NCBI GenBank assembly: GCA_019414645.1
Contig: DXLP01000007.1
Location: forward strand, 7,730 to 71,729
Direction: 5' to 3'
Length of the DNA: 64,000 nt
Source: Collinsella sp.
GTDB lineage: Bacteria; Actinomycetota; Coriobacteriia; Coriobacteriales; Coriobacteriaceae
Below the pieces are notes generated by a model. It was not told where the DNA came from and searched no databases. It worked only from the letters and a program-made list of their open reading frames with translations. Shown here one piece after another: positions 1-64,000 of this stretch (the stretch's first letter is position 1; the number at the start of each line of letters is the position of its first letter). Both the position numbers and the translations under genes were made by a program.

Positions 1-1905
1 ATACCAACTGGGAAACAGCATAGACATGATGGTATTCAGAATTATAGAAGTAGGCAAATGGCTCAACGAGCACGACAGAGGTCTTGGAATCCAGCCAGAT
101 TCGATCAGCTGGATTTAGACTAGTTAGCCGTCGCTTTACTTTGGTCAAATGTCCCTTATACCTGACAGCGTGAATAGAATCTAGGATCCAGGTCACCTCT
201 GAAATATGAAGCCGCTGGGGCAAGTCAATTGTGTCGCTACCGTTTATGACCTCTTGCATATAAAAATCAATATGATGCTCATCAGATAAGGATTTTGCTT
301 CATTTAAAGTTAAACCAGTGCCTGAAACATAATCCACTTCGAGGCGCAAATCCTCATATTGGGACTTCGGCATTACAGAGACACCATACTTATCGGGATG
401 ATTCCAAACATCCGACCCCATAACGAGACCAAAATTCGTAAATCCTCTCGTGGAATATGGAACACCACATACCTGTTTTGAATAATTCAAAACATTCTCT
501 GTATAAGCTAAGGTGTTCAGAGCCTCTTCTTTAGTTTCGGTCGGAAAGCCAATCATAAAGAATAGATGAACAGGAATACCCGCATTGAGACAATCATGGA
601 TATTGCGATCAATCCAATCAACTCTCGTGTTCTTCTTCATTAGATCAAGAACTCTTTGGTTGTATGACTCGAGGCCAAACTGAATCTGCCTACATCCACT
701 TTGGTATATCTTGTTGAAAACGTCTGTACTTAGGGTTGGAGAGAACCTCGTTTCTCCATGCCAGAAAAACGTTTTTCCCGATGCGTTTATTTCATCCGCG
801 AGTTGCTCCATTCTTTTGCCTTCGAATGTTTCATCCACAAAAGAGAAAACTCTCGTGCCGTATTTTTCATTTAACCGACACATTATTTCAAATACTCTCG
901 ATATAGGCATCTTTCGGTAACAACCACCGGTAGCACCGGGAATGGTGCAGAAGGCGCAATGATTAAAACACTGCCTAGAGGAATAAACCGGCAATATTAA
1001 CTCAGGCATGAAGTATTTAGAAAGGGCGAAGCCATCGAAATCGGGAACTGTATCGTTGATAAATGTTTGCTCAATCCGATGGTTTTTATATATCTTTCCA
1101 CCTTTAGCATGGCAAAGGTTTGGAACACAGTCGAGATTGTCATCACCAGAGTCAAGAGCCTCAAGAAGACGTGCAAGCGGCTCTTCGCCGTCATACATCA
1201 TTATTGAATCAATGTATTCAAAAAAGGGATGCCATTCTTTCATGCAGTCATCTGCTAAACGAGTAATGTAATTGCCGCCCAATGAGACGTGTTTAACAGA
1301 TGGACATTCTTCTTTAATCAGTTTCGCTAACGTAACTGCAGAAATCAATTGGAAACAGCCGCTCACCGAAATCCCAATAAACTCGATTTTTCCCTCTGAA
1401 TACGCTTAAGAAAGGCAGTTTCATAGAAGGAAATAAACGGATTATGCAAGGTATCCGCAAGCGATTTCATTATTTCTGGTGTCGAATAATAATCATAGGG
1501 CAGATCTATGGAGTTGAACGTGTATTTAACTCCATATGAGACGTGATTTATGATATAGAGTGCATTTCTAAAAATGTTTTCAGCATATTGTCTTTCTTTT
1601 AGATTAAAGTATCTCTTCGATCTGAAAATATCTTTTGCCTCGTCAACATTAAGTGCTGACTTTTGTATCAACTCGATTGTTAATTGAACATTCGAACTAA
1701 ACGAATCCTTTGATTCCCGATACCTTTTACAGCACTCTTCGACATGTCTAAAAGATAGGAGGTCATCGTAAAATTCCACGTTTAAGTCAACAATGTCAAC
1801 TTTATATTGTTCAACCTCTTGAAGATATGACTTCAAAACAGGCAAGGCAAGATACGGCCCCACTGGACTCCATCCTGGGGGAAATACTAAAAGCGTTTTA
1901 GGCAT
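1..1905 (-). pseudogene. B12-binding radical SAM protein, frameshifted and cut by window edge
   Basis: The first 180 codons read as an N-terminal cobalamin-binding domain, beginning MPKTLLVFPPGWSPVGPYLA. That frame stops at 1363. A second frame on the same strand takes over near the T5 run at 1387-1391 (A5 on the coding strand) and stays open to position 1. It encodes a C-x3-C-x2-C cluster (CFNHCAFC, about 949-970), the usual [4Fe-4S]/SAM site, followed by a radical SAM barrel with motifs such as QIQFGLES. One extra A would restore a single frame of more than 630 codons. The start ATG lies 7 bp after the MFS stop, so the two are co-transcribed. Members of this family do methylations or rearrangements on varied substrates, and nothing here shows the substrate. 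It is called a pseudogene on the observed sequence, but a single-base error or a phase-variable A-tract would look the same. Confidence 0.75.
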
Positions 1906-1912
1906 ATCAACG

Positions 1913-3097
1913 TCACATCTTTCGCAAATAATTCAATTGAAACGCAGCTACCATCATAATTGAAAATACACCAAGTCCTGTAACGAGAATTGAGAACATC
2001 GCGGTGCTCGTGAACAGCGAAACAAGGAGTGTTGAAATAACAACAGCAACCGATTGCAAAGACTCCCTAATTGAAAACAGGCTTATCGATTCAGATTCGT
2101 CTCTCGCCAAATCCTGCAGCGATGTTATGAGAAGCACATCTTGAATGGCGTTTCCGGCACCGACGATAAAAAGGAAAATAAACGATATCCCAGACGCATA
2201 ACGATAGCCAAACGCCAGATACGCACCGAGCGCAAGATACGTCACAAAACAATATGATTTAACGCAATCGGAACCACTAATTAAACGACCATATATTGTA
2301 TTTCCGAACAACAGTCCGATTGTAAGACTACTCTGAAGGAATCCATATTGTATCGATGACGAGTCAAATTGCAATTGCGCTATAGCTGGCAAAAGAGAAT
2401 TCAGAGAGCCGAATGCCACGCCACTAGAAATATCGATTAATAGGAAACCAATTGCCAAGTGCTTCGCGCTAAGATCACTAAATGCAGTCCTGTTTTTTTC
2501 ATTTTTGCTTATCCCCTCTTTATCATTAACCTCGATAACCGACGGAACATCTCGCAGCAACCAGAACGACGCGGCAAAAGAAAGCGCGTCTAATGCAAGA
2601 ACAGCCTCCGCCCCAAATTGAGCGACAACAAAACCGCCGGCAACTGGCCCCAGAACCATCATCAAATTCTGCAGAAACCCAAACGAATTATTAATTACGT
2701 CGCGATTGATACTATTCGTATTGGCTCTTAACAACGAGTAAAAGCAGGGCATTTCAACCGTTCGGCAAAGCGATACCGCGCACGTAATAGCAAACATACT
2801 CCATTTACTATCAACAAAAATATAGCAAACGAATAATCCCGCGCGAATTAAGTCTGCCAATCTCATGGCCTGCAGTGTCCCGATACCCATCTTCTGAGGC
2901 AGCTGCGCGAGCGAAACTGAAAACAGAGAGGGGGCAAATCTGCAGCAGACCATCAAAGCAGTTGCAGAAACATCGTGAGTTACCTCGTAAATCAGCATTG
3001 GCAAAGCAATATTCGCACACCAATTGCCTATTTCGCTTATCCCTCTAGCAATATATAGGACCCGAACCGGATGGCTAGCTCTCAATACCGTGAACAT
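1913..3097 (-). CDS. MFS transporter (EntS-like exporter family)
   Basis: The roughly 395-residue protein is strongly hydrophobic with about twelve membrane segments, and its N-terminal RGISEIGNWCANIALPMLIY matches the macrolide/siderophore-type major facilitator exporters. It probably acts in the cytoplasmic membrane as a proton-driven drug or small-molecule exporter. A GTG at 3100 directly precedes the chosen ATG at 3097. The start lies inside the end of the upstream DUF2087 gene (about 23 bp overlap), which implies translational coupling. It is followed after 7 bp by the radical SAM gene, so export of a radical SAM product or self-resistance is plausible but unproven. Base composition is A+T-rich compared with genes beyond 3.8 kb. 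Confidence 0.8.
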   Translation of the reverse strand: MFTVLRASHPVRVLYIARGISEIGNWCANIALPMLIYEVTHDVSATALMVCCRFAPSLFSVSLAQLPQKMGIGTLQAMRLADLIRAGLFVCYIFVDSKWSMFAITCAVSLCRTVEMPCFYSLLRANTNSINRDVINNSFGFLQNLMMVLGPVAGGFVVAQFGAEAVLALDALSFAASFWLLRDVPSVIEVNDKEGISKNEKNRTAFSDLSAKHLAIGFLLIDISSGVAFGSLNSLLPAIAQLQFDSSSIQYGFLQSSLTIGLLFGNTIYGRLISGSDCVKSYCFVTYLALGAYLAFGYRYASGISFIFLFIVGAGNAIQDVLLITSLQDLARDESESISLFSIRESLQSVAVVISTLLVSLFTSTAMFSILVTGLGVFSIMMVAAFQLNYLRKM

Positions 3098-3356
3098 CAC
3101 GATTAACCTCGTATTTCAGGCCTCGTTCATCCCTTAATAGGAATCCATAATCAACCAAGTACCGCCTCAACACGGCATAATCAGGATAGAGCTGTGACAG
3201 CACACGATTAACCTGAAGCTCCGTATAACTTGTATTTAATTCAAAGAAAGAGACGGCCCATAGCAGCATGATTCTTTTATAGCTTTCCTTTTTTGGAATT
3301 GAAACCAGCTCGCCATTCTTGAGAAATCGTTTTTTAAAGTCTATTAGCTCATCCAT
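3075..3356 (-). CDS. Stand-alone DUF2087 protein
   Basis: This is a 93-residue protein whose body (LKNGELVSIPKKESYKRIML, then a Y-T-E-x-Q-V-N segment and a LRRYLVDYGFLLRDERG ending) matches the DUF2087 fold. DUF2087 usually sits at the C-terminus of small HTH or ArsR-like regulators. Here the domain stands alone. The ATG is preceded by GGAGG at a good distance. It overlaps the MFS gene downstream, so it probably belongs to the radical SAM operon and may be its regulator. That role is inferred from related architectures only. Confidence 0.7.
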   Translation of the reverse strand: MDELIDFKKRFLKNGELVSIPKKESYKRIMLLWAVSFFELNTSYTELQVNRVLSQLYPDYAVLRRYLVDYGFLLRDERGLKYEVNRDVHGIES

Positions 3357-3435
3357 TCACATCCTCCATTTCATACGCATCTAATACTAAAAATGCATAC
3401 GCTTTAGGTCATCGCATTCGGCTTCTTTATTCGAA

Positions 3436-3675
3436 CTAAACTCGAACTAATCTAAATGATTTGCTCAAACACTCTTCGAAAGCTCGTTTTTCACTCTGAG
3501 TAAAATGCCCTTCCCAGTCAGTCCACGAACAGGAAGGCAACTCACAGCGAGCGGAGTCGAAGCCCTCTGCCGTCGGTCGTTCAAAATGCACGACAACCTT
3601 TTCGATATCCTCATCTGCAATCAGGTCAGAATGAACGACCTCGGTACCGTCTTCGAATGTCATATACGGGTACAT
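3436..3675 (-). CDS. Small conserved hypothetical protein
   Basis: A 79-residue acidic protein starting MYPYMTFEDGTEVVHSDLI. I chose the ATG at 3675 because an AGGTGG ribosome-binding site lies about 7 bases upstream; the frame also runs upstream to 3717 but that start has no such site. The sequence has motifs HFERP and FDSARCELPS that I associate with a widespread uncharacterised family in gut Firmicutes and Actinobacteria. No domain of known function is visible. It is the first gene of the A+T-rich minus-strand group, 79 bp ahead of the DUF2087 gene. Confidence 0.6.
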   Translation of the reverse strand: MYPYMTFEDGTEVVHSDLIADEDIEKVVVHFERPTAEGFDSARCELPSCSWTDWEGHFTQSEKRAFEECLSKSFRLVRV

Positions 3676-3850
3676 CACGTAAACCACCTCGCAATCGTAA
3701 ATCCAGTTTAGCATCAAGCTATTGCACCAAAGACAGCAAGCCCCCCTTGATGAGTTGATGGTATCTGTTAAATGTCACGTACGATTCACATCTGGTGGGT
3801 ACCCTGATGGCTACACGAAACGAAGCAGATTTACACCGGGAGGACCCCGT

Positions 3851-4804
3851 ATGACAACCAAGTACACCGACGCGCCGCGCACGCGCGTCATGACGCCGGC
3901 ATCGCTCAACAACGGCGTGCACGAGAACCATTCCATCGGACAGACCATGGCCATCGCGCCCAAAAAGGGCCTGTTTGACGACATTTCCATTCCCCAAATC
4001 ATCGCCGGCGCCGCAGCTGCCGCCACGAGCGTCGCGCTTGCCTCCAAGATCGGTATCGCCGGATCGGTGATCGGTGCCGCCGTGAGCTCGGTCATCACCG
4101 TTGTGTCCTCGCAGGTCTACCGCCACTTTATCTCTGCCAGCGCCGAAGCCCTCAAAGGTACGCACGCCACCGTCGACTACCCCGCCGGCGCCTATGAACC
4201 CGTTGAATTAAATGCCGAGGAGCACTTAGGCGGCGCCGCGACTACCCAGGAGATGCGCCAGATTGCAGGGCGCGCGACCACGGCGCGCGTCGCCCCCGAC
4301 AGCCTGCGCGCCAAGGCGGCGGCAGAGCGCAGCCAGACGCAAAAGAAGGTCATCATCTTCTCGATCGCCATCGCCATCGTCGCGGTTATCGCCTGCACCG
4401 CTGCCATCCTTATCACCACCGCCGGTGAGGGTCTGGGCGAGCGTCCCGAGCCGATTCTGTCGTCACGCACGACCGAGCACGACGCGGACAGCACTGGTCA
4501 ATCGCAAAGCCAGCAGGACGACTCGCAGGGCACCTCCGCATCCACCGACTCGTCCTCGAACACCCCCGATCAGTCGCAGGGCGCCGATTCTTCTGTGAAC
4601 AACAACGGTACGCAATCCGGCACAACCGACTCAAGCCAAACGACTGACGGCTCTCAACCGAGCACGGGCGACCAGACGAGCGACACCACGTCGGGAACGG
4701 GCTCAGCAGACAGCAGCAACACCAGCAACTCGAACAGCTCGAGTGGAACCGCGTCCGGCACGGCATCTGACAGCTCGAGCCAAGGCACGGCATCGGGCAA
4801 CTAA
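3851..4804 (+). CDS. Membrane protein with Ser/Thr-rich low-complexity tail
   Basis: The start at 3851 follows a strong GGAGGAC site; an upstream in-frame ATG at 3722 lacks one. The 317-residue product has a Gly/Ala-rich hydrophobic stretch (about residues 50-85), a second clear membrane segment (about 165-190, IIFSIAIAIVAVIACTAAIL) and then about 110 residues made mostly of S, T, D, G, Q and N. Such a tail is expected outside the membrane and may be wall-spanning or glycosylated. No enzymatic motif is present. A strong hairpin follows at 4839-4871. Its function is unknown. Confidence 0.65.
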   Translation: MTTKYTDAPRTRVMTPASLNNGVHENHSIGQTMAIAPKKGLFDDISIPQIIAGAAAAATSVALASKIGIAGSVIGAAVSSVITVVSSQVYRHFISASAEALKGTHATVDYPAGAYEPVELNAEEHLGGAATTQEMRQIAGRATTARVAPDSLRAKAAAERSQTQKKVIIFSIAIAIVAVIACTAAILITTAGEGLGERPEPILSSRTTEHDADSTGQSQSQQDDSQGTSASTDSSSNTPDQSQGADSSVNNNGTQSGTTDSSQTTDGSQPSTGDQTSDTTSGTGSADSSNTSNSNSSSGTASGTASDSSSQGTASGN

Positions 4805-4838
4805 GCACGTTTGCCCCTCATAGATAATCGACCTGTAT

Positions 4839-4873
4839 AACGGGCGCGAACCGGCAACGGTCGCGCCCGTTTG
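4839..4873 (+). terminator. Hairpin terminator
   Basis: Arms AACGGGCGCGA and TCGCGCCCGTT surround a second CCG/CGG pairing and a GCAA loop, 34 bp after the membrane protein gene. The right arm runs into GTTTG, so it probably ends that transcript. Confidence 0.7.
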
Positions 4874-4942
4874 CCTTGGGCGCCGAGGTAGCAAGCCCCG
4901 CGCGATGGTAAGATGCTTTGGTGTGTAAAGAGGAGATTTGCC

Positions 4943-6289
4943 ATGAGCAAGACAATAGTTAAGCCCACGCTATCGCTGGGCAACCACATCTATCTGTATC
5001 GTCTGCTGCGTGATGCGATTGGGTGCGGCAAGCAAACGTTTATGACGCAGGTCGAGGAGGCGCTCGCTGCTGGTGACATGGCCGCTTATGACCTGGGCTT
5101 CGAGTCCACGCGCGAGCTGCTCGAGGAGCTCGACGACTGCATAAGGCTGACCGTCTTTAAGGGCGGTCGCCTGTATGCCACGCTCATCGCCAACGAGGCC
5201 TGGGATGCCGCCCTTGCCAAGGGCGAGGACAAGCCCAAGGCTGCCAAGGGTGCCAAGCAGTCCTACAAAAAGAAAAAGCGCGGCGAGAAGGACCTCAAGG
5301 CCGTGCGCCCCAAGCACGTTAAGCGCGCCGAGCCCGAGCCCGTGGCCGAAGTCGCTCCGGAGCCCGAGCCCGAGGCAGAGATCGAAGTCGCTATTGAGGT
5401 AACGGCAGAAGCCGACACCGAAATCACCGCCACGACCGATCCCGAAGTCATATCCGAGCAGGAAGCCACTGCGGAGCTCAACGAAGCTCCCAAGTCGACA
5501 ACCGAAGAAGCCGCTGACCAGCCCGAAACGCCTGCGTTCCAAAACAGCGATGTCTTTGGCGACGAGACCGAGGACGATCAGCCCGACGAGCCCGACGATC
5601 AAGGCGCTACCGAGTCGGCGCCGGAGCCCGAGACGCCGCAGCCCGCCATCTCGCTCACGGTCGTCTATGACCCCGAGAACGCAAACGCCGGCATCACCAC
5701 CATGGCATCCACGCCCATCGAGGCAAAGTCGAGCGTCGAGAACGAGAACGCGACGCAGGTTGAGGTTGAAACCGCAGTTGCAGACGCGCCCGTCACCGTG
5801 AAGCCCGCAGATTCCACAACCAAGCCGAAGACGACGCCGGAGCCCGCAGATTCCACGATCAAGCCGGAAGCGACGCCGGAGCCCGCACCCGTCATCGAAT
5901 CCGTGCCCGCCGCTGTTTGCGACCAAATTCCCGCACCGGCACCGTCTCCGGCCCCCGCTGCAGCACCGGCCCCCGCACCCGCAGCACCGACCATCCCCAA
6001 GGACTTCCCCATCGATTTCGCAACCGAGGTCTTCTGCCCCGGCCCGCTTCTGCACGAGCTATCGACCTATCTCCCCTACGGCGCCGACACGCTCGGTATC
6101 GTCGGCGAGTACTACTGGATCGCCCGCGAGCGCGGTACCATCGAGGCCGCGCGAAACCGCGCAAGCTTCCCCCTGCACTACACGCAGGCCGGCGAGCGCC
6201 ACGAAGTCACCGTGCGCATCCGCCGCAACACCACCGGCGGCCTCGGAGCCACCTGGGTCATCGACAAGGTCGAAGCCCCGGTCGAGTAA
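4943..6289 (+). CDS. Hypothetical protein with OST-HTH/LOTUS-like N-terminus and Pro/Glu-rich linker
   Basis: The ATG at 4943 is preceded by AGGAG. The 448-residue protein has a helical N-terminal domain (residues about 12-85) with the pattern DLGFESTRELLEELDD followed by GGRLYATL, which resembles the winged-helix OST-HTH/LOTUS fold. A basic patch (KKKKRGEKDLK) follows. Then come about 250 residues rich in E, P, A and T, including near-repeats of PADSTxKPxxTPEP (DNA about 5805-5890). A conserved C-terminal domain (about 355-448) with FCPGPLLHELSTYLPYGAD ends the protein. A nucleic-acid-binding role is inferred from the fold resemblance only. A bidirectional terminator follows immediately. Confidence 0.6.
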   Translation: MSKTIVKPTLSLGNHIYLYRLLRDAIGCGKQTFMTQVEEALAAGDMAAYDLGFESTRELLEELDDCIRLTVFKGGRLYATLIANEAWDAALAKGEDKPKAAKGAKQSYKKKKRGEKDLKAVRPKHVKRAEPEPVAEVAPEPEPEAEIEVAIEVTAEADTEITATTDPEVISEQEATAELNEAPKSTTEEAADQPETPAFQNSDVFGDETEDDQPDEPDDQGATESAPEPETPQPAISLTVVYDPENANAGITTMASTPIEAKSSVENENATQVEVETAVADAPVTVKPADSTTKPKTTPEPADSTIKPEATPEPAPVIESVPAAVCDQIPAPAPSPAPAAAPAPAPAAPTIPKDFPIDFATEVFCPGPLLHELSTYLPYGADTLGIVGEYYWIARERGTIEAARNRASFPLHYTQAGERHEVTVRIRRNTTGGLGATWVIDKVEAPVE

Positions 6290-6329
6290 AAAAGGCCTCG
6301 GATAGCCAATTGACCATCCGAGGCCTTTT
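6290..6329. terminator. Bidirectional terminator
   Basis: Perfect 14-bp arms (6290-6303 and 6316-6329) read AAAAGGCCTCGGAT and ATCCGAGGCCTTTT. They lie between the convergent plus-strand hypothetical gene and the minus-strand lipoprotein gene, with A and T runs on both sides. Confidence 0.9.
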
Positions 6330-6342
6330 GAATTCAGGCCTT

Positions 6343-6735
6343 TTAGTTGTCATCGGTGCATATAGACACCAGAGAAGCAAGCTCATCCTCAAGTTGCGGA
6401 GCAAAGTATCTAAAAGAAACCTGCGCTCCAGTCGGTATCGACTCAATCATATTCGCAGCATTATCTGAGACTCGGTACGGTGCAGTTTCACCTGTCTTTA
6501 AATCCTCTATTGAGCAGACAGCGTCTTCAGCATCAACCGACCTAAGCACGCCTTTTCCTTGTAACATCACATCGGCATGCCCGCCAGCTATTTCTAATGA
6601 ACCTGAGTCTGTCGCAGTCACTTCTCCGGAACCTCCGCGCGATATCTCTTCCTTTGTTGAACAGCCCACCAATGAAGCCATCAGCACCAAAGACAGGGCT
6701 AGACGAATCGCCCTACTTCGAAAAAGTCGTTCCAT
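6343..6735 (-). CDS. Small lipoprotein
   Basis: The 130-residue product starting MERLFRSRAIRLALSLVLMA has a classical signal peptide ending in the lipobox LVGC, so it should be acylated and anchored outside the membrane. The mature part (about 105 residues) is acidic with no recognised domain. The start is uncertain: in-frame ATGs also exist at 6747 and 6762. All overlap the end of the upstream protease-like gene, so the two genes are co-translated. A+T content is higher than in the neighbouring housekeeping genes, like its partner. Confidence 0.65.
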   Translation of the reverse strand: MERLFRSRAIRLALSLVLMASLVGCSTKEEISRGGSGEVTATDSGSLEIAGGHADVMLQGKGVLRSVDAEDAVCSIEDLKTGETAPYRVSDNAANMIESIPTGAQVSFRYFAPQLEDELASLVSICTDDN

Positions 6736-7840
6736 AAGTCCACGCATAATAGCTCTGATCATACTTCAGGAAGGATAAAGATGAATTCCAGCCGTCCGCT
6801 ATGCCAATCATCTGCCTTGTCTCTCCAGTTTTCTTACCAGTAAGTGTGGCGTAAGCCTCCGCTGTTACAGAATGGGCTGATCCGTTGTACAAACTCGCAT
6901 GTAAAACATTCGGTCTATTAGAGTTAATCTCATTTTGAATGCTCGCGATAGCCGGAGAGGAGACAGTGCGGGCGATAAGAGTACTTCCTCTGCTTGCGCA
7001 GTAATTTGTAAACCCCGTTGCACAGGTTGATATCGGCGTTCCACCCAAAACAACGCCGGGAACAGTCTGTTCTTCATCGGAAAGAGCATGGGTATTGGTG
7101 TAACTCCATATCTGCATATATTGCGAAGGGTCGCTATATAAATTGGCAATGCCATACAGTTCCGCAACGTTCGAAAAAGCTGTCACCATACAAGCATAGT
7201 GGGCGGTAAGCCTCTTAATCTCGCTTTCATCATATGACATAAACTGAGAAATGGAACGAAATCCAGATACTGTGTAATCCTGCATTTGAGTTGCGTAAAT
7301 TACAACATCGTTCCAGCTTGAAGGTTTATTCGATAAAACGACAGGCCGTCCTTCTATGGAAACAGCCGGGATTGTTCTTCCGCAATTTGTTGTTATTGAA
7401 CCGTCCAAAGATTGCACGCCGAATTCGAATGGATTGATCATTACGACTGGGTTATTGAAAGAATAAGACTCGACACCAAGATCTCCTCCCCGATCCATAG
7501 GGCTGACTAAGCCGTCTCCAAAACGATATCCCGTAAGTATTTCATCATCTGAAGCATCTAAAACCAAATAGCCCGCGGCTCTATTGGATGTCACAACCGG
7601 AACAATGTAACCAAGCGGGGACCCATCAACATCTACAAAAGGAATAGGGTCAGAAGGCGTATACGAATAGCCGAGGAGTCCCTTTATATATTTATCGGCA
7701 AGCTCTTGCGCAATTTCAGAAGTAAATTGTATCTGCTCACCATCAATATTGCCCGTCGAAGCAAAAACCTCTTTCGGACGTGCGGCTAAGGCGACAATTG
7801 AAGACGCGACAAGTTGCAGAAAACGACGACGCGAAAGCAT
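6713..7840 (-). CDS. Tat-exported C39-like cysteine protease-like protein
   Basis: The N-terminus MLSRRRFLQLVASSIVALAA fits the twin-arginine signal consensus, with an AxA-type end near residue 28. Residues 40-165 contain a GYIVPV and GYLVLDA pattern reminiscent of the propeptide of C10/C39-like peptidases. The C-terminal half has a candidate triad: Cys217 in YACMVTAFSN, His323 in SAHSVTAEAY and Asp349 in GIADGWN. Such a layout fits C39-like papain-fold proteins. It is folded before export by Tat and probably secreted, with a coupled lipoprotein downstream. Activity is inferred; no substrate can be named. Confidence 0.6.
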   Translation of the reverse strand: MLSRRRFLQLVASSIVALAARPKEVFASTGNIDGEQIQFTSEIAQELADKYIKGLLGYSYTPSDPIPFVDVDGSPLGYIVPVVTSNRAAGYLVLDASDDEILTGYRFGDGLVSPMDRGGDLGVESYSFNNPVVMINPFEFGVQSLDGSITTNCGRTIPAVSIEGRPVVLSNKPSSWNDVVIYATQMQDYTVSGFRSISQFMSYDESEIKRLTAHYACMVTAFSNVAELYGIANLYSDPSQYMQIWSYTNTHALSDEEQTVPGVVLGGTPISTCATGFTNYCASRGSTLIARTVSSPAIASIQNEINSNRPNVLHASLYNGSAHSVTAEAYATLTGKKTGETRQMIGIADGWNSSLSFLKYDQSYYAWTYGTTFSK

Positions 7841-8082
7841 ATGTTCTTCTTTCTAGAGAAGCGACTTATAAGGTACTCCTATTCTATAATCTTTTTTGTA
7901 ACGTTACAGCACTGGTTATATTTCAATTCGATTTGCTTATGTCCTTGCAACCCAATGCGTCTTTACGTTTTAAACGGAATTAGAAAATCGCTCATAGCAA
8001 AAACGGGCTTTAATCCCAAAGAGATAACTTTGATTATGAATCAAACCAGCAGCCAGGGCATAGCTGCAGTGCAATTGCTACA
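7841..8082. other. Intergenic region with promoter for the protease-like gene
   Basis: About 240 bp of A+T-rich DNA between two minus-strand transcription units. A palindrome GTAACGTTAC lies near 7898-7907 upstream of the protease-like gene and could be an operator. No convincing coding sequence was seen. Confidence 0.4.
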
Positions 8083-8083
8083 A

Positions 8084-8111
8084 GAAAGGCCGCCCTTGGT
8101 GGCGGCCTTTC
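8084..8111 (-). terminator. Terminator of ettA
   Basis: Arms GAAAGGCCGCC (8084-8094) and GGCGGCCTTTC (8101-8111) form an 11-bp stem with a 6-base loop, 10 bp beyond the ettA stop. Confidence 0.85.
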
Positions 8112-8120
8112 TACTTGCTA

Positions 8121-9800
8121 CTAGTCGCGCGTCAGCTTACGGTGAATACGATGCGGCTGGGCCGCGTCCTCGCCCAGGCGCTCGATGCGGTTGGCCTGAT
8201 AGGCCTCGAAATTACCCTCGAACCAATACCAGTTGCCCGGATTCTCGTCGGTGCCCTCCCACGCCAGAATGTGCGTGGCGACGCGGTCCAGGAACATACG
8301 GTCGTGGCTAATGACCACCGAGCAGCCCGGGAACTCGAGCAGCGCCGCCTCGAGCGAGGACAGCGTCTCGACGTCGAGGTCGTTCGTGGGCTCGTCGAGG
8401 AGCAGCAGGTTGCCGCCCTGCTTGAGCGTGAGTGCCAGGTTCAGACGGTTGCGCTCGCCACCGGAGAGTACGCCAGCGCGCTTCTGCTGGTCCTGGCCCT
8501 TAAAGCCAAAGCTCGCCACATAGGCGCGGCTCGGGACCTCGGTCTCGCCGACCATCATGTGGTCCAGGCCGTCCGAGACGACCTCCCACAGGTTCTTGTC
8601 GGGGTCGATGCCGGAGCGGTTCTGATCAACGTAGCTAATCTTGACGGTCTCGCCCACCTCGAGCTCGCCCGAAGTCAGCGGCTCCAGACCCACAATCGTC
8701 TTGAACAGCGTGGTCTTACCGACACCGTTGGGGCCGATCACGCCCACGATGCCGTTGCGCGGCAGGGTGAACGAAAGGTCATCGATGAGCACGCGACCGT
8801 CGAACTCCTTGTGCAGGTGATGGGCCTCGAGCACCTTGTTGCCCAGACGCGGGCCCACAGGGATGCGGATATCGGTCCAGTCGAGCTTCTGGCTTGCGCG
8901 GGCCTCGGCCTCCATCTCCTCGTAGCGAGCCAGACGAGCCTTGTTCTTGGCCTGGCGAGCCTTGGGTGAACTGCGTACCCACTCGAGCTCGGCCTCCATG
9001 CGCTTGGCGAGCTTGGCGTCACGGTTGCCCTGCGCCTCGATACGCGCGGCCTTGGTCTCCAGATACGTGGAGTAGTTGCCCTTGTAGGGATAAAGGTGAC
9101 CGCGGTCGACCTCGCAGATCCACTCGGCAACGTTATCCAGGAAGTAGCGATCGTGTGTGACGGCAAGCACCGCGCCCTGATAGTTATGCAGGAAGTGCTC
9201 GAGCCACAGGATCGACTCGGCGTCCAGGTGGTTCGTGGGCTCGTCGAGCAGCAGCAGGTCGGGAGCCTCGAGCAGCAGCTTGCACAGGGCCACGCGGCGG
9301 CGCTCGCCGCCAGAGAGCACGTTGACCGGCATGTCGGAATCGGGCAGCTGCAGGGCGTCCATGGCCTGGCCGAGCTTGGAATCGATATCCCAGCCGTCGG
9401 CGGCGTCAATCTCGTCCTGGAGCTTGCCCATCTCGGCCATGAGGGCGTCCATGTCGCAATCCGGGTCGCACATCTCCTCGCCGATCTTATTGAAGCGATC
9501 GACCTTGGCGATCATGTCGCCAAATGCCATGCGCACGTTCTCGATGACGGTCTTGTCGTCGTCGAGCGGCGGCTCCTGCTGCAGGATGCCCACGGTGTAG
9601 CCGGGGGTGAGCCTGGCATCACCGTTGGAGACCTCCTCGATGCCGGCCATGATCTTGAGCAGGGTCGACTTGCCCATACCGTTGGGGCCCACGACACCGA
9701 TCTTGGCACCGGGGTAGAAGCTCAGGGTCACGTCGTCAAGGATTACCTTGTCGCCATGGGCCTTGCGAGCCTGATACATTTGGTAGATAAACTCCGCCAT
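8121..9800 (-). CDS. ettA: ABC-F ATPase EttA, energy-dependent translational throttle
   Basis: A 559-residue soluble protein with two ABC ATPase domains. Walker A motifs are GPNGMGKST (about residue 38) and GPNGVGKTT in the second half, with LSGGERRRV and LSGGERNRL signatures and LLLLDEPTNHLD / LLLLDEPTNDLD Walker B motifs. The linker between the domains is basic and helical as in ABC-F factors, and the tail ENPGNWYWFEGNFEAYQANR is typical of EttA. The family binds the ribosomal E site and couples initiation to the ATP/ADP ratio. The length fits EttA (about 555). The gene is monocistronic with terminators on both sides. Confidence 0.95.
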   Translation of the reverse strand: MAEFIYQMYQARKAHGDKVILDDVTLSFYPGAKIGVVGPNGMGKSTLLKIMAGIEEVSNGDARLTPGYTVGILQQEPPLDDDKTVIENVRMAFGDMIAKVDRFNKIGEEMCDPDCDMDALMAEMGKLQDEIDAADGWDIDSKLGQAMDALQLPDSDMPVNVLSGGERRRVALCKLLLEAPDLLLLDEPTNHLDAESILWLEHFLHNYQGAVLAVTHDRYFLDNVAEWICEVDRGHLYPYKGNYSTYLETKAARIEAQGNRDAKLAKRMEAELEWVRSSPKARQAKNKARLARYEEMEAEARASQKLDWTDIRIPVGPRLGNKVLEAHHLHKEFDGRVLIDDLSFTLPRNGIVGVIGPNGVGKTTLFKTIVGLEPLTSGELEVGETVKISYVDQNRSGIDPDKNLWEVVSDGLDHMMVGETEVPSRAYVASFGFKGQDQQKRAGVLSGGERNRLNLALTLKQGGNLLLLDEPTNDLDVETLSSLEAALLEFPGCSVVISHDRMFLDRVATHILAWEGTDENPGNWYWFEGNFEAYQANRIERLGEDAAQPHRIHRKLTRD

Positions 9801-9891
9801 ATGCCTGTTTTATCCTTTCTACCTGCTGTTTCCCTATTCTTGATTCGCTTTAGTGGAAACGAAATGAGAAAACCAGCTCTGAAACTTAACG

Positions 9892-9919
9892 AAAAAGGGG
9901 CATGGTTGCCCATACCCCC
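9892..9919 (-). terminator. Terminator of the sdpI-like gene
   Basis: On the minus strand GGGG and TATGG pair with CCATG and CCCC, followed by TTTTT. It lies 65 bp after the SdpI-like stop and separates that unit from ettA. Confidence 0.75.
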
Positions 9920-9984
9920 TAATACTACCTGGGAAAAGTCCCCCAGAACATACTATGAACTGCGTACGCTAGTTTTCCGCAACC

Positions 9985-10689
9985 TTAGCGAACGGCTCGC
10001 TGCGATTTACGCCACAGCAGATACGAATAGACGTAGGCAGCTCCGGCTGAACCAAACGCCAGAACCGCAATCACCGCGGCAACGACTTCACTCGAAAGCA
10101 CCGCACCTGCCACGCCCATCACAATCAGGCCAATACCCAGCACCATAAAGCAGGCGCCGCCAAAACGCTGCGTACGGCGCCAGTTCTCGGGATCGGCAAG
10201 CGCCCAAGGCGTCTTGATACCGAGCGTATAGTTCTGCTTCACACGCGGCAAGTAGTTGCCTACGCCGATGAACAGCAAACCGATAGCACCGGAAATCAGC
10301 ACGTTGACCGAACCGACCGCCGGCACCACGTCCCAGACCGTAAGCTCTCCCAGCCAGCTTATGGCGCACATGAACAAGATGAAGGCGATTACGAAGCCCT
10401 GATAGAACTTGCCCGAGGTTCGATATGCCTCACCTTTGGGATCGATGCGCGGCACCACGCAGAACATTGCGAGAAGCGCCAGAGGCAGCACGCCGAGCGC
10501 GGAGGCCATCCAGCTAGGACCCCAACCATCGACGGCGCCGTTCGCGCCCCAGTGCGTGGGAATCTGCGCCGGCAGGCTCGGCATCACCATGAGGTGCGCT
10601 ACGACATTGGCGACGCACAGAACGACCAGCGCAATCCACACGCGCGACGATACCCCCGTGGGGTGAATGCCCTTGTTTTCGTTATTCAT
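9985..10689 (-). CDS. SdpI-family membrane protein (DUF1648)
   Basis: The 234-residue product has about six membrane segments. It carries the DUF1648/SdpI signature around PAQIPTHWGANGAVDGWG and a C-terminal GNYLPRVKQNYTLGIKTPWA block (the NYTLGIKTPW SdpI-family motif). Bacillus SdpI is an immunity protein against the SdpC toxin and works with the autorepressor SdpR. The ATG at 10689 overlaps the stop of the upstream ArsR gene, so the two are translationally coupled as in sdpRI. No sdpABC toxin genes are in the window, so the function here may be general envelope stress rather than immunity. Confidence 0.85.
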   Translation of the reverse strand: MNNENKGIHPTGVSSRVWIALVVLCVANVVAHLMVMPSLPAQIPTHWGANGAVDGWGPSWMASALGVLPLALLAMFCVVPRIDPKGEAYRTSGKFYQGFVIAFILFMCAISWLGELTVWDVVPAVGSVNVLISGAIGLLFIGVGNYLPRVKQNYTLGIKTPWALADPENWRRTQRFGGACFMVLGIGLIVMGVAGAVLSSEVVAAVIAVLAFGSAGAAYVYSYLLWRKSQRAVR

Positions 10690-10960
10690 CCTTATCACCT
10701 TCCGTGTTTGTAAAGCCCATAAACCAGCCAATCAAGTCCTGCATGACGGTGGTGTTTAAGCTGTAAACGATGTTTTGGCCATGGCGCTCGTCGGTCACCA
10801 GCCCGGCGTTTTTGAGCGTCGCCAAATGATGGCTCAATGACGGCTTGCTAATGTCAAAATGCTCGGCAAGCTCCCCGGCCGTACAATTGCCCTCGCGCAG
10901 CAACTCCAAAATGCGCCGTCGCGTTGGATCGGCCAGCGCCTTAAAACCCTCTCCCGGCAT
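10682..10960 (-). CDS. ArsR-family repressor (SdpR-like)
   Basis: The ATG at 10960 sits behind an excellent GAGGAGG site; the longer frame to 10996 is not needed. The 92-residue protein is one winged-helix domain: FKALADPTRRRILELLREGN, then ELAEHFDISKPSLSHHLATLK as the recognition helices. The metal-binding Cys pairs of ArsR/SmtB are absent, as in SdpR-type autorepressors. It overlaps the SdpI-like gene. A candidate operator (TTAGA-N6-TCTAA) lies 49 bp upstream. Confidence 0.88.
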   Translation of the reverse strand: MPGEGFKALADPTRRRILELLREGNCTAGELAEHFDISKPSLSHHLATLKNAGLVTDERHGQNIVYSLNTTVMQDLIGWFMGFTNTEGDKDE

Positions 10961-11008
10961 AGAACCTCCTCTCGCTATCTCTCGCGACGTGCACACTATA
11001 CTCGTTAT

Positions 11009-11024
11009 TTAGATGTTTGTCTAA
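11009..11024. promoter_or_regulatory. Candidate operator for the ArsR/SdpR-like repressor
   Basis: A perfect inverted repeat TTAGA-TGTTTG-TCTAA lies just upstream of the repressor gene, with a further TCTAA half-site 4 bp beyond (11028-11032). Placement and symmetry fit autorepression. Binding is inferred. Confidence 0.5.
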
Positions 11025-11070
11025 TTATCTAATAGCAATGTTATGTATAGAACATTCGTTCGTTTTTAGA

Positions 11071-11305
11071 TACAATGGGTCCAGAAGCAGATGGGCCAGC
11101 TCCCTCTTCCCAAGAAGGAGATGGACTATGAGTATTGATAATGTCCTGACGTTGTTATTGCTTGTAATCGCGGCTGTGGAACTCGGCATCCACATAGGAG
11201 GTCGAATGAAATAGCCGCCCCCGCGTAATGCGAAGACGGCCACTTCTCACGCTACAAACGTGTTTGGGAGTTGGCCAACCCGCTGCAACGGGTGCCATCT
11301 GCTTC
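11071..11305 (+). ncRNA. Toxin mRNA with self-complementary 5' and 3' ends
   Basis: A TACAAT -10 box (11071-11076) predicts an mRNA start near 11083. The first bases, 11084-11094 (GAAGCAGATGG), are an exact complement of 11295-11305. The adjoining 11094-11104 (GGCCAGCTCCC) pairs with 11266-11276 (one G-U pair). The 18-base bulge holds its own hairpin, ACCCG...CGGGT. The 28-codon reading frame lies between these arms. Long-distance end pairing of this kind is known from type I toxin mRNAs, where it holds the message inactive. Confidence 0.5.
11128..11214 (+). CDS. 28-residue type I toxin-like membrane peptide
   Basis: The ATG follows a strong AAGAAGGAG site. The peptide starts MSIDNVLTLLLLVIAAVELG, giving one hydrophobic segment, and ends in a short basic tail (GGRMK). 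It resembles the short single-span putative holin-like/type I toxins that depolarise the membrane. It stands alone between sdpR and tcdA, inside a message whose ends are complementary. An antisense RNA antitoxin was not identified. An uncharacterised small membrane protein is the alternative. Confidence 0.55.
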   Translation: MSIDNVLTLLLLVIAAVELGIHIGGRMK

Positions 11306-11421
11306 ATCTTATGCGAATCCTTGCCTCATTTCAACAAGCCCCTAGGGCTCAAATGGAATCGCGATAATACCTATAATGGTGATAGCTAAAACACGATTCG
11401 CTTCCCCATCGGAGGATGTCT

Positions 11422-12213
11422 ATGACCGAAACCGCTGCTCTCGTCGAGACACGCGACACCAAACTCGAGATCATCATGGGCCGTGAGGCACTCGATAGAC
11501 TCGCCAACGCCACGGTGCTGGTGCTCGGCTGCGGAGGCGTGGGCTCTAACTGCTGCGAGGCACTTGTCCGCGGCGGCATCGGTCATTTTGTGATTCTGGA
11601 CAAGGATATCGTCGCGCCCAGCAACATCAATCGACAGGCCATCGCCTTTCACAGCACCGTCGGCAAGCGCAAGGTTGACGTGATGGAAGCCATGATCCAC
11701 GACATCAATCCCGCCGCCAGCGTTATCAAGCGCACCGAATACCTGCTGAGCGACAACATCGACGAGTTCTTCGCGGGCGTTTTGGAGCAGACGGGTGGCA
11801 AGCTCGACTACGTCGTCGACGCCATCGACACCATCTCGGCCAAGCTCACCATTGCCAAATATGCTCAGGACAATGACATTCGTTTGGTTAGCTCCATGGG
11901 CGGGGCCAACAAGCTCCATCCCGAATGCCTGCATTTTGCCGACATTTTTGACACCGTGCGCGACCCCATGAGCCGCATCATGCGCAAAGAGTGCAAAAAA
12001 CGTGGCATCAAGAGCCTTCACGTGCTGTTTAGCTGCGAGGAGTCGGTAAAGACCCAGCCCCGCGACCCTTCCAACATCCACGAGCGCACCGAGCTGGGAA
12101 CCGCGAGCTTTATGCCGCCCATCATGGGCCAGATGATCGCCGGCGAGGTTATCCGCCAGATCAGTGGCCGCGGCACCGAGCGCGTGCGCGCCGATGGCCA
12201 GCGCCTAGACTAG
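11422..12213 (+). CDS. tcdA: tRNA threonylcarbamoyladenosine dehydratase TcdA
   Basis: A 263-residue ThiF/MoeB/HesA-fold protein. Residues 30-75 contain the nucleotide-binding motif LVLGCGGVGSNCCEALVRGG followed by LDKDIVAPSNINRQ. The pattern IDTISAKLTIAKYAQ and a single-domain length fit TcdA (CsdL), which adenylates t6A37 of tRNA to form the cyclic ct6A hydantoin. The ATG at 11422 is preferred over 11416 because GGAGG at 11411-11415 is correctly spaced for it. The TatD-like gene starts 14 bp downstream. Confidence 0.88.
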   Translation: MTETAALVETRDTKLEIIMGREALDRLANATVLVLGCGGVGSNCCEALVRGGIGHFVILDKDIVAPSNINRQAIAFHSTVGKRKVDVMEAMIHDINPAASVIKRTEYLLSDNIDEFFAGVLEQTGGKLDYVVDAIDTISAKLTIAKYAQDNDIRLVSSMGGANKLHPECLHFADIFDTVRDPMSRIMRKECKKRGIKSLHVLFSCEESVKTQPRDPSNIHERTELGTASFMPPIMGQMIAGEVIRQISGRGTERVRADGQRLD

Positions 12214-12227
12214 CGGAGCGCGCCGAG

Positions 12228-13010
12228 ATGGAGCCCCGGTTATTTGATGCACACTGCCATCTTGATCTAATGGCTCACCCGGACGCCGTTGCCGATGAGG
12301 CAACGGCGCTGGGCCTGATTCTATTTGACTGCGGCGTCGATCCGCACGACTTTGCACGCGCCAAGAAGCGCGCCTGCGGCCGTTCAAATATCTTTGCCGG
12401 CATCGGCCTCCATCCCTGGTGGCTCGCCGACGGACGATATGGCAACGCTGAAATCAATCTGCTTTGCGAAGTTGCTGCCCAAGAGCGCTATATCGGCGAA
12501 GTCGGACTCGACTTTTCCGCGCGCTTTGCTGGAAGTGAGCCGCTACAAATACAGGCATTTGACCGGCTCTGCGATGCGCTCGTGCAGCATCCTCTTACCG
12601 GGCGCGTGATATCAATTCACGCCGTTCGTTCGGCGGGAACCGTACTGAACGTCCTCGAATCGCATGGACTACTCATCCCAAACTCCGACTCCCCCGTTAT
12701 CATCTTCCACTGGTTTAGCGGCACTTCGGACGAACTCGTCCGCGCGCGAAACGCAGGCTGCTATTTTTCCGTGAACGAGCGCATGCTCGCCACCAAGCGC
12801 GGTCGCGAATATGCCCGACAGATTCCACTCGACCGTCTACTGCTCGAGACCGATGCGCCGGCCGAGCCAAACACAGAAACAAGTGTGCAATCGCTCATCA
12901 GATCGCTCGCAAGGACCTCGATGCACATTGCCTCACTCAAAAACTGTGACGCAAAGCGCATCGAGTCGGTAGTTTTAGCAACTGCGCACTCTGTTTTTGA
13001 CCTTCGCTAA
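12228..13010 (+). CDS. TatD-family metal-dependent hydrolase
   Basis: A 260-residue TIM-barrel hydrolase. Metal-binding motifs are visible in order: DAHCHLDL (residues 7-14), GLHPWW, IGEVGLDF, ISIHAVRS and LLLETDAP. The family has DNase, RNase or D-aminoacyl-tRNA deacylase activity. It lies 14 bp after tcdA in an apparent operon, and a terminator shared with the convergent kinase follows. Its sequence is divergent from the canonical TatD/YcfH type, so the exact substrate is open. Confidence 0.85.
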   Translation: MEPRLFDAHCHLDLMAHPDAVADEATALGLILFDCGVDPHDFARAKKRACGRSNIFAGIGLHPWWLADGRYGNAEINLLCEVAAQERYIGEVGLDFSARFAGSEPLQIQAFDRLCDALVQHPLTGRVISIHAVRSAGTVLNVLESHGLLIPNSDSPVIIFHWFSGTSDELVRARNAGCYFSVNERMLATKRGREYARQIPLDRLLLETDAPAEPNTETSVQSLIRSLARTSMHIASLKNCDAKRIESVVLATAHSVFDLR

Positions 13011-13026
13011 CCCCTGTGGGCAAAAA

Positions 13027-13069
13027 TGCCAAGGGACATGCGAATCGCACAACGCAGTCCCTATTGGCA
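13027..13069. terminator. Bidirectional terminator between convergent genes
   Basis: Arms TGCCAAGGGAC (13027-13037) and GTCCCTATTGGCA (13057-13069) pair with one small bulge. The structure fills the 79 bp between the TatD-like gene and the FGGY kinase. Confidence 0.65.
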
Positions 13070-13089
13070 GGCAGTACAATTCGGCAGCA

Positions 13090-14607
13090 TTACACCAATT
13101 CGTGCATGAGATCACGGTTGCGTGCATACAATTCGTCAAAGATATGACGACGCGACGCATATAGCTCGTGGGCAGCCATATCGGGCACGATTGTTTGTGC
13201 AACGCCAAGGACTTGGGCGAGTTCATCCCATGATGCATAGGCGCCACCTGCGAGAGCTGCCATGATGGCATCACCGAAGCATGCGCCCACCGTAACCTTG
13301 GCAACCGAGACCTCGCGCCCGCATACGTCGGCGATAGCCTGCATCCAAACTGGATTCTTGGTTCCACCTCCGACAAGCATAATGCGCCCAATTGGCAGTC
13401 CATGCTCTCGCTCGATAATGTCGACATGGGATGCAACGGTATACGCGACGCCTTCCAAGGCGGCGCGAACCATATGGGCTCGCGTATGCCTTCCGGTCAG
13501 GCCAAAGAAGGCGCCACGTGCCTCGGGATCGTTGAGCGGAGTACGCTCCCCCGCAAAGTACGGCAGACACAGGAGCCCATCGGCACCCGGCGCCACGTCG
13601 GCGGCATCATGCGCCATAACCGAATATGCATCGGGGCCACCGTGGCCCTCGGCCTCTACGGCGTCGCGATACAGCTCTTGGCGCAGCCACGATGTGAGCG
13701 CACCCGCCGTATTGGTCCCCGCGCAGATCCCGTAAGTTCCGGGAATGATAAACGTCCCTGGCCACAGACGGGCATCATCGACCATATGATCAGCTAGGTA
13801 GATGAAATACGCCGTGCTCCCCAACTGAACCATCATATCGCCGGGACGAAATACACCCGTCGAAATGGCCTCGGCACCAGAGTCGCCCGTTCCCACTAAG
13901 ACAGGTGTCCCTGCCGCGAGCCCTGTCGCCTCAGCCGCGCGCTGCGTAATCACCCCGGCAATATCGGTAGCCGACATTACCTCCGCCATCTGGTCAGGCC
14001 GGCAGAAACGAGCACATTCCCGAGCATCAACCCTCCAAGTGTAGCGGTCGTATAGGGGAAGAAAATCCTCCGCCAAGTAACGGTCCACCGTAAAACGCCC
14101 CGTCAACTTTGCGCATAGAAACGATGATGCCGTCAGGAACTTCGCGGCACGTTCGTGCACCTCGGGCATATTCTCCTTAAACCATAAGATCTTAGGAGCA
14201 ATATCTGATGAGCAGGGATCGTGCCCGAAAAGTTCGCGTGCGCGACCTGACCCATATTCGGAAAGGAGCTCGTCAATCTGCGGCTTCGAACGTGCATCGA
14301 CTCCATACAAAATCGCGGGCGCCAGCGCGTTGCACTCGGTATCGACCGGCACACAGTCGCAACCCAATGCGGAAAGGCCCACGCATCCGATCTGCGCCGC
14401 GTTAACCCCCGATCGCATCACCAGCTCGCGCGACAAGCGGCAAAAATCGCCCCACCAAACTGCCTCAGCATCATGCTGGTACCATCCATCACACGGGTTG
14501 TCCGTCTCATGTCCACAAGAGGCTTGGCAAACGATGTTGCATCGATCATCGATTAAAACGCCTTTAGAGGCGCTTGTCCCAATATCAATACCCAGATAGA
14601 GCGCCAT
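13090..14607 (-). CDS. FGGY-family carbohydrate kinase (xylulokinase-like)
   Basis: A 505-residue two-lobed kinase with N-terminal LGIDIGTSASKGVLID, a VGTGDSGAEAISTGV segment and a C-terminal LVGGGTKNPVWMQAIADVCG ATP-binding block. FGGY kinases phosphorylate pentuloses, hexuloses, glycerol or related sugars. It is the last gene of the ten-gene catabolic operon, 6 bp after btpA-like. The substrate is probably the same sugar or polyol released by the upstream enzymes. The length fits xylulokinase (about 500), but specificity cannot be read from sequence. Confidence 0.85.
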   Translation of the reverse strand: MALYLGIDIGTSASKGVLIDDRCNIVCQASCGHETDNPCDGWYQHDAEAVWWGDFCRLSRELVMRSGVNAAQIGCVGLSALGCDCVPVDTECNALAPAILYGVDARSKPQIDELLSEYGSGRARELFGHDPCSSDIAPKILWFKENMPEVHERAAKFLTASSFLCAKLTGRFTVDRYLAEDFLPLYDRYTWRVDARECARFCRPDQMAEVMSATDIAGVITQRAAEATGLAAGTPVLVGTGDSGAEAISTGVFRPGDMMVQLGSTAYFIYLADHMVDDARLWPGTFIIPGTYGICAGTNTAGALTSWLRQELYRDAVEAEGHGGPDAYSVMAHDAADVAPGADGLLCLPYFAGERTPLNDPEARGAFFGLTGRHTRAHMVRAALEGVAYTVASHVDIIEREHGLPIGRIMLVGGGTKNPVWMQAIADVCGREVSVAKVTVGACFGDAIMAALAGGAYASWDELAQVLGVAQTIVPDMAAHELYASRRHIFDELYARNRDLMHELV

Positions 14608-14613
14608 AGGTGC

Positions 14614-15423
14614 CTACTCCCCTCGCGCCGTACGAGCGGCAGCCATAAAACGAACCACCCGCTCAACATCAATCGGGGCATCCAGCTTTCCGTCGCGCTT
14701 TAAGCACGTGCCGACAAACGCGCCATCGTAGTGAGCAAATACGTCAGCCACGGTATTTTCGCGACAACCGGTGCCACATACCACGGGCACTTCGCCAACA
14801 CGCTCGCGGACCTCGTCGGCAAGCTCGCCCGAAGCGCCACGACCGGCAGCCGAACCGCCGATGACCATCGCATCCGGTAGGCAATTAAAGAGAAGTGAAT
14901 CGGCAATGTCCGCGGTCGTGCGGTCGTTGAGATAAACCTCGCCCTCGCTCGTGATGAAGTGAAAAAGCTTGAGGTCGTCCAAGCGCAGCGCCGCCTTGCG
15001 ACGCATGGTGTGAGCGAAATCTCGGTTAATCAGCCCGAGATCACCGGCCCAGGCACCGCAAAAATTGCAACGCGTGAACTGCGCGTCGACGGCAGCGCAC
15101 AGCTCGATTGTGGCATCACCATCGTAAATAGCTTCAGCTCCCCAAGGAGTCGACAAATCATGGGATAGAGCCCCGATTACATAGCCCATCGATGCAAGGG
15201 TTGAGGGAGAAACATGCTGCTCATAGGGCATCGAGAGCTCATTGGTAATCAAAATGCCATCGACACCGCCCTGCTGCAACGCCTCGAGATCGCGCTTGGC
15301 GGCTTCCACGACCTGCGACACGCTTCCGCCCGGGTAATACAGTGGATCGCCCGGCAGAGGACGCAGGTGCAGCATTCCAATAACCGGCTTTTCGGTCTTG
15401 AACATCGAGGTTAGAAACGACAT
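14614..15423 (-). CDS. BtpA/SgcQ-family protein
   Basis: The 269-residue TIM-barrel-like protein begins with VIGMLHLRPLPGDP, a hallmark of the BtpA/SgcQ family, and ends with VPVVCGTGCRENTVADVFAH and a GAFVGTCLKRDG phosphate-loop-like segment. BtpA affects photosystem I assembly in cyanobacteria and SgcQ sits in a sugar PTS operon. In heterotrophs the family is often in sugar or nucleoside catabolism clusters and its reaction is not firmly established. It is 33 bp downstream of the YjbQ-like gene and followed by the FGGY kinase. Confidence 0.85.
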   Translation of the reverse strand: MSFLTSMFKTEKPVIGMLHLRPLPGDPLYYPGGSVSQVVEAAKRDLEALQQGGVDGILITNELSMPYEQHVSPSTLASMGYVIGALSHDLSTPWGAEAIYDGDATIELCAAVDAQFTRCNFCGAWAGDLGLINRDFAHTMRRKAALRLDDLKLFHFITSEGEVYLNDRTTADIADSLLFNCLPDAMVIGGSAAGRGASGELADEVRERVGEVPVVCGTGCRENTVADVFAHYDGAFVGTCLKRDGKLDAPIDVERVVRFMAAARTARGE

Positions 15424-15456
15424 AACGTGCTCCTTCTTAGGGTCATTGCAGGGACG

Positions 15457-15885
15457 TTACTCCCCCAGCACCTCGACGTACACTTTTCGCTTCTGCGGAC
15501 CGTCAAACTCCGCAAGATAGATGTTCTGGGCACCTCCGCACACGATGTGGCCATCTTGGACGGGAAAGAAGCAACTGTTTCCACAAATCATGCTCTTGAT
15601 ATGCCCACAGGAGTTGTTACCGGTGGCTCCATAGCTCGGCAGGAAGTGTGCATGCGCATAGGGGGCATCGAGTGGGGCGATGCGATCAAGCGTCTCCATA
15701 AGATCCGTCTCCACGCAGGGCAGTCCCTCGTTTACCACGATTCCACAGGTCGTATGCGACAAAATAATCGCTGCCAAGCCATTGGTCACCGAGCTGCGTT
15801 CGATGGCAGCGTGCACATCTTCGGTAATATCGATGAACTGGTCCGGAGCAGTCGATAGATAGCTCAATGTCTCGAGCGTCACCAT
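15457..15885 (-). CDS. YjbQ/UPF0047-family protein
   Basis: The 142-residue protein has the family hallmarks SHTTCGIVVNEG, HAHFLPSYGATGNNSCGHIK and QNIYLAEFDGPQKRKVYVEV. YjbQ proteins bind metal and some show weak thiamine-phosphate synthase activity, but the physiological role is unclear. The gene starts 2 bp after the amidohydrolase gene, so it is in the operon and expected to work on the same pathway. Its conserved His/Cys residues are present. Confidence 0.88.
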   Translation of the reverse strand: MVTLETLSYLSTAPDQFIDITEDVHAAIERSSVTNGLAAIILSHTTCGIVVNEGLPCVETDLMETLDRIAPLDAPYAHAHFLPSYGATGNNSCGHIKSMICGNSCFFPVQDGHIVCGGAQNIYLAEFDGPQKRKVYVEVLGE

Positions 15886-15887
15886 GT

Positions 15888-16748
15888 TTACTCATCCCCT
15901 TCAAGAAAACGCAGGGCATTACCCCAGTAGAGCCTTTCTCGCGCATCATCGCGCATGAGCACGGTATCGAGCGCCCGCTTGAGTTTGAATGCACGGAAAC
16001 GCGGCGTATTGCTGGCGAACATCACTTGATGCGATAGCGCGCGCTCATACCACAGCGGCCCCATATCGACCGTGAAAAGGCGCTGCATCATCTCCTCGGG
16101 CGAATCGATGTAAGTGATAGAGGTGTCCGTGTAGCAGTTGGGATACTTGAGCAGCATCGCCACGGTCTCGCGCACCCAGGGCCAGCCAAAGTGGGTCAAA
16201 CTAAAGCGCACATTTGGATGCGTTGCGATTGTGTGCTCAAATGCAAGCGGGTTACTGCGCGAGAGCTCTGCGCCCGGCTCCCAAGACATACCGGCATGGA
16301 AAACCACCGGCTTGTTATAGCGCTCGCACAGCTCGTAAAGCGGCTCGGCCACAGCATCATCGGGGGCAAAACCCTGCTTTGCCGGATGCAGGCAAAGCCC
16401 CTTTGCCCCCAACTCGGTAAAGGCGCGCTCCGATTCGTCTGCGGCACCGCTCACCTGCGGATCTACGCTCGCAAATCCCCACAGACGATCGGGGTGCGCG
16501 GCAACCAGCATGGCAATCTGGTCATTGGTGCCAAAGTGTCCTCCGCATGCCGTGGTTACATCGAGCGGCATGAGCACGCTCTTCCGCACGTCGCAGACGT
16601 CCATCTCGACTTGAAGCTCATCCCAATCCATGGGGCCCATATGCCCCATACCAAATTCTCGTGACCAAAAACCGAATCCATCAGGCTCATCACCCGGCGT
16701 ACAGATCTCGCCATAGAGCATAGGATGGACCAACATGTCGATAACCAT
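15888..16748 (-). CDS. Amidohydrolase-family protein (Amidohydro_2 type)
   Basis: Start chosen at 16748 because AAAGGAG precedes it. The 286-residue TIM-barrel protein has the metal-dependent hydrolase pattern with IDMLVHP at the N-terminus, PVVFHAGMSW, a LTHFGWPWV strand and a C-terminal WGNALRFL. Enzymes of this branch are lactonases, decarboxylases or hydratases on small carboxylated rings or chains. The classic HxH at the N-terminus is modified (VHP), so the metal centre may be atypical. It sits between a PfkB kinase and YjbQ in the catabolic operon. Confidence 0.75.
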   Translation of the reverse strand: MVIDMLVHPMLYGEICTPGDEPDGFGFWSREFGMGHMGPMDWDELQVEMDVCDVRKSVLMPLDVTTACGGHFGTNDQIAMLVAAHPDRLWGFASVDPQVSGAADESERAFTELGAKGLCLHPAKQGFAPDDAVAEPLYELCERYNKPVVFHAGMSWEPGAELSRSNPLAFEHTIATHPNVRFSLTHFGWPWVRETVAMLLKYPNCYTDTSITYIDSPEEMMQRLFTVDMGPLWYERALSHQVMFASNTPRFRAFKLKRALDTVLMRDDARERLYWGNALRFLEGDE

Positions 16749-16775
16749 TTCGTACTCCTTTCCAGGCATTTGGCC

Positions 16776-17576
16776 CTAGTACGGCTCAAACGAACCAATC
16801 ACTCGGGACGACAGTTCAGCGCCCGCCTTCATACACGCCGGAATATCAAGGCCATCGATCACGCCCTTGGTAAACCCGGCAATATACGAGTCGCCGGCAC
16901 CCACGGTGTTAACGACCTTCTCCGCCGGCACGATCCCGCACTCATAGAAGCGCTCACCGTCATAGGCAATGCTTCCCTTCTCACCAAGCGTGGCAACTGC
17001 CACCCGCGGTCCCAGCTCCTGTACGTGACGTACCCAATCACGCAGCTCCGGAGTGTCCTCTTCAAACGACATGAACGCATAGTCAACGTAGGGAAAATGG
17101 TTCTCGCAGGCATATTCGGGATCCTGGCTGAACACCGAGAAGTCCATAACCACCGTCTTGCCCGCATCATGCCATTCGGGCAGGAGGTCCAAACAATTGC
17201 CAAACAGGTCGGTGTGAATGATGTCATGTTCTAGGATAAACGCCCGGTCATCTTCATTCGGTCGATATGCCTCCATTACGCCATCGATTGCCTCGAGATG
17301 TACGCGATCGACGCCGTCTTTCAACGCCATGAGCATCACCGAGGTGTCGCCATCCTCCACCCGCAGATGTGAGATATCGAACCCCTCAGCGGCCAGCGCC
17401 TCCCTCATCTTGTCTCCGTACTCGTCCTTGCCGACAACCGACACGGCGGATACCGAAACGCCCATTCGTGCAAGATGGATACCCCAGTCAATGCCATTAC
17501 CAGTCGGATAGAACACGCCGATGTTTTGATAGACGTCCGCACAGCAAAAACCAGCTGCGCACGCTTTAATACCCAT
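16776..17576 (-). CDS. PfkB-family sugar kinase, FrlD-like (second copy)
   Basis: A 266-residue ribokinase-fold protein. It has the substrate-side pattern GNGIDWGIHLARMG and the C-terminal anion hole NTVGAGDSYIAGFTKG with the catalytic Asp. The ATG at 17576 has a GGAG site; the longer frame does not. It is clearly paralogous to the kinase encoded at 17698-18561 (same YVDYAFxSxxxD and GSIAYDGERFYE-type segments). FrlD kinases phosphorylate fructoselysine at O6. A hairpin separates it from the upstream copy, so it may be expressed less. Confidence 0.85.
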   Translation of the reverse strand: MGIKACAAGFCCADVYQNIGVFYPTGNGIDWGIHLARMGVSVSAVSVVGKDEYGDKMREALAAEGFDISHLRVEDGDTSVMLMALKDGVDRVHLEAIDGVMEAYRPNEDDRAFILEHDIIHTDLFGNCLDLLPEWHDAGKTVVMDFSVFSQDPEYACENHFPYVDYAFMSFEEDTPELRDWVRHVQELGPRVAVATLGEKGSIAYDGERFYECGIVPAEKVVNTVGAGDSYIAGFTKGVIDGLDIPACMKAGAELSSRVIGSFEPY

Positions 17577-17593
17577 GGTCTTCTCCAATGTTC

Positions 17594-17627
17594 AAAAGGG
17601 GACCCACCACATGGCGAGCCCCCTTTT
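17594..17627 (-). terminator. Internal operon hairpin between the two PfkB kinases
   Basis: Arms AAAAGGGG (17594-17601) and CCCCTTTT (17620-17627) form a hairpin ending in a T run on the minus strand. It lies in the 121-bp gap between the two kinase genes and may split or attenuate the operon. Confidence 0.65.
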
Positions 17628-17697
17628 CGCGTTTCGCTTATTGTTTTGCATCGGCTGTCCAAAGCCTCATAGCCAGACCGCCGTACGCTTTCTTAAG

Positions 17698-18561
17698 CTA
17701 TTCGACGATTGGTGCTCCGTGGCCCCAAGAACCTTCCATGCCGCACACGGTCGAGGCAAACCCGGCAGCAAAGTCGAGCGCGCGCTCGATGGCCTCGGCG
17801 CCATCCTCACCACGCTTAGCGGAATCGAGATAGCACATCAAAAACGAAGTGAGGAACGAGTCGCCCGCTCCCATGGTGTCCTTCATGTCCGTTACCGGTT
17901 TAGCCAGCTGGCGGTAATAACGCTCGCCGTCGTAAGCAATGCAGCCCTCGGCACCCGCCGTAGCCGACACAAAACGCGGACCCAGGCCCTTCACCCATGC
18001 CAGACGCTCGCGAATCTCGTCCTCACTCGCGGCATCCGCCGCACTAAAGAAGGCAAAATCGACGTAGGGTGCAATCTGCTCGTAGTACTCGTCGGTGGAG
18101 TCGTCCGAAAAGTCAAAAGAGACCGTGACGCCCGCAGCCTTCAGCTTGGGCAGCTCGCGCTCGGTAAAGCAATAGTTGCCCGAATGAACCACATCGAACT
18201 GCTTCATGTACGAAAGGTCAAAGCGATCGAGGACATAGCGCGCATCGCCACGGATACCGCCCTCGTTGGAGCCAAGGAAGACACGGTCACCGTCAACGAC
18301 GGTCACGCGAGCCGCTCCGTTCTCGCCAATCATCTGCTCACACTTGTCAAGCTCGATACCCTCATCCTCGAGGCTTGCAATGACATGCTCGGCAGCGGCG
18401 TCATTGCCAAAAATGCCCATGTATGCGGAGCGTGCGGCACCGCATTTCTTGGCATAAACGGCGAAGTTCACCGCGTTGCCGCCAGGATACATGGTGTGGA
18501 TATGCTCGTAGCGATCGACGACGTTGTCGCCAAATCCGAGCGCGTTAACGTTAAATGCCAT
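17698..18561 (-). CDS. PfkB-family sugar kinase, FrlD-like (first copy)
   Basis: The ATG at 18561 has AAGGA upstream; the longer open frame overlaps the deglycase gene and is rejected. The 287-residue ribokinase-fold protein shows GFGDNVVDRYEHIHTMYPGGNAVNFAVYAKKCG-type N-terminal motifs as in FrlD, and DTMGAGDSFLTSFLMCYLDS as the catalytic Asp/anion-hole block. It is 13 bp after the SIS deglycase. Together they fit a fructosamine route: kinase makes the 6-phosphate and deglycase splits it to glucose 6-phosphate and the free amine. Confidence 0.87.
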   Translation of the reverse strand: MAFNVNALGFGDNVVDRYEHIHTMYPGGNAVNFAVYAKKCGAARSAYMGIFGNDAAAEHVIASLEDEGIELDKCEQMIGENGAARVTVVDGDRVFLGSNEGGIRGDARYVLDRFDLSYMKQFDVVHSGNYCFTERELPKLKAAGVTVSFDFSDDSTDEYYEQIAPYVDFAFFSAADAASEDEIRERLAWVKGLGPRFVSATAGAEGCIAYDGERYYRQLAKPVTDMKDTMGAGDSFLTSFLMCYLDSAKRGEDGAEAIERALDFAAGFASTVCGMEGSWGHGAPIVE

Positions 18562-18574
18562 GGTATTTATCCTT

Positions 18575-19543
18575 CTAGTACTCGACGACGCCCATGTAGC
18601 GACGGAAATCGGGATCGTGATCAAACACCTTGCCGCGTGCGGCACGCAGCTCGCAGTTCATGGCGTAGAACAGCACCGGGTCCAGATAAGCACGGACGCT
18701 CGCCGGCACGGCTTCCATACCGTACTCCTTGGCATCGAGCACCATCAGCGTATCGGTATGCGTCTTAAGGAACGCCAGGGCGCGCTCGTCCATAGCACGG
18801 CACTCGCTGGAGCCCATCTGCAGGAAGTAAAAAACGCCATCCTGAGTAGCCTCGAAGGGGCCATGGAAGTACTCGGCAGAGTGAATGTAGCTGCAGTGCT
18901 GCCACTGCATCTCCATAAGAGAGCAGATAGCGAAACCGTAGGTCTGGCTAAAGTTGGGACCGCTGCCCAGAATATAGAAGAACTCGTGCTCCTGGCAAAG
19001 CTTGGCAAAGCGATCGCCCAGCTCGGCATTTACCTTCTCGCGTGCCGGGGGAAGAATCTTATCCATCTCGGCGATACCGGCATACATATCGGCAAGATCG
19101 GCGTAGCCCTCCTGCTGATCGAGCAGCTCTGCCGCAAGCGACAGCGAAATGCCAGCGGGGACCTCGGCCTGCGGCACGCCCTCGCCCCATGGGTAGACCC
19201 ACGTGGTCCACTTGCCGGAGTCAATCTTGGATCCAGCGTTGTCGGTCTGGGCGATCACCGTAGCGCCGGCAGCAAGGGCAATCTCGCAGCCCTCGACGAC
19301 CTCGGGGGTATTGCCGCTGTGGCTGCAAGCGATGACCAGGGACTTCTCGCCCAGACGACGCGGACGCATAATGTCGAATTCACGCGCGGTATAGATATAC
19401 GAAGTGAAGGTGGTAGCCTCGCGCTGCAGAAGCTCATGAGCCGGGATCAAATCGATCATGGAGCCACCGCAAGCAATCCAGTAGACGCTGTCGAACTTGC
19501 CCTTCTCGGCAATTGCCTCTTTAATCAGATCGTGTGCGTTCAT
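18575..19543 (-). CDS. SIS-domain sugar deglycase, FrlB-like
   Basis: Start at 19543 because AAAGGA precedes it. The 322-residue protein has two SIS domains: WIACGGSMIDLIPAHELL with CSHSGNTPEVVEGCEIAL, then ILGSGPNFSQTYGFAICSLMEMQW and HSAEYFHGPFEAT in the second. The last motif, with its Glu and His, is typical of FrlB/GfrF-type fructosamine-6-phosphate deglycases. FrlB converts fructoselysine 6-phosphate to lysine and glucose 6-phosphate. The adjacent FrlD-like kinase and FrlC-like epimerase support this, but the amine part (which amino acid or dipeptide) is unknown. Confidence 0.85.
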   Translation of the reverse strand: MNAHDLIKEAIAEKGKFDSVYWIACGGSMIDLIPAHELLQREATTFTSYIYTAREFDIMRPRRLGEKSLVIACSHSGNTPEVVEGCEIALAAGATVIAQTDNAGSKIDSGKWTTWVYPWGEGVPQAEVPAGISLSLAAELLDQQEGYADLADMYAGIAEMDKILPPAREKVNAELGDRFAKLCQEHEFFYILGSGPNFSQTYGFAICSLMEMQWQHCSYIHSAEYFHGPFEATQDGVFYFLQMGSSECRAMDERALAFLKTHTDTLMVLDAKEYGMEAVPASVRAYLDPVLFYAMNCELRAARGKVFDHDPDFRRYMGVVEY

Positions 19544-19605
19544 ATCCAGTTCCTTTCTTGTTTGGCCCGCAATCAATGACGTTGGTTGCGTGGCCGATGG
19601 TTGTT

Positions 19606-20457
19606 TTAGTCAATCAGATATTTCTCGAATGCGGCCATGTTCTTGGCATCTGCGGCCGCCGGGTCATCGTAGTAACGACCGTCCGTGATTTCCTGGCCCA
19701 GCATGCCGTCGAAACCATGGGCGTTGAGCGTGGCGACGAAGGCGTCCATATCGTGCTTGCCATCGCCCCACACCAGATGGCCATACGGGTCACCGTCGAT
19801 AAAGTGCATCTCGTGAATTGCCCCATCGCCAAAGGCGGCAAACCAGTCCTCGAGCGTCTCGCCTGCGACGCCCATCGCGGTTGTATCAACCATGGGCTGT
19901 AAGTACGGGCTCGCGACCTCGTCAATCATGCGCTTCGCATCGGAAACCGTCGTCACGAGGTTGCTCTCCTCGGGACGCAGGCTTTCCATCGTAAGCACCA
20001 GACCGTGCTCGCCGGCATACTCCGCCAGAATGGACAAGTGCTCGCGGCTGCGCTTCCAGGCTTCCTCGCGGTCCTCGTCCCAGTCGCCCCAGCCCGAGTT
20101 GATGGACATACGGTCGCACCCAAGTACCTCGGCAAGTTCAATGCCGTGTTTAAAGTACGCCAGGCTGCGCTGTTCATGCAGCGGCTTGCGTGCGCAGTAC
20201 TGCCAAGGATAGACAACATTCTCGGGGCACAGAGTACGATACCTAAGCCCACGGTCTGCAGCCTTTTTCGCCAGGACCTCAGCCTCAAAGTAGCCCGTAT
20301 GGTCGAGCGTCACATGCGGCTCTGCACACCACAGCTCAATAGACTCAAAGCCCAAGCGCTGCTGCACATCAAGGAAGTAATCGAGCGACCACATGATGTA
20401 GTGGATATTCATGCCCGCAATCTGCTCGCGACGCAGCGTCGGTTTGGATTCAGACAT
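19606..20457 (-). CDS. Sugar phosphate isomerase/epimerase, FrlC-like
   Basis: A 283-residue AP-endonuclease-2-type TIM barrel. It shows LGFESIELWCAEPHV, MESLRPEESNLV, the metal ligand region MVDTTAMGVAGE and the terminal EMHFIDGDPYGHLVWGDGKHDM. The pattern matches the xylose isomerase-like family that includes FrlC (fructoselysine/psicoselysine 3-epimerase). It starts 1 bp after the YtcJ-like gene, so it is co-translated. The likely role is to bring C3-epimeric Amadori substrates into the route. Confidence 0.85.
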   Translation of the reverse strand: MSESKPTLRREQIAGMNIHYIMWSLDYFLDVQQRLGFESIELWCAEPHVTLDHTGYFEAEVLAKKAADRGLRYRTLCPENVVYPWQYCARKPLHEQRSLAYFKHGIELAEVLGCDRMSINSGWGDWDEDREEAWKRSREHLSILAEYAGEHGLVLTMESLRPEESNLVTTVSDAKRMIDEVASPYLQPMVDTTAMGVAGETLEDWFAAFGDGAIHEMHFIDGDPYGHLVWGDGKHDMDAFVATLNAHGFDGMLGQEITDGRYYDDPAAADAKNMAAFEKYLID

Positions 20458-20458
20458 C

Positions 20459-22042
20459 TTATGCCTCCTTATTTCGATCGAACACGATTTGTCCGTCCGA
20501 CATCGTCATATCAACCGCAAGATCGCGTGCGTCGCGATAATCGAGGTCGAACACATCCCGATCGAGCACGCAGATATCGGCAAGCTTGCCAACCTCAAGC
20601 GTACCCAGCTCGTCTTCGCGCATCAGATCGTACGCGCCCCCGGCAGTCCAAGCGCGCAAGAGCTCGACAAGCGTCAGCGTGTTGACCTCATTCACGGGCA
20701 GTCCGTCGGCGAAGAATCCACCGCACGCGCTGTATATTGACTCGCCCAGGCTCGGAATCAGCAGTGGCAAATCCGTTCCACAGCACACTGTGCATCCGGA
20801 ATCTTCCATGCCGCGGCGATTCCAGCTGTGCAAAAGTCGCGTCTCGCCAATTTGTCGACGCATCATCGACAGGCAATCCTCGCGCCGGTCCAGCGTCAGA
20901 ATCTGCGGATAGACCTCGCAAATTCCACCTAACTTGCCAAACTCGACAAGATCGGTCGGGTCAGAGTTCTCGAGATCGGTAATCGCATGGCGGCGAAGCA
21001 TCCGTCCATGCTCGTCTCGAGGCAGCGAGGCATAGAGCGTCACGGTGCGACGAACGGCGCCATCGCCCTGGCAATGCAAGGAATATCGGAAGCCGTCAGC
21101 ATCAATTGCACGCAGCTCGCTTTCAATCAGATCCCACTCTGGCTCCTCGACGACCGTCTTGCCGGCAGCGCCCGCATCGGCCGTATCCTCATAGGGGTCA
21201 ATCATCTCGGCAAGCCCCGCCCATACGCCGCGATCGGTCATACGGTTGAAGCCAGAAAAACGAACGAACGGTCCCCGGAAGCGCTCTCGTGCCTCGCGAG
21301 CATATGCCAGATTTGCACCAGCGCCCACCGGCTGCGACATCATAGAGACGCGAACCGTCAGCTCGCCAGATTCCTCACGGCGAGCCATTTCGTCGGCAAA
21401 GCCGTAGTAGTCATCAAACGCCATCTCCTTGATGGCGGTAACGCCGCGCTCGTTAAGCATGCTCATGTAGTTCGAATACCCCGCGCGCACCTCGGGCAAC
21501 GCGAGGAAATCGCTCATCATGCGCCAGATCTTCTCGGCATAGCACGCCTGCGGTGTAAAACCGTATCGCGCACTGGCGGCAGCATTGAGAACGCAGGTCT
21601 CCGCGCCCGGTGTAAAGCAGACGACAGGGATATCACCAAAAAACTCGTCAAACACAGCTGCCGTATTTGCGTTCTCGGCATCCGATGCCAACGTTTCGGA
21701 TAGGTTGTGGCCAAAAGCCGCCGCGCAATCCGGATGATCTTCTTTCCATGCACGCAAGAGCGACACGGCCTCTTTGGCATCATCGATGCCGGACAGATCA
21801 GACCCCAACGTCCGCAGCGCCCAGCCTGTATAGAAGGTATGTACATCGATCAGACCAGGCATGACGGTGCGGTCGCCCAGATCAACTACCTCGTCCGCCT
21901 GGGTCAAATACGAAGCCACCTCACACTTGGTGCCAACCGCCTCAATTCGATTGCCACGGACCGCTACGAAACCTTCAAACGGCAGGTCCCCCGTACCGGT
22001 AAAGACGCTCTTAGACGTCAGGACCGTCAAACGATCAGACAT
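20459..22042 (-). CDS. YtcJ-like metal-dependent amidohydrolase (Amidohydro_3)
   Basis: The ATG at 22042 has AGGTGG 5 bases upstream. The 527-residue protein carries VVDLGDRTVMPGLIDVHTFY (the usual HxH is changed to DVHT), FRYSLHCQGDGAVRRTV, and the C-terminal RAWTAGGAYDLMREDELG with LEVGKLADICVLD typical of YtcJ-type enzymes. Family members hydrolyse amide or urea bonds of small molecules. In this operon it could release the sugar-bearing amine from an amide or acyl form. It is followed after 1 bp by the epimerase. Confidence 0.82.
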   Translation of the reverse strand: MSDRLTVLTSKSVFTGTGDLPFEGFVAVRGNRIEAVGTKCEVASYLTQADEVVDLGDRTVMPGLIDVHTFYTGWALRTLGSDLSGIDDAKEAVSLLRAWKEDHPDCAAAFGHNLSETLASDAENANTAAVFDEFFGDIPVVCFTPGAETCVLNAAASARYGFTPQACYAEKIWRMMSDFLALPEVRAGYSNYMSMLNERGVTAIKEMAFDDYYGFADEMARREESGELTVRVSMMSQPVGAGANLAYAREARERFRGPFVRFSGFNRMTDRGVWAGLAEMIDPYEDTADAGAAGKTVVEEPEWDLIESELRAIDADGFRYSLHCQGDGAVRRTVTLYASLPRDEHGRMLRRHAITDLENSDPTDLVEFGKLGGICEVYPQILTLDRREDCLSMMRRQIGETRLLHSWNRRGMEDSGCTVCCGTDLPLLIPSLGESIYSACGGFFADGLPVNEVNTLTLVELLRAWTAGGAYDLMREDELGTLEVGKLADICVLDRDVFDLDYRDARDLAVDMTMSDGQIVFDRNKEA

Positions 22043-22051
22043 CACAACCAC

Positions 22052-23515
22052 CTACACCGGAAGCATGCCAGAAATTGCCGTTACGATCAGGCCAAACACG
22101 ACCATGAAGATGAAGAACTTCCAAATGGTCTTCCACCATTGGCCAAACGAAATCTTAGCCACGGCAAGGCCGGCGACCGTCATACCCGCCACGGGGCTGA
22201 TGGTGTTGATGGTCTGGTTGGCAAACTGGAGCGCGGTGACGGCCGCCTCGGGATTGAGGCCCATGAGCTCGGTCAGGGGGCCCATAACGGGCATGGTGAG
22301 CGCCGCCAGGCCAGAACTCGAGGGAACCAGCAAAGAGAGCAGGCCAAGGACGATATACATAAACGTGGTGTAGACGGCGGCGGGTGCACCGGCAAGCGCA
22401 GTAGCGAGCGCCTGGAGGATGGTGTCGATGATCATGCCGCCCTCGGCGATGACCAGAATACCGCGAGCGATACCGATAACGATGGCAGCGTACGCAAAGT
22501 CGGCAAGACCCTTAACGAACTCCTCTGCGATCGTCTGCTGGTCAAGACCGCCCAGGATACCGGCAAGCAAGCCCATGCCAAGGAACACGGCGGAAATCTC
22601 ATTCATGTACCAGCCCTGGGTAACAAGACCCCAGACGATAATGCCCATACCGCAAGCAAAATCGATAAGCACGAGCTTCTGACGGATAGTGAACTCTTCC
22701 TCGATGGAGGCATCGGTCACGGAAAACTCAATACGCTTGAGCTTATCGTCCTCGTACACAATGGACGACTCGGGGTTTTTCTTGACGCGCATGGCGTAGC
22801 GCATGGCCCATGCGATACCGACGGCAGTGAAGATGACCCAAGAAACGGCACGCAGCCACAGTTGCGGATTACCCTCGATGCCAATGATGCCTTGGGCGAT
22901 CAAAACATTAAACGGGTCGATGGTCGAAGCACAATATCCCAGGTTAGGACCAAGGAAGCAGATGATGAATGCCGTCATCGAGTCATAACCGATACCCATC
23001 ATGATGGGAATGAAGATGGCATAGAACGGCAGGGCTTCCTCAGACATACCAAACGTAGTGCCGCAAATGGACAGCAATGTCATCGTGATGGGGATGATGA
23101 GGATGTCCTTGTTCTTGAGCTTTTTAATCACACGGCTCATGCCGGCATTCAAAGCGTTGGTCTTGGTGATGATTGCGAACGATCCGCCAATCAATAAGAC
23201 GAACGCAACGACATCGGCAGCCTCCTGGATGCCCTTGGTGGGCGCTTGCAGGACCGCGAAGATATCTTGACCCAGATTGATGGTCTCGCCGGTCTCGGAA
23301 TCGGTGTAGTTCTTATCGACCTGTTCATAGGTTCCAGCAACGGCGACTTCACGCTCGCCCGCCGCTGTCGAAATTGTCTTGCGCTGATACTGACCAGAGG
23401 GAACGATCCAAGTCAGGACCGCAAAGACAACGATCAGCAAGAACATGATCGTATAGACATGCGGTAATTTGAACTTAAAACGTCTGTTTGTCTTCTTCGC
23501 CTTCGTATCTGACAT
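22052..23515 (-). CDS. YfcC-family transporter
   Basis: Start chosen at 23515 with GGAGG upstream. The 487-residue protein has about twelve membrane segments beginning at KLPHVYTIMFLLIVVFAVLT and the repeated motifs DVVAFVLLIGGSFAIITKTNA and the C-terminal LVPSSSGLAALTMPVMGPL, typical of the YfcC family of the ion transporter superfamily. Members are thought to move amino acids or peptides. It is the first gene of the catabolic operon and probably imports the glycated or amidated substrate. Confidence 0.87.
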   Translation of the reverse strand: MSDTKAKKTNRRFKFKLPHVYTIMFLLIVVFAVLTWIVPSGQYQRKTISTAAGEREVAVAGTYEQVDKNYTDSETGETINLGQDIFAVLQAPTKGIQEAADVVAFVLLIGGSFAIITKTNALNAGMSRVIKKLKNKDILIIPITMTLLSICGTTFGMSEEALPFYAIFIPIMMGIGYDSMTAFIICFLGPNLGYCASTIDPFNVLIAQGIIGIEGNPQLWLRAVSWVIFTAVGIAWAMRYAMRVKKNPESSIVYEDDKLKRIEFSVTDASIEEEFTIRQKLVLIDFACGMGIIVWGLVTQGWYMNEISAVFLGMGLLAGILGGLDQQTIAEEFVKGLADFAYAAIVIGIARGILVIAEGGMIIDTILQALATALAGAPAAVYTTFMYIVLGLLSLLVPSSSGLAALTMPVMGPLTELMGLNPEAAVTALQFANQTINTISPVAGMTVAGLAVAKISFGQWWKTIWKFFIFMVVFGLIVTAISGMLPV

Positions 23516-23575
23516 AGATACCTCCAAAGAACTCGAGACTGCATCGCATCTCGCTTCAACGCTTGCACAAGGCAA

Positions 23576-23594
23576 ACGTTCTATGACGTTCTAT
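23576..23594. promoter_or_regulatory. Direct repeat upstream of the catabolic operon
   Basis: ACGTTCTAT occurs twice (23576-23584 and 23586-23594), spaced exactly 10 bp, one helical turn. It lies about 60 bp before yfcC and includes TATAGA-type -10 sequences on the minus strand. It is the best candidate binding site for the GntR regulator. Confidence 0.45.
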
Positions 23595-23685
23595 AGATTA
23601 CCAGCAGCTTTTCTCGTCATCAAGATAATTTCAAACTGATTGCCGCAACGCGGTTGAACGGTTGCGTTTGCGCCGTGAACGGTAT

Positions 23686-23721
23686 GGAAACGCCCGGTGA
23701 GATGATCCACCGGGCGTCTCC
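23686..23721 (-). terminator. Terminator of the gntR gene
   Basis: CGCCCGGTG (23691-23699) pairs with CACCGGGCG (23708-23716), extended by GGA/TCC pairs. It follows the GntR stop by 12 bp. Confidence 0.75.
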
Positions 23722-23733
23722 ATTCGCAATGTC

Positions 23734-24477
23734 CTAGATGTCAAAAACGTAGCGAGACCCAACGATCCGCTGACGACCGATGATAAACGGCCGCCGCTGC
23801 TCATCAAAGAAGAAGGCTTCCATATAAAACAAGGGTTCGCCAACGGGAACCGCCAGCAACCGAGCGACCTCGGGCGATGCGCACGCGATCTCGAGCGTGC
23901 ACGGGTCGGTAAACGCAGGCGTCCGCCCCGTCCGGTTGCGCACGAACTCAAAAATGGATTGGTTAGATAGAGGCGCCGTTGATAGATAGGCGTTGTCCTC
24001 GTAAACGTATATGTTGTTCTCAAGCATGACAGGGACGCCATCGGCAGTACGCACGCGCTCAACGCAAATCAAGTCAGTTCCAACGGGAACACCAAAGAAC
24101 TGTGCTTCGGTGGAATCCGCCGGCAGTATCTTTCTCGAAATGACACACGCCCCCGGTTCCATTCCGTTAGCGCGGCATGCGTCCGAAAAACTCTGGACGT
24201 CATCCTTCTGGCGAATCTTGCGCTTGAGCTTGGGGGCATTGACAAACGTGCCTTTCCCCTGTCGCTTCGTTAGATAGCCCTGTTGGACGAGCTCCTCAAT
24301 AGCGCGTCGCACGGTAACGCGGCCAACTTTATAGCTCTCAGCCAATTCGAATTCGTTGGGTATCCGCGCACCTGCCTTGTAGGCACCGGAGTTGATTTCG
24401 TTTTTAATGATATCAATGACCTGTTGGTACAGCGGTATCGCTGCTTTACCGTCAGTTAGCCCTTCAGTCGGTGGCAT
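23734..24477 (-). CDS. GntR/HutC-family regulator (UTRA domain)
   Basis: The 247-residue protein has an N-terminal winged helix (IPLYQQVIDIIKNEINSGAY, then RIPNEFELAESYKVGRVTVR and GYLTKRQGKGTFV) and a C-terminal UTRA ligand-binding domain (residues about 95-245). This architecture equals FrlR, the fructoselysine regulator of E. coli, and other sugar-amine sensors. It lies upstream of the operon on the same strand with its own terminator. A phosphorylated sugar-amine as inducer is inference. Confidence 0.9.
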   Translation of the reverse strand: MPPTEGLTDGKAAIPLYQQVIDIIKNEINSGAYKAGARIPNEFELAESYKVGRVTVRRAIEELVQQGYLTKRQGKGTFVNAPKLKRKIRQKDDVQSFSDACRANGMEPGACVISRKILPADSTEAQFFGVPVGTDLICVERVRTADGVPVMLENNIYVYEDNAYLSTAPLSNQSIFEFVRNRTGRTPAFTDPCTLEIACASPEVARLLAVPVGEPLFYMEAFFFDEQRRPFIIGRQRIVGSRYVFDI

Positions 24478-24508
24478 ATACCCTCTCCCAGCGCAATTAC
24501 GTCTAAAA

Positions 24509-24543
24509 CGGGCTTAAGGGCATTCAACAAGTCCTTAAGCCCG
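24509..24543 (-). terminator. Terminator of the HAD phosphatase gene
   Basis: Perfect 11-bp arms CGGGCTTAAGG and CCTTAAGCCCG with TTTTAG following on the minus strand, 85 bp after the HAD stop and just before gntR. Confidence 0.8.
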
Positions 24544-24627
24544 CATTAGCTTAAAGTATGCTAGGTGTCGCACCAAAATGTCGGGTATTTACTCATCGGA
24601 CCCGAAAAACGCGCAACTAACGCGCTC

Positions 24628-25287
24628 TTACGCGAGTTCCAGCAGGTCCGGCAGCTGATCGATAATCTTATCCGCGGCGTCCTGACTAAAGCCAAAGCGC
24701 TCCTCGCGCTTGGCGATGACTGTCAGACCGGCGCGCTTGCCGGCAGTGATGCCAGGCACCGAATCCTCAACGCAGCAGCAGCGATTCGCGGGCAGCCCCA
24801 GCAGGTCCAGCGCATGCAGGTAGATGTCGGGCTCGGGCTTACTCTCCTTAAACTGCTCGCCGCTCACCACATACTCAAAGGCATCCGACAGCCCGCACGC
24901 GTTGAGCACTTCCTCGATGCTATCCATGGGAGACGAGCTGGCAAGCGCCACGCGAACGCCACGGCGCGGCAGCTCTCGAATCGTATCCACAGCGCCTGGG
25001 TTAATCAAAGCCTGATAGTCGCGCGGACGCTTATGCGCCCACTCGTCCCAACGGGCCAACGCTTCCTCGCCAGTGAAATGCCCCTTACCGGCGCGCTCAA
25101 ACCAATCGACCAGCATATGCAGGAAGAACTGATGCGAGGTACCGACTTGCCCATTCAACTCCTCTTGAGTCAGGTTAAGCCCAAGCTCCTTGGCAAACGC
25201 GGCAGTCTCGCCCAGGTAGTAATACTCGGTATCGACAATGACACCGTCCATGTCAAAGATAACGGCGTCGAACGGAAATGCGGACAC
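24628..25287 (-). CDS. HAD-superfamily phosphatase (beta-PGM/GPP-like)
   Basis: I chose the GTG at 25287 because AGGGAGGG lies just before it, while the longer frame begins inside the terminator of the next gene. The 219-residue protein has motif I FDMDGVIVDTE, motif II ALASSSPMDSIEEVL and a C-terminal CVEDSVPGITAGKRAG. These are the DxDxV/T, Ser and Asp/Lys sites of subfamily I HAD hydrolases with an alpha-helical cap, such as beta-phosphoglucomutase or sugar phosphatases. The exact substrate is unknown. Confidence 0.88.
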   Translation of the reverse strand: MSAFPFDAVIFDMDGVIVDTEYYYLGETAAFAKELGLNLTQEELNGQVGTSHQFFLHMLVDWFERAGKGHFTGEEALARWDEWAHKRPRDYQALINPGAVDTIRELPRRGVRVALASSSPMDSIEEVLNACGLSDAFEYVVSGEQFKESKPEPDIYLHALDLLGLPANRCCCVEDSVPGITAGKRAGLTVIAKREERFGFSQDAADKIIDQLPDLLELA

Positions 25288-25302
25288 GGCACCCTCCCTA
25301 AC

Positions 25303-25328
25303 AAAAGGGCGCCCGCAAGCAGGCGCCC
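25303..25328 (-). terminator. Terminator of the Cof-type phosphatase gene
   Basis: GGGCGCC (25307-25313) and GGCGCCC (25322-25328) form the stem; the minus strand continues with CTTTTGTT. It sits 24 bp after the Cof-type stop. Confidence 0.85.
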
Positions 25329-25351
25329 AAACCATGCATTAATCGGCGATT

Positions 25352-26194
25352 CTAACCCAGCAGCTTATCCAGCGCCACTGCAATACCGTCTTCGTTGTTA
25401 TTGGCGGTTACCATCTGGGCAACTGCCTTAACCTCATCGACGGCGTTGCCCATGGCAACACCGGTGCCGGCCCACTCAATCATGGACTTGTCGTTCTGGC
25501 CGTCGCCAAACGAGACGACCTCGCTGGCATCGATACCGAGCTTGGGCAGGGCACCCTCGAGCGCACGGGCTTTGTCGATACCGGGCGCCGTGTACTCAAA
25601 GTACCAGTCGGCCGTAAACATGCCCGAAAGCGTCTGGGTAAAGGGCGCATACATCTCCTCGTAATGCGCCTGCAGGTAGGTCGGATCACCCGCCGTCAGC
25701 AGCTTGTCCACGGGATAAGTGTCCACGACCTCATGCAAGCTCTCGACCTCGCGAATCTTAAGATCGCACGCATCGCGCTCATACTTGACGATATTCTTCT
25801 GCAAGCCGTCAGGCAGCGTGATCATGCAATGGTACGAGTCCTCGACGTGCAAATCGCGACCGAGCGAAATCATAGGGATCACGTCGAAATTGCGCAGATG
25901 ATCAATCAGACGGTGCAGCTCGTCAGCCGGCATGGCCTGGTCAAAAAGGACCTCATCGGTCTGAGCGTCGACCACATGCGCGCCATTAAAGGCAACTAGC
26001 AGACCGTCATGGTTTTGAAGGTCGAGCTCCTGCGCCAAGGCGTGCAACCCCCATGCGGGACGGCCCGAAGCCAAGATGAGCTTAATGCCCGACTCCTGCG
26101 TCGCGAGCAGCTTCTCGCGCGTACGCGGGCTGATGACCTTTTGATCGTTGGTGAGCGTACCGTCGATATCCATTGCGATGGCTTTGATTGCCAT
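25352..26194 (-). CDS. Cof-type HAD phosphatase
   Basis: The ATG at 26194 follows GGGAGG; the open frame upstream of it runs through a terminator and is rejected. The 280-residue protein begins AIKAIAMDIDGTLTNDQKVI (motif I), has ILASGRPAWGLHAL (motif II) and VSFGDGQNDKSMIEWAGTGV (motif III/IV), the standard Cof/YidA subfamily IIB set. Such enzymes dephosphorylate sugar phosphates or flavin precursors. The gene is transcribed alone between two terminators. Confidence 0.9.
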   Translation of the reverse strand: MAIKAIAMDIDGTLTNDQKVISPRTREKLLATQESGIKLILASGRPAWGLHALAQELDLQNHDGLLVAFNGAHVVDAQTDEVLFDQAMPADELHRLIDHLRNFDVIPMISLGRDLHVEDSYHCMITLPDGLQKNIVKYERDACDLKIREVESLHEVVDTYPVDKLLTAGDPTYLQAHYEEMYAPFTQTLSGMFTADWYFEYTAPGIDKARALEGALPKLGIDASEVVSFGDGQNDKSMIEWAGTGVAMGNAVDEVKAVAQMVTANNNEDGIAVALDKLLG

Positions 26195-26367
26195 ATATGC
26201 CTCCCTGTCATTGAACAACCTTGTCTGAGCCATCATACAGAACACCCACGGCGGCGCTGTTTGCAACGGGAAAAATGTCATATTGTCCCAAACATGAACG
26301 GCGCGCCTTCGACGATTGCGATGCCCGTCGAGGCGCCTCCCGATACATTCCATCCTATCCAAATAGC

Positions 26368-26401
26368 AAGGGGCCCGTATCCCAACGGATACGGGCCCCT
26401 T
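26368..26401. terminator. Terminator of pgi
   Basis: A perfect 15-bp stem, AAGGGGCCCGTATCC and GGATACGGGCCCCTT, with a CAAC loop, between pgi and the Cof-type gene. Confidence 0.9.
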
Positions 26402-26430
26402 TCAGCCATAAGCCAACTCAGCCGTAAAGA

Positions 26431-28125
26431 CTACTTGCGATGAGCGCGATAGAACTCGATGAGCGCCTGGGTCGAAGCGTCCTGCTCGGCCTTGGCGGCG
26501 TCGTCGTGGAAGGCCGGGGTGATCTGCTTGGCAAGCTGCTTGCCCAGCTCGACGCCCCACTGGTCGTAGGAGTCGATGCCCCAGACCGTGCCCTCGACAA
26601 ACGTGATGTGCTCGTACAGGGCGATGAGCTCGCCGAGTGCGAACGGGGTCAGCGTGTCGCCGAAGATCGAGGTCGTCGGACGGTTGCCCTCAAAGCAGCG
26701 GGCCGGGACGATCTGCTCGGGCGTGCCCTCGGCACGAACCTCGTCGGCCGTCTTACCAAAGGCGAGCGCCTTGGTCTGGGCCAGGAAGTTGCCCAGGAAC
26801 AGCTCGTGGACGTCCTGGCCGCTGTCGGTTGCGGGGTTGGCAGTGTTGGCGAAAGCGATAAAGTCGGCCGGGACCACCACGGTGCCCTGGTGCAGCAGCT
26901 GGTAGAAGGCGTGCTGACCGTTGGTACCGGGCTCGCCCCAGAAGATCTCACCGGTATCGGAGGTCACAGCGCTGCCGTCCCAGCGGACGTGCTTGCCGTT
27001 GGACTCCATGGTGAGCTGTTGCAGGTAGGCCGGGAAGCGGTGCAGATACTGGCAGTACGGCAGCACGGCGTGGCTCTTGGAACCGAAGAAGTTGACGTAC
27101 CAGACGTTGAGCAGGCCCATCAGCGCGACGGCGTTGTTCTCGAGCGGGGTGTTGCAGAAGTACTCGTCGATGGCGTGGAAGCCCTCAAGGAACTGCTGGA
27201 AGCGCTCGGGGCCGAGCACGACGATCAGCGACAGGCCCACGGCGGAGTCGACAGAGTAGCGGCCGCCGACCCAGTTCCAGAAACCAAAAGCGTTGGCGGG
27301 GTCGATGCCGAAGGCCTCGACCTTCTCGAGTGCGGTGGAAACGGCGACAAAGTGCTTGGCCACGGCCTCGGCGTTCTGCTCATCGGAGCCGTCGATGGCA
27401 CCCTGAGCCTTGAGCTGCTCGAGCATCCAGGTCTTGACCTCACGAGCGTTGGTGAGGGTCTCGAGCGTGGTGAAAGTCTTGGAGACGATAATCACGAGCG
27501 TGGTCTCGGGATCGAGGCCCTTGAGCTTCTCTGCCTGATCGTTGGGGTCGATGTTGGAGATGTAGCGGCAGTCAATACCGGCGTCGGCGTAGGGACGCAG
27601 GGCCTCGTAGGCCATGACCGGGCCCAGATCGGAGCCGCCGATGCCGATGGACACCAGGTGCTCGATCTTTTTGCCGGTAACACCCTTCCACTCACCGGAG
27701 CGCACGCGCTCGGCGAAGGCATACATGCGGTCGAGAACCTCGTGCACGTCGGCGACGACGTCCTGGCCGTCGACGATGAGCTGGCCCTTCTCGCTTGCCG
27801 GGCGGCGCAGCGCGGTGTGCAGGACGGCGCGGTCCTCGGTGGTGTTGATGTGCTCGCCGGAGAACATGGCGTCGCGGCGCTCCTCGAGCTTCACCTCGCG
27901 GGCAAGATCGCACAGCAGCTTGACGGTCTCATCAGTCACCAGGTTCTTGGACAGGTCGAAGTGCAGGTCACCGGCGTCAAAGCTCAGCTTGTTCACGCGC
28001 TCGGCATCGGCGGCGAACCAGGCCTTGAGGTCGATACCCTCGGCCTCGAGCTTCTCCTGATGGGCCTCGAGCGCCTTCCAAGCGGCAGTCGACGTAGCAT
28101 CGATAGGTGCGGCAACAGTTGCCAT
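26431..28125 (-). CDS. pgi: Glucose-6-phosphate isomerase
   Basis: The start at 28125 has GAGGAGG upstream. The 564-residue protein shows [37 protein letters not shown] and [13 protein letters not shown], all classic PGI blocks, and the catalytic region [11 protein letters not shown]. It interconverts glucose 6-phosphate and fructose 6-phosphate in the cytoplasm. The length fits the long (550-residue) bacterial type. It would take in glucose 6-phosphate from the deglycase route located nearby. The gene is transcribed alone. Confidence 0.96.
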
Positions 28126-28253
28126 AGAGTCCTCCTCAGCATACGGGCGCACGCCTCCATGCGCCCGGACATTCAGATGCCACTATTCTAGCGCAGGTCA
28201 AGACTATAATCAGCGAGCGTTGCCAATCGGCCCCCAAACGGCAACCGACCAAA

Positions 28254-28315
28254 AAGGGACAGGTTTAATTTGGCAGGTCAAACGCTTTACCAATCAAAAA
28301 TAACCTATCCCTTTA
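28254..28315. repeat. Imperfect inverted repeat between pgi and the alcohol dehydrogenase remnant
   Basis: AAAGGGACAGGTTTAATTT and AAAAATAACCTATCCCTTT (ends at 28315) are imperfect complements about 24 bases apart. It could be a terminator of the gene at 28325 or a small mobile remnant, because its end recurs inverted at 28978-28992. Confidence 0.5.
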
Positions 28316-28324
28316 TGCCAAATA

Positions 28325-28852
28325 TTAGGCCGCGGCGCAGACGCTACCGAGCAACTCACGCAGAGGAGACCCGATGCCCTCCAGCAGCTCGGGCGCGATG
28401 ATGGCAAAAACGGGAACCTCGCCGGCGCCCACGACGACAGGCACCTTGCCCTCCGAGACAATGCATCCATAAGGGACAAAGCCGTCTTCGCCGGCATCGA
28501 GCGCCGCCATGCGACGCGCGAGCTCGCGCGCAAAGCTGGCAGTATCGGCATCGCCAATCGCCAGGACAAAGTCCACGCCTTCGTCGGTCGCCAGGGCCAC
28601 GGCTTCGTCGATCAGCTCGTCTCCCCCGGCACCCTCAACCGAGCCGCAGCGGAAAAGTACACGCTCGAGTAGGGCTCGATCAAGCGAGCCAAGTGCCGCC
28701 GAGACAAGTTCATCGCGCGTATGCTTGTCGCCGCCCAACACGACCAGCGCCTTGGTGCCGCCATAGTGGGCAACCAATCGTCCGCACCAGCGAGCCACGT
28801 CTCCATCCGCAACAAGGCGCGTCGGCATACCAAACCCATAGTTGACCATCAT
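28325..28852 (-). CDS. Truncated iron-containing alcohol dehydrogenase-like protein
   Basis: The 175-residue product (start at 28852, GGAAGG upstream; the frame is open to 28900) resembles only the N-terminal NAD-binding domain of Fe-dependent alcohol dehydrogenases: MVNYGFGMPTRLVADGDVA, LVAHYGGTKALVVLGGDKHT and GVDFVLAIGDADTASFAREL. The normal GGGSxxDxAK dinucleotide loop is altered to GDADTASFA and the C-terminal iron-binding domain (normally about 200 further residues with the His ligands) is missing. It is likely non-catalytic or a decayed gene. Exact 15-bp inverted repeats flank the gene. Confidence 0.6.
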   Translation of the reverse strand: MMVNYGFGMPTRLVADGDVARWCGRLVAHYGGTKALVVLGGDKHTRDELVSAALGSLDRALLERVLFRCGSVEGAGGDELIDEAVALATDEGVDFVLAIGDADTASFARELARRMAALDAGEDGFVPYGCIVSEGKVPVVVGAGEVPVFAIIAPELLEGIGSPLRELLGSVCAAA

Positions 28853-28977
28853 TCCCACAACCCTTCCGTGCATGTAGGCCGTATCGATCGTTAGGCTCAT
28901 GCTACGAAGGGAGCTTTTCCGAGCTGTTTCGCGCTCTTTAGGGCTGCGTTAAAACCCAATTCATAACCGACCAAAAC

Positions 28978-28992
28978 AAACCTGTCCCTTTT
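28978..28992. repeat. Inverted copy of the 28253-28267 sequence
   Basis: AAACCTGTCCCTTTT is the exact reverse complement of AAAAGGGACAGGTTT at 28253-28267. The two copies bracket the alcohol dehydrogenase remnant, 725 bp centre to centre. Confidence 0.6.
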
Positions 28993-29031
28993 CGGCAGGT
29001 TTTGACGATGTCTGGGCGAGCGGGTATTATC

Positions 29032-29060
29032 GAACAGGTATTCGATAAGAACATGTGTTT
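29032..29060 (+). promoter_or_regulatory. Tandem LexA (SOS) boxes
   Basis: GAACAGGTATTC (29032-29043) and GAACATGTGTTT (29049-29060) each match the Gram-positive SOS consensus GAAC-N4-GTTC with one mismatch, 17 bp apart. They lie 16 bp before the Y-family polymerase start, which fits damage-induced expression. Confidence 0.7.
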
Positions 29061-29075
29061 GATGGGAGGGCACGG

Positions 29076-30581
29076 GTGGAGCACGGGCAACATACCTATA
29101 TCTGCATCGACCTTAAGACGTTCTACGCCAGTGTCGAGTGCGTCGACCGCGGGCTCGACCCACTCACGACATGCCTGGTCGTTGCCGACGAATCGCGCGG
29201 GCGCACGACCATCTGCCTCGCCATCACGCAGGCTATGAAAGACCTCGGCATCCACAACCGCTGCCGTCTGTTCGAGATTCCCGATGGCATCGACTACATC
29301 AAGGCCGTACCGCGCATGCAGCACTACATGGAGGTGTCGGCGCAAATCTACGGTATCTACCTGGAATACGTCAGTCCGCAAGACATTCACGTCTACTCAA
29401 TTGACGAGTGCTTTATCGACGTGACACCCTATCTGGACCTCTATCACACCGATGCGGAAGACTTCGCCTGCATGCTGCGCGACGAGGTCCTCGCGCGCAC
29501 CGGCATCACGGCGACGGTCGGCATCGGCCCCAACCTATTCCAGGCCAAGGTAGCACTCGATATCACCGCCAAGCACGTGCCCAGTCGCATCGGCAAACTC
29601 GACGACGAGACCTTTCGCAAGGAGATCTGGCCCCATCGCCCCATCGCCGACATCTGGGGCATCGGCCCCGGCGTGGCGGCCCGTCTCGAAAAGTACGGCG
29701 TCTACGACCTGATGGGCGTCGCCGCGCTCGACGAAAACCTGCTTTACGATGAGCTCGGCGTCAATGCCGAGTATCTGATCGACCACGCCTTCGGGCGTGA
29801 GCCGACAACCATCGCCGATATCCAAGCCTATCGCCCGCAAGCGACCTCGACCACCACAGGGCAGGTGCTCTCGAAGGGCTATGCCTACGAGCAGGCCTAC
29901 ACCGTCTTGCGTGAAATGGTCGATGCCGCCGTACTGGACTTGGTCGATAAGCACGTGGTCTGCGACAGCATCTCGCTCTTTGTGGGCTACGCAAGCGAGC
30001 GCGCCGACATACGCCGCCTCGACGCCAGCGGCACGGCGCAGTATATAGACGGCTGCGGACACCTGCGCTCGAGCACGTCGAGTATCGAACCCACCGCAAC
30101 CGCCGGTCCCGAGCTCGCGCCCCGTGCACCCAAGCCCGTCCAGCGCGATGACGAACGGCGCCGTCTGGTGCGCGAGGCGCAGGCAATCGATGGCATCTTT
30201 GTGGGCGAACACGGCGGCAAACCGCGCGGTGGCTATGCTGCCCTCTTTGCGCACTCCAACGCCTCGCGCAAGCTGCCCGAGCGCACCAATTCGTTTAAGA
30301 AGATCATGGGCTATTTCGATGACCTTTGGGCACAAACGGTCGATCCCAAACGACCGGTCAAGCGCATCAACCTGGGATTTGGCAACCTCATGCCGGAGGA
30401 GTTTGCCACCATCGATCTATTTAGCGATGTCGAGGCCGATGAGCGCGAGCGCGAGCTGGCCCGTGCCGTCCTGGCCGTAAAGGGCAAATACGGCAAAAAC
30501 GCGCTCGTCAAGGGGCTGAGCTTTACCGCCGGCGCCACCGCACGCGAACGCAACGATCAGGTCGGAGGACACCGTGCCTAA
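29076..30581 (+). CDS. Y-family DNA polymerase (UmuC-like)
   Basis: The GTG at 29076 follows GGGAGGG; the ATG-led longer frame has no such site and enters the SOS boxes. The 501-residue protein carries YICIDLKTFYASVECV (first catalytic Asp), VYSIDECFIDVTPY (Asp-Glu pair) and a PHRPIADIWGIGPGVAARLE helix-hairpin-helix. These show a translesion polymerase that bypasses damaged bases. A variable C-terminal little-finger region of about 250 residues follows. The next gene, YolD-like, overlaps by 8 bp, as in Firmicutes UvrX/YolD pairs. Confidence 0.88.
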   Translation: MEHGQHTYICIDLKTFYASVECVDRGLDPLTTCLVVADESRGRTTICLAITQAMKDLGIHNRCRLFEIPDGIDYIKAVPRMQHYMEVSAQIYGIYLEYVSPQDIHVYSIDECFIDVTPYLDLYHTDAEDFACMLRDEVLARTGITATVGIGPNLFQAKVALDITAKHVPSRIGKLDDETFRKEIWPHRPIADIWGIGPGVAARLEKYGVYDLMGVAALDENLLYDELGVNAEYLIDHAFGREPTTIADIQAYRPQATSTTTGQVLSKGYAYEQAYTVLREMVDAAVLDLVDKHVVCDSISLFVGYASERADIRRLDASGTAQYIDGCGHLRSSTSSIEPTATAGPELAPRAPKPVQRDDERRRLVREAQAIDGIFVGEHGGKPRGGYAALFAHSNASRKLPERTNSFKKIMGYFDDLWAQTVDPKRPVKRINLGFGNLMPEEFATIDLFSDVEADERERELARAVLAVKGKYGKNALVKGLSFTAGATARERNDQVGGHRA

Positions 30582-30996
30582 ACCAAAGCAACCCATGCGC
30601 CCGCCCACCGCCTTCGAACGCCTGGCCGACCCTGAGGGAAGACGCCGCGCCGCCGACCCCAACCTCACGGCCAACGGCGCCGTTCGCGCCGGACGCGCCG
30701 CGCAGTTTATGCCCTTCGCCGCCCTCACGGGGTACTACGAGCTCGTACGTAAGCAAGAAATCACCATCGAGCCCAAGTGTGAGCTCACGGAAGAAAAAGC
30801 CCTCGAGCTTTCGAAAAAGCTCGAGGGCCTCAAGCGCGGAGACCTGCTCCGCGTGACCTATTACGATACGTACGGCTATCGCTCCCGCACCGGCATCCTC
30901 GACGAGGCACTCCCTGCCTTCAAGCTCCTCAAGCTCAAAGACATCGCCATCGATTTCGATGACATTCTAGACATCAAACTGCGCGGACGAGCCTAG
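30574..30996 (+). CDS. YolD-like protein
   Basis: The 140-residue product starts at a GTG that overlaps the polymerase stop, so translation is coupled. The pattern GRAAQFMPFAALTGYYELVR, followed by two short conserved strands (LLRVTYYDTYGYRSRTGIL), resembles the YolD family, which pairs with Y-family polymerases and is proposed to act like UmuD. A basic, disordered N-terminus of about 45 residues precedes it. The SOS boxes upstream of the polymerase should control both genes. Confidence 0.78.
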   Translation: MPKPKQPMRPPTAFERLADPEGRRRAADPNLTANGAVRAGRAAQFMPFAALTGYYELVRKQEITIEPKCELTEEKALELSKKLEGLKRGDLLRVTYYDTYGYRSRTGILDEALPAFKLLKLKDIAIDFDDILDIKLRGRA

Positions 30997-31022
30997 ACAA
31001 GGAAATGCATCCAAGGCGGCGC

Positions 31023-31406
31023 TTACAGCGTCATGACGTAGTAACCCGCGTCCTTCACGGCCGCCACGAGAGCACCGCGATCGATCGGCTGCTTAGAGCG
31101 CACGCGTGCCGTGTGGTCCGCATACGTCACCGTTGCCCACACGCCATCCAGTGCATTGAGGGCATTGGCCACATTCTGAGCGCAGCCATCGCAGCTCATA
31201 CCGCCGATGAGCAGCTCATCGCTATAGGGGTAGTGGGACAGATCGGTATCCGCAACCACTACCTTCTTGGCCTTCTTACCGCTCGCGCCATCGCTGCAAC
31301 AACTCTTCCCGTGTGTCGAAGCGGCAATGCGACGCAGTCCAAAAAACATGCCGACGGCAATGACGGCCAGCACGATGAGATTCGCAGGGTTGAGCAAGTC
31401 ACTCAT
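31023..31406 (-). CDS. Membrane-anchored heavy-metal-associated (HMA) protein
   Basis: The ATG at 31406 has AAAGGGG upstream. The 127-residue protein has one N-terminal membrane helix (NLIVLAVIAVGMFFGLRRIA), a Cys/Lys-rich linker (SCCSDGASGKKAKK) and a C-terminal HMA domain with the metal site GGMSCDGCAQNV. HMA domains carry Cu(I) or similar ions to P-type ATPases or sensors. No ATPase is adjacent in the window. A CsoR-type operator-like palindrome lies about 30 bp upstream. Confidence 0.82.
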   Translation of the reverse strand: MSDLLNPANLIVLAVIAVGMFFGLRRIAASTHGKSCCSDGASGKKAKKVVVADTDLSHYPYSDELLIGGMSCDGCAQNVANALNALDGVWATVTYADHTARVRSKQPIDRGALVAAVKDAGYYVMTL

Positions 31407-31435
31407 GCGTTCCCCTTTCAAGTAGCCCTATCTAG

Positions 31436-31452
31436 ATACCCCCATGGGGTGT
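31436..31452 (-). promoter_or_regulatory. CsoR-type copper operator candidate
   Basis: ATACCCCCATGGGGTGT is a near-perfect dyad like the CsoR consensus (TACCCC...GGGGTA). It lies directly upstream of the HMA protein gene, where Cu(I) sensing would make sense. No csoR gene is in the window. Confidence 0.55.
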
Positions 31453-31510
31453 CCCCATCTTAACCCAAAACCATGTCCGTTCGATCAATTAGTTTCCCTT
31501 TTCTTACTTT

Positions 31511-31560
31511 TTAGTTGACCTAGGCTTACTTTCGTGTATAAGTTTTCCTAGGTTAACAAG
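31511..31560 (+). promoter_or_regulatory. Promoter of the DUF3793-flavodoxin operon with two CCTAGG dyads
   Basis: Two dyads of the form AGTN3CCTAGGN3ACW, at 31513-31530 and 31541-31558, are spaced 28 bp. A TTGACC -35 (31515-31520) and TATAAG -10 (31537-31542) fall within and between them. This layout fits repression by a dimeric iron- or manganese-sensing regulator of the DtxR or Fur type. The regulator's identity is inference from the iron-linked genes downstream. Confidence 0.5.
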
Positions 31561-31581
31561 TGAGGACTCGAAAGGAGCGAC

Positions 31582-32286
31582 GTGACTCGGACCATTGATA
31601 TCCCGACGTTTCAGGCGGCACTCGTGCGCAACTGCTCCCCCACGCTCGCGGGCATCAAGCCCGCTTCGCTCTTTACCTATCCCGGCGTCTACGCCCGTCA
31701 AGATGGCTCGAGCGCAACCGCGGCAATCGAAGATCGTCGAACGCGTCTGCTCAACGTTATCGCTCAGTGCAATCACGAGCTCGATCCGCTCGGCATCCAC
31801 TTGAGCGTTTTGGTCTGGCGACCTTGTGGGGCGCTCGTCTACGCATACTGCCCCGCGGACCTCATGCACTACCTATCCGACCCCCGAGCCGCAAGCGCGC
31901 TCGCCGCCGAAGGCTACGATATCCGCGACCTGCTCTCATCCCTCGTGCATCTCGCCGCGCGTATCACGCAGGCCAGCAGCAATGCCGCAGAAAGCGCTTA
32001 TGGCGACAGCCTTTGCGCACTCGCCCAAGATAGGCCTTGCGATAAGGGTTGCACCTGCGAGTTCCCCCACGAAATTGGCTACTTTTTGGGCTATCCCTAC
32101 GAAGACGTGCATCAGTTTATCGTCCAGCATGGCGAAAACTACAAGGTCTTTGGCGCCTGGAAGGTCTACACGAATGTCGAGCAGGCGCTCACGACCTTCG
32201 ACTCCTATCGCGCCTGCACGCAATACCTCACCTATGTCTATCAGCAGGGCTACAGCCTGGCACAACTTGCCCAGGCAACCCGATAG
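31582..32286 (+). CDS. DUF3793 family protein
   Basis: The GTG start follows AAAGGAG. The 234-residue protein has the family pattern: C-D-K-G-C-T-C-E-F-P-H-E-I-G-Y-F-L-G-Y-P in the last third, then GENYKVFGAWKVYTNVEQAL and a final FDSYRACTQYL. DUF3793 genes often neighbour flavodoxin and iron-transport genes in anaerobes. Conserved Cys residues suggest a metal or redox role, but no activity is established. The flavodoxin gene starts 46 bp downstream in the same operon. Confidence 0.88.
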   Translation: MTRTIDIPTFQAALVRNCSPTLAGIKPASLFTYPGVYARQDGSSATAAIEDRRTRLLNVIAQCNHELDPLGIHLSVLVWRPCGALVYAYCPADLMHYLSDPRAASALAAEGYDIRDLLSSLVHLAARITQASSNAAESAYGDSLCALAQDRPCDKGCTCEFPHEIGYFLGYPYEDVHQFIVQHGENYKVFGAWKVYTNVEQALTTFDSYRACTQYLTYVYQQGYSLAQLAQATR

Positions 32287-32332
32287 AACGTATAAACCGC
32301 GGCCGCGTGCCGCACAACCGAAAGGACTCAAC

Positions 32333-32752
32333 ATGAGCAAGATTGCCGTCGTCTATTGGAGCGGTACGGGTAACACCGAAGCCATGGCCAACTTCGTCGC
32401 CGAGGGCGCGACGTCAGCCGGAGCCGAGGCAGAGGCTATCTCCTGCGCCGACTTCTCCGCCGACAAGGCCGCCGAATATGATGCCTTCGCCTTCGGCTGC
32501 CCCGCCATGGGCTCCGAGGAGCTTGAGTATGACGAGTTTCAGCCTATGTGGGATGAGGTCAAGGAGACCCTCGGCGACAAGAAGGTCGTCCTCTTTGGCT
32601 CCTATTCGTGGGCCGAGGGCGAGTGGATGGACAACTGGAAGGCCGACGCCGACGAGGCCGGCGTCAACGTCGTGGACTCCGTCATTTGCTACGATGCGCC
32701 CGACGATGAGGGCGAGGCGGCCTGCAAGGCCCTCGGAGCCGAGCTGGCCTAG
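32333..32752 (+). CDS. Flavodoxin
   Basis: The 139-residue protein begins KIAVVYWSGTGNTEAMANFV with the phosphate loop SGTGNTE for FMN. A FGCPAMGSEELEYDEFQPMW loop and a VLFGSYSWAEGEWMDNW segment make the flavin pocket. It is a short-chain flavodoxin, a low-potential electron carrier that replaces ferredoxin when iron is scarce. A strong terminator follows. Paired operator-like dyads upstream of the operon fit iron-responsive control. Confidence 0.93.
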   Translation: MSKIAVVYWSGTGNTEAMANFVAEGATSAGAEAEAISCADFSADKAAEYDAFAFGCPAMGSEELEYDEFQPMWDEVKETLGDKKVVLFGSYSWAEGEWMDNWKADADEAGVNVVDSVICYDAPDDEGEAACKALGAELA

Positions 32753-32808
32753 CAGCGCCACGCGCCTCATCGAATCGGGCCCATCTCAAAACACGACTGC
32801 ACCCTACA

Positions 32809-32843
32809 AAAGCGGAGGCTGGAATCAATCCAGCCCCCGCTTT
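32809..32843. terminator. Bidirectional terminator
   Basis: AAAGCGG-A-GGCTGGA pairs with TCCAGCC-C-CCGCTTT around a short loop. It separates the plus-strand flavodoxin operon from the convergent ABC transporter genes. Confidence 0.85.
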
Positions 32844-32868
32844 CCGTAAGGATAGCTTTGCAAAGCAG

Positions 32869-33621
32869 CTACGAGATATTGCCCAAGAAAGCCTTGGTGC
32901 GCTCGCTCTTGGGGTGGTCGAAGACCTCGCTCGGCGTACCCTCTTCCACAATGACGCCGCCGTCCATAAAGACGACGCGGTCGGCGACATCGCGGGCAAA
33001 GCCCATCTCGTGCGTCACGACGATCATGGTCATGCCGTCGCGCGCCAAGTCGCGCATGACGCCCAGGACGTCGCGCACGAGCTCGGGGTCGAGCGCGGAC
33101 GTGGCCTCATCAAAAAGCATCACGTGCGGGTTCATCGACAGGGCGCGGGCGATGGCCACGCGCTGTTGCTGGCCGCCCGAAAGCTGGCTCGGCATAAAGT
33201 CGATACGCTCGGCCAAGCCCACCTTGGTCAGCTCCTCGACGGCAATCTTCTCGGCCTCTTCCTTGCTGCGCTTGAGTACCTTTTGCTGCGCGAGCATGAC
33301 GTTCTTTTTGACTGACAGATGCGGGAACAAATTGAACTGCTGGAACACCATGCCCAAATGCGTACGTACCTTGTTAAGGTCGACGCCCTTGGCGCACACG
33401 TCCACGCCCTCAACGACGATCGAGCCGCTCGTGGGATGCTCCAGACGATTGATGCAGCGAAGCATCGTCGACTTGCCCGAGCCCGAAGGACCCAGGACTA
33501 CGACGACCTCGCCCTTGTGCACATCCAGATCGATATCGCGCAGGACCACGTTATCGCCAAAGGCCTTCTGGAGGTTCTTGATGCTGACGACGACCTCGTT
33601 CGAGTTATTGGTTTCGCTCAT
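32869..33621 (-). CDS. Polar amino acid ABC transporter, ATP-binding protein
   Basis: The 250-residue protein has Walker [14 protein letters not shown]-loop [12 protein letters not shown], signature [15 protein letters not shown], Walker [17 protein letters not shown] and the H-loop THE. The GlnQ/HisP type is clear. It is 12 bp downstream of the permease gene. The three genes (binding protein, permease, ATPase) form one transporter for polar amino acids such as glutamine, cystine or arginine. Confidence 0.95.
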
Positions 33622-33633
33622 GATAGGACCTCC

Positions 33634-34995
33634 TTACAGACCGGCGATGTGATCGGCGGGCGTCGCGACGACCTGTCCGGCGCTCTTGGCGGGACGCTTC
33701 TTCTTGGTTTCGGCCGTCCCCAGAAGCCTCGCCTCAAGACCACTCACCAAGCGCGCAAGCGGCAGCGTAATGACCAGGTAGAACAGGGCGGCAACCACAT
33801 ACGGCGTGATGGAGCCCGTCGTGGCCACGATGGTGCGGGCGTTCATGACGATCTCGACCACGCCCACGGCGGCGAGCAGCGACGTATCCTTGTAGAGCAG
33901 GATAAACTCGCTGGTCAGCGTAGGCAGGACATTGCGGAACGTCTGCGGGATCATCACGTAGAGCAGCGTCTGGAAGGCATTCATGCCCAGCGAGCGGGCA
34001 GCCTCGTTTTGACCCTTGGGGATCGACTGAATACCGGCACGGAAGATCTCGCACAGGTACGCAGACGAGTTCATGGCCATGACGATGACGCCCAGGACAT
34101 AGTCGTCCACCTTGACGCCGGCCAGCGGCAGGCCAAAGAACGCGATATAGATCTGCAGGAACGCCGGCGTGCCGCGGATGATATTCACGTAGATGCCGGC
34201 GAGGCAGCGCAGGATGCGCGACTTGGAGATGCGCATGAGAGACAGGGCAAAGCCAAAGGGAATCGCCAGCGGAAACGCCACAAGCACGATCGAGAGCGAC
34301 ATAAGGAAGCCCTTAAAAACGATCGGCAGGCTCTGGACCAAAATGACCGGGTTCAAGAACAGACGAAGGAACATATTGGAGTTCCACGTCTCGACCCACG
34401 GCTGCTCTTTAAGGTCGGCCAGGAAGTTATCAAAAGCCGTGACGCCTTTAATCTCCACCGAGGGCATCTTGGAGATCTTCTTGGTTGAGCCGTCGGCCAA
34501 GGTATAGGTTCCGCTAAAGGCCTCATCGCCGCCCTCGACGGGGAAGGTCACACCGTAAACCTCGACGCGGAAAAAGCCGCCGGCCGGTGCCGTCTCGCCA
34601 AAGTCGATCTTGAGCGTCTGGCCATCCGCCTTGCATGTGGGCTTCATGGGCGTACGGTCCATGAGGTCCTCGCCCGAGAGCATCGTCAGGCGCGTGTCGT
34701 CGGCACCAAACGTCGTGCCGTCGACAAACGTCAGCGAAAGACCGCTCAGCTCCTCATCGGCATCGGCTTGGACCTCCCAGGTAATGCGCGTCTCGGTACC
34801 GCCGACCACGTCGCTGCCCGAACCGGTATTGGGTCGGGCAGTTATCTTTGCGGTCTCAAGCGCCTGGGCGGTCGAGGGTGTATACGCCCCCGCGCACACC
34901 AGCGCGAGCGCCACGGCCATGGCGCAGGCTAGCTTTTGGAGTAAGGCGGGCAGTGGAGAGTACTGCTCCGTGGCCCCTTTGTTCAATCGAGACAA
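33634..34995 (-). CDS. Polar amino acid ABC permease fused to an extracytoplasmic domain
   Basis: I place the start at the TTG at 34995, which has GGAG upstream; the longer frame overlaps a terminator. The 453-residue protein has an N-terminal signal peptide (LLQKLACAMAVALALVCAGA), about 150 residues of a beta-rich extracytoplasmic domain (residues 45-190), then a His/Glu/Gln-type permease with membrane segments and the EAA loop AARSLGMNAFQTLLYVMIPQ. A permease with its own secreted domain is unusual. The domain has no recognised family here and might help dock the binding protein. Confidence 0.85.
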   Translation of the reverse strand: MSRLNKGATEQYSPLPALLQKLACAMAVALALVCAGAYTPSTAQALETAKITARPNTGSGSDVVGGTETRITWEVQADADEELSGLSLTFVDGTTFGADDTRLTMLSGEDLMDRTPMKPTCKADGQTLKIDFGETAPAGGFFRVEVYGVTFPVEGGDEAFSGTYTLADGSTKKISKMPSVEIKGVTAFDNFLADLKEQPWVETWNSNMFLRLFLNPVILVQSLPIVFKGFLMSLSIVLVAFPLAIPFGFALSLMRISKSRILRCLAGIYVNIIRGTPAFLQIYIAFFGLPLAGVKVDDYVLGVIVMAMNSSAYLCEIFRAGIQSIPKGQNEAARSLGMNAFQTLLYVMIPQTFRNVLPTLTSEFILLYKDTSLLAAVGVVEIVMNARTIVATTGSITPYVVAALFYLVITLPLARLVSGLEARLLGTAETKKKRPAKSAGQVVATPADHIAGL

Positions 34996-35060
34996 GGTGG
35001 CTCCTATCGTAGAAGTTGCCGGCAAAACAAGACGGAAACGCGGTCCGTCGAGAGAAGCGC

Positions 35061-35092
35061 AAAGGCCCTCTCCGCAAAACGGAAAGGGCCCA
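35061..35092 (-). terminator. Attenuating hairpin between binding protein and permease
   Basis: GGCCCTCTCCG (35064-35074) and CGGAAAGGGCC (35080-35090) form an imperfect stem in the gap between the two genes. Such hairpins let the binding protein be made in excess over the membrane parts. Confidence 0.7.
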
Positions 35093-35111
35093 CGCGCAAT
35101 CAAGCATCTAT

Positions 35112-35972
35112 TTACTTGATGTTGTACTTAGCCATGAGGGCGTCGACGGTACCGTCATCGGTTAGGTCCTTGATGGCCTGGTTGATGTCGTCCTTGAGCT
35201 TGGTGTTGCCCTGGTTGATGGCGATGGCGTACTCCTCGCCGGTGCTGATCTGCTTGATGGTCTGGCAGGTGTTGAACTGCTCGGCGGTCAGCTGGCTGGC
35301 AACGGAGCGGTTGGTCACCACGGCGTCGCCCTTATCGGACTGCAGGGCGCTGAAGCACTCGGTAGCGTCCTTATAGGGAACGATCTTGGCCTTGGGGAAG
35401 TTCTCCTGGGCAAAGGCCTCGGCGGTCGATCCAGACTGGACGATGATGGTAGCGTCAGCGTTGTTGAGCTTCTCGCTGTAGTTGTCGGCCGTGATGTCGG
35501 CATTATCGACCTTGGTCACGATAGCCTGATCGTCCATGTAGTAAGAGTCGGAGAAAGCGACTTCCTTCTCACGCTCGGGCGTGTCAGTGATAGCCGCGAT
35601 GGCGACGTCGTACTTGGCGCCCGAAGCGACGCCGGGAACGAGCGTGTCGAAGTCGTTGTTGACGTACTCGACATCCAGACCCAACTTGTCACCGATAGCC
35701 TTGATGAGTTCAAGGTCAAAGCCCTGGTAGTCGCCGTTGTCATCCTTGTACTCAAACGGCGCGTACTCGGCAGAGGTGCCGACGGTGAGCGTACCGTCCT
35801 TGACGAGCGCGTACTCCTTGGAGCCGTCGACCTTCTCGACCTTAGCGTCGTCAGAGCTGCTGGAACCAGCATCAGAACCAGAGGTGGCGTTGGACGAGCC
35901 GCAGCCCGTCAGAGCAAGGGCGAGCGCCATAGCACCCGTGGCGGCAAATGCGCCGAGCTTCTTCAGCTTCAT
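35112..35972 (-). CDS. Amino acid-binding lipoprotein of the ABC transporter
   Basis: The ATG at 35972 has AAGGAG upstream. The 286-residue protein starts MKLKKLGAFAATGAMALALA with lipobox LTGCG, followed by a Ser/Asp-rich linker. The mature part is an SBP_bac_3 domain: GTLTVGTSAEYAPFEY, GFDLELIKAIGDKLG, and a C-terminal YAIAINQGNTKLKDDINQAI. It captures polar amino acids outside the membrane for the permease encoded next. The gene is first in its operon. Confidence 0.93.
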   Translation of the reverse strand: MKLKKLGAFAATGAMALALALTGCGSSNATSGSDAGSSSSDDAKVEKVDGSKEYALVKDGTLTVGTSAEYAPFEYKDDNGDYQGFDLELIKAIGDKLGLDVEYVNNDFDTLVPGVASGAKYDVAIAAITDTPEREKEVAFSDSYYMDDQAIVTKVDNADITADNYSEKLNNADATIIVQSGSTAEAFAQENFPKAKIVPYKDATECFSALQSDKGDAVVTNRSVASQLTAEQFNTCQTIKQISTGEEYAIAINQGNTKLKDDINQAIKDLTDDGTVDALMAKYNIK

Positions 35973-36081
35973 AATCAGTCTCCTTCCGGTGACCTCGTTT
36001 GATTCAGAGGTCTGCAAAAACTGATGGTTATTATGCACCCGCTTGGAAGAATCTGCAATTAGAAAACTGATTGAAACAAAC

Positions 36082-36113
36082 CCATAACGTGAATGGAGCA
36101 CTCCACTTTATGG
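36082..36113 (-). terminator. Imperfect palindrome after nfo
   Basis: CCATAA (36082-36087) and TTATGG (36108-36113) bracket inner TGGAG/CTCCA arms. It follows the nfo stop by 6 bp and may end that transcript, though no T run follows. Confidence 0.45.
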
Positions 36114-36119
36114 CAGCCT

Positions 36120-36986
36120 TTACTGCTGCAACGACCTTAACAGTTTGATTTCAGCCGCATAACCTGCAAGTTCGTTCGGCGTCTCCAAGATGAATGGCAA
36201 TGCGCGCAAGCGGCCATTCGATACAATATTCTGTATAACCTGCATACCGCCGCCAAACTCTTCACTACCCAGGTAGCCCTTGCCGATGCACTCGTGGCGA
36301 TCCTTATGGGCGCCACAAGGGTTCTTCGAATCGTTGATGTGTACGGCATGCAGGCGATCGATGCCCACCACGCGGTCGAACTCGTCGAGTACGCCGTCCA
36401 GATCATGGATGATGTCGTAGCCGGCATCGCTCACATGGCAGGTGTCCAAACAAACGCCCAGCTTATCGGACAGCTCTGGACACTTGGCGGCAACCCCCTC
36501 GATAATGCACGCCAGCTCTTCAAAGCTACGGCCCACCTCGGTGCCCTTACCCGCCATGGTCTCGAGCAATACCGTCGTCTGCTGTCCCCCAAACATCACC
36601 TGGCACAGCGTGTCGACAATCATCTGAATGCCGGCGTCTGCCCCCTGTCCCACATGCGCGCCGGGATGGAAGTTGTAGTAGTTGCCGGGCAGTGCTTCCA
36701 GACGCTGCAAATCTTCCGCCATAGCCTCCAAGGCAAACTCGCGCGCCCGCTCCTTAGCGGAGCAGGGGTTATAGGTATACGGGGCATGCGCCACCAGCGG
36801 TCCAAAGTCGTTTTGCGCCATAAGCTCGCGCAGAGCCGCCACGTCATCCATGTCAAGGTCTTTTGCCTTGCCACCGCGCGGGTTGCGCGTAAAGAACGCA
36901 AAGGTATTGGCACCAATGGACAACGCCGTCTCCCCCATTGCCCGATAGCCCTTCGTCGTCGAAAGATGACACCCGATCGTCAGCAT
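36120..36986 (-). CDS. nfo: Endonuclease IV (AP endonuclease)
   Basis: The 288-residue TIM-barrel nuclease has all the Zn-binding blocks of Nfo: [41 protein letters not shown] and [20 protein letters not shown]. It cleaves DNA 5' of abasic sites in base excision repair. The length and motifs are canonical. A covarying 86-bp repeat element lies directly upstream (37004-37089). Confidence 0.95.
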
Positions 36987-37003
36987 CTCCAGCTCCCCCT
37001 CAT

Positions 37004-37089
37004 CAGTTGCGGTGAAATACGGTCTATTGGTGCCTTATTTTGGCGCAAACAGACCGTATTCCACCGCAAGATATAAAAGGGGCATCAGG
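37004..37089. repeat. 86-bp inverted-repeat element, copy A
   Basis: Left arm TTGCGGTGAAATACGGTCT and right arm AGACCGTATTCCACCGCAA pair over 18 of 19 positions around a roughly 26-base loop. A conserved tail AAGATATAAAAGGG follows. The element is the same length, without gaps, as copy B at 38167-38252. It lies between the oxidoreductase and nfo. Confidence 0.75.
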
Positions 37090-37134
37090 GGCACGGTCCG
37101 CCGAGCCCCCCCCCTTGAGCAGCAGCACCGCAGC

Positions 37135-38154
37135 CTAGAGCGCCAAGCAAATCGCATCGATGATCTGCGCGCAGCGCTGTGTGGCGGCAAGGGGCATGAC
37201 GGGACTCTCGAGTTTCCCCGCCCGGATGAGCTGAGTCGCATGCGAAGCTTCGCCGTAAAAATCATCGACCTCAAATGGGGCGTCGATTTCGAGCACTCGA
37301 CCGTCGGAGTACTTCACATGGGCGAGCTCGGGGCGATGGAGGCGCTCGATTTCCAACGAACCCCGTTCGCAGGCAATCGTTAAGCGGCTTTCATATGCTG
37401 CTTTGCCGTCGCACACCATATGAATGGGTATACCGCCGACACTCATATGAATCTCATCGGCCCAATCCACGCGGCCGCCCGATACGTCACGCCAGCGAAC
37501 TTCACGAGACGAAGCATCGCACGCACCCGCAAGCAAATCCTCAAACCACCCGGCCGCATAGCAGCCCATGTCATATAGACAGCCGCCCTGCAACGGATCG
37601 AGCAGATAACTCGAAGGGAACTCACCATAATCGAGTTTTTGCACGCTTTCGATCGAGACGATACAGCCGAGCTCGCCCGACGCAAGCAAGTCCTCCACGC
37701 GAGTGCGCATCGGGCAAAACCGATTCTTCATCGCCTCCATAAACAGCACGCCGCACTCGCGAGAGGCGGAGGCAATCGAGAGAGCCTCTTCCTCACTCAA
37801 AACGGCCGGCTTTTCGCACAGCACGGCCTTTCCGGCGCGCAGCGCGCGACAGGCCCAACGCGTATGCATACCATGCGGAAGAGCCAAGTAGATTGCGTCG
37901 ACATCGGGGTCGGCAATCAGCGCATCATAAGCCGCATCGCCGCCATCGTCAGCCGTGACATAACTGTGCGCAGCATCGATCGAAAACGCTCGACAAAATT
38001 CCTCGACATGTGCAGGAGTGCGGCCGGCCGCAGCCACCAGCCGTGCCCCGTCGACCTTCTTGAGCGACGATGCAAATCGATGCGAAATGTGCCCAGCGCC
38101 CAAAACGCCCCAACGAACCTCACGCAAATCATCACATGAATCCCGATAGCCCAC
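37135..38154 (-). CDS. Gfo/Idh/MocA-family oxidoreductase
   Basis: The GTG at 38154 has AGGGGG upstream; the longer frame extends into a repeat element and is rejected. The 339-residue protein has a Rossmann start (RWGVLGAGHISHRFASSL), the CEKP motif in GKAVLCEKPAVLSEEEA and a C-terminal alpha/beta substrate domain. Such enzymes use NAD(P) to oxidise or reduce sugars, inositols or their derivatives. It lies between two copies of an 86-bp structured repeat. A second, unrelated member is encoded at 44424-45530. Confidence 0.87.
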   Translation of the reverse strand: MGYRDSCDDLREVRWGVLGAGHISHRFASSLKKVDGARLVAAAGRTPAHVEEFCRAFSIDAAHSYVTADDGGDAAYDALIADPDVDAIYLALPHGMHTRWACRALRAGKAVLCEKPAVLSEEEALSIASASRECGVLFMEAMKNRFCPMRTRVEDLLASGELGCIVSIESVQKLDYGEFPSSYLLDPLQGGCLYDMGCYAAGWFEDLLAGACDASSREVRWRDVSGGRVDWADEIHMSVGGIPIHMVCDGKAAYESRLTIACERGSLEIERLHRPELAHVKYSDGRVLEIDAPFEVDDFYGEASHATQLIRAGKLESPVMPLAATQRCAQIIDAICLAL

Positions 38155-38166
38155 GACAGCCCCCTT

Positions 38167-38252
38167 CAGTTGCGACGAAATAGTTCCTGCTATCGCCCTA
38201 TTCTGCCGCAAACAGGAACTATTCCATTACAAGATATAAAAGGGTCATGAGG
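38167..38252. repeat. 86-bp inverted-repeat element, copy B
   Basis: Same length and orientation as copy A. The distal stem has changed from ACGGTCT/AGACCGT to AGTTCCTG/CAGGAACT, keeping its base pairs; the basal stem is weaker. The tail AAGATATAAAAGGG is unchanged. Its last 8 bases overlap the 3' end of the aldo/keto reductase gene. Confidence 0.75.
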
Positions 38253-39453
38253 AGCGAGTTTTGCTGAAGACTTTAAGCGCGGCCGTTACGGGGCCAGGCT
38301 GGAAACGTCGGCGCGCGTCGTCGAGACGCTCGGGGATATCGATGTGTTGCGGGCAGTGACGCGCACATTTGCCGCACTTGACGCAATTGCTCACGAGCTT
38401 GGGCTCGCTCGTGCGCACCGCGCTCGCCGTAAAGTATTGCGACAGCCCCGTAAACCAGCTGTGCGCATAGCTCGCGTTGTAAGCGGCAAAGCAGCCGGGA
38501 CTGTTAATACCCTTGGGACATGGCATGCAGTAGCCGCATCCCGTGCAGGGCACGCGATTCGATTTTTCAAACTCCGCCAGCACGCATGCGATGGTATCGA
38601 GCTGAGCGGCTGTCATCGAATCCGGCAGGGCCCGATCGGCCAGCACCGCGTTCTCGTCCACCTGCGCGGTATCGGTCATGCCCGAAAGCAGCATCGTGAC
38701 TTGAGGATGGTTCCACACCCACGAAAGGCCCCAAGCAGCCGGCGTCTTCAGGTACGGATCGCGTACGTCATCGAGCACGGCGCGGGCCCGCGGAGGCAGC
38801 TTGCCCGCCAGGCGTCCGCCCAAAAGCGGTTCCATCACAAACACCGCGAGCCCGCGCTCGGCGGCTGCTATAAGTCCCGCCGTTCCCGCTTGGTAGCGCT
38901 CTCCAGCGTAGTTGTACTGAATCTGGCAAAAATCCCAGTCATACGCGTCGAGCATCGTGAGGAAGTCCGCCGCACTGCCGTGATACGAAAAACCTATCTG
39001 GCGAATACGCCCCGCAGCCTTTTGGTGCGCAATCCAGTCTTCGATGCCCAACGCCACCACGCGCTCCCACTGGGCGGGCGAAGTGATGTTGTGCATAAGG
39101 TAATAGTCGATATGGTCGGTCCGCAGGCGACGCAGTTGCTCGTCGAAGAACCGGTCGAAATCCTCAGCGCACTTGCACGAAGCGTGCGGCAACTTGGTCG
39201 CCAGCAACACCCGGTCGCGCAGCCCCAAGCGCTCAAGTGAGGCGCCCACGCACGCCTCGTTACCGGGATAGAGATACGCAGTATCCAGATAATTAATCCC
39301 CTGCTCCACCGCATGGGAAATGATGGCATCGGCTGTCTTCGCATCGGGGTGTCCCGGCGAACCGGGAAACCTCATGCAGCCCAGACCCAGAGCAGATATT
39401 CGGTTACCACTTTTGGGGTCAACGCGGTATTGCACGGCCCCTCCCTTCGCCAT
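38245..39453 (-). CDS. Aldo/keto reductase with C-terminal 4Fe-4S domain
   Basis: The 402-residue protein has an N-terminal aldo/keto reductase barrel (ISALGLGCMRFPG, then INYLDTAYLYPGNEACVG with the catalytic Asp/Tyr). After it comes a ferredoxin-like extension with clusters CTGCGYCMPCPKGINSPGC and CVKCGKCARHCPQHI. This fusion is common in anaerobes and predicts reduction coupled to a ferredoxin-type electron supply. The ATG at 39453 is the chosen start; its ribosome site is weak. The last codons lie within repeat copy B. Confidence 0.88.
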   Translation of the reverse strand: MAKGGAVQYRVDPKSGNRISALGLGCMRFPGSPGHPDAKTADAIISHAVEQGINYLDTAYLYPGNEACVGASLERLGLRDRVLLATKLPHASCKCAEDFDRFFDEQLRRLRTDHIDYYLMHNITSPAQWERVVALGIEDWIAHQKAAGRIRQIGFSYHGSAADFLTMLDAYDWDFCQIQYNYAGERYQAGTAGLIAAAERGLAVFVMEPLLGGRLAGKLPPRARAVLDDVRDPYLKTPAAWGLSWVWNHPQVTMLLSGMTDTAQVDENAVLADRALPDSMTAAQLDTIACVLAEFEKSNRVPCTGCGYCMPCPKGINSPGCFAAYNASYAHSWFTGLSQYFTASAVRTSEPKLVSNCVKCGKCARHCPQHIDIPERLDDARRRFQPGPVTAALKVFSKTRSS

Positions 39454-39598
39454 CAGCGCCCCGGCAAGGCGAAACACAATGGTCACGCGGCCGAAACATC
39501 GTGGAATCGCAATCGAGAACGTATCGTAACGCAGCAGAAATCGAGCTGTCACGGCACCGCTTTAACATCAGCAAAAAGCCCGATGAAAGGAGCCACCC

Positions 39599-39718
39599 AT
39601 GCCCGCGCTCGACCTTTGGAACCTCGCATCCCAGCTCAAAAGCACCGATTATCGCTGGGTCAACCTCACCCACACGCTCTCGTGCGACACCCCACACTGG
39701 TTTGGCTTTAAGCCGTGA
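39599..39718 (+). pseudogene. Truncated cyclase-family gene (5' remnant)
   Basis: A 39-codon reading frame with a good AAAGGAG site starts MPALDLWNLASQLKSTDYRW and continues WVNLTHTLSCDTPHWFGF before stopping. This equals the first 35-40 residues of the kynurenine formamidase-like Cyclase family, whose HxGTHxDxP metal site would come later and is absent. The remaining about 170 codons are missing, so it is a decayed remnant, probably left by a deletion between here and the next genes. Confidence 0.6.
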
Positions 39719-39798
39719 GTTCCCATGCGTTTGTTCTTCTAAATACCGCTATCCGGAGCACGCAACACACTCCGGTAAAACCAGAGTTGAGGCTAACT

Positions 39799-39999
39799 TT
39801 AGGACCCCACGATCTCGTCCTCATCATCACGGCAAAGGACGACGCCGGCGCTTCCCAGCGCAGCGACAGCAATCAGGGCCCCCACAACGATAGGAGCAGC
39901 TCCGCACGTGCCCTGCATACCCGCGACGAGCGCGGCCGTAGGACCAAGGCAGCCAAGCGTCAATGCAACGGCGGCAACGGCGATATCTCGAGCGTTCAC
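39799..39999 (-). CDS. Small two-span membrane protein
   Basis: The GTG start follows GGAGG by about 11 bases. The 66-residue protein has two hydrophobic segments (about residues 6-27 and 36-55) and an acidic end (CRDDEDEIVGS). No family is recognised. It stands alone between the cyclase remnant and the secreted protein gene, and could be a small membrane stress protein, but nothing supports a function. Confidence 0.5.
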   Translation of the reverse strand: MNARDIAVAAVALTLGCLGPTAALVAGMQGTCGAAPIVVGALIAVAALGSAGVVLCRDDEDEIVGS

Positions 40000-40186
40000 A
40001 AGACCACTTCCTCCACGAGAACGACTTTGTTTCTCGTGACTTAGTGTGCCCCGCGCCCATATGCGCGGCGTACGGCCACGGTAAGCGCTCTGTTAACTCA
40101 AGCACGCACAAAAAACGGACGCCCTTACGTTGCCCAAAGGCTCGGTAAAGACGCCCGCCCGTCATGTCCTATTGGCTTATGGCAGA

Positions 40187-40963
40187 TTACCAACCGGTAT
40201 AGTAGTCGGTGGTTCCGGCAGCACAGCCGGAGTCATAGACCTTGCACTCGCCCTTAGAGCCCGTAAAAGTCGAGCCCTGGGCCTTATCGCCCGCGGCAAC
40301 GACGTAGTAGCCATCGGAATCGCGCCAAAAGCCCTCGGAATCCTGCGTCCATTCGCCCGTGCGGTGGTGATACAACACGTTGCTGCTGTAATAAGTCTCG
40401 CGGCGGCCGTTATAGTTATTGACGCCGCTCGAGCGCGTCAGACCCGAGCCGTTCGCGCAATACGCAGCAGACGTGTAAGACGAGCCGGAGCCGGCGTTGT
40501 AATACGAAGCCTGAACGGCCTCAGCGGCCTCGGCTTCGGCTGCGGCAGCCTCGAGCGCCTCGCGCTTGGCATCCTCAAGCGTGGAGCGAAGCTCGTCGAG
40601 CTCGGTCGACTTGGCGTCGACCTCATCCATCGTCAAAAGACTGCCCGCACCGTCGATGCAACCCTGTAGTACAGCGCGCTCGTCATCGGTGGCATAGTCA
40701 CCGTACATGTTCATAATGATCTGAGCGCGCATCTCCAGGGAATCGCGCTTTGCCCCCATCGAGGCGTTCCACTCCTGCATGGAACCATAACCATCGCCGC
40801 GATAATCAACGGGCTGTACCAGCGTCGTCTCGGACGGCGTAGATCCAACCGTATCGGACAGTGTTGCCGCGTGGGCATCAGTTGCGCCGGCGCCCGCCAA
40901 AAGCGCCACGGTCAGAGCGGCGGAAAGGGCGACGGCTTTCGGTTTTCGTGAATCGATCCTCAT
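40187..40963 (-). CDS. Secreted protein with coiled coil and 3D-like C-terminal domain
   Basis: The ATG at 40963 has GGAGG upstream. The 258-residue product has a Sec signal peptide ending ATDAHA, then a helical region rich in E, A and K (about residues 75-155), then a Tyr/Gly/Ser-rich stretch. The C-terminal 75 residues (DSDGYYVVAAGDKAQGSTF and CKVYDSGCAAGTTDYYTGW) resemble the 3D domain of cell-wall lytic proteins with its conserved Asp residues. A wall-associated or secreted role is likely; activity is inferred. Confidence 0.65.
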   Translation of the reverse strand: MRIDSRKPKAVALSAALTVALLAGAGATDAHAATLSDTVGSTPSETTLVQPVDYRGDGYGSMQEWNASMGAKRDSLEMRAQIIMNMYGDYATDDERAVLQGCIDGAGSLLTMDEVDAKSTELDELRSTLEDAKREALEAAAAEAEAAEAVQASYYNAGSGSSYTSAAYCANGSGLTRSSGVNNYNGRRETYYSSNVLYHHRTGEWTQDSEGFWRDSDGYYVVAAGDKAQGSTFTGSKGECKVYDSGCAAGTTDYYTGW

Positions 40964-41174
40964 GTAGCTGGAAACCTCCGTAGTGCGTTTTTGCTGCGTT
41001 TGAGCTGCGTGTGATTCGATCGCGCTGCATAGTACCTCGAGCAAATCGCGACCTGCGGTTTTACTCAAAAGGCGCACGTCAATTGCGTAAAACTCACATC
41101 CTCTCAACAGGAGTTTTCCACAACCCAAATGCATAAAGCATGCCAAAAACCCTGTAATAGCGCCTTTCCTATGC

Positions 41175-41213
41175 AAAAAAGACGCCTGCGCAACCATTGC
41201 TTGCGCAGGCGCC
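41175..41213 (-). terminator. Terminator of metY
   Basis: GACGCCTGCGCAA (41181-41193) pairs with TTGCGCAGGCGCC (41201-41213); on the minus strand TTTTTT follows. It is 61 bp past the metY stop. Confidence 0.9.
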
Positions 41214-41274
41214 TTGAGCAGGCATTTATGCAGTTATACCTATCGAGTCGCAAGGGGTCCTTGCACAAGTCGCC

Positions 41275-42585
41275 TTACTCGTCCAGCACGGCGAAGGCCT
41301 GCTTCAGATCCCAAATGATGTCCTCGGCGTTCTCGGTACCGATGGAAAGACGGATCGTGGAGGGCGTGATGTTCTGCTCGGCGAGCTCCTCGGCAGAGAG
41401 CTGGGAGTGCGTGGTGGTAGCCGGGTGCACGACGAGCGACTTGACGTCGGCCACGTTGGCGAGCAGCGAGAACACCTGCAGATGATCGATGAACTTCCAG
41501 GCAGCCTCCTGGCCACCCTTAATCTCAAAGGTGAAGATCGAAGCGCCGCCGTTGGGGAAGTACTTCTGATAGAGCTCGTGATCGGGGTGCTCAGGCAGGC
41601 TCGGGTGGTTCACCTTGGCAACGTGGCTGTCGCCGGCAAGGAACTCAACGACCTTCTTGGTGTTCTCGACATGACGGTCAACGCGCAGCGACAGGGTCTC
41701 GGTGCCCTGGAGCAGGACCCAGGCGTTGAACGGGCTGATGCAGGCACCCTCGTCACGCAGCAGGATGGCGCGGACATAGGTTGCGAAGGCGGCGGGACCG
41801 GCAGCCTCGGCAAACGAGACGCCATGGTAGGAGGGGTTGGGCTCAGCGATCTGGGCGTACTTTCCGCTCGCCTTCCAATCGAAGTTACCGCCGTCGACGA
41901 TCACACCGCCCAGCGAGGTGCCGTGGCCGCCGATGAACTTGGTTGCGGAGTGGACAACGATGTTGGCGCCATGCTCCAGCGGACGGAACAGATACGGGGT
42001 GCCGAAAGTGTTGTCGACGACAACCGGCAGACCGTGCTTCTTGGCGATCTCGGAGATGGCGTCGATGTTGGGGATGTCAGAGTTGGGGTTGCCGAGCGTC
42101 TCGAGATAGATGACCGTGGTGTTGTCCTTGATGGCACCCTCAACCTCTTCCAGGTTGTGGGCATCGACAAACGTGGTCTCGACGCCAAACTGGGAGAGCG
42201 TATGCTCGAGCAGGTTGTAGGAACCGCCGTAGATGGTCTTCTGAGCCACCACGTGGTCACCAGCCTGGGCAAGAGCCTGCAGGGTATAGGTGATGGCAGC
42301 GGCACCGGAGGCGACGGCAAGACCGGCCACGCCACCCTCGAGCGCGGCGATACGGTCCTCAAAGACGCCCTGGGTGGAGTTGGTCAGACGGCCGTAGATG
42401 TTACCGGCGTCGGCAAGACCAAAGCGATCGGCGGCGTGCTGGGAGTTGCGGAACACATAGCTCGTGGTCTGGTAGATAGGCACGGCGCGGGAGTCGGATG
42501 CGGGGTCGGCGCTCTCCTGGCCAACATGAAGCTGCAGGGTATCGAAACCAAAGGTGTGCTCGGGGTTGTTGATGAACTGGCTCAT
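41275..42585 (-). CDS. metY: O-acetylhomoserine sulfhydrylase
   Basis: The ATG at 42585 has AAGGAG upstream. The 436-residue PLP enzyme contains FGFDTLQLHVGQESADPASD, YGRLTNSTQG, and the PLP-lysine block VVHSATKFIGGHGTSLGG. The roughly 430-residue length and Q-E-S-A-D start fit MetY rather than MetB/MetC. It makes homocysteine from O-acetylhomoserine and sulfide. A 17-codon Cys-containing leader reading frame and hairpin lie upstream, and a LysR regulator is divergently transcribed. Confidence 0.93.
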   Translation of the reverse strand: MSQFINNPEHTFGFDTLQLHVGQESADPASDSRAVPIYQTTSYVFRNSQHAADRFGLADAGNIYGRLTNSTQGVFEDRIAALEGGVAGLAVASGAAAITYTLQALAQAGDHVVAQKTIYGGSYNLLEHTLSQFGVETTFVDAHNLEEVEGAIKDNTTVIYLETLGNPNSDIPNIDAISEIAKKHGLPVVVDNTFGTPYLFRPLEHGANIVVHSATKFIGGHGTSLGGVIVDGGNFDWKASGKYAQIAEPNPSYHGVSFAEAAGPAAFATYVRAILLRDEGACISPFNAWVLLQGTETLSLRVDRHVENTKKVVEFLAGDSHVAKVNHPSLPEHPDHELYQKYFPNGGASIFTFEIKGGQEAAWKFIDHLQVFSLLANVADVKSLVVHPATTTHSQLSAEELAEQNITPSTIRLSIGTENAEDIIWDLKQAFAVLDE

Positions 42586-42632
42586 GATGATCTCCTTGAT
42601 CGAACGAAAGTAAATAAATAAGAGAGAAGTAA

Positions 42633-42672
42633 GTCGCTGTCTCCTGATCACGCCGACGGGCGCAAACAGGAG
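42633..42672 (-). promoter_or_regulatory. Hairpin overlapping the leader peptide end
   Basis: On the minus strand CTCCTG and GCGCC pair with GGCGT and CAGGAG around a short loop. The stem covers the second Cys codon and the stop of the leader reading frame. No T run follows, so control would be through translation or Rho rather than intrinsic termination. Confidence 0.5.
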
Positions 42673-42701
42673 CCCGGCATTCGTCTTGGTAAGCAGTTCA
42701 T
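42648..42701 (-). CDS. Cysteine-containing leader peptide upstream of metY
   Basis: A 17-codon frame encoding MNCLPRRMPGSCLRPSA starts 9 bases after AAGGAGG and ends 62 bp before metY. It has two Cys and two Met codons. Its 3' half folds into a strong hairpin. Cys-rich upstream frames controlling sulfur genes by attenuation are known in Mycobacterium, and this arrangement resembles them. Translation is not proven. Confidence 0.5.
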   Translation of the reverse strand: MNCLPRRMPGSCLRPSA

Positions 42702-42860
42702 ATGCGGTCCTCCTTTTGACATCCCGGTTCCGTGGTCGGCTTAATTACCTACCGCCTTTGTGTGTTTTGAATAGTACGAGCATTGTTTCGCTCGGTCAAT
42801 CACTTAAAAGCGCTAACCTGTTATCGGTTTTTTAGATAGCTATCGAAAGGACGGGCACCG

Positions 42861-43763
42861 ATGACACTCCAGCAGCTTCGTTTTCTTATCGCCGTGGCAG
42901 AGTCCGGCTCAATCAACGCCGCAGCTCAGCGCCTCTATACCGCTCAGTCCAACATCTCAAACGCCGTCAAAAGCCTAGAACAAGAGCTCCATCTGGAGAT
43001 CTTTACGCGCTCCAGCCGCGGCGTCACGCTCACCAACGACGGCACCGAGCTTTTGGGCTATGCGCGCCAGGTCGTAGAGCAGGCCGACATGCTCGAGGCA
43101 CGCTACGAGGACGGTGGCACCCCGCAAGCCCGCCTCGCCATTTCCGCCCAGCACTACGCCTTTTCGGTCGAGGCCTTTGTCAACGTAGTCGAGCGCTGCC
43201 GCGACAGCAAGTTCGAGTTCATCATGCGCGAGACCACCACATCGCAGATCATCGATGACGTCCGTGCGTTTCGCAGCGACATCGGCATCCTCTATCTGGA
43301 CGACTTTAACGCCCGCGTTCTGCAGAAGGCCTTCGCCGATGCCCGCGCAAGCTTCCATCCCCTCTTCGACGCGACGGTCCACGTCTTCGTTAGCGAGCGC
43401 CACCCGCTCGCACGCCGCCCGCAGCTGTCCCTTGCCGACCTCACGCCCTATACGCGCTACAGCTTTGAGCAAGGCACCTCGAGCTCCTTCTATTACGCCG
43501 AGGAACCTTTTAGCTATATCCCTTGCGACCGCAACATACGAATCTCGGACCGCGGAACACTTACTAACTTACTTATCACGTCGAACGGTTACACCCTGTC
43601 GACCGGTGTCCTCTCCAATGAAATGCAATGGGGTATGGCATCGATCCCGTTAGCAGACGCCCCAACGATGCACGTAGGCTATATCATGCACGACGAGCGC
43701 AAGCCCTCTCCCCTCTTGCAGCAATACCTCGACGAGCTCAACCGCATCATCCGTGCCAACTAA
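42861..43763 (+). CDS. LysR-family transcriptional regulator
   Basis: The 300-residue protein begins MTLQQLRFLIAVAESGSINA with the winged-helix HTH (AAAQRLYTAQSNISNAVKSLEQ) and has a periplasmic-binding-protein-like effector domain (residues about 90-300). It is divergent from metY with the leader region between, so control of sulfur assimilation (in the style of CysB, CysR or MetR) is likely. A palindrome GATAGCTATC (42835-42844) lies in the promoter, and it may respond to a sulfur metabolite such as O-acetylserine. Confidence 0.9.
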   Translation: MTLQQLRFLIAVAESGSINAAAQRLYTAQSNISNAVKSLEQELHLEIFTRSSRGVTLTNDGTELLGYARQVVEQADMLEARYEDGGTPQARLAISAQHYAFSVEAFVNVVERCRDSKFEFIMRETTTSQIIDDVRAFRSDIGILYLDDFNARVLQKAFADARASFHPLFDATVHVFVSERHPLARRPQLSLADLTPYTRYSFEQGTSSSFYYAEEPFSYIPCDRNIRISDRGTLTNLLITSNGYTLSTGVLSNEMQWGMASIPLADAPTMHVGYIMHDERKPSPLLQQYLDELNRIIRAN

Positions 43764-43862
43764 CTGTCGGAAGACGGGGTAGAAATCGTAGATTGCTAGC
43801 CCCCGGCGGGCATGGCGCTACAATGGTCACTCACACGAAACGTACCCAACGAAAGGAAGCCC

Positions 43863-44348
43863 GTGAAGGTCATCATCTATACCGACGGCTCGGCCCGATC
43901 AAATCCGGGACGCGGCGGCTACGGCGCCGTGCTCAAATACACCAACCCCGCCGGCAAGACCTTCACCTCCGAGCTTTCGCGCGGCTACGCCAAGACCACC
44001 AACAACCGCATGGAGCTCATGGCGGTCATCGTGGCGCTCGAGGCACTTAACCGCCCCTGCGAGGTCGAGGTCCATTCCGATTCGCAGTACGTCGTCAACG
44101 CTTTCAACAAGCACTGGATTGACGGCTGGAAAAAGCGCGGATGGAAAACCGCCAACAAGCAGCCCGTCAAGAACCGCGACCTGTGGGAGCGCCTACTCGC
44201 CGCCAAAAGCAAGCACAAGGTTGAGTTCATCTGGGTTAAGGGTCACGCCGGCCATGAGCTCAACGAGCGCTGCGATGAGCTCGCCACCACGGCGGCCGAC
44301 GGCAGCAACCTCGATATCGATACCGGCTTTAACGAGAGCGACCTGTAA
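43863..44348 (+). CDS. rnhA: Ribonuclease HI
   Basis: The GTG at 43863 has AAAGGAAG upstream; the longer ATG frame has no site. The 161-residue protein shows [19 protein letters not shown], the catalytic Glu in [13 protein letters not shown], Asp in [13 protein letters not shown] and the C-terminal [18 protein letters not shown]. These are the four acidic residues of RNase HI, which degrades RNA in RNA:DNA hybrids. A basic protrusion ([20 protein letters not shown]) is present, as in E. coli RNase HI. Confidence 0.95.
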
Positions 44349-44423
44349 CGGCGTTTTCGCACGCTATTTCCTGCCCCCTCGCGCTACACTCATCCTGTAA
44401 ACCGAACGGCACGAGGGGGATAC

Positions 44424-45530
44424 ATGCTGCGTATAGCGACCATCGGTACATCTATGATTACCGACGACTTTATCCAGGTCGTCAACGCCAACGACCAAGC
44501 CGCGTTTGTGGGCACGCTCTCGCGCGATGCCGAGCGCGGCGCCGCCTTTACCGCCGAACACGGCGGCGAGCGTAACTTCACCGCACTTGACGAGCTTGCG
44601 TCCGCCGACGACGTCGACGCCGTCTACATCGGCAGCCCCAATGCGCTTCACTACGAGCAGGCCCTTGCCTGCATCGCCGGTGGCAAGCATGTCATCGTCG
44701 AGAAGCCCTTCTGCGCCACCGAAGCGCAGGCGCTGGAAGTCTTCCGCGCTGCCGAGGCAGCAGGTGTCGTGGCCCTCGAGGCTATGCGTCCCCTCCACGA
44801 TCCCGCCTTCCACGCCATCGAGGACGTCCTGGGCGAGATTGCCCCCATCCGCCGCGCCTCATTGCGCTTTGGCAAGTATTCCTCGCGCTACAACGAGATT
44901 CTCGCGGGACGTGCCACCAATATCTTCGACTGCAATATGGCATCGGGTTCCCTCATGGACATTGGCGTCTACACCGTCGAGCCCATGGTCGAGATCTTCG
45001 GCATGCCCTCCGGTCTCACCAGCATGACCACGCTGCTCGACCCCTCAACGCAAGAGCTCACCCATGGCCCCATCGACGGCTGCGGCTCCATTCTCGCCAG
45101 TTATGGCGGAGGGCGTATCTCCGTCGAGCTCGCGCACTCCAAAATTACGAATGACCTGCTGCCCTCGCAGATCGAAGGCGAGCGTGGCACTATCCAGATC
45201 GACCATCTGTCCACGCCCCGCAACGTCCGCATCGACTATCGCGGCGACGTCGTACGCGGCTCGGCGACCGAGGCACCGCGCGAACAGGGAGACAACGGCC
45301 GCGTGCTCGACCTGCCCAAATCGAGCAACACTATGGAATACGAACTCACAGACTTTATCACCGCCATCGGCGGCATCGATAACGTTAAGGAAGAGATTTG
45401 GGAGACCCCGGCGGGACGCCACGAGCTTGGCCACTACCGCGATGTCACGCTCGTCTCACTGCGCATCATGGATGCCGTGCGCCAGCAGGCCGGCATTACT
45501 TTCCCGGCCGACGCAGGCAAGCAGGCATAG
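44424..45530 (+). CDS. Gfo/Idh/MocA-family oxidoreductase
   Basis: The 368-residue protein has a Rossmann N-terminus (LRIATIGTSMITDDFIQVVN), the motif HVIVEKPFCATEAQALE (EKP) and EAMRPLHDPAF, which resembles the dimeric dihydrodiol dehydrogenase/D-xylose dehydrogenase branch. The C-terminal domain has the IFDCNMASGSLMDIGVYTVE pattern. It oxidises or reduces a sugar-type substrate with NAD(P). The acylphosphatase gene starts 2 bp downstream, so they are co-transcribed. Confidence 0.88.
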   Translation: MLRIATIGTSMITDDFIQVVNANDQAAFVGTLSRDAERGAAFTAEHGGERNFTALDELASADDVDAVYIGSPNALHYEQALACIAGGKHVIVEKPFCATEAQALEVFRAAEAAGVVALEAMRPLHDPAFHAIEDVLGEIAPIRRASLRFGKYSSRYNEILAGRATNIFDCNMASGSLMDIGVYTVEPMVEIFGMPSGLTSMTTLLDPSTQELTHGPIDGCGSILASYGGGRISVELAHSKITNDLLPSQIEGERGTIQIDHLSTPRNVRIDYRGDVVRGSATEAPREQGDNGRVLDLPKSSNTMEYELTDFITAIGGIDNVKEEIWETPAGRHELGHYRDVTLVSLRIMDAVRQQAGITFPADAGKQA

Positions 45531-45532
45531 CG

Positions 45533-45943
45533 ATGGGCCTCTTCGATACGTTCTTCTCCAGCGTCACCGGCGGCAGTCGAGAGCCTCAAAAACCATCAAA
45601 CGTCGAGCTCGAGCTGCGCCGCAGGCTTACCGTACTCGCAAGCGACGAGGCCACTCAAGACACTCCCCTGCGCTATTTCCTGCACTGGACGGGGCAAGTC
45701 CAAGGCGTTGGTTTTCGCTTTACCAACACCAACCTCGCGCAGGCACGCTCCCTCACCGGCTGGGTGCGTAACATGGAAGACGGCTCAGTCGAGATGGAGA
45801 TACAGGGAGCTCCGGCAAACATCCTATCTCATCTCGAGGCGCTTCATGCCTCCTACGAGTGCATGGGAACGCGTTTTCGCCTCGTAGACGCCCAGGCCCG
45901 AGCCCCACTTGCCAATGAAGACGGTTTCAGTCCTCATTATTAG
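45533..45943 (+). CDS. Acylphosphatase with N-terminal extension
   Basis: Residues about 47-130 contain the acylphosphatase core: YFLHWTGQVQGVGFRFTNTN with the GQVQGVGFR phosphate loop, LTGWVRNMEDGSVEMEIQG with the catalytic Asn. It hydrolyses acyl phosphates. The family is normally about 90 residues; here about 45 residues without known domain precede it. It is coupled to the oxidoreductase gene upstream. Confidence 0.88.
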   Translation: MGLFDTFFSSVTGGSREPQKPSNVELELRRRLTVLASDEATQDTPLRYFLHWTGQVQGVGFRFTNTNLAQARSLTGWVRNMEDGSVEMEIQGAPANILSHLEALHASYECMGTRFRLVDAQARAPLANEDGFSPHY

Positions 45944-45956
45944 TATTGTGTGCTAA
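45940..45956 (+). promoter_or_regulatory. PerR/Fur-type operator candidate
   Basis: An inverted repeat TTAG-N9-CTAA lies about 49 bp before the Fur-family gene, on an A+T-rich background typical of PerR boxes. Autoregulation is plausible; binding is inference. Confidence 0.4.
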
Positions 45957-46004
45957 ATACGGTATCATTTACCTACGACCGTTAATAGAAAAGAGGCGAG
46001 GCGC

Positions 46005-46385
46005 ATGGCGGTGCAAAGAAGGAATACCAGGCAGCGAAAGCTGGTTCTTGACGCCGTGCGCCAAAGTTATAACCATCCCACCGCCGACGAAATCTACAAC
46101 GCCGTGCGCGAACAGGATGACAAGATCAGCCGCGGCACGGTCTACCGCAACCTCAATCTCTTGGCAGATGCCGGAGAAATCCTCTCGATCAAGACGCCGG
46201 GCGGGAGTCGCTTTGATCGCACCATCGAGCCGCACGCACATATCATCTGCACCTCGTGCAGCCGCGTCATCGACGTGCCGCTCCCCTTCGATGCCCAGCT
46301 CGACGCCGAGGCGTCCAAGCAAATCGGTTGGCACGTCACGTCGCACTACACCATCTTCGAGGGTCTCTGCCCCGACTGCCGGTAG
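46005..46385 (+). CDS. Fur-family metalloregulator, PerR-like
   Basis: The 126-residue protein has an N-terminal winged helix (RRNTRQRKLVLDAVRQSYNH, then ISRGTVYRNLNLLADAGEIL) and a C-terminal dimerisation domain. The structural Zn site is formed by two CxxC pairs, HIICTSCSRVIDV and GLCPDC. The residues HAH (in EPHAHI) and Asp/His in the regulatory site resemble PerR rather than Fur. It would repress peroxide or iron genes. It converges with the HAD gene 15 bp away. Confidence 0.85.
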   Translation: MAVQRRNTRQRKLVLDAVRQSYNHPTADEIYNAVREQDDKISRGTVYRNLNLLADAGEILSIKTPGGSRFDRTIEPHAHIICTSCSRVIDVPLPFDAQLDAEASKQIGWHVTSHYTIFEGLCPDCR

Positions 46386-46400
46386 ATGTTTGGGGCATGC

Positions 46401-47198
46401 CTACTCGGCAAGTAGACGACGCAGTTCTTCTTCGACCGTGCGCACGTAGCGGACGCGGTCGTTGATGCCACGCATAGAGGGGTTGCAGCTCTCCATCAGA
46501 TAGGGATGGCCCACGACGTTGAGCATGTCGCGGTCGTTTTCGTTATCGCCAAACGCCATCATCTCATCGGGCGAAATACCCAGGGCACGACCGTAGTCGG
46601 CAAGCGCGGAGCCCTTGCCCGAACCGAAACCGATAAAGTCCGTCCATTCGGTTCCCGACGTCATCACGTCAACACGGTCGCTAAAGAGGCGCTCGAAATA
46701 CTCCAGGGCCGCCGGCTGATCCACCTCGGGCGTCTGGAAGGCGATCTTAATGACGTCCTCGTCGATGTCCTCGGGGCGGTCGACCACCGCCACATCGCAG
46801 TGGACCTCATAGCGCAAATGGTCGACGAACGCATCGTTGCCGCTCATGGTGTAGAGGTGTCCCTCACACGAAAGGGTCACGTCGGCATGGGGATACGCAA
46901 CCACGGCATTCGCGATATCCATAGCAAGACTACGCTCCATGGAGCGCTTGACAACGGCACGCCCCTCGCTCATCACCAGGGCTCCGTTCTCGCATACATA
47001 GGCGAGCTCATCGGCCACCGGGGTAAACAGATAGCGCAAGCTCGCATATTGACGACCGCTCGCCGGCATAAACACGATACCGCGACGATGCAGTTCATCG
47101 ATGAGCTCAAAGGCCTCGGAACGCGGCTCGCGCTCCCCCCGATGCAGCAACGTGCCGTCCAAATCGCATGCAATCAGCTTGATTCCCTCAAGACCCAT
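46401..47198 (-). CDS. Cof-type HAD phosphatase
   Basis: The ATG at 47198 follows GGGGGG. The 265-residue protein has IKLIACDLDGTLLHRGEREP (motif I), VFMPASGRQYASL (motif II) and MMAFGDNENDRDMLNVVG (motif III/IV). It belongs to the YidA/Cof subfamily of HAD sugar or cofactor phosphatases. A strong stem (47228-47272) lies between it and the UreE-like gene upstream. It converges on the PerR-like gene. Confidence 0.9.
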   Translation of the reverse strand: MGLEGIKLIACDLDGTLLHRGEREPRSEAFELIDELHRRGIVFMPASGRQYASLRYLFTPVADELAYVCENGALVMSEGRAVVKRSMERSLAMDIANAVVAYPHADVTLSCEGHLYTMSGNDAFVDHLRYEVHCDVAVVDRPEDIDEDVIKIAFQTPEVDQPAALEYFERLFSDRVDVMTSGTEWTDFIGFGSGKGSALADYGRALGISPDEMMAFGDNENDRDMLNVVGHPYLMESCNPSMRGINDRVRYVRTVEEELRRLLAE

Positions 47199-47227
47199 AT
47201 GCTTTCCCCCCAAAGCACCTCATCAAC

Positions 47228-47272
47228 AGTAAGACGGACTTTGAATAGCTGCCTCTCAAAGTCCGTCTTACT
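47228..47272. terminator. Strong perfect stem-loop without T run
   Basis: A perfect 17-bp stem (AGTAAGACGGACTTTGA and its complement at 47256-47272) with an 11-base loop lies between the UreE-like and Cof-type genes. No T tract follows on either strand, so it may be a transcript-stabilising or processing element. Confidence 0.6.
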
Positions 47273-47282
47273 CATACGCACG

Positions 47283-47861
47283 TTAACCGCGCGCCTTTTT
47301 TACAATCGTAAAGTCGGGAGCCATACTCACAACGGCATCCGCCGCACTCGACGCAAAGCGCCGGTCCGCATCGAGTTCACGGGTAACCACCGAGAGCCAA
47401 ACGCCCTCGACGCCCCGGAGCATGCGGCCCAAAACAGGCTGCACCGGCGTATACATGCGCACGGTATACTCGTCCGAATCGCCTCGGAAAAGCGGCGCGT
47501 GCATATTGCCGATCTCCCAGCACGCATGCGCGAGCGCAATCGGGTCCATGCGGTCGACTTCGACCAAATAAACCTCGGCACTGCGCAGGCGCACGACAAC
47601 CGCCACGGGCACCATGCCCGAACGGTCGATGGCGAGCACATCGCCATCGGCAAGGCGATCGCCATCGGCAGCGCCCAGCCGAATATCGACCGTACGCCCC
47701 AGCTCCGTCACGCCCACAAATGTGCGGGCATCGGCCTGGTCCCAATCGAGTAGTAGCTCATCGACCTCAAAGACACCGCCCAGCTCCCGGCGAAGCAAAA
47801 GCTCATAGGACGGGTCGTTGAGATTTCCGAGACACGCTGTCGAAACCAGATTCACAGGCAT
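47283..47861 (-). CDS. UreE-like protein (orphan)
   Basis: The 192-residue protein has an N-terminal beta-rich part (TELGRTVDIRLGAADGDRLA) and a C-terminal domain with IALAHACWEIGNMHAPLF. This matches the UreE pattern of alternating helix and GN-x-H, where the His binds nickel. The C-terminal His-rich tail of many UreE proteins is absent. No urease genes are in the window. It is 3 bp after the FKBP gene, so it might serve a different nickel enzyme or a general role. Confidence 0.7.
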   Translation of the reverse strand: MPVNLVSTACLGNLNDPSYELLLRRELGGVFEVDELLLDWDQADARTFVGVTELGRTVDIRLGAADGDRLADGDVLAIDRSGMVPVAVVVRLRSAEVYLVEVDRMDPIALAHACWEIGNMHAPLFRGDSDEYTVRMYTPVQPVLGRMLRGVEGVWLSVVTRELDADRRFASSAADAVVSMAPDFTIVKKARG

Positions 47862-47864
47862 AGC

Positions 47865-48293
47865 CTAGTCCTCGACCTCGACGAGCTCGATATCAAAGTT
47901 GAGGTCCTTGCCGGCAAGCTCGTGGTTGGCATCGAGCGTCACGGCCTCGGGCGTTACGTCGATGACGACGGCGGGGACGGGCATGCCGCTCGGCGTGGAC
48001 AGGAAGAGCTTCATGCCCTTCTCGATCTGCTCGATGTTGGGAACCTGCTCGGCCGGGAAGGTAATAACCATCTCGGGATTGTGCTCGCCGTAGGCATCGG
48101 CAGCAGGAATGTGCACGGTCTTCTTCTCGCCCACCTGCATGTCGACAACAGCGGCGTCGAAGCCCTTGATCATCTGACCGGCGCCGCAGGTGAACTCCAG
48201 CGGCTCGCCGCGATCGTAGGAGCTATCGAACTGCGTGCCGTCATCGAGCGTGCCGCGATAATGGGTCTTGACCTTCTTGCCCTGGTTGGACAT
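47865..48293 (-). CDS. FKBP-type peptidyl-prolyl isomerase (SlyD-like)
   Basis: The ATG at 48293 follows GGAGG. The 142-residue protein has KVKTHYRGTLDDGTQFDSSY, EFTCGAGQMIKGFDAAVVDMQ and AADAYGEHNPEMVITF, the SlyD-type FKBP core with an inserted flap domain (residues about 75-125). The His-rich tail of E. coli SlyD is missing. It speeds proline isomerisation and chaperones metalloproteins. The UreE-like gene follows by 3 bp, which fits the known SlyD link to nickel insertion. Confidence 0.92.
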   Translation of the reverse strand: MSNQGKKVKTHYRGTLDDGTQFDSSYDRGEPLEFTCGAGQMIKGFDAAVVDMQVGEKKTVHIPAADAYGEHNPEMVITFPAEQVPNIEQIEKGMKLFLSTPSGMPVPAVVIDVTPEAVTLDANHELAGKDLNFDIELVEVED

Positions 48294-48413
48294 GGTAACC
48301 TCCGTGATAAGGGCGGCGCACAACGCGGGCCGCCGTGAACATATGGCGCTAACTATACCCTAGTCATACAATTCAATGACAGTTTGCAAAGAAACGCTGC
48401 AACCGGAGGAACC

Positions 48414-49427
48414 ATGGCATATCCCGTATTTGACCTACACTGCGACACTGCCGACCGAATCGGCTGGGCCACGCTCGATCTCGACCTGCGCTTTACCGCC
48501 GGCACCGACGGTTATTTCCCCGGCGACGAAACGCATCCGCAAGATTTCGACCTCATCGAGGGTAACGCCTGTGCCATCTCGCTCGCAAAGATCGGCAACA
48601 CGCCGTGGGCACAGTGCTTCGTCACGTTTGTCCCCGACGAGATTCCCACCGCCCACGCCGCGCGCTTCCAGGCGCAGATCATGGCGCATATGAGCGGCCA
48701 GGCAATGCTCAACCACGACCGTATGGTCAACGTGCGCAGCGCCGCAGACATTCGCCCCGCGCTCAAGGACGGCAAGGTCGCTTGCATCCACACCATCGAA
48801 AACGCCACGTTCTTTGCCGAGGACCCCGCGTTGATCGAGGTGCTCAAGAGCCTGGGCGTGCTTATGTCGTCACTCAGCTGGAACGCGCAGGGACCGCTCG
48901 CGAGCGGCCACGACACCCACGCCGGCCTCACCGCCGCCGGCATCGAGGCGCTTACGCAGATGGAGCACGCCGGCATGGTGCTCGACGTCTCCCACCTCAA
49001 CGATGAGTGCTTTGACGAGGTCGCCGCCCGCGCCACGCGTCCCTTCGTCGCCAGCCACTCCAACTCCCGTGCGGTTTGCGGCGCCAAACGCAACCTTACC
49101 GACGACCAGTTCCGCACCATTCGCGACATGGGTGGCATCGTCGGCCTCAACTACTGCAGCGAGTTCCTTTCCAACGACGCAACCGACAAGACCGCCGCAG
49201 ACGTCACCTTCGACCAGCTGGCGGCGCATATCGAGCACTGGCTCGACCTGGGCGGCGAGGACGTCATCGCGCTCGGCGGCGACTGGGACGGCGCCACGGT
49301 GCCCGCTTTCCTCTCCGATGCCAGCAAGATGCCCGAGTTCCAGAACATGCTTTCCAAGCATTTTGGCAAGACCGTGATGCAAAAGCTCTGCAGCGACAAC
49401 GCGCTTGCCTTCTTCGAGCGTTATTAA
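48414..49427 (+). CDS. Membrane dipeptidase-type peptidase (M19)
   Basis: The ATG at 48414 has GGAGG upstream. The 337-residue protein has the M19 metal motif FDLHCDTADRI, GGEDVIALGGDWDGAT, VLDVSHLNDECFDEVA and RPFVASHSNSRAV. These bind two Zn ions. The family hydrolyses dipeptides, often with D-residues. No signal peptide is present, so it is cytoplasmic. It is divergent from the FKBP gene. Confidence 0.9.
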   Translation: MAYPVFDLHCDTADRIGWATLDLDLRFTAGTDGYFPGDETHPQDFDLIEGNACAISLAKIGNTPWAQCFVTFVPDEIPTAHAARFQAQIMAHMSGQAMLNHDRMVNVRSAADIRPALKDGKVACIHTIENATFFAEDPALIEVLKSLGVLMSSLSWNAQGPLASGHDTHAGLTAAGIEALTQMEHAGMVLDVSHLNDECFDEVAARATRPFVASHSNSRAVCGAKRNLTDDQFRTIRDMGGIVGLNYCSEFLSNDATDKTAADVTFDQLAAHIEHWLDLGGEDVIALGGDWDGATVPAFLSDASKMPEFQNMLSKHFGKTVMQKLCSDNALAFFERY

Positions 49428-49501
49428 TTTCACATCCCTTGAGCGGGCCGGCATGCCGAACGGTCGACATGCCGGCCCGTCCCCGATCTGAAGGACCGCT
49501 T

Positions 49502-50278
49502 TTGACGCAGCAGTTTACGATTTCCGCATCCCGACCGGATGGGACGACCATCCCCGTCGTCGTTACCAAAAAGCGCGTCAAGAACTTCAACCTACGCGTC
49601 ACATCGAGCGGCGAGGTCCACGCCAGCGCACCGATCGGCGCCAGCCGCGAGCGTATCGAAGCGTTTGTGAAGCGCAACAGCGCCTGGATTATCAGCCGAC
49701 TTGCCCAGCGCGAGCAACGTCAGGCGACGGCACGAGAGCCGCTCAGCCCCTCGTCCATCATTGCACTTTGGGGCAAGCCCATCACGGTACAGGATGCACT
49801 CGACCACAACTTTGCATCACCCGCACCGCGACCCAAACAGGCCACCTTCGCAAGTTTTATGGGTACCGATGAATCGGACGAAGGCCCACAGGCCAAGCGG
49901 CACGCAATCCTCGACGGCCTAACGTCCGATGAGCTCCAAGCCCGTATCGACCAGCTCTATGCAACCGAGGTCACCACGGCGCTGTACGATATGGTGCACG
50001 CGTACGAAATCGCAATGGGCGTCACCGTGGCCCGCGTCTCCGTGCGCAGCATGAAAACGCGCTGGGGATCATGCACGCCCAAGACCGGCGCCATTCGCAT
50101 CGCACTCGAACTTGCCGCCTATCCCATCGAATGCCTCGACATGGTTGTCGCCCACGAGCTCGTCCACTTGCTCGAGCCAAGCCACAATCAGCGATTCCAC
50201 GCCCTGCTCGACACGTACTGTCCCAACAATAAAGCTCTGTCGCAGCGGCTCAAGCAGCCACCCATAGAGTCGTATTAG
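49502..50278 (+). CDS. YgjP-like metallopeptidase (M48-related, DUF45)
   Basis: I chose the TTG at 49502 because AAGGA precedes it; the open frame runs back to 49076 inside the dipeptidase gene. The 258-residue protein has a DUF45 core: KTRWGSCTPKTGAIRIALEL, then the metal motif VVAHELVHLLEPSHNQRFHA. Zn peptidases of this family are cytoplasmic and poorly understood. It converges with folB 6 bp away. Confidence 0.85.
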   Translation: MTQQFTISASRPDGTTIPVVVTKKRVKNFNLRVTSSGEVHASAPIGASRERIEAFVKRNSAWIISRLAQREQRQATAREPLSPSSIIALWGKPITVQDALDHNFASPAPRPKQATFASFMGTDESDEGPQAKRHAILDGLTSDELQARIDQLYATEVTTALYDMVHAYEIAMGVTVARVSVRSMKTRWGSCTPKTGAIRIALELAAYPIECLDMVVAHELVHLLEPSHNQRFHALLDTYCPNNKALSQRLKQPPIESY

Positions 50279-50284
50279 AACCGG

Positions 50285-50770
50285 TTAGCGCACGCGCTCG
50301 ATCTCGACGCCGCAGCTTGCCAGGGGCAGGCCAACAGGAGCCCACGGCTTATCGAGCTTTATGCGCACACCAAGCAGCGAGGGATAACGGCGCAGCAGCA
50401 TCTGGGCTGTCCCCTCGGCTGCCGCCTCGATGAGCTTAAACGTATGCTCGCGCAGATAGCCATCGACATCGTGGCACACCGAGCCGTAGTCAATCGAGGC
50501 ATCCAGGTTATCGTGCTCCCCCGCCGCGCGCAGGTCGGCATAGAGCACCAGAGAAACGATGAACTTCTGACCCAGCGCGTTCTCCTCGGGATACACGCCA
50601 TGGTTGGCAAAAACCTCAAGGCCGTCAATGACAATACGATCGGCATGGCGCAGATCATCATAGCTCACGTGAGGCACCGCCGTTGCGGTGGATATTTCGC
50701 CCCTTCCACGGCGGGCGAGCTCAGCACCTTCAGTCTTGGTTGCATTCTCGGGCAGTTTTTTGTTACTCAA
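50285..50770 (-). CDS. folB: Dihydroneopterin aldolase
   Basis: A TTG start with GGAG upstream gives 161 residues. The FolB core begins at about residue 44: DRIVIDGLEVFANHGVYPEENALGQKF-type region with the catalytic Glu/Tyr, then LDASIDYGSVCHDV and VRIKLDKPWAPV. FolB converts dihydroneopterin to hydroxymethyldihydropterin in folate synthesis. About 40 extra N-terminal residues are unusual. With folE and an HD hydrolase it makes a small pterin operon; folK/folP are not in the window. Confidence 0.9.
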   Translation of the reverse strand: MSNKKLPENATKTEGAELARRGRGEISTATAVPHVSYDDLRHADRIVIDGLEVFANHGVYPEENALGQKFIVSLVLYADLRAAGEHDNLDASIDYGSVCHDVDGYLREHTFKLIEAAAEGTAQMLLRRYPSLLGVRIKLDKPWAPVGLPLASCGVEIERVR

Positions 50771-50813
50771 CGCGATCGTCTCCTTCGTTTAGAACCCCAA
50801 CCGCGCAAACTAA

Positions 50814-51395
50814 CTACACGCGAATCGACAGGTTCTTTTTATCATCGCTCCAGTTGCAAGCATTGCGCGCGGGGCATGCAAAGCAGGCGCGCGACGCTTT
50901 GTCGGCTGCATAAAGCAGACGCTCGAGCGGCTGGCTGTTCACGCGCAGCTTTCGATGGCCCAGAATGGCCGTCTTAATAGCTGCGGCATCGGCCGGCTCA
51001 AACGCCACGTCATCGGGCATGCCGCCGAGAATCGCATCAGCGACGCGCTCGCTTGCAACATCATGGGATATACCCGATTCATACTGTTCATCTTTGCCGA
51101 TATCGTGAAGAAGTGCCGTAGCGTAGATGACCTCGCGGTCAAATTCGAGCTGTTCCTCGAGATTCTTAATCCACATAATGCGCGCGACATCAAGCAGATG
51201 GTCAATACCGTGGCGGCAAAAGATGCGCCCCGATTCCAACTGTGCAATATTGCCCAGATGCCGCCGGAACAGCCCGTTGGCACAAATGTAATCAATGCGA
51301 GGCATGGCGCCAAAGGGAGTCAGGCCCGAAGCCATAAAGCCGCGACGCGGCGTCCCCTCATCGGTCTTCGATGTAAAGTCGTTGACGGCCCCCAT
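50814..51395 (-). CDS. HD-domain phosphohydrolase in the folate operon
   Basis: The ATG at 51395 lies 1 bp after the folE stop. The 193-residue protein has the HD signature CRHGIDHLLDVARIMW, ATALLHDIGKDEQYESG and a final Cys-rich end CFACPARNACNW. HD proteins hydrolyse phosphate esters with two metals. Its place between folE and folB suggests the missing dihydroneopterin triphosphate phosphatase step, but general HD members have other roles. Four C-terminal Cys residues may bind metal. Confidence 0.85.
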   Translation of the reverse strand: MGAVNDFTSKTDEGTPRRGFMASGLTPFGAMPRIDYICANGLFRRHLGNIAQLESGRIFCRHGIDHLLDVARIMWIKNLEEQLEFDREVIYATALLHDIGKDEQYESGISHDVASERVADAILGGMPDDVAFEPADAAAIKTAILGHRKLRVNSQPLERLLYAADKASRACFACPARNACNWSDDKKNLSIRV

Positions 51396-51396
51396 G

Positions 51397-51954
51397 CTAA
51401 CGGCCCAACATCCTAAAGAACCGCTCCTCGAGCGCGGGATCGGTCTCAAAGACGCCGCGGCGAGCGAGCGTCACGGTCTTGGTGCCGGGCTTTTGCACGC
51501 CGCGCATGGTCATGCACATATGCTCGGCTTCCATCAGCACAATCGCCCCTTGGGGAGCTAGATATTCCATGAGGGCATCGGCAACCTGTGCACACAACTG
51601 CTCCTGCAGCTGCAGACGACGGGCATAGACCTCAACCGTGCGAGCAAGCTTAGACAGACCCGCCACGCGACCGTTAGGGATATAACCGATCGCAGCCTTG
51701 CCATAAAACGGCAGCAGATGGTGCTCGCACAGCGAGTAAAACGTAATGTCGCGCTCGATAACCAAATCGTTCGAAGCGACGGCAAAAGTTTTGGACAGGT
51801 GTTCCTCGGCACTCTGGTCCATACCGCCGGCAATCTCGCCATACATACGGGCGACGCGTGCCGGCGTCTCCAGCAGGCCCTCACGAGTTGGGTCCTCGCC
51901 TATACCTTCAAGCAGCAGCTTAATGGCAGTCTCGACTTTTTCCTGATCGACCAT
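51397..51954 (-). CDS. folE: GTP cyclohydrolase I
   Basis: The 185-residue protein has the complete FolE fold: [20 protein letters not shown], then [20 protein letters not shown] with the Zn Cys/His, [20 protein letters not shown] and a [20 protein letters not shown] block. It makes dihydroneopterin triphosphate from GTP, the first step of folate synthesis. The length fits the family (about 185-220). The HD gene starts 1 bp downstream. Confidence 0.96.
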
Positions 51955-52021
51955 CTGGGCCTCACTTTTTTCGATTTCGCGTTCGCGCTATGGTACCACG
52001 CCGGCACGCAGCCTCTGCCAG

Positions 52022-52603
52022 CTACATAGTATGGGTCGAATAGACCGGATCGTCTCGCCAAAGCTCCACAGCATCGCAAAGCGCAACGCCCTCACGCGCA
52101 GCACGAGCGCGCGTGGCGTTCATGTCGATCACGCGCTGATTACTCGAGCCCCTAAAACGCAACGAGATATCGTACAGGTCTTGAACGAACGGACCATCCA
52201 CCAACATGTCGAGGCAGGCAAGGATACGGTCCGTCACCTCGGTATGATGACGGCCGCCCGGCGCAAGCTCCTCGAGCACGTCGCCGGTAAAGCACCAAAT
52301 GGTCTTCCCCGACTCCACAGGATAGGCCGCACGCACGCGTTCGACAAAGTCAACGAGCCCCACCTGGTTCTCGGGTTCCATAGGCTCCCCGCCCAGAATC
52401 GTCAGGCCATCGATAAAGGGATGGTCGAGACTCTCGATAATCTTGTCCTCGACGGCGCGATCGAACGGCTCACCCGCAGCAAAGTCCCACGCAACAGAGT
52501 TAAAGCAGTTCTTGCACCCACGACGGCACCCACTCACAAACAGAGAAGTACGGACGCCTTCCCCATCAGCAATATCGAAATACTTAATGTTCGCGTAGTT
52601 CAT
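52022..52603 (-). CDS. nrdG: Anaerobic ribonucleotide reductase activating protein
   Basis: The ATG at 52603 is chosen; the open frame upstream covers a large palindrome and is rejected. The 193-residue radical SAM protein has KYFDIADGEGVRTSLFVSG followed by GCRRGCKNCFN, a C-x3-C-x2-C cluster for the [4Fe-4S]/SAM site. NrdG makes the glycyl radical on NrdD. The gene is 427 bp downstream of nrdD, and two large inverted repeats fill the gap. Confidence 0.93.
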   Translation of the reverse strand: MNYANIKYFDIADGEGVRTSLFVSGCRRGCKNCFNSVAWDFAAGEPFDRAVEDKIIESLDHPFIDGLTILGGEPMEPENQVGLVDFVERVRAAYPVESGKTIWCFTGDVLEELAPGGRHHTEVTDRILACLDMLVDGPFVQDLYDISLRFRGSSNQRVIDMNATRARAAREGVALCDAVELWRDDPVYSTHTM

Positions 52604-52618
52604 AGGTAACTCTCCCGG

Positions 52619-52702
52619 GAGGCCGGGACATATCATCCCGTCCTCAAACATTCTCGGCCTTCGGCCTGCGAAACTGCGGGCGGGACGATATGTCCCGGCC
52701 TC
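52619..52702. repeat. Large hairpin directly upstream of nrdG
   Basis: Arms of 22 bp (52619-52640 and 52681-52702) match at 21 positions, beginning GAGGCCGGGACATAT. The 40-base middle includes a GGCC-TTC-GGCC hairpin. It ends just before the nrdG ribosome-binding site, so it could govern nrdG translation or mRNA processing. Confidence 0.75.
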
Positions 52703-52880
52703 ATGCAAAGGGTAACTCAATGAACGAAGCGAACATTGAGTATAGGGTTCGCGGTCCAATAAATACTCAGCTGCAGCTCAACCGCCATTGCAAGCAGATC
52801 GTCATTGCAGCTCAACTCATTTCCGCTAAGAACTTCGAGAAGCGAGCAGACCGCATGCTGCATCTCAGCTACGTCAACTT
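52703..52880. other. Unannotated stretch between the two hairpins
   Basis: No gene was seen. A small inverted repeat CTCAAT...ATTGAG lies at 52716-52740. Short open frames here lack ribosome-binding sites and similarity. Confidence 0.4.
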
Positions 52881-53019
52881 GGCTGAGCCGAGAGGGCCGC
52901 TTGGGCTTTTGCTCGATATGAGTTCCGCACGCAAAGAAGGCCACTTAATGTGGCCTTCGTCTTGCGCAGGACTGTCCGAAATAGCGAGCAAATGCCCAAG
53001 CGGCCCTCTCGGCTCAGCC
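52881..53019. repeat. 139-bp nearly continuous hairpin after nrdD
   Basis: The outer arms are perfect 26-bp complements (52881-52906 and 52994-53019), starting GGCTGAGCCGAGAGGGCC. Inside, TTTTGCTCG/CGAGCAAAT and GGCCAC-TTAA-GTGGCC also pair, so the whole element folds on itself. It begins 11 bp after the nrdD stop and could be a terminator, an mRNA stabiliser or a miniature mobile element. Confidence 0.75.
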
Positions 53020-53030
53020 CCGGAGCGGTA

Positions 53031-55253
53031 TTAGAGATGCAGCACGCGGTCGCGGATCTCCTCGGTTCGACCCTGGTTCCAGAACTGGGTGCCGATGTAG
53101 CCGCACGTACGACGGGCGACGTTCATCTTCTCTTGGTCACGATTGCCGCAATTGGGGCACTCCCACACTAGCTTACCGTCATCCTCGACAATCTTGATCT
53201 CACCGTCGTAGCCGCACACCTGGCAGTAGTCGCTCTTGGTGTTGAGCTCGGCGTACATGATGTTGTCGTAGATGTACTGCATCACGCGAATGACAGCCTT
53301 AAGGTTGTCCTGCATGTTGGGAACCTCGACGTAGGAGATGGCGCCGCCCGGCGAAAGCTGCTGGAACATGCCCTCAAACTTAAGCTTATCGAAGGCATCG
53401 ATCTCCTCGGACACGTGAACATGGTAGCTATTGGTGATATAGCCCTTGTCCGTCACGCCCGGAATAATGCCAAAACGGCGCTGCAGGCACTTGGCGAACT
53501 TGTACGTCGTCGACTCCAGCGGCGTACCGTACAGCGAGAAATCGATATCGCTCGCGGCCTTCCACTCCGCGCACTTGTCGTTCATACGCTGCATAACTGC
53601 CATGGCAAAGGGCGTACCCTCCTTCTCGGTGTGGCTGTGGCCCGTCATGTACTTGACGCACTCATACAGACCGGCGTAACCCAGGCTGATGGTGGAATAG
53701 CCGCCCACGAGCAGCTTATCGATCGTCTCGCCCTTCTTAAGGCGTGCCAGGGCGCCGTACTGCCAAAGAATCGGCGCGGCATCCGAAAGCGTGCCCATCA
53801 GGCGCTCATGGCGGCACAGCAGAGCGCGGTGACACAGCTCAAGGCGCTCGTCGAAGATCTTCCAGAACTTGTCCATGTCCTGGTGCGAGCTCAGTGCGAC
53901 ATCGGGCAGGTTAATGGTCACAACACCCTGGTTAAAGCGACCGTAATACTTGGGCTTGCTCGGGTCATAGTTCAGCGCGTTTGCAACGTTATTAAAGCCG
54001 TTGCCCGAGCGGTCGGGCGTCAGGAAGCTGCGACAACCCATGCAGGTGTAGCAATCGCCATTGCCCGCGGTCTCACCCTTCGAAAGCTTAAGCTCGCGCA
54101 TCTTCTTCTCGGAGATGTAGTCGGGCACCATGCGCTTGGCGGTGCACTTGGCGGCCAGCTGAGTCAGATAGAAGTACGGGGAATCCTCGTAAACGTTATC
54201 GTCCTCGAGCACATAGATAAGCTTGGGGAACGCCGGGGTGATCCACACGCCCGCCTCGTTCTTAACGCCCTCATAGCGCTGGCGAAGCGTCTCCTCCACG
54301 ATCATGGCAAGATCGTGCTTCTCCTGGACCGAGCGGGCCTCGTTGAGGTACATGAAGACCGTCACGAATGGTGCCTGGCCGTTGGTGGTCATAAGGGTCA
54401 CGACCTGATACTGAATCGTCTGGACACCGCGACGGATCTCATCACGCAGACGGTCCTCTACGACCTCACGCACCTTCTCTGCGGGAGCGGAAACACCGAG
54501 CTCCTCAAGCTCGCGGGCAACCTCGCCGCGAATCTTCTGGCGGCTCACCTCGACGAACGGGGCAAGATGGGTCAGCGAAATCGACTGGCCGCCGTACTGG
54601 GAGGAAGCAACCTGGGCGATGATCTGCGTCGCAATGTTGCAGGCAGTCGAGAAGCTATGCGGCTTCTCAATCAGCGTGCCCGAGATAACAGTACCGTTCT
54701 GGAGCATGTCCTCCAGGTTCACCAGGTCGCAGTTATGCATGTGCTGGGCAAAGTAATCCGAATCATGGAAGTGAATCAGGCCCTCGTTGTGCGCATCCAC
54801 GATCTCCTGGGGCAGCAGCACGCGCTGGGTCAGATCCTTGGAGATCTCGCCGGCCATGTAGTCACGCTGAACGGAGTTGACGGTCGGATTCTTGTTGGAG
54901 TTCTCCTGCTTGACCTCTTCGTTATTGCACTCAATCAGCGACAGAATCTTGTCATCGGTCGTGTTCTTTTGGCGCTTCAGGCTCTGAACATAGCGGTAGA
55001 TGATGTAGTGGCGAGCGACCTCGTAGCAGTCGAGACGCATAATCTCGTCCTCGACCAGATCCTGGATCTCCTCGACCGATACGGTGTGGCCGGCCTTCTC
55101 ACATGCCTCGGCGACGTTTTGTGCCGCATAGATCACCTGGCGGTCGGTAAGGCGAGAGCCTTCCTCGACCTCCAAGTTTGCGGCGCGGATCGCATTGACG
55201 ATCTTATCGATGTCAAAGGTAACCTCGGTGCCGCTGCGCTTGATGATCTTCAT
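53031..55253 (-). CDS. nrdD: Anaerobic ribonucleoside-triphosphate reductase
   Basis: The 740-residue class III reductase begins KIIKRSGTEVTFDIDKIVNA (ATP-cone), has the barrel with NGDCYTCMGCRSFLTP, and near the C-terminus a four-Cys Zn site (CQVCGY...CPNCG) followed by the glycyl radical motif RRTCGYIGT. It makes dNTPs without oxygen, needs NrdG for activation and formate as reductant. Its presence fits a strict or facultative anaerobe. An NrdR box lies about 260 bp upstream. Confidence 0.96.
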   Translation of the reverse strand: MKIIKRSGTEVTFDIDKIVNAIRAANLEVEEGSRLTDRQVIYAAQNVAEACEKAGHTVSVEEIQDLVEDEIMRLDCYEVARHYIIYRYVQSLKRQKNTTDDKILSLIECNNEEVKQENSNKNPTVNSVQRDYMAGEISKDLTQRVLLPQEIVDAHNEGLIHFHDSDYFAQHMHNCDLVNLEDMLQNGTVISGTLIEKPHSFSTACNIATQIIAQVASSQYGGQSISLTHLAPFVEVSRQKIRGEVARELEELGVSAPAEKVREVVEDRLRDEIRRGVQTIQYQVVTLMTTNGQAPFVTVFMYLNEARSVQEKHDLAMIVEETLRQRYEGVKNEAGVWITPAFPKLIYVLEDDNVYEDSPYFYLTQLAAKCTAKRMVPDYISEKKMRELKLSKGETAGNGDCYTCMGCRSFLTPDRSGNGFNNVANALNYDPSKPKYYGRFNQGVVTINLPDVALSSHQDMDKFWKIFDERLELCHRALLCRHERLMGTLSDAAPILWQYGALARLKKGETIDKLLVGGYSTISLGYAGLYECVKYMTGHSHTEKEGTPFAMAVMQRMNDKCAEWKAASDIDFSLYGTPLESTTYKFAKCLQRRFGIIPGVTDKGYITNSYHVHVSEEIDAFDKLKFEGMFQQLSPGGAISYVEVPNMQDNLKAVIRVMQYIYDNIMYAELNTKSDYCQVCGYDGEIKIVEDDGKLVWECPNCGNRDQEKMNVARRTCGYIGTQFWNQGRTEEIRDRVLHL

Positions 55254-55560
55254 CCTCTTGCCTCTTTCGCATCGTAGCCTCATTGCGCTTCAGAGCCAAA
55301 CGATGCCCGGCAGGGCTTACCCTGTCTTGCGGCGCCGTCGCGCAATCTGTGTTTTCGATAACCATAGGCCCTCATGCGGACAATCCTCGCAGCCAATCAA
55401 GGGGCTCAAAGATCCATCCAAATAATGGGGCGAATAAGGTTCTCGTTCTCTGTCCGCCATCTATCATACGACAAAGAGGCATCTATATCCTGTATTCTTT
55501 TTTTAGGTCAAACACAACATATAGTGTTTCAGCAGGTCAAAGCAATTGGTCAATTTGCAG
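55254..55560. promoter_or_regulatory. nrdD promoter region with NrdR boxes
   Basis: ACACAACATATAGTGT (55512-55527) fits the NrdR consensus. A weaker second box (CATCTATATCCTGTAT, 55480-55495) starts 32 bp nearer the gene, the usual three-turn spacing for tandem NrdR sites. This predicts repression of nrdD by NrdR when dNTP/ATP is high. About 230 bp of leader follows, with no clear gene. Confidence 0.65.
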
Positions 55561-55846
55561 ACGCATTATAAATGAAGGCCTCTTGGCAGACTGCTAAAAC
55601 GTTATCAACCCAACTACCTGCACAGCAGTTTTGAAACCCCCTCAACCGTGCCGCCGCCAAATAGCACCAAAACCAAGCTGCTCGCGCCAAAAGAATCCAA
55701 AAGATTGTCCTTGACCAACATGTTGCGGTCATGATGGGCCAGGACACATGCAATCTGCCGGCACCCCTACGGGATACAAAGACCATCGCGTACGGACCTT
55801 GGATCAATATTTGATGACTTATTTGGCGGCGCGCTTGGTGACAAAA
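55561..55846. other. Unannotated gap between nrdD promoter and tRNA locus
   Basis: About 285 bp without a supported gene. The longest frame (minus strand, ending at 55550) begins inside the tRNA terminator and has no ribosome-binding site. I see no recognisable RNA. Confidence 0.4.
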
Positions 55847-55882
55847 AACAAAACAGCCCAGAGGACATAGCCTCTGAGCTGC
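55847..55882 (-). terminator. Terminator of the Gly-Val tRNA operon
   Basis: CAGAGG and CCTCTG form the core stem around a 6-base loop; the minus strand continues with GTTTTGTTTTTT. It lies just after tRNA-Val. Confidence 0.8.
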
Positions 55883-55889
55883 GAACATT

Positions 55890-55964
55890 TGGTGGGCGTT
55901 AGAAGATTTGAACTTCTGACCTCTTCCGTGTCAGGGAAGCGCTCTCCCCCTGAGCTAAACGCCC
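55890..55964 (-). tRNA. tRNA-Val (GAC)
   Basis: 75 bases with CCA encoded. Acceptor GGGCGTT/AACGCCC, anticodon arm CTTCC-CTGACAC-GGAAG giving anticodon GAC, and TTC loop in AGAAGTTCAAATCTTCT. Co-transcribed with tRNA-Gly, 3 bp away. Confidence 0.95.
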
Positions 55965-55967
55965 AAA

Positions 55968-56043
55968 TGGAGCGGACAACGGGGCTCGAACCCGCGACCC
56001 CAACCTTGGCAAGGTTGTGCTCTACCAACTGAGCCATGTCCGC
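55968..56043 (-). tRNA. tRNA-Gly (GCC), copy 1
   Basis: 76 bases with CCA. Acceptor GCGGACA/TGTCCGC, anticodon arm CAACC-TTGCCAA-GGTTG. The gene copy is identical in sequence to those at 58256 and 58482. Confidence 0.95.
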
Positions 56044-56055
56044 TTACGATGATTA

Positions 56056-56103
56056 ATTTTACGTGATGCCCGCATCCTATGCAAGAACTTTTTTTGAAAA
56101 GTT
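56056..56103 (-). promoter_or_regulatory. tRNA promoter with A/T dyad (locus 1)
   Basis: On the minus strand: dyad around 56087-56102 (ACTTTT...AAAAGT type), TTGCAT -35 (56079-56084), 17-bp spacer, TAAAAT -10 (56056-56061), 12 bp before tRNA-Gly. Same layout as at 58570-58617 and 62044-62091. Confidence 0.65.
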
Positions 56104-56184
56104 TTGCGACGCCCTCGCGAACCTCGCGAAGACATCAGCCACCACGGAAGGCGCAGGCAAACGCAAACTCGCCGCAAGAGGCCC

Positions 56185-57918
56185 TTACATCTCACCGAGC
56201 ATGATCCAGGCAGAGCTGTCCTGCGCGAGTCTGCCGTCTGCAAGCGCTGATGAGGTGAGCAGGACCCTGCCCGCCGGCAGCTCCACGGGTGCTGCACCGA
56301 AGTTCGTCACGCACGCCCAGCCGTTATCGCGGCGATAGGCGATGACGCCGCCCTCAGCGCCCTCGGCACCATCCGCAAGACCGGTGCGCCCGTCAAGATC
56401 GAGCCACGCAAGATCGTTGGCGCACCCGCGCAGCTTGCGCCGCAGCCAGAGGGCGTCACGATAGAGCGCAAGCATCGATGTCGGGTCCGTTTCTTCCCTA
56501 TCGGCAGCATAATCGGAAAACCATGCAGGCTGCGGCAGATGGGGCGCCGCATCAGCGTCCGCCGGCGAAAACCCAAACGATCCGCCCTGCGCGGGATCGT
56601 CCGCCGCTACCCACGGCAGGGGCACACGACAGCCGTCGCGCCCCTTCTCGCGCTTCGGTCCGCGCGTATTGGTTGCACTGGGATCTTCGAGTGCAGTCCA
56701 CGGGATATCAGCCACCTCAAAAAGACCGAGCTCCTCACCCTGATACACGTATGCCGAGCCCGGAAGCGCCAGTTCAAGCAAAAGAGCCGCCCGCGCGCGG
56801 CGCTCGCCGAGTTCGCGGTCCTCGTCATAAGACGACCCGTCGCGTAAGAGCCAGTCGAGCGCAATCTGGTGGTAGCGCGTCGCCTTGATTTGCGGCAGGG
56901 CATAGCGCGTCGCCACGCGCGGCACGTCGTGGTTGGAGAGTACCCAGGTCGAGGCGGAATCGGATTCGATAGCTGCCTTCAAGCCCTCCTCGATTGCAGC
57001 GTGCATGTCATCATAGGTCCAAGTGGCCTTGGCAAACTCAAAGTTGAATGTCTGGCCAAGCTCGCTGGGACGCGCATAGAGATACTGGCGCTCAGGCAGC
57101 ACCCACGCCTCGGCAACGGCGCTGCGCGGCGGATTATAGCGGTCGAACACGCGGCGCCACTCGCGATAGATCTCGTGGACCTCGTTGCGGTCCCACAGCG
57201 GATGGGCGCCGTCGTCAACCATGTCATCGCCCTCGGCGAGATGCCACCGGTCGAGGTCATCGCGGTCGAGATCCTTGGCGAGACCGTGCGCCACATCGAT
57301 GCGAAAGCCATCGACGCCTCGATCGCTCCAAAACGCCAGGACGTCGCAAAAGAACGCGTGAACCTCGGGGCATGACCAGTCAAAGTCCGGCTGCTCGGGC
57401 GTAAACATGTGCAGATACCATTGACCGTCCGCAACACGCGTCCAGGCGGGGCCGCCAAAGTTGGCATTCCAATTGGTGGGAGGCAGCTCGCCATGCTCGC
57501 CGCGACCATCGCGAAAGATATAACGGGCGCGCTCGGGCGATCCGGGGCCGGCGGCAAGAGCGGCTTTGAACCAGGGGTGCTGGTTGGATGAATGGTTGGG
57601 CACGATATCGACGATGACCTTGATGCCGCGCGCGTGAGCCGCAGCGATCATGTCATCGAAGTCGTCAAGCGAGCCGAGACGTGGGTCGACATCGCAGTAG
57701 TCCGCCACATCATAGCCGCCATCGACAAGAGGCGAAGGGTAAAACGGGCTCAGCCAGATGGCCTCGATGCCCAGCCGCTCAAGATAGTCCATCTGCTGGG
57801 TAATGCCCGCGATATCGCCCAGACCCGAACCGGTCGAATCCTTAAACGAACGCGGGTAGATCTGATAGATCGCGGCATCGGACATCCATGAGCGCGAAGA
57901 GGACTTTTCTGCAGCCAT
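56185..57918 (-). CDS. GH13 alpha-glucosidase (oligo-1,6-glucosidase type)
   Basis: The ATG at 57918 follows GGGAGG; the open frame runs much further upstream without a site. The 577-residue protein has all four GH13 blocks: DIVPNHSS, GFRIDVAH (nucleophile Asp), AEAWV (acid/base Glu) and SNHDVPR. It also starts with AIYQIYPRSFKDSTGSGLGD, typical of oligo-1,6-glucosidase, trehalose-6-phosphate hydrolase and related enzymes. There is no signal peptide, so it acts on imported oligosaccharides. Neighbouring genes are tRNAs, so no transporter clue is available. Confidence 0.9.
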   Translation of the reverse strand: MAAEKSSSRSWMSDAAIYQIYPRSFKDSTGSGLGDIAGITQQMDYLERLGIEAIWLSPFYPSPLVDGGYDVADYCDVDPRLGSLDDFDDMIAAAHARGIKVIVDIVPNHSSNQHPWFKAALAAGPGSPERARYIFRDGRGEHGELPPTNWNANFGGPAWTRVADGQWYLHMFTPEQPDFDWSCPEVHAFFCDVLAFWSDRGVDGFRIDVAHGLAKDLDRDDLDRWHLAEGDDMVDDGAHPLWDRNEVHEIYREWRRVFDRYNPPRSAVAEAWVLPERQYLYARPSELGQTFNFEFAKATWTYDDMHAAIEEGLKAAIESDSASTWVLSNHDVPRVATRYALPQIKATRYHQIALDWLLRDGSSYDEDRELGERRARAALLLELALPGSAYVYQGEELGLFEVADIPWTALEDPSATNTRGPKREKGRDGCRVPLPWVAADDPAQGGSFGFSPADADAAPHLPQPAWFSDYAADREETDPTSMLALYRDALWLRRKLRGCANDLAWLDLDGRTGLADGAEGAEGGVIAYRRDNGWACVTNFGAAPVELPAGRVLLTSSALADGRLAQDSSAWIMLGEM

Positions 57919-58220
57919 GGGGTGAGCCTCCCTTGCAACGAGGTTTTGCGAGATGCCCACGATGATACGCCCAAAGCTGTCATTCGAGGCAAACAACGCC
58001 ACAGCCACACCCCAAAACGCTCGCTCCCTCTCGGGCTCGAGCCTCCTGGGACGAATCGATCGATTAGTGAAAAGAACGGAAGACTCACTCCCCCGGCCAC
58101 AACAGCGAGCGGGCTCCGGGTGCCCCAGGTTGCCGCGAAAGAGGAGGGAAGCGTACTTTATGTACGCGACCGACGATTGAGGGGGCAAGATGGGGTGCCC
58201 GGGGCTCGCGCAGCGTCAAC
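57919..58220. other. Non-coding region with imperfect nested inverted repeats
   Basis: An outer imperfect pair begins with GCGAGC (58105) and ends with GCTCGC (58209); a perfect GCGTAC-TTTAT-GTACGC hairpin lies inside (58151-58167). The region reads like a repeat family of the host rather than a gene. The glucosidase promoter should also be here. Confidence 0.5.
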
Positions 58221-58247
58221 AAAAAACGCGGTTCGTTAGAACCGCGT
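58221..58247 (-). terminator. Terminator of the Gly-Cys-Gly tRNA operon
   Basis: ACGCGGTT and AACCGCGT form the stem with a 6-base loop; the minus strand continues with TTTTTTG. Confidence 0.85.
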
Positions 58248-58255
58248 AAGATAGT

Positions 58256-58331
58256 TGGAGCGGACAACGGGGCTCGAACCCGCGACCCCAACCTTGGCAA
58301 GGTTGTGCTCTACCAACTGAGCCATGTCCGC
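58256..58331 (-). tRNA. tRNA-Gly (GCC), copy 2
   Basis: Same sequence as the copy at 55968: GCGGACA acceptor, anticodon GCC, CCA encoded. Last gene of a three-tRNA operon. Confidence 0.95.
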
Positions 58332-58373
58332 ATATGTAAAACAAAACGGGCGCCGGAGCGCCCGGATGTTGCC

Positions 58374-58447
58374 TGGAGGCGAAGCCCGGATTCGAACCGG
58401 GGGTAAAGGCTTTGCAGGCCTCTGCCTTACCACTTGGCCACTTCGCC
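58374..58447 (-). tRNA. tRNA-Cys (GCA)
   Basis: 74 bases with CCA. Acceptor GGCGAAG/CTTCGCC and anticodon loop CTGCAAA giving GCA. Confidence 0.95.
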
Positions 58448-58481
58448 GAAAAAGGACCGCCTAAACGGTCCGGAAATGCAA

Positions 58482-58557
58482 TGGAGCGGACAACGGGGCT
58501 CGAACCCGCGACCCCAACCTTGGCAAGGTTGTGCTCTACCAACTGAGCCATGTCCGC
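58482..58557 (-). tRNA. tRNA-Gly (GCC), copy 3
   Basis: Third identical copy, first in the operon, with a promoter 12 bp upstream of the 5' end. Confidence 0.95.
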
Positions 58558-58569
58558 TTGCGGGTTATT

Positions 58570-58617
58570 AATTTACGCGAGTTATCCAAAAGACGCAAGT
58601 ACTTTTTTCAAAAAAGT
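58570..58617 (-). promoter_or_regulatory. tRNA promoter with A/T dyad (locus 2)
   Basis: Dyad ACTTTTTTCAAAAAAGT (58601-58617), two bases, TTGCGT -35 (58593-58598), 17-bp spacer, TAAATT -10 (58570-58575) on the minus strand. Confidence 0.65.
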
Positions 58618-58662
58618 TGCCGGCCGCGTGTTCTTGGTGGCTAAACGCGCTAAAGCGATTGG

Positions 58663-59409
58663 CTAGGCACGCGATTCCAGTGCTCCGCTAAATAGCTTCA
58701 CCATCTGCACGCGCGTGCCGGTGCCGTCTGTGCGACGAGCAACCTCCACGTTATCGACAAGCATACGCATAAGCTTGATACCACGGCCGCGTTCCTCAGA
58801 TGCGACCGGTTCGCTCGCTCCATCGATAGAATAGCCGGCACCCCGATCAAGCACCTCAACCACGACGCGATCGCCATAGGCCTGAACCGTCAGGACGCAC
58901 CCGATACCGCCCGCATGGTCATAGGCATTACCCAGCGCCTCCCCCGACGCCAACGCGACATCGTAGCGCTCGTCGCGGCGCAACGGAAGCGATTCAAGGA
59001 GTTCGGCGATGCGATGTCGATAGTATGGAAGATTCTCGATACCCTGTCGGACCTCGACGCTCTTGCTCCATCGTGGCAACTCTCCCACCGGAATAGCGGG
59101 AATCGACTCACGCGCCGGACCCGCAACATGAAGGATGTCGACAAGTCGGGCAATCTCCAAAAAGCGAATGACCTCATCGGAGGCGTTAACGAGCGAAAGC
59201 AGGCCCTCTCGCCTCATGAGCTCTCTGGCACGTGTAAGCAAAAACGCCAAACCCGTCGAGTCGATAAAGCCCACGGCCTGGCAATTGATGACAACGCGAC
59301 GCACGCCCCGGTCGATCAGATTATCCAACCGTCGGCGCAGCACGGACACCGAGGCGATGTCGACATCACCCGGTGGCGTCAAAACCGCTATGTCATTCCA
59401 CTCATTCAT
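58663..59409 (-). CDS. STAS-HATPase fusion, anti-sigma system regulator
   Basis: The 248-residue protein joins two normally separate partners. Residues about 10-95 form a STAS domain (DVDIASVSVLRRRLDNLI, phosphorylatable Ser in GFIDSTGLAFLL). Residues about 120-245 form a HATPase_c domain of the RsbW type (DVALASGEALGNAYDHAGG N-box, VEVLDRGAGYSID, GRGIKLMRMLVDNVEV). In RsbV/RsbW systems these are antagonist and kinase. The start is the ATG at 59409; a TTG lies 18 bases upstream. It follows the SpoIIE-type phosphatase gene by 81 bp. Confidence 0.85.
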   Translation of the reverse strand: MNEWNDIAVLTPPGDVDIASVSVLRRRLDNLIDRGVRRVVINCQAVGFIDSTGLAFLLTRARELMRREGLLSLVNASDEVIRFLEIARLVDILHVAGPARESIPAIPVGELPRWSKSVEVRQGIENLPYYRHRIAELLESLPLRRDERYDVALASGEALGNAYDHAGGIGCVLTVQAYGDRVVVEVLDRGAGYSIDGASEPVASEERGRGIKLMRMLVDNVEVARRTDGTGTRVQMVKLFSGALESRA

Positions 59410-59490
59410 ACGACCATGGTTCCCCAAAAGAGCTCGCTCGATGCATACATATCTGCAGCTGCGCAGATTTTGCCCGTCAAGTATCGCGGT

Positions 59491-61836
59491 CTACGATCGA
59501 CCCCGTAAAAACTCAAGGGAAACCAGCGCAATGTCATCGTCCAGCGCCGACTCGGTAAAGCGGTCAAGCTCTCCCAAGACCTTACCGCAGATTCCCGATA
59601 CACCCTCACCCGAGACAGAGAGCAAAAGGTCACGAAGGCGCTGCTCGCCAAAGAAAGCACCCGAGCGATCACGTGCTTCGATTGCTCCGTCGGTATACAT
59701 GAATAGCATGTCACCAGGAGCGAACGTAAACACGCCTGTCTCGTACACCATGCTCTCAAAGGCACCGATCACGCCCGATTGGCACCCAAGGAGCTCCACT
59801 TCTCCCCCTCGGGTTTCTCCGCCGCCAAGCGGCGTCGACGACGGTCTAATGACCATAGTGGGAGGATGTCCCGCAGAGCAGTAGGTAGCGCGACCCGCTT
59901 TAAGATCAATCTTGGCGATAAACGCCGTCACGAACGTCTCGACCCTCGAAAAGCCCATGAGCATGCTATTGAGCGAGCGGGCCATACGGGCGGGCCCAGC
60001 ACCCTCCCAGGCATAGGCCGTCAGCGCCGTCTTGACGAGCGCTGACATCGACGCCGCCTCGATTCCTTTGCCGGATACATCGCCCAAAATCATAACGGCG
60101 CAATCGTCGGGAAGACGGACAAGAGTATAGAAGTCGCCGCCAACCAACGCCGAATTCGTTGCCGAAAGGTATACCGAATCGGTCGCGATACCCGGAACGT
60201 CACCAAGCGAATTTCTCATGCCAATCTGGAGGGTCTGAGCGATATGGCGCTCCTCGCGCTTTTGAGATTCGCCCTCGTAGATCAGTTCAAAGTCATGCGC
60301 CAAGTGCACCAAGTAGTCATATTCAAGGTCATCAATCGGCTCTTGACTACCGTCACGAAGCAGAAGCGCGCGCGTCGTCGGGCCTTTCGCAACAGAAGCA
60401 GGAACGATCGCGTCGTTGCTGTGTTTGCCATCACCCTCAGAGCGCGGGCGCCCCGCCTCGATGCCGGTGTCGACGTAGAGACCCTGGCAAGGCAGACCAT
60501 GCGCCCTAAGCCAGCCTCCCATAGGCATCGATTCGTCAACGCGAGTTATACGGACGTGTTTAAGATCCTCGGCACTCGTGCCGCCCAAAACAGACGCCTC
60601 AAAGCCATCAGAGCCAACCCCCAAACGTGCCGCTGGCGCCGTCGTGGAAAAGAAAAGTTTCTCGGGATCGTCCGGCAAAGCAACGCGACTGCCGCCTTCA
60701 AAATCTATGACATAGGAGCCCAGACTGGCGTCATACTCAACAGGGCAAAAATGACAGTTGAGCATATTGCAAATCTCGGACGATATAGCCTGGGTAGCCG
60801 CGGCGGAATCGTCTAGAAAGGTAAACAACTCATCACGTAAGACATTGAGCGAGCGGCCAAGCTCGGCCGTGCGACGAGAGCGAAGGCTCGATGCCATGCC
60901 GACCAGCTGGATAGACAGGTAATCGCAAATGACCTCGAGTACATTAACGTCATAGGCGAGCGGTGCCTGAGGGCGCTTCCAACCAACTTCCAGCACGCCA
61001 AGGATCTGCGTACCGTAAAAAACGGGAAGACAGATCTCGCTGCGGTACGGAGGCATATCCTGCACGCGCAACAGGTGCTTAGAACGATTGTCCAGGTCCA
61101 TGAACATACCGGAGGCAGCCCTATCACCCTCAAGGTCCTGTTGAATCGACAAGCGACAGGCACGCGACTCGCGAAGAACATACGTCGGAATGCCAGCGCC
61201 ATACGGCAAAAACTCGGGCAGGTAGCTGTCGTGCAGCTCCTTGGAGACACCGCGAAGCTTAAAACCGCCGCTCTCAGAAAAATAGATAGCGGCACCCGAA
61301 GCATCGAGCGTTCCTACAAGCTGGTTCAAAACGATATCTAACAAACTGGGCAGCTCATCGGAGCCCACCGTGCTCATAATGACCGACAATGTACCCGAGA
61401 GACGCTTATTCGCCACTCTAAGCTCCGAAAGCGCACGCTTGAGCTGACGGTCGTGCGAATACTGTTCTTCGATGCTATGGAGTGCCACCAGAACGCGCGG
61501 CGCACGGCGGCCAAAGATTCGAGGCGGCGTAACCGAGCCGGCACAAACCAGGACGGGAATAAACGATCCGTCACTTAACTTGAGCATCAACTCGCTCTTT
61601 GTTCCATTGGTCTCAAAAGGAAGCCGATGCTCTGTCGCGCGTTCAAAAGCCGACGAGTACAAGAGGTCTTTAACGTCCCCGTTGATCACATCGGAACGCT
61701 CCTCGCACATCAAGTCGAGCAAGCGATTATTTACATGCAAAATGGTTCCGTCGAGCTCGCAGATAATGACAGCATCGCTCGTGATCTCGACCAATTGGGC
61801 AACGTCCGCCCACTCATTGCGCTCAAGCGTTTCCAT
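59491..61836 (-). CDS. PAS-GAF-PP2C phosphatase (RsbU/SpoIIE type)
   Basis: The ATG at 61836 has GTGAGG upstream. The 781-residue protein has a PAS domain (residues about 15-130), a GAF domain (about 165-330), another sensor-like stretch, then a PPM phosphatase (about 550-780) with LILGDVSGKGIEAASMSALV-type metal motif, YCSAGHPPTMV and a DDDIALVSLEF end. It should dephosphorylate the STAS domain of its neighbour in response to a small signal and so release a sigma factor or other target. No sigma gene is in the window. Confidence 0.9.
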   Translation of the reverse strand: METLERNEWADVAQLVEITSDAVIICELDGTILHVNNRLLDLMCEERSDVINGDVKDLLYSSAFERATEHRLPFETNGTKSELMLKLSDGSFIPVLVCAGSVTPPRIFGRRAPRVLVALHSIEEQYSHDRQLKRALSELRVANKRLSGTLSVIMSTVGSDELPSLLDIVLNQLVGTLDASGAAIYFSESGGFKLRGVSKELHDSYLPEFLPYGAGIPTYVLRESRACRLSIQQDLEGDRAASGMFMDLDNRSKHLLRVQDMPPYRSEICLPVFYGTQILGVLEVGWKRPQAPLAYDVNVLEVICDYLSIQLVGMASSLRSRRTAELGRSLNVLRDELFTFLDDSAAATQAISSEICNMLNCHFCPVEYDASLGSYVIDFEGGSRVALPDDPEKLFFSTTAPAARLGVGSDGFEASVLGGTSAEDLKHVRITRVDESMPMGGWLRAHGLPCQGLYVDTGIEAGRPRSEGDGKHSNDAIVPASVAKGPTTRALLLRDGSQEPIDDLEYDYLVHLAHDFELIYEGESQKREERHIAQTLQIGMRNSLGDVPGIATDSVYLSATNSALVGGDFYTLVRLPDDCAVMILGDVSGKGIEAASMSALVKTALTAYAWEGAGPARMARSLNSMLMGFSRVETFVTAFIAKIDLKAGRATYCSAGHPPTMVIRPSSTPLGGGETRGGEVELLGCQSGVIGAFESMVYETGVFTFAPGDMLFMYTDGAIEARDRSGAFFGEQRLRDLLLSVSGEGVSGICGKVLGELDRFTESALDDDIALVSLEFLRGRS

Positions 61837-61862
61837 CGTGAACCTCACCGTCTATCGGTAAC

Positions 61863-61884
61863 AAAAAAGCCTCCGAAGAGGCTT
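61863..61884 (-). terminator. Terminator of tRNA-Leu
   Basis: AAGCCTC and GAGGCTT form a stem with a CGAA loop; TTTTTTG follows on the minus strand. Confidence 0.88.
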
Positions 61885-61895
61885 CTCAAATGCGA

Positions 61896-61985
61896 TGGTG
61901 TCGGAGGCGGGACTTGAACCCGCATGACCAAAAAGCGGTCACTAGCACCTCAAGCTAGCGCGTCTGCCAATTCCGCCACTCCGAC
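61896..61985 (-). tRNA. tRNA-Leu (GAG)
   Basis: 90 bases with CCA and a long variable arm (class II). Anticodon arm GCTAGC-TTGAGGT-GCTAG gives anticodon GAG. Confidence 0.95.
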
Positions 61986-62043
61986 ATGCTATGTTGTTGA
62001 TTCGCGGTTCGCTTTGTTGAACCCGCGCGTTCAACGAGGAAGA

Positions 62044-62091
62044 TAATAACCTATGTTTCGAGAACTGCGCAAGCACTTTTTTGAAAAAAGT
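62044..62091 (-). promoter_or_regulatory. tRNA promoter with A/T dyad (locus 3)
   Basis: Dyad ACTTTTTTGAAAAAAGT (62075-62091), two bases, TTGCGC -35 (62067-62072), 17-bp spacer, TTATTA -10 (62044-62049). Here the tRNA starts 58 bp downstream. Confidence 0.6.
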
Positions 62092-62129
62092 TTACGAATT
62101 TGTAAATGCGCAGGTAGACTGACCTGTTC

Positions 62130-62254
62130 GGGCAGGAATGAGGTTGCTTTCCAACGCGTCCTCGGGCATGCGGCATTATTTTGATCCGCGCTTCGCGCTA
62201 CAAAATAATGCCGCCCCCTGCGGAATGCGTTGGAAAGCAACCTCATTCCTGCCC
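62130..62254. repeat. 125-bp hairpin element
   Basis: Arms of 30 bp (62130-62159 and 62225-62254) match at 29 positions, starting GGGCAGGAATGAGG. Inside, CGGCATTATTTTG (62171-62183) pairs perfectly with 62201-62213, and GCGC-TTC-GCGC closes the tip. No open frame fits. It may be a miniature mobile element or a strongly folded RNA. Confidence 0.75.
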
Positions 62255-62344
62255 TAGGGGCACGTACTCCAGGCACCGTTCTCAAACATGTTTTGAGGGC
62301 TGATGCAAATTTAGTGGCTCTGCTTTGCCGAGCCCTTATATGGG

Positions 62345-62370
62345 GAGGCCGGAGCCAAGGCTCCGGCCTC
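62345..62370. repeat. Perfect 12-bp palindrome
   Basis: GAGGCCGGAGCC and GGCTCCGGCCTC are separated by AA. It may be a terminator although no T run follows. The surrounding 62371-62498 holds no recognised gene. Confidence 0.6.
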
Positions 62371-62536
62371 ACACAATTCCCTATCAGATTAAGCGAGCGA
62401 TCAGGGAATCGCACTCCCCTTGCCGAGTTAACGTAGGGCCCGCCCTGGTGTTACTTTTCAGAACACTCCGCAGGACGCAAGAAACCCCCGCCGCACGATG
62501 AACTGCACCCCAAAACTTGGACGGCTTAAATAAGAA

Positions 62537-63448
62537 CTACGCCGCAAGGGACTGTCTCCGGAACTCCTCCGGGGTCAGTCCCTTCAGTTTAACCTGGCGC
62601 CTCCTCGTGTTCCAATGGACCACGAAGTCGTCGAGGTCCGCCTTGAAGGACTCGAAGTCCGGCCACGTCCTTCCGCGGAAGAACTCGTCCTTGATGTGGC
62701 CGAACACCTGCTCCGTCGCGCCGTTGTCGATGCAGTTGCCCTTCCGGGACATGCTCTGCACCACGCCGGCCTCCTCCAACCGCCTGCACCAACCGGCCTG
62801 CTGGTACTGCCAGCCCATGTCCGAGTGCAGGATCGGCCTGGAGCCCTTGGGCTTCCTGGACACGAGCTGGTCGAGCAGCTCGTGCTGCTGAGCCATGTTG
62901 GGGTGCAGCGACGTGGACCAGGCGACGATCTCCTTGCTGCCGAAGTCGTAGACCGGCGCGAAGTAGGCCTTGCCCCAGGGCTGCTTGAACTCGGTGACGT
63001 CGGTGCCCATCTTCTCCCACGGCCCGTCGGCGGCGAAGTCGCGCCCGATGACGTTCTCGAAGGTCTTTCCGACCTTGCCCCTGTACGAGTTGTACCTGTG
63101 GTAGTCGGTCTCGCGGCGAATCCCGCAGCTGATGCCCATCTCGCGCATCATCTTCAGCACGGTCTTGTAGGCTATGCGCGCGCCCCGCTCGGCGCGCAGG
63201 CACATGGCGATCTGCCTGTGGCCGCACCCGTTGGCCGTGCGCGAGAATATCTCGGCGGCGGCCTCCCAGAGCTCGGGCCTGGTGGGAGCCTTCGGGTGCG
63301 ACAGCGCGTAGTAGTAGCTGGACCGGGCCATGCCGGCGCACTCCAGCAGGCGCCCCAGCCCGTGCCCCTCTTCGCGCAGGACCCTCACGGCCTCGACCTT
63401 CGCCCTGGTCAGAGCCCGTCCCTCCCGACCAGGGCACGCAATTTTTTT
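62537..63448 (-). CDS. IS3 transposase OrfB, made by -1 frameshift
   Basis: The orfB frame enters at the A7 run and continues LPKKIACPGREGRALTR. It carries the HTH_21-like start, then the DDE catalytic core: MGTDVTEF (Asp), HSDMGWQY (Asp) and GNCIDNGATEQVFGHIKDEF (Glu). The -1 frameshift gives the OrfAB fusion needed for transposition. The open frame extends further upstream in the same phase but that part is a shadow of orfA. Confidence 0.9.
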   Translation of the reverse strand, partial: KKIACPGREGRALTRAKVEAVRVLREEGHGLGRLLECAGMARSSYYYALSHPKAPTRPELWEAAAEIFSRTANGCGHRQIAMCLRAERGARIAYKTVLKMMREMGISCGIRRETDYHRYNSYRGKVGKTFENVIGRDFAADGPWEKMGTDVTEFKQPWGKAYFAPVYDFGSKEIVAWSTSLHPNMAQQHELLDQLVSRKPKGSRPILHSDMGWQYQQAGWCRRLEEAGVVQSMSRKGNCIDNGATEQVFGHIKDEFFRGRTWPDFESFKADLDDFVVHWNTRRRQVKLKGLTPEEFRRQSLAA

Positions 63449-63900
63449 AGGTAGGCCACCTCGGTCTCGAGCCTTCGGCAGCGCTCCTCGAGCTCCTCCT
63501 CGCGGGTCCGCGGCCTCGCCTTGGAACCGCTCGGCCGGCCCTTGGGCCTGGGCCTGAGCGCCTCGGCGCCGCCCTCGCGGTAGAGCGCGCACCATCTCTT
63601 GAGCGGCGCCAAGGACATGACCCCGAACGCCTCCATGGCGTCCCGCTTGCTCATGCCGCCGTCGACCACGGCCGAGGCGGCGGCGACCTTCTGCTCGTAT
63701 GTGTACCTGGCCTGCTTGCCGTCCATGGATAGCAGCACCTCGCTTCCGAACGACCGGTATACGTAGAGCCATTGTCTCACGGTGTCGCGCGGGACCGACA
63801 GCGCCTTCGCCGCCGACTCGGAGCCGTGGCCTCGCTCGAAGAGCCCGATCGCCGCCTTCCTGGCCTCGATGTCGTGCTTCACCCTCAAGTCGACACGCAT
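63409..63900 (-). CDS. IS3 OrfA (HTH protein)
   Basis: The ATG at 63900 has GGGAGG upstream, inside the element end. The 163-residue protein has two helix-turn-helix regions (AAKALSVPRDTVRQWLYVYR and SKRDAMEAFGVMSLAPLKRW) and a C-terminal leucine-zipper-like heptad (EEELEERCRRLETEVAYLKK). It binds the inverted repeats and, by -1 frameshift near its end, is fused to OrfB. Confidence 0.9.
   Translation of the reverse strand: MRVDLRVKHDIEARKAAIGLFERGHGSESAAKALSVPRDTVRQWLYVYRSFGSEVLLSMDGKQARYTYEQKVAAASAVVDGGMSKRDAMEAFGVMSLAPLKRWCALYREGGAEALRPRPKGRPSGSKARPRTREEELEERCRRLETEVAYLKKLRALVGRDGL
63442..63448 (-). other. A7 slippery site for programmed -1 frameshift
   Basis: T7 on the plus strand, A7 on the coding strand: the zero-frame codons CTA-AAA-AAA-TTG shift to CCT-AAA-AAA-ATT. 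This is the standard A-AAA-AAA site of IS3 elements. Confidence 0.85.
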
Positions 63901-64000
63901 AAAAAGCCTCCCATTTCTCATGTCCAAGAAATGGGAGGCAGTTCAATTTGGGCTGTGGGGTTTTCCTTTACCCGTCGAGCTTATTCACGCAACAAAAAAG

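Follow-up and report, generated by a model that had tools for sequence, protein, structure and literature searches.

ERIC, RUP, BOX and similar MITE-like palindromes are intergenic repeats with terminal symmetry, features that are also seen in the Collinsella elements described here. A further resemblance is to the GTAG-REPs mobilised by RAYTs (TnpA_REP), which are likewise dispersed extragenic palindromes with many copies, specific to a species group and found in genomes that encode a Y1 protein. The third comparable system comprises the TIRs of TIRYT genes and TnpA_REP subclass 2.1, which share with the Collinsella case HTH-bearing Y1 proteins, possibly self-complementary repeats, and a lack of typical REPs near the gene, as described in excerpts of PMC3733652 and PMC6006769. 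Subclass 2.1, made up of HTH-tailed Y1 proteins, is a large group for which REP-like repeats beside the gene were not found, according to the excerpt of PMC6006769.

The region investigated is a 64,000-nucleotide stretch of a Collinsella sp. contig (hereafter the window), in which a sequence-only reading had described two 86-bp elements of the same orientation that align without gaps. This was borne out, with 63 of the 86 positions identical when invariant columns were counted. Element 1 (37004–37089, + strand) consists of a palindromic 63-bp core (37007–37069, unstranded) with outer arms TTGCGGTGAAATA (37007–37019, unstranded) and TATTCCACCGCAA (37057–37069, unstranded), together with a conserved tail, and element 2 (38167–38252, + strand) contains a 63-bp core at 38170–38232 (unstranded). 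The distal stems read ACGGTCT/AGACCGT in element 1 (arm class I) and AGTTCCTG/CAGGAACT in element 2 (arm class II), exactly as first written down. The start codon of an AP_endonuc_2 (xylose isomerase-like TIM barrel) gene (36120–36986, − strand) lies 20 bp from the core of element 1, the stop codon of a Gfo/Idh/MocA oxidoreductase gene (37135–38154, − strand) lies 65 bp from the same core, and the core of element 2 starts 12 bp past the stop codon of an aldo/keto reductase gene with a 4Fe-4S domain (38245–39552, − strand). These coordinates agree with the earlier statement that the elements flank a single Gfo/Idh/MocA gene, and the overlap reported for the reductase gene amounts to its last 8 bases, covered by the 86-bp element 2.

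Folding as single-stranded DNA gave z-scores against shuffles of −7.0 (+ strand) and −7.3 (− strand) for element 1 and weaker values of −2.2 and −3.6 for element 2, because the outer stem of the latter, TTGCGACG/CCATTACAA, has decayed in the window strain and good pairing persists in the distal stem only. The claim that pairing was kept between the two elements thus holds for the distal stem and fails for the outer stem, which is unpaired in element 2; loss of stem pairing, which the same reading had regarded as counting against it, is seen in that outer stem, and the stem is kept elsewhere. The centres of the two copies appear related by eye. Two AAGATATAAAAGGG sites occur in the window, where none of 100 shuffles contained two and no further site was found with up to two mismatches allowed. 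The impression that no named family fits was supported by a search of the whole window against Rfam at gathering score, in which all six matches were tRNAs. Elsewhere in the window, at 62130–62254, there is an inverted repeat of 61 nt with 80% complementarity and 3 nt separating its arms.

The core, TTGCGGTGRAATA - 37 bp - TATTYCACCGCAA, has 47 paired copies in G001, the nearest genome compared (45% of sampled 31-mers in common with the window), and given these copies the window pair is confirmed to be more than chance. A strict pattern matched 17 of 58 relatives, all from a single genus. More copies in related genomes, for which the sequence-only reading had proposed a search, were found with a looser pattern in 23 of 43 Collinsella genomes; copy numbers ranged from 10 to 44 in 22 of these, and G025 had a single copy. 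A covariance-model search of the genus likewise returned 23 of 43. Across the order, matches were obtained in 14 of 149 genomes, of which 13 are Collinsella and one belongs to another genus, its match being weak (E 5e-4). A scan of genome_contigs gave at least 120 stretches, with all of the 80 matches listed coming from Collinsella and many from C. aerofaciens. The core had no matches among viral contigs (IMG/VR), and phage spread of the family was rejected on this basis. No prior account of the 63-bp family was found among the matches listed in literature on Collinsella repeats, palindromes, REP and RAYT, a coverage that mostly leaves aside subscription journals. The two window elements are members of a hairpin family scattered behind genes in one gut Collinsella group.

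In our judgement, the elements are probably, though by no means certainly, REP-like non-autonomous palindromic repeats of the Collinsella aerofaciens group that work as DNA and have a Y1 partner. The element would act at the DNA level, and a Y1 (HUH) REP-associated protein would have recognised the folded arms or the duplex palindrome and spread the element. Copies would survive where landing places them behind genes, some perhaps now providing the sole hairpin that separates convergent genes. Today most copies would pass down vertically, while exchange between copies would keep the arms matched and occasionally give an element a new interior without a change of site.

The anatomy of the core combines fixed and variable parts. 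Its length was exactly 63 bp for 201 of the 210 copies or, counted by locus, for 87 of 94. The outer arm comprises 13 bp conserved in sequence as well as in pairing, with positions 1–8 and 11–13 near invariant; as the loci were mostly retrieved by an exact-arm pattern, arm conservation across strains is overestimated. In a comparison of G001 with 400 kb of G059 in which sites were located by their flanks only, three pairs of 63-bp elements showed 1 difference in 78 outer-arm positions, 3 in 42 inner-arm positions and 11 in 69 centre positions, a fourth pair (the site-2 locus, degenerate in G001) being excluded from the count. The G001 orthologue of element 2 (C1 1491090–1491169) has a left arm with a 17-bp tandem duplication. 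Positions 14–17 of the inner arm take one of two forms, (S)GGAC or GTTCC, and with each element assigned to its nearest class these were matched left and right in every case, 29 and 30 of 59 distinct elements belonging to the two classes and none being mixed. To obtain the 59, a set of 199 copies with a length of 63 bp was thinned: a copy was discarded if its inner 37 bp differed at 9 or fewer positions from those of a copy already retained, a filter that also removes some chance look-alikes. The centre varies between loci and tends toward a small apical hairpin, with a mean folding energy (RNA parameters) over the 59 elements of −3.85 compared to −1.45 for shuffled centres (sd 0.17 at the level of the set); 11 of 46 G001 copies have another copy of like centre in that genome (at most 5 of 23 positions differing). 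Stem pairing was kept in 95.0% of cells (86.2% in shuffles) and the stem covariation score was 0.240 (0.109 in shuffles), a value as high being found in 0 of 500 shuffles. Pairs changed on both sides numbered 8, compared to 6.9 in shuffles, and 79 of 500 shuffles reached 8.

The compensatory stem change reported for the window pair therefore stands as regards pairing and covariation and is not supported as regards independent steps, given two always-matched arm classes and the related window centres. As judged from the sequences, the pair fits a reflection of the arm classes and of exchange between copies, with no stepwise selection implied, and the covariation, which is real, is more readily understood as the matching of two arm classes, maintained by exchange, by template switching or by selection. 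Comparison of strains gave examples of such change. Arm classes differed at 10 of 52 sites with both flanks matched across strains, and centres differed at 10 or more of 23 positions in 9 of 49 sites with at least two members of 63 bp; seven orthologous sites changed in both respects. These counts are not independent events, because loci from different strains overlap in orthology. In the first listed replacement case, the flanks match closely up to the arms and the interior is unrelated, and at site 1 in strain L044 class-II arms enclose a centre in which, judged by eye, letters of site 1 and site 2 are mixed. The L044 element, like the two identical copies in G015 described below, fits exchange between copies. 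A donor for the replaced centres was not found, the 25 listed of 211 like-centre locus pairs mostly looking like orthologues (with one shared flank, or missed by the grouping). Apparent replacement could possibly also arise from independent insertion at one exact site, or from a double element that lost one of its members.

The matched arm changes might also be products of mutation or recombination alone, through template switching or conversion between neighbours, in a fold that has no function. We regard this as possible, if on the unlikely side. It is favoured by the block-wise change of positions 14–17 without mixed elements, by loci L079 and L133, where at the same site both inner arms differ and the centre is common (the left flank differing over its last ~25 bases), and by two identical neighbouring copies in G015, 1188 bp apart, which are sites 1 and 2 by centre and spacing. 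Such a mechanism, in which template switching creates multi-base compensatory changes, is described in an excerpt of PMC8794818. However, the constant length and invariant outer arms are left unexplained by it, and centre inversion, expected from template switching, was a weak sign, being seen at 1 of 50 loci.

Larger rearrangements were also observed around the elements. Breaks in synteny with G001 affected 46 of 124 element sites, compared to 39 of 187 intergenic sites used as controls (p 0.002). A 1.25-kb one-gene segment between two elements (L096:1414–2787 and L144:1916–3289) is inverted relative to G001, with 81–82% identity inside and 91–96% outside; it is within the outer arms that the match ends. 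At L134:6083–7005, a short gene is enclosed by a pair of elements whose centres are related, with only one element at the corresponding place in G001, possibly a gain or loss of a gene-plus-element unit. L088:3871–4028 contains two elements 32 bp apart, one of each arm class.

The position of the copies relative to genes is one ground for a second alternative, a functional RNA hairpin at transcript 3′ ends, acting as a bidirectional terminator or mRNA stabiliser, with pairing kept by selection on RNA; we consider this unlikely. Every G001 copy lies 3′ of a gene, with 18 in convergent, 29 in tandem and 0 of 47 in divergent contexts, against a background of 222 divergent among 976 intergenic regions of at least 90 bp (P about 5e-6 by number of regions; gene calls from a simple codon-score caller), and in the distinct-element set 1 of 56 was divergent. 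None of the 47 lies within a called gene, a single 14-bp overlap with a gene end being observed, and in tandem contexts (39 elements) the median distance was 43 bp to the upstream stop codon compared to 119 bp to the next start. Copies are also clustered, with 7 gaps below 2.5 kb where 1.9 were expected (P 0.0008), so that bracketing of one or a few genes recurs. Among convergent pairs 83–203 bp apart, 11 of 13 with an element were without another terminator recognised by a crude detector, compared to 26 of 71 without an element (p 0.002); per gene side, a terminator was present at 6 of 35 with and 143 of 364 without an element. In a control of element-free convergent pairs 20–140 bp apart, 48 of 93 were without a detected terminator (p 0.035 against the 11 of 13). 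This scarcity of other terminators at convergent sites, as seen with a crude detector, suggests a gene-end function, and together with the strong stem covariation it speaks for the RNA hairpin. On the other hand, canonical terminators in tandem contexts occurred at similar frequency beside the element (13 of 29) and where it is absent (260 of 690), and a U-tract (T4 or more within 14 nt) was found beside the hairpin on just 12 of 94 element sides, on which ground an intrinsic terminator was rejected. The outer arms are moreover conserved in sequence beyond what pairing asks for, and non-Watson-Crick changes in the 39 tandem-context elements comprised 24 G-U and 36 A-C on the transcribed strand; as G-U is not preferred, the pattern is not RNA-specific and DNA is favoured over RNA.

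The sequence-only reading had proposed that a RAYT be looked for, and PF01797 matches were found in 37 of 43 Collinsella genomes. Of the three RAYT-like genes in G001 (A, B and C), RAYT-A scored 34.9 bits against PF01797 (over the cut-off of 23) and 37 bits (E 2.9e-9) against NF047646 REP_Tyr_transpos (under the cut-off of 80). In G001 it adjoins genes that resemble iron-sulphur assembly genes. With orthologues defined by at least 75% identity, RAYT-A is present in 21 of 43 Collinsella genomes, namely in 21 of 22 with at least 10 element copies and 0 of 20 with none; the exceptions to co-occurrence are G007 (17 copies) and G025 (one copy), both without RAYT-A. It is the sole Y1_Tnp family match in G003, G005, G020 and G029, to which a second search adds short fragments in the first three. 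The link between element and RAYT-A is a correlation within one clade; both mark that clade, so that their co-occurrence may be due to kinship alone. An element lies ~2.3 kb upstream of RAYT-A in G003 and G010, with a remnant at a like place in G001; from copy number, we estimate that chance alone would place an element at 2.3 kb in roughly 1 of every 10 genomes. At the 11 of 21 RAYT-A loci listed, upstream DNA is common to all and downstream DNA to 8, element copies directly flanking the gene were not found, and half-site-like matches numbered none in 3 and one, with 3 mismatches and ~1.45 kb off, in 8. The share of intact arms was 17 of ~26 in G007, which lacks RAYT-A, and 10 of ~18 in G005, which has an intact one (totals being covariance-model counts halved for two strands); with no clear difference, a tie of arm intactness to RAYT-A was rejected.

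Among the 21 aligned orthologues, both the HUH histidines and the tyrosine are retained in 4, HUH is retained with serine in place of the tyrosine in 6, and 11 have lost both; the proteins of G059 and G019 are intact, and that of G001 is catalytically dead. Catalytic residues are thus lost in 17 of 21, and these forms can hardly be moving copies in their genomes now. The order of the losses was inferred from family-wide conservation, because the protein tree is poorly rooted. The median dN/dS was ~0.32 for the 11 forms without HUH and tyrosine (0.18 in the Y1 domain and 0.41 beyond it) and 0.10 for the 4 intact forms, values from pairs that share pre-loss history and in which recombination is possible; the higher value points to weaker constraint in the dead forms. 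HTH-bearing RAYT-A, whose protein class has a Y---NP motif (PMC6006769, excerpt), is nominated, with decidedly limited confidence and for the partner step alone, as the likeliest among known protein types.

The other two RAYT-like genes gave separate observations. With RAYT-C as query, a sequence search of the PDB yielded no relative. RAYT-B has a GTAG-footed palindrome, GTAGCTAAAAAAGCCCCGTCCCAAATTAGCTAC (L262:1234–1266, G001 C1 2061234–2061266), ~40 bp upstream, with 5 copies in G001, and the two look like a classic REP/RAYT pair. This family is separate from the 63-bp family, since 0 of its 5 G001 copies lie within 150 bp of a 63-bp element. A further palindrome, GGTGCAAAGGGG(T/A)CAG...CTTTGCACC, by eye adjoins some elements (G001 C1 ~268060 and ~2219530; L067 ~5210) and carries a GGGG(A/T)CAG motif resembling the TIRs of TIRYT genes.

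In a third alternative, which the low dN/dS of dead RAYT-A speaks for, a chromosome-organising or regulatory protein, possibly the catalytically dead RAYT-A itself, would bind the palindrome in duplex form, the fixed 63-bp length serving to space two half-sites. The near invariance of outer arms and length around a variable centre fits such a site, as does the confinement of exact half-sites in G001 to the 47 elements (outside them, four were found at up to one mismatch and none exact). A duplex site has no need of a folding centre and covarying inner arms, though, and the protein is a candidate only, so that we hold this reading to be improbable, about on a par with the RNA hairpin. More speculative still are exchangeable hairpin cassettes, in which the 13-bp outer arms would be fixed docking or exchange sites, allowing the matched inner arms and centre, or even a complete gene flanked by two elements, to be swapped at a fixed place in the chromosome, and RAYT-A would be passing from a single-strand transposase to a non-catalytic hairpin binder kept by the host for a gene-end or chromosome function.

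Presence of the element differs between strains at some sites, without clean junctions, and at two G001 element sites both flanks are present in G059 and the element is absent. An autonomous transposon sharing the element ends was rejected for G001, which has no exact half-site beyond the 47 elements. The palindromic ends, and a tidy filled/empty difference of roughly 80–85 bp in L066 compared to G001 and L151, would suit a MITE that belongs to a conventional DDE transposase and has the arms for its terminal inverted repeats. This reading is very improbable, as exact half-sites in G001, the sole genome scanned whole, occur only inside paired elements and leave no longer transposon with exact ends there, and as filled/empty strain comparisons gave no clean case of a target duplication or an exact empty site.

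For the preferred reading of REP-like repeats with a Y1 partner, a clade-wide palindrome family that tracks one HTH-tailed Y1 protein offers a testable candidate target for this class of proteins. The series of RAYT-A orthologues that have lost catalytic residues and are yet conserved constitutes a natural experiment in the passage from transposase to host protein. Hairpin interiors that are replaced site by site with pairing kept, finally, are a caution against taking covariation as proof of RNA function.

Compared to the known systems, the Collinsella elements differ from GTAG-REPs in core length (63 bp, REPs measuring 20–40 bp in the excerpt of PMC3733652), in a TAAG rather than GTAG foot (positions −3 to 0: T 0.67, A 0.64, A 0.97, G 0.88), in having two matched arm classes, and in that RAYT-A lacks directly flanking copies. 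The TIRs of TIRYT genes often have GGGGWSAS, which by eye is missing from the Collinsella core consensus, and RAYT-A has no TIR of the 63-bp element sequence. Catalytic residues, lost in most RAYT-A orthologues, are reported in PMC3733652 to be conserved in all the proteins aligned there. From ERIC, RUP and BOX the elements are set apart by description only, no autonomous partner transposon or target duplication having been found for them. What is new relative to known REP-like repeats is the combination of strictly conserved ends with site-variable middles that are replaceable at the same site.
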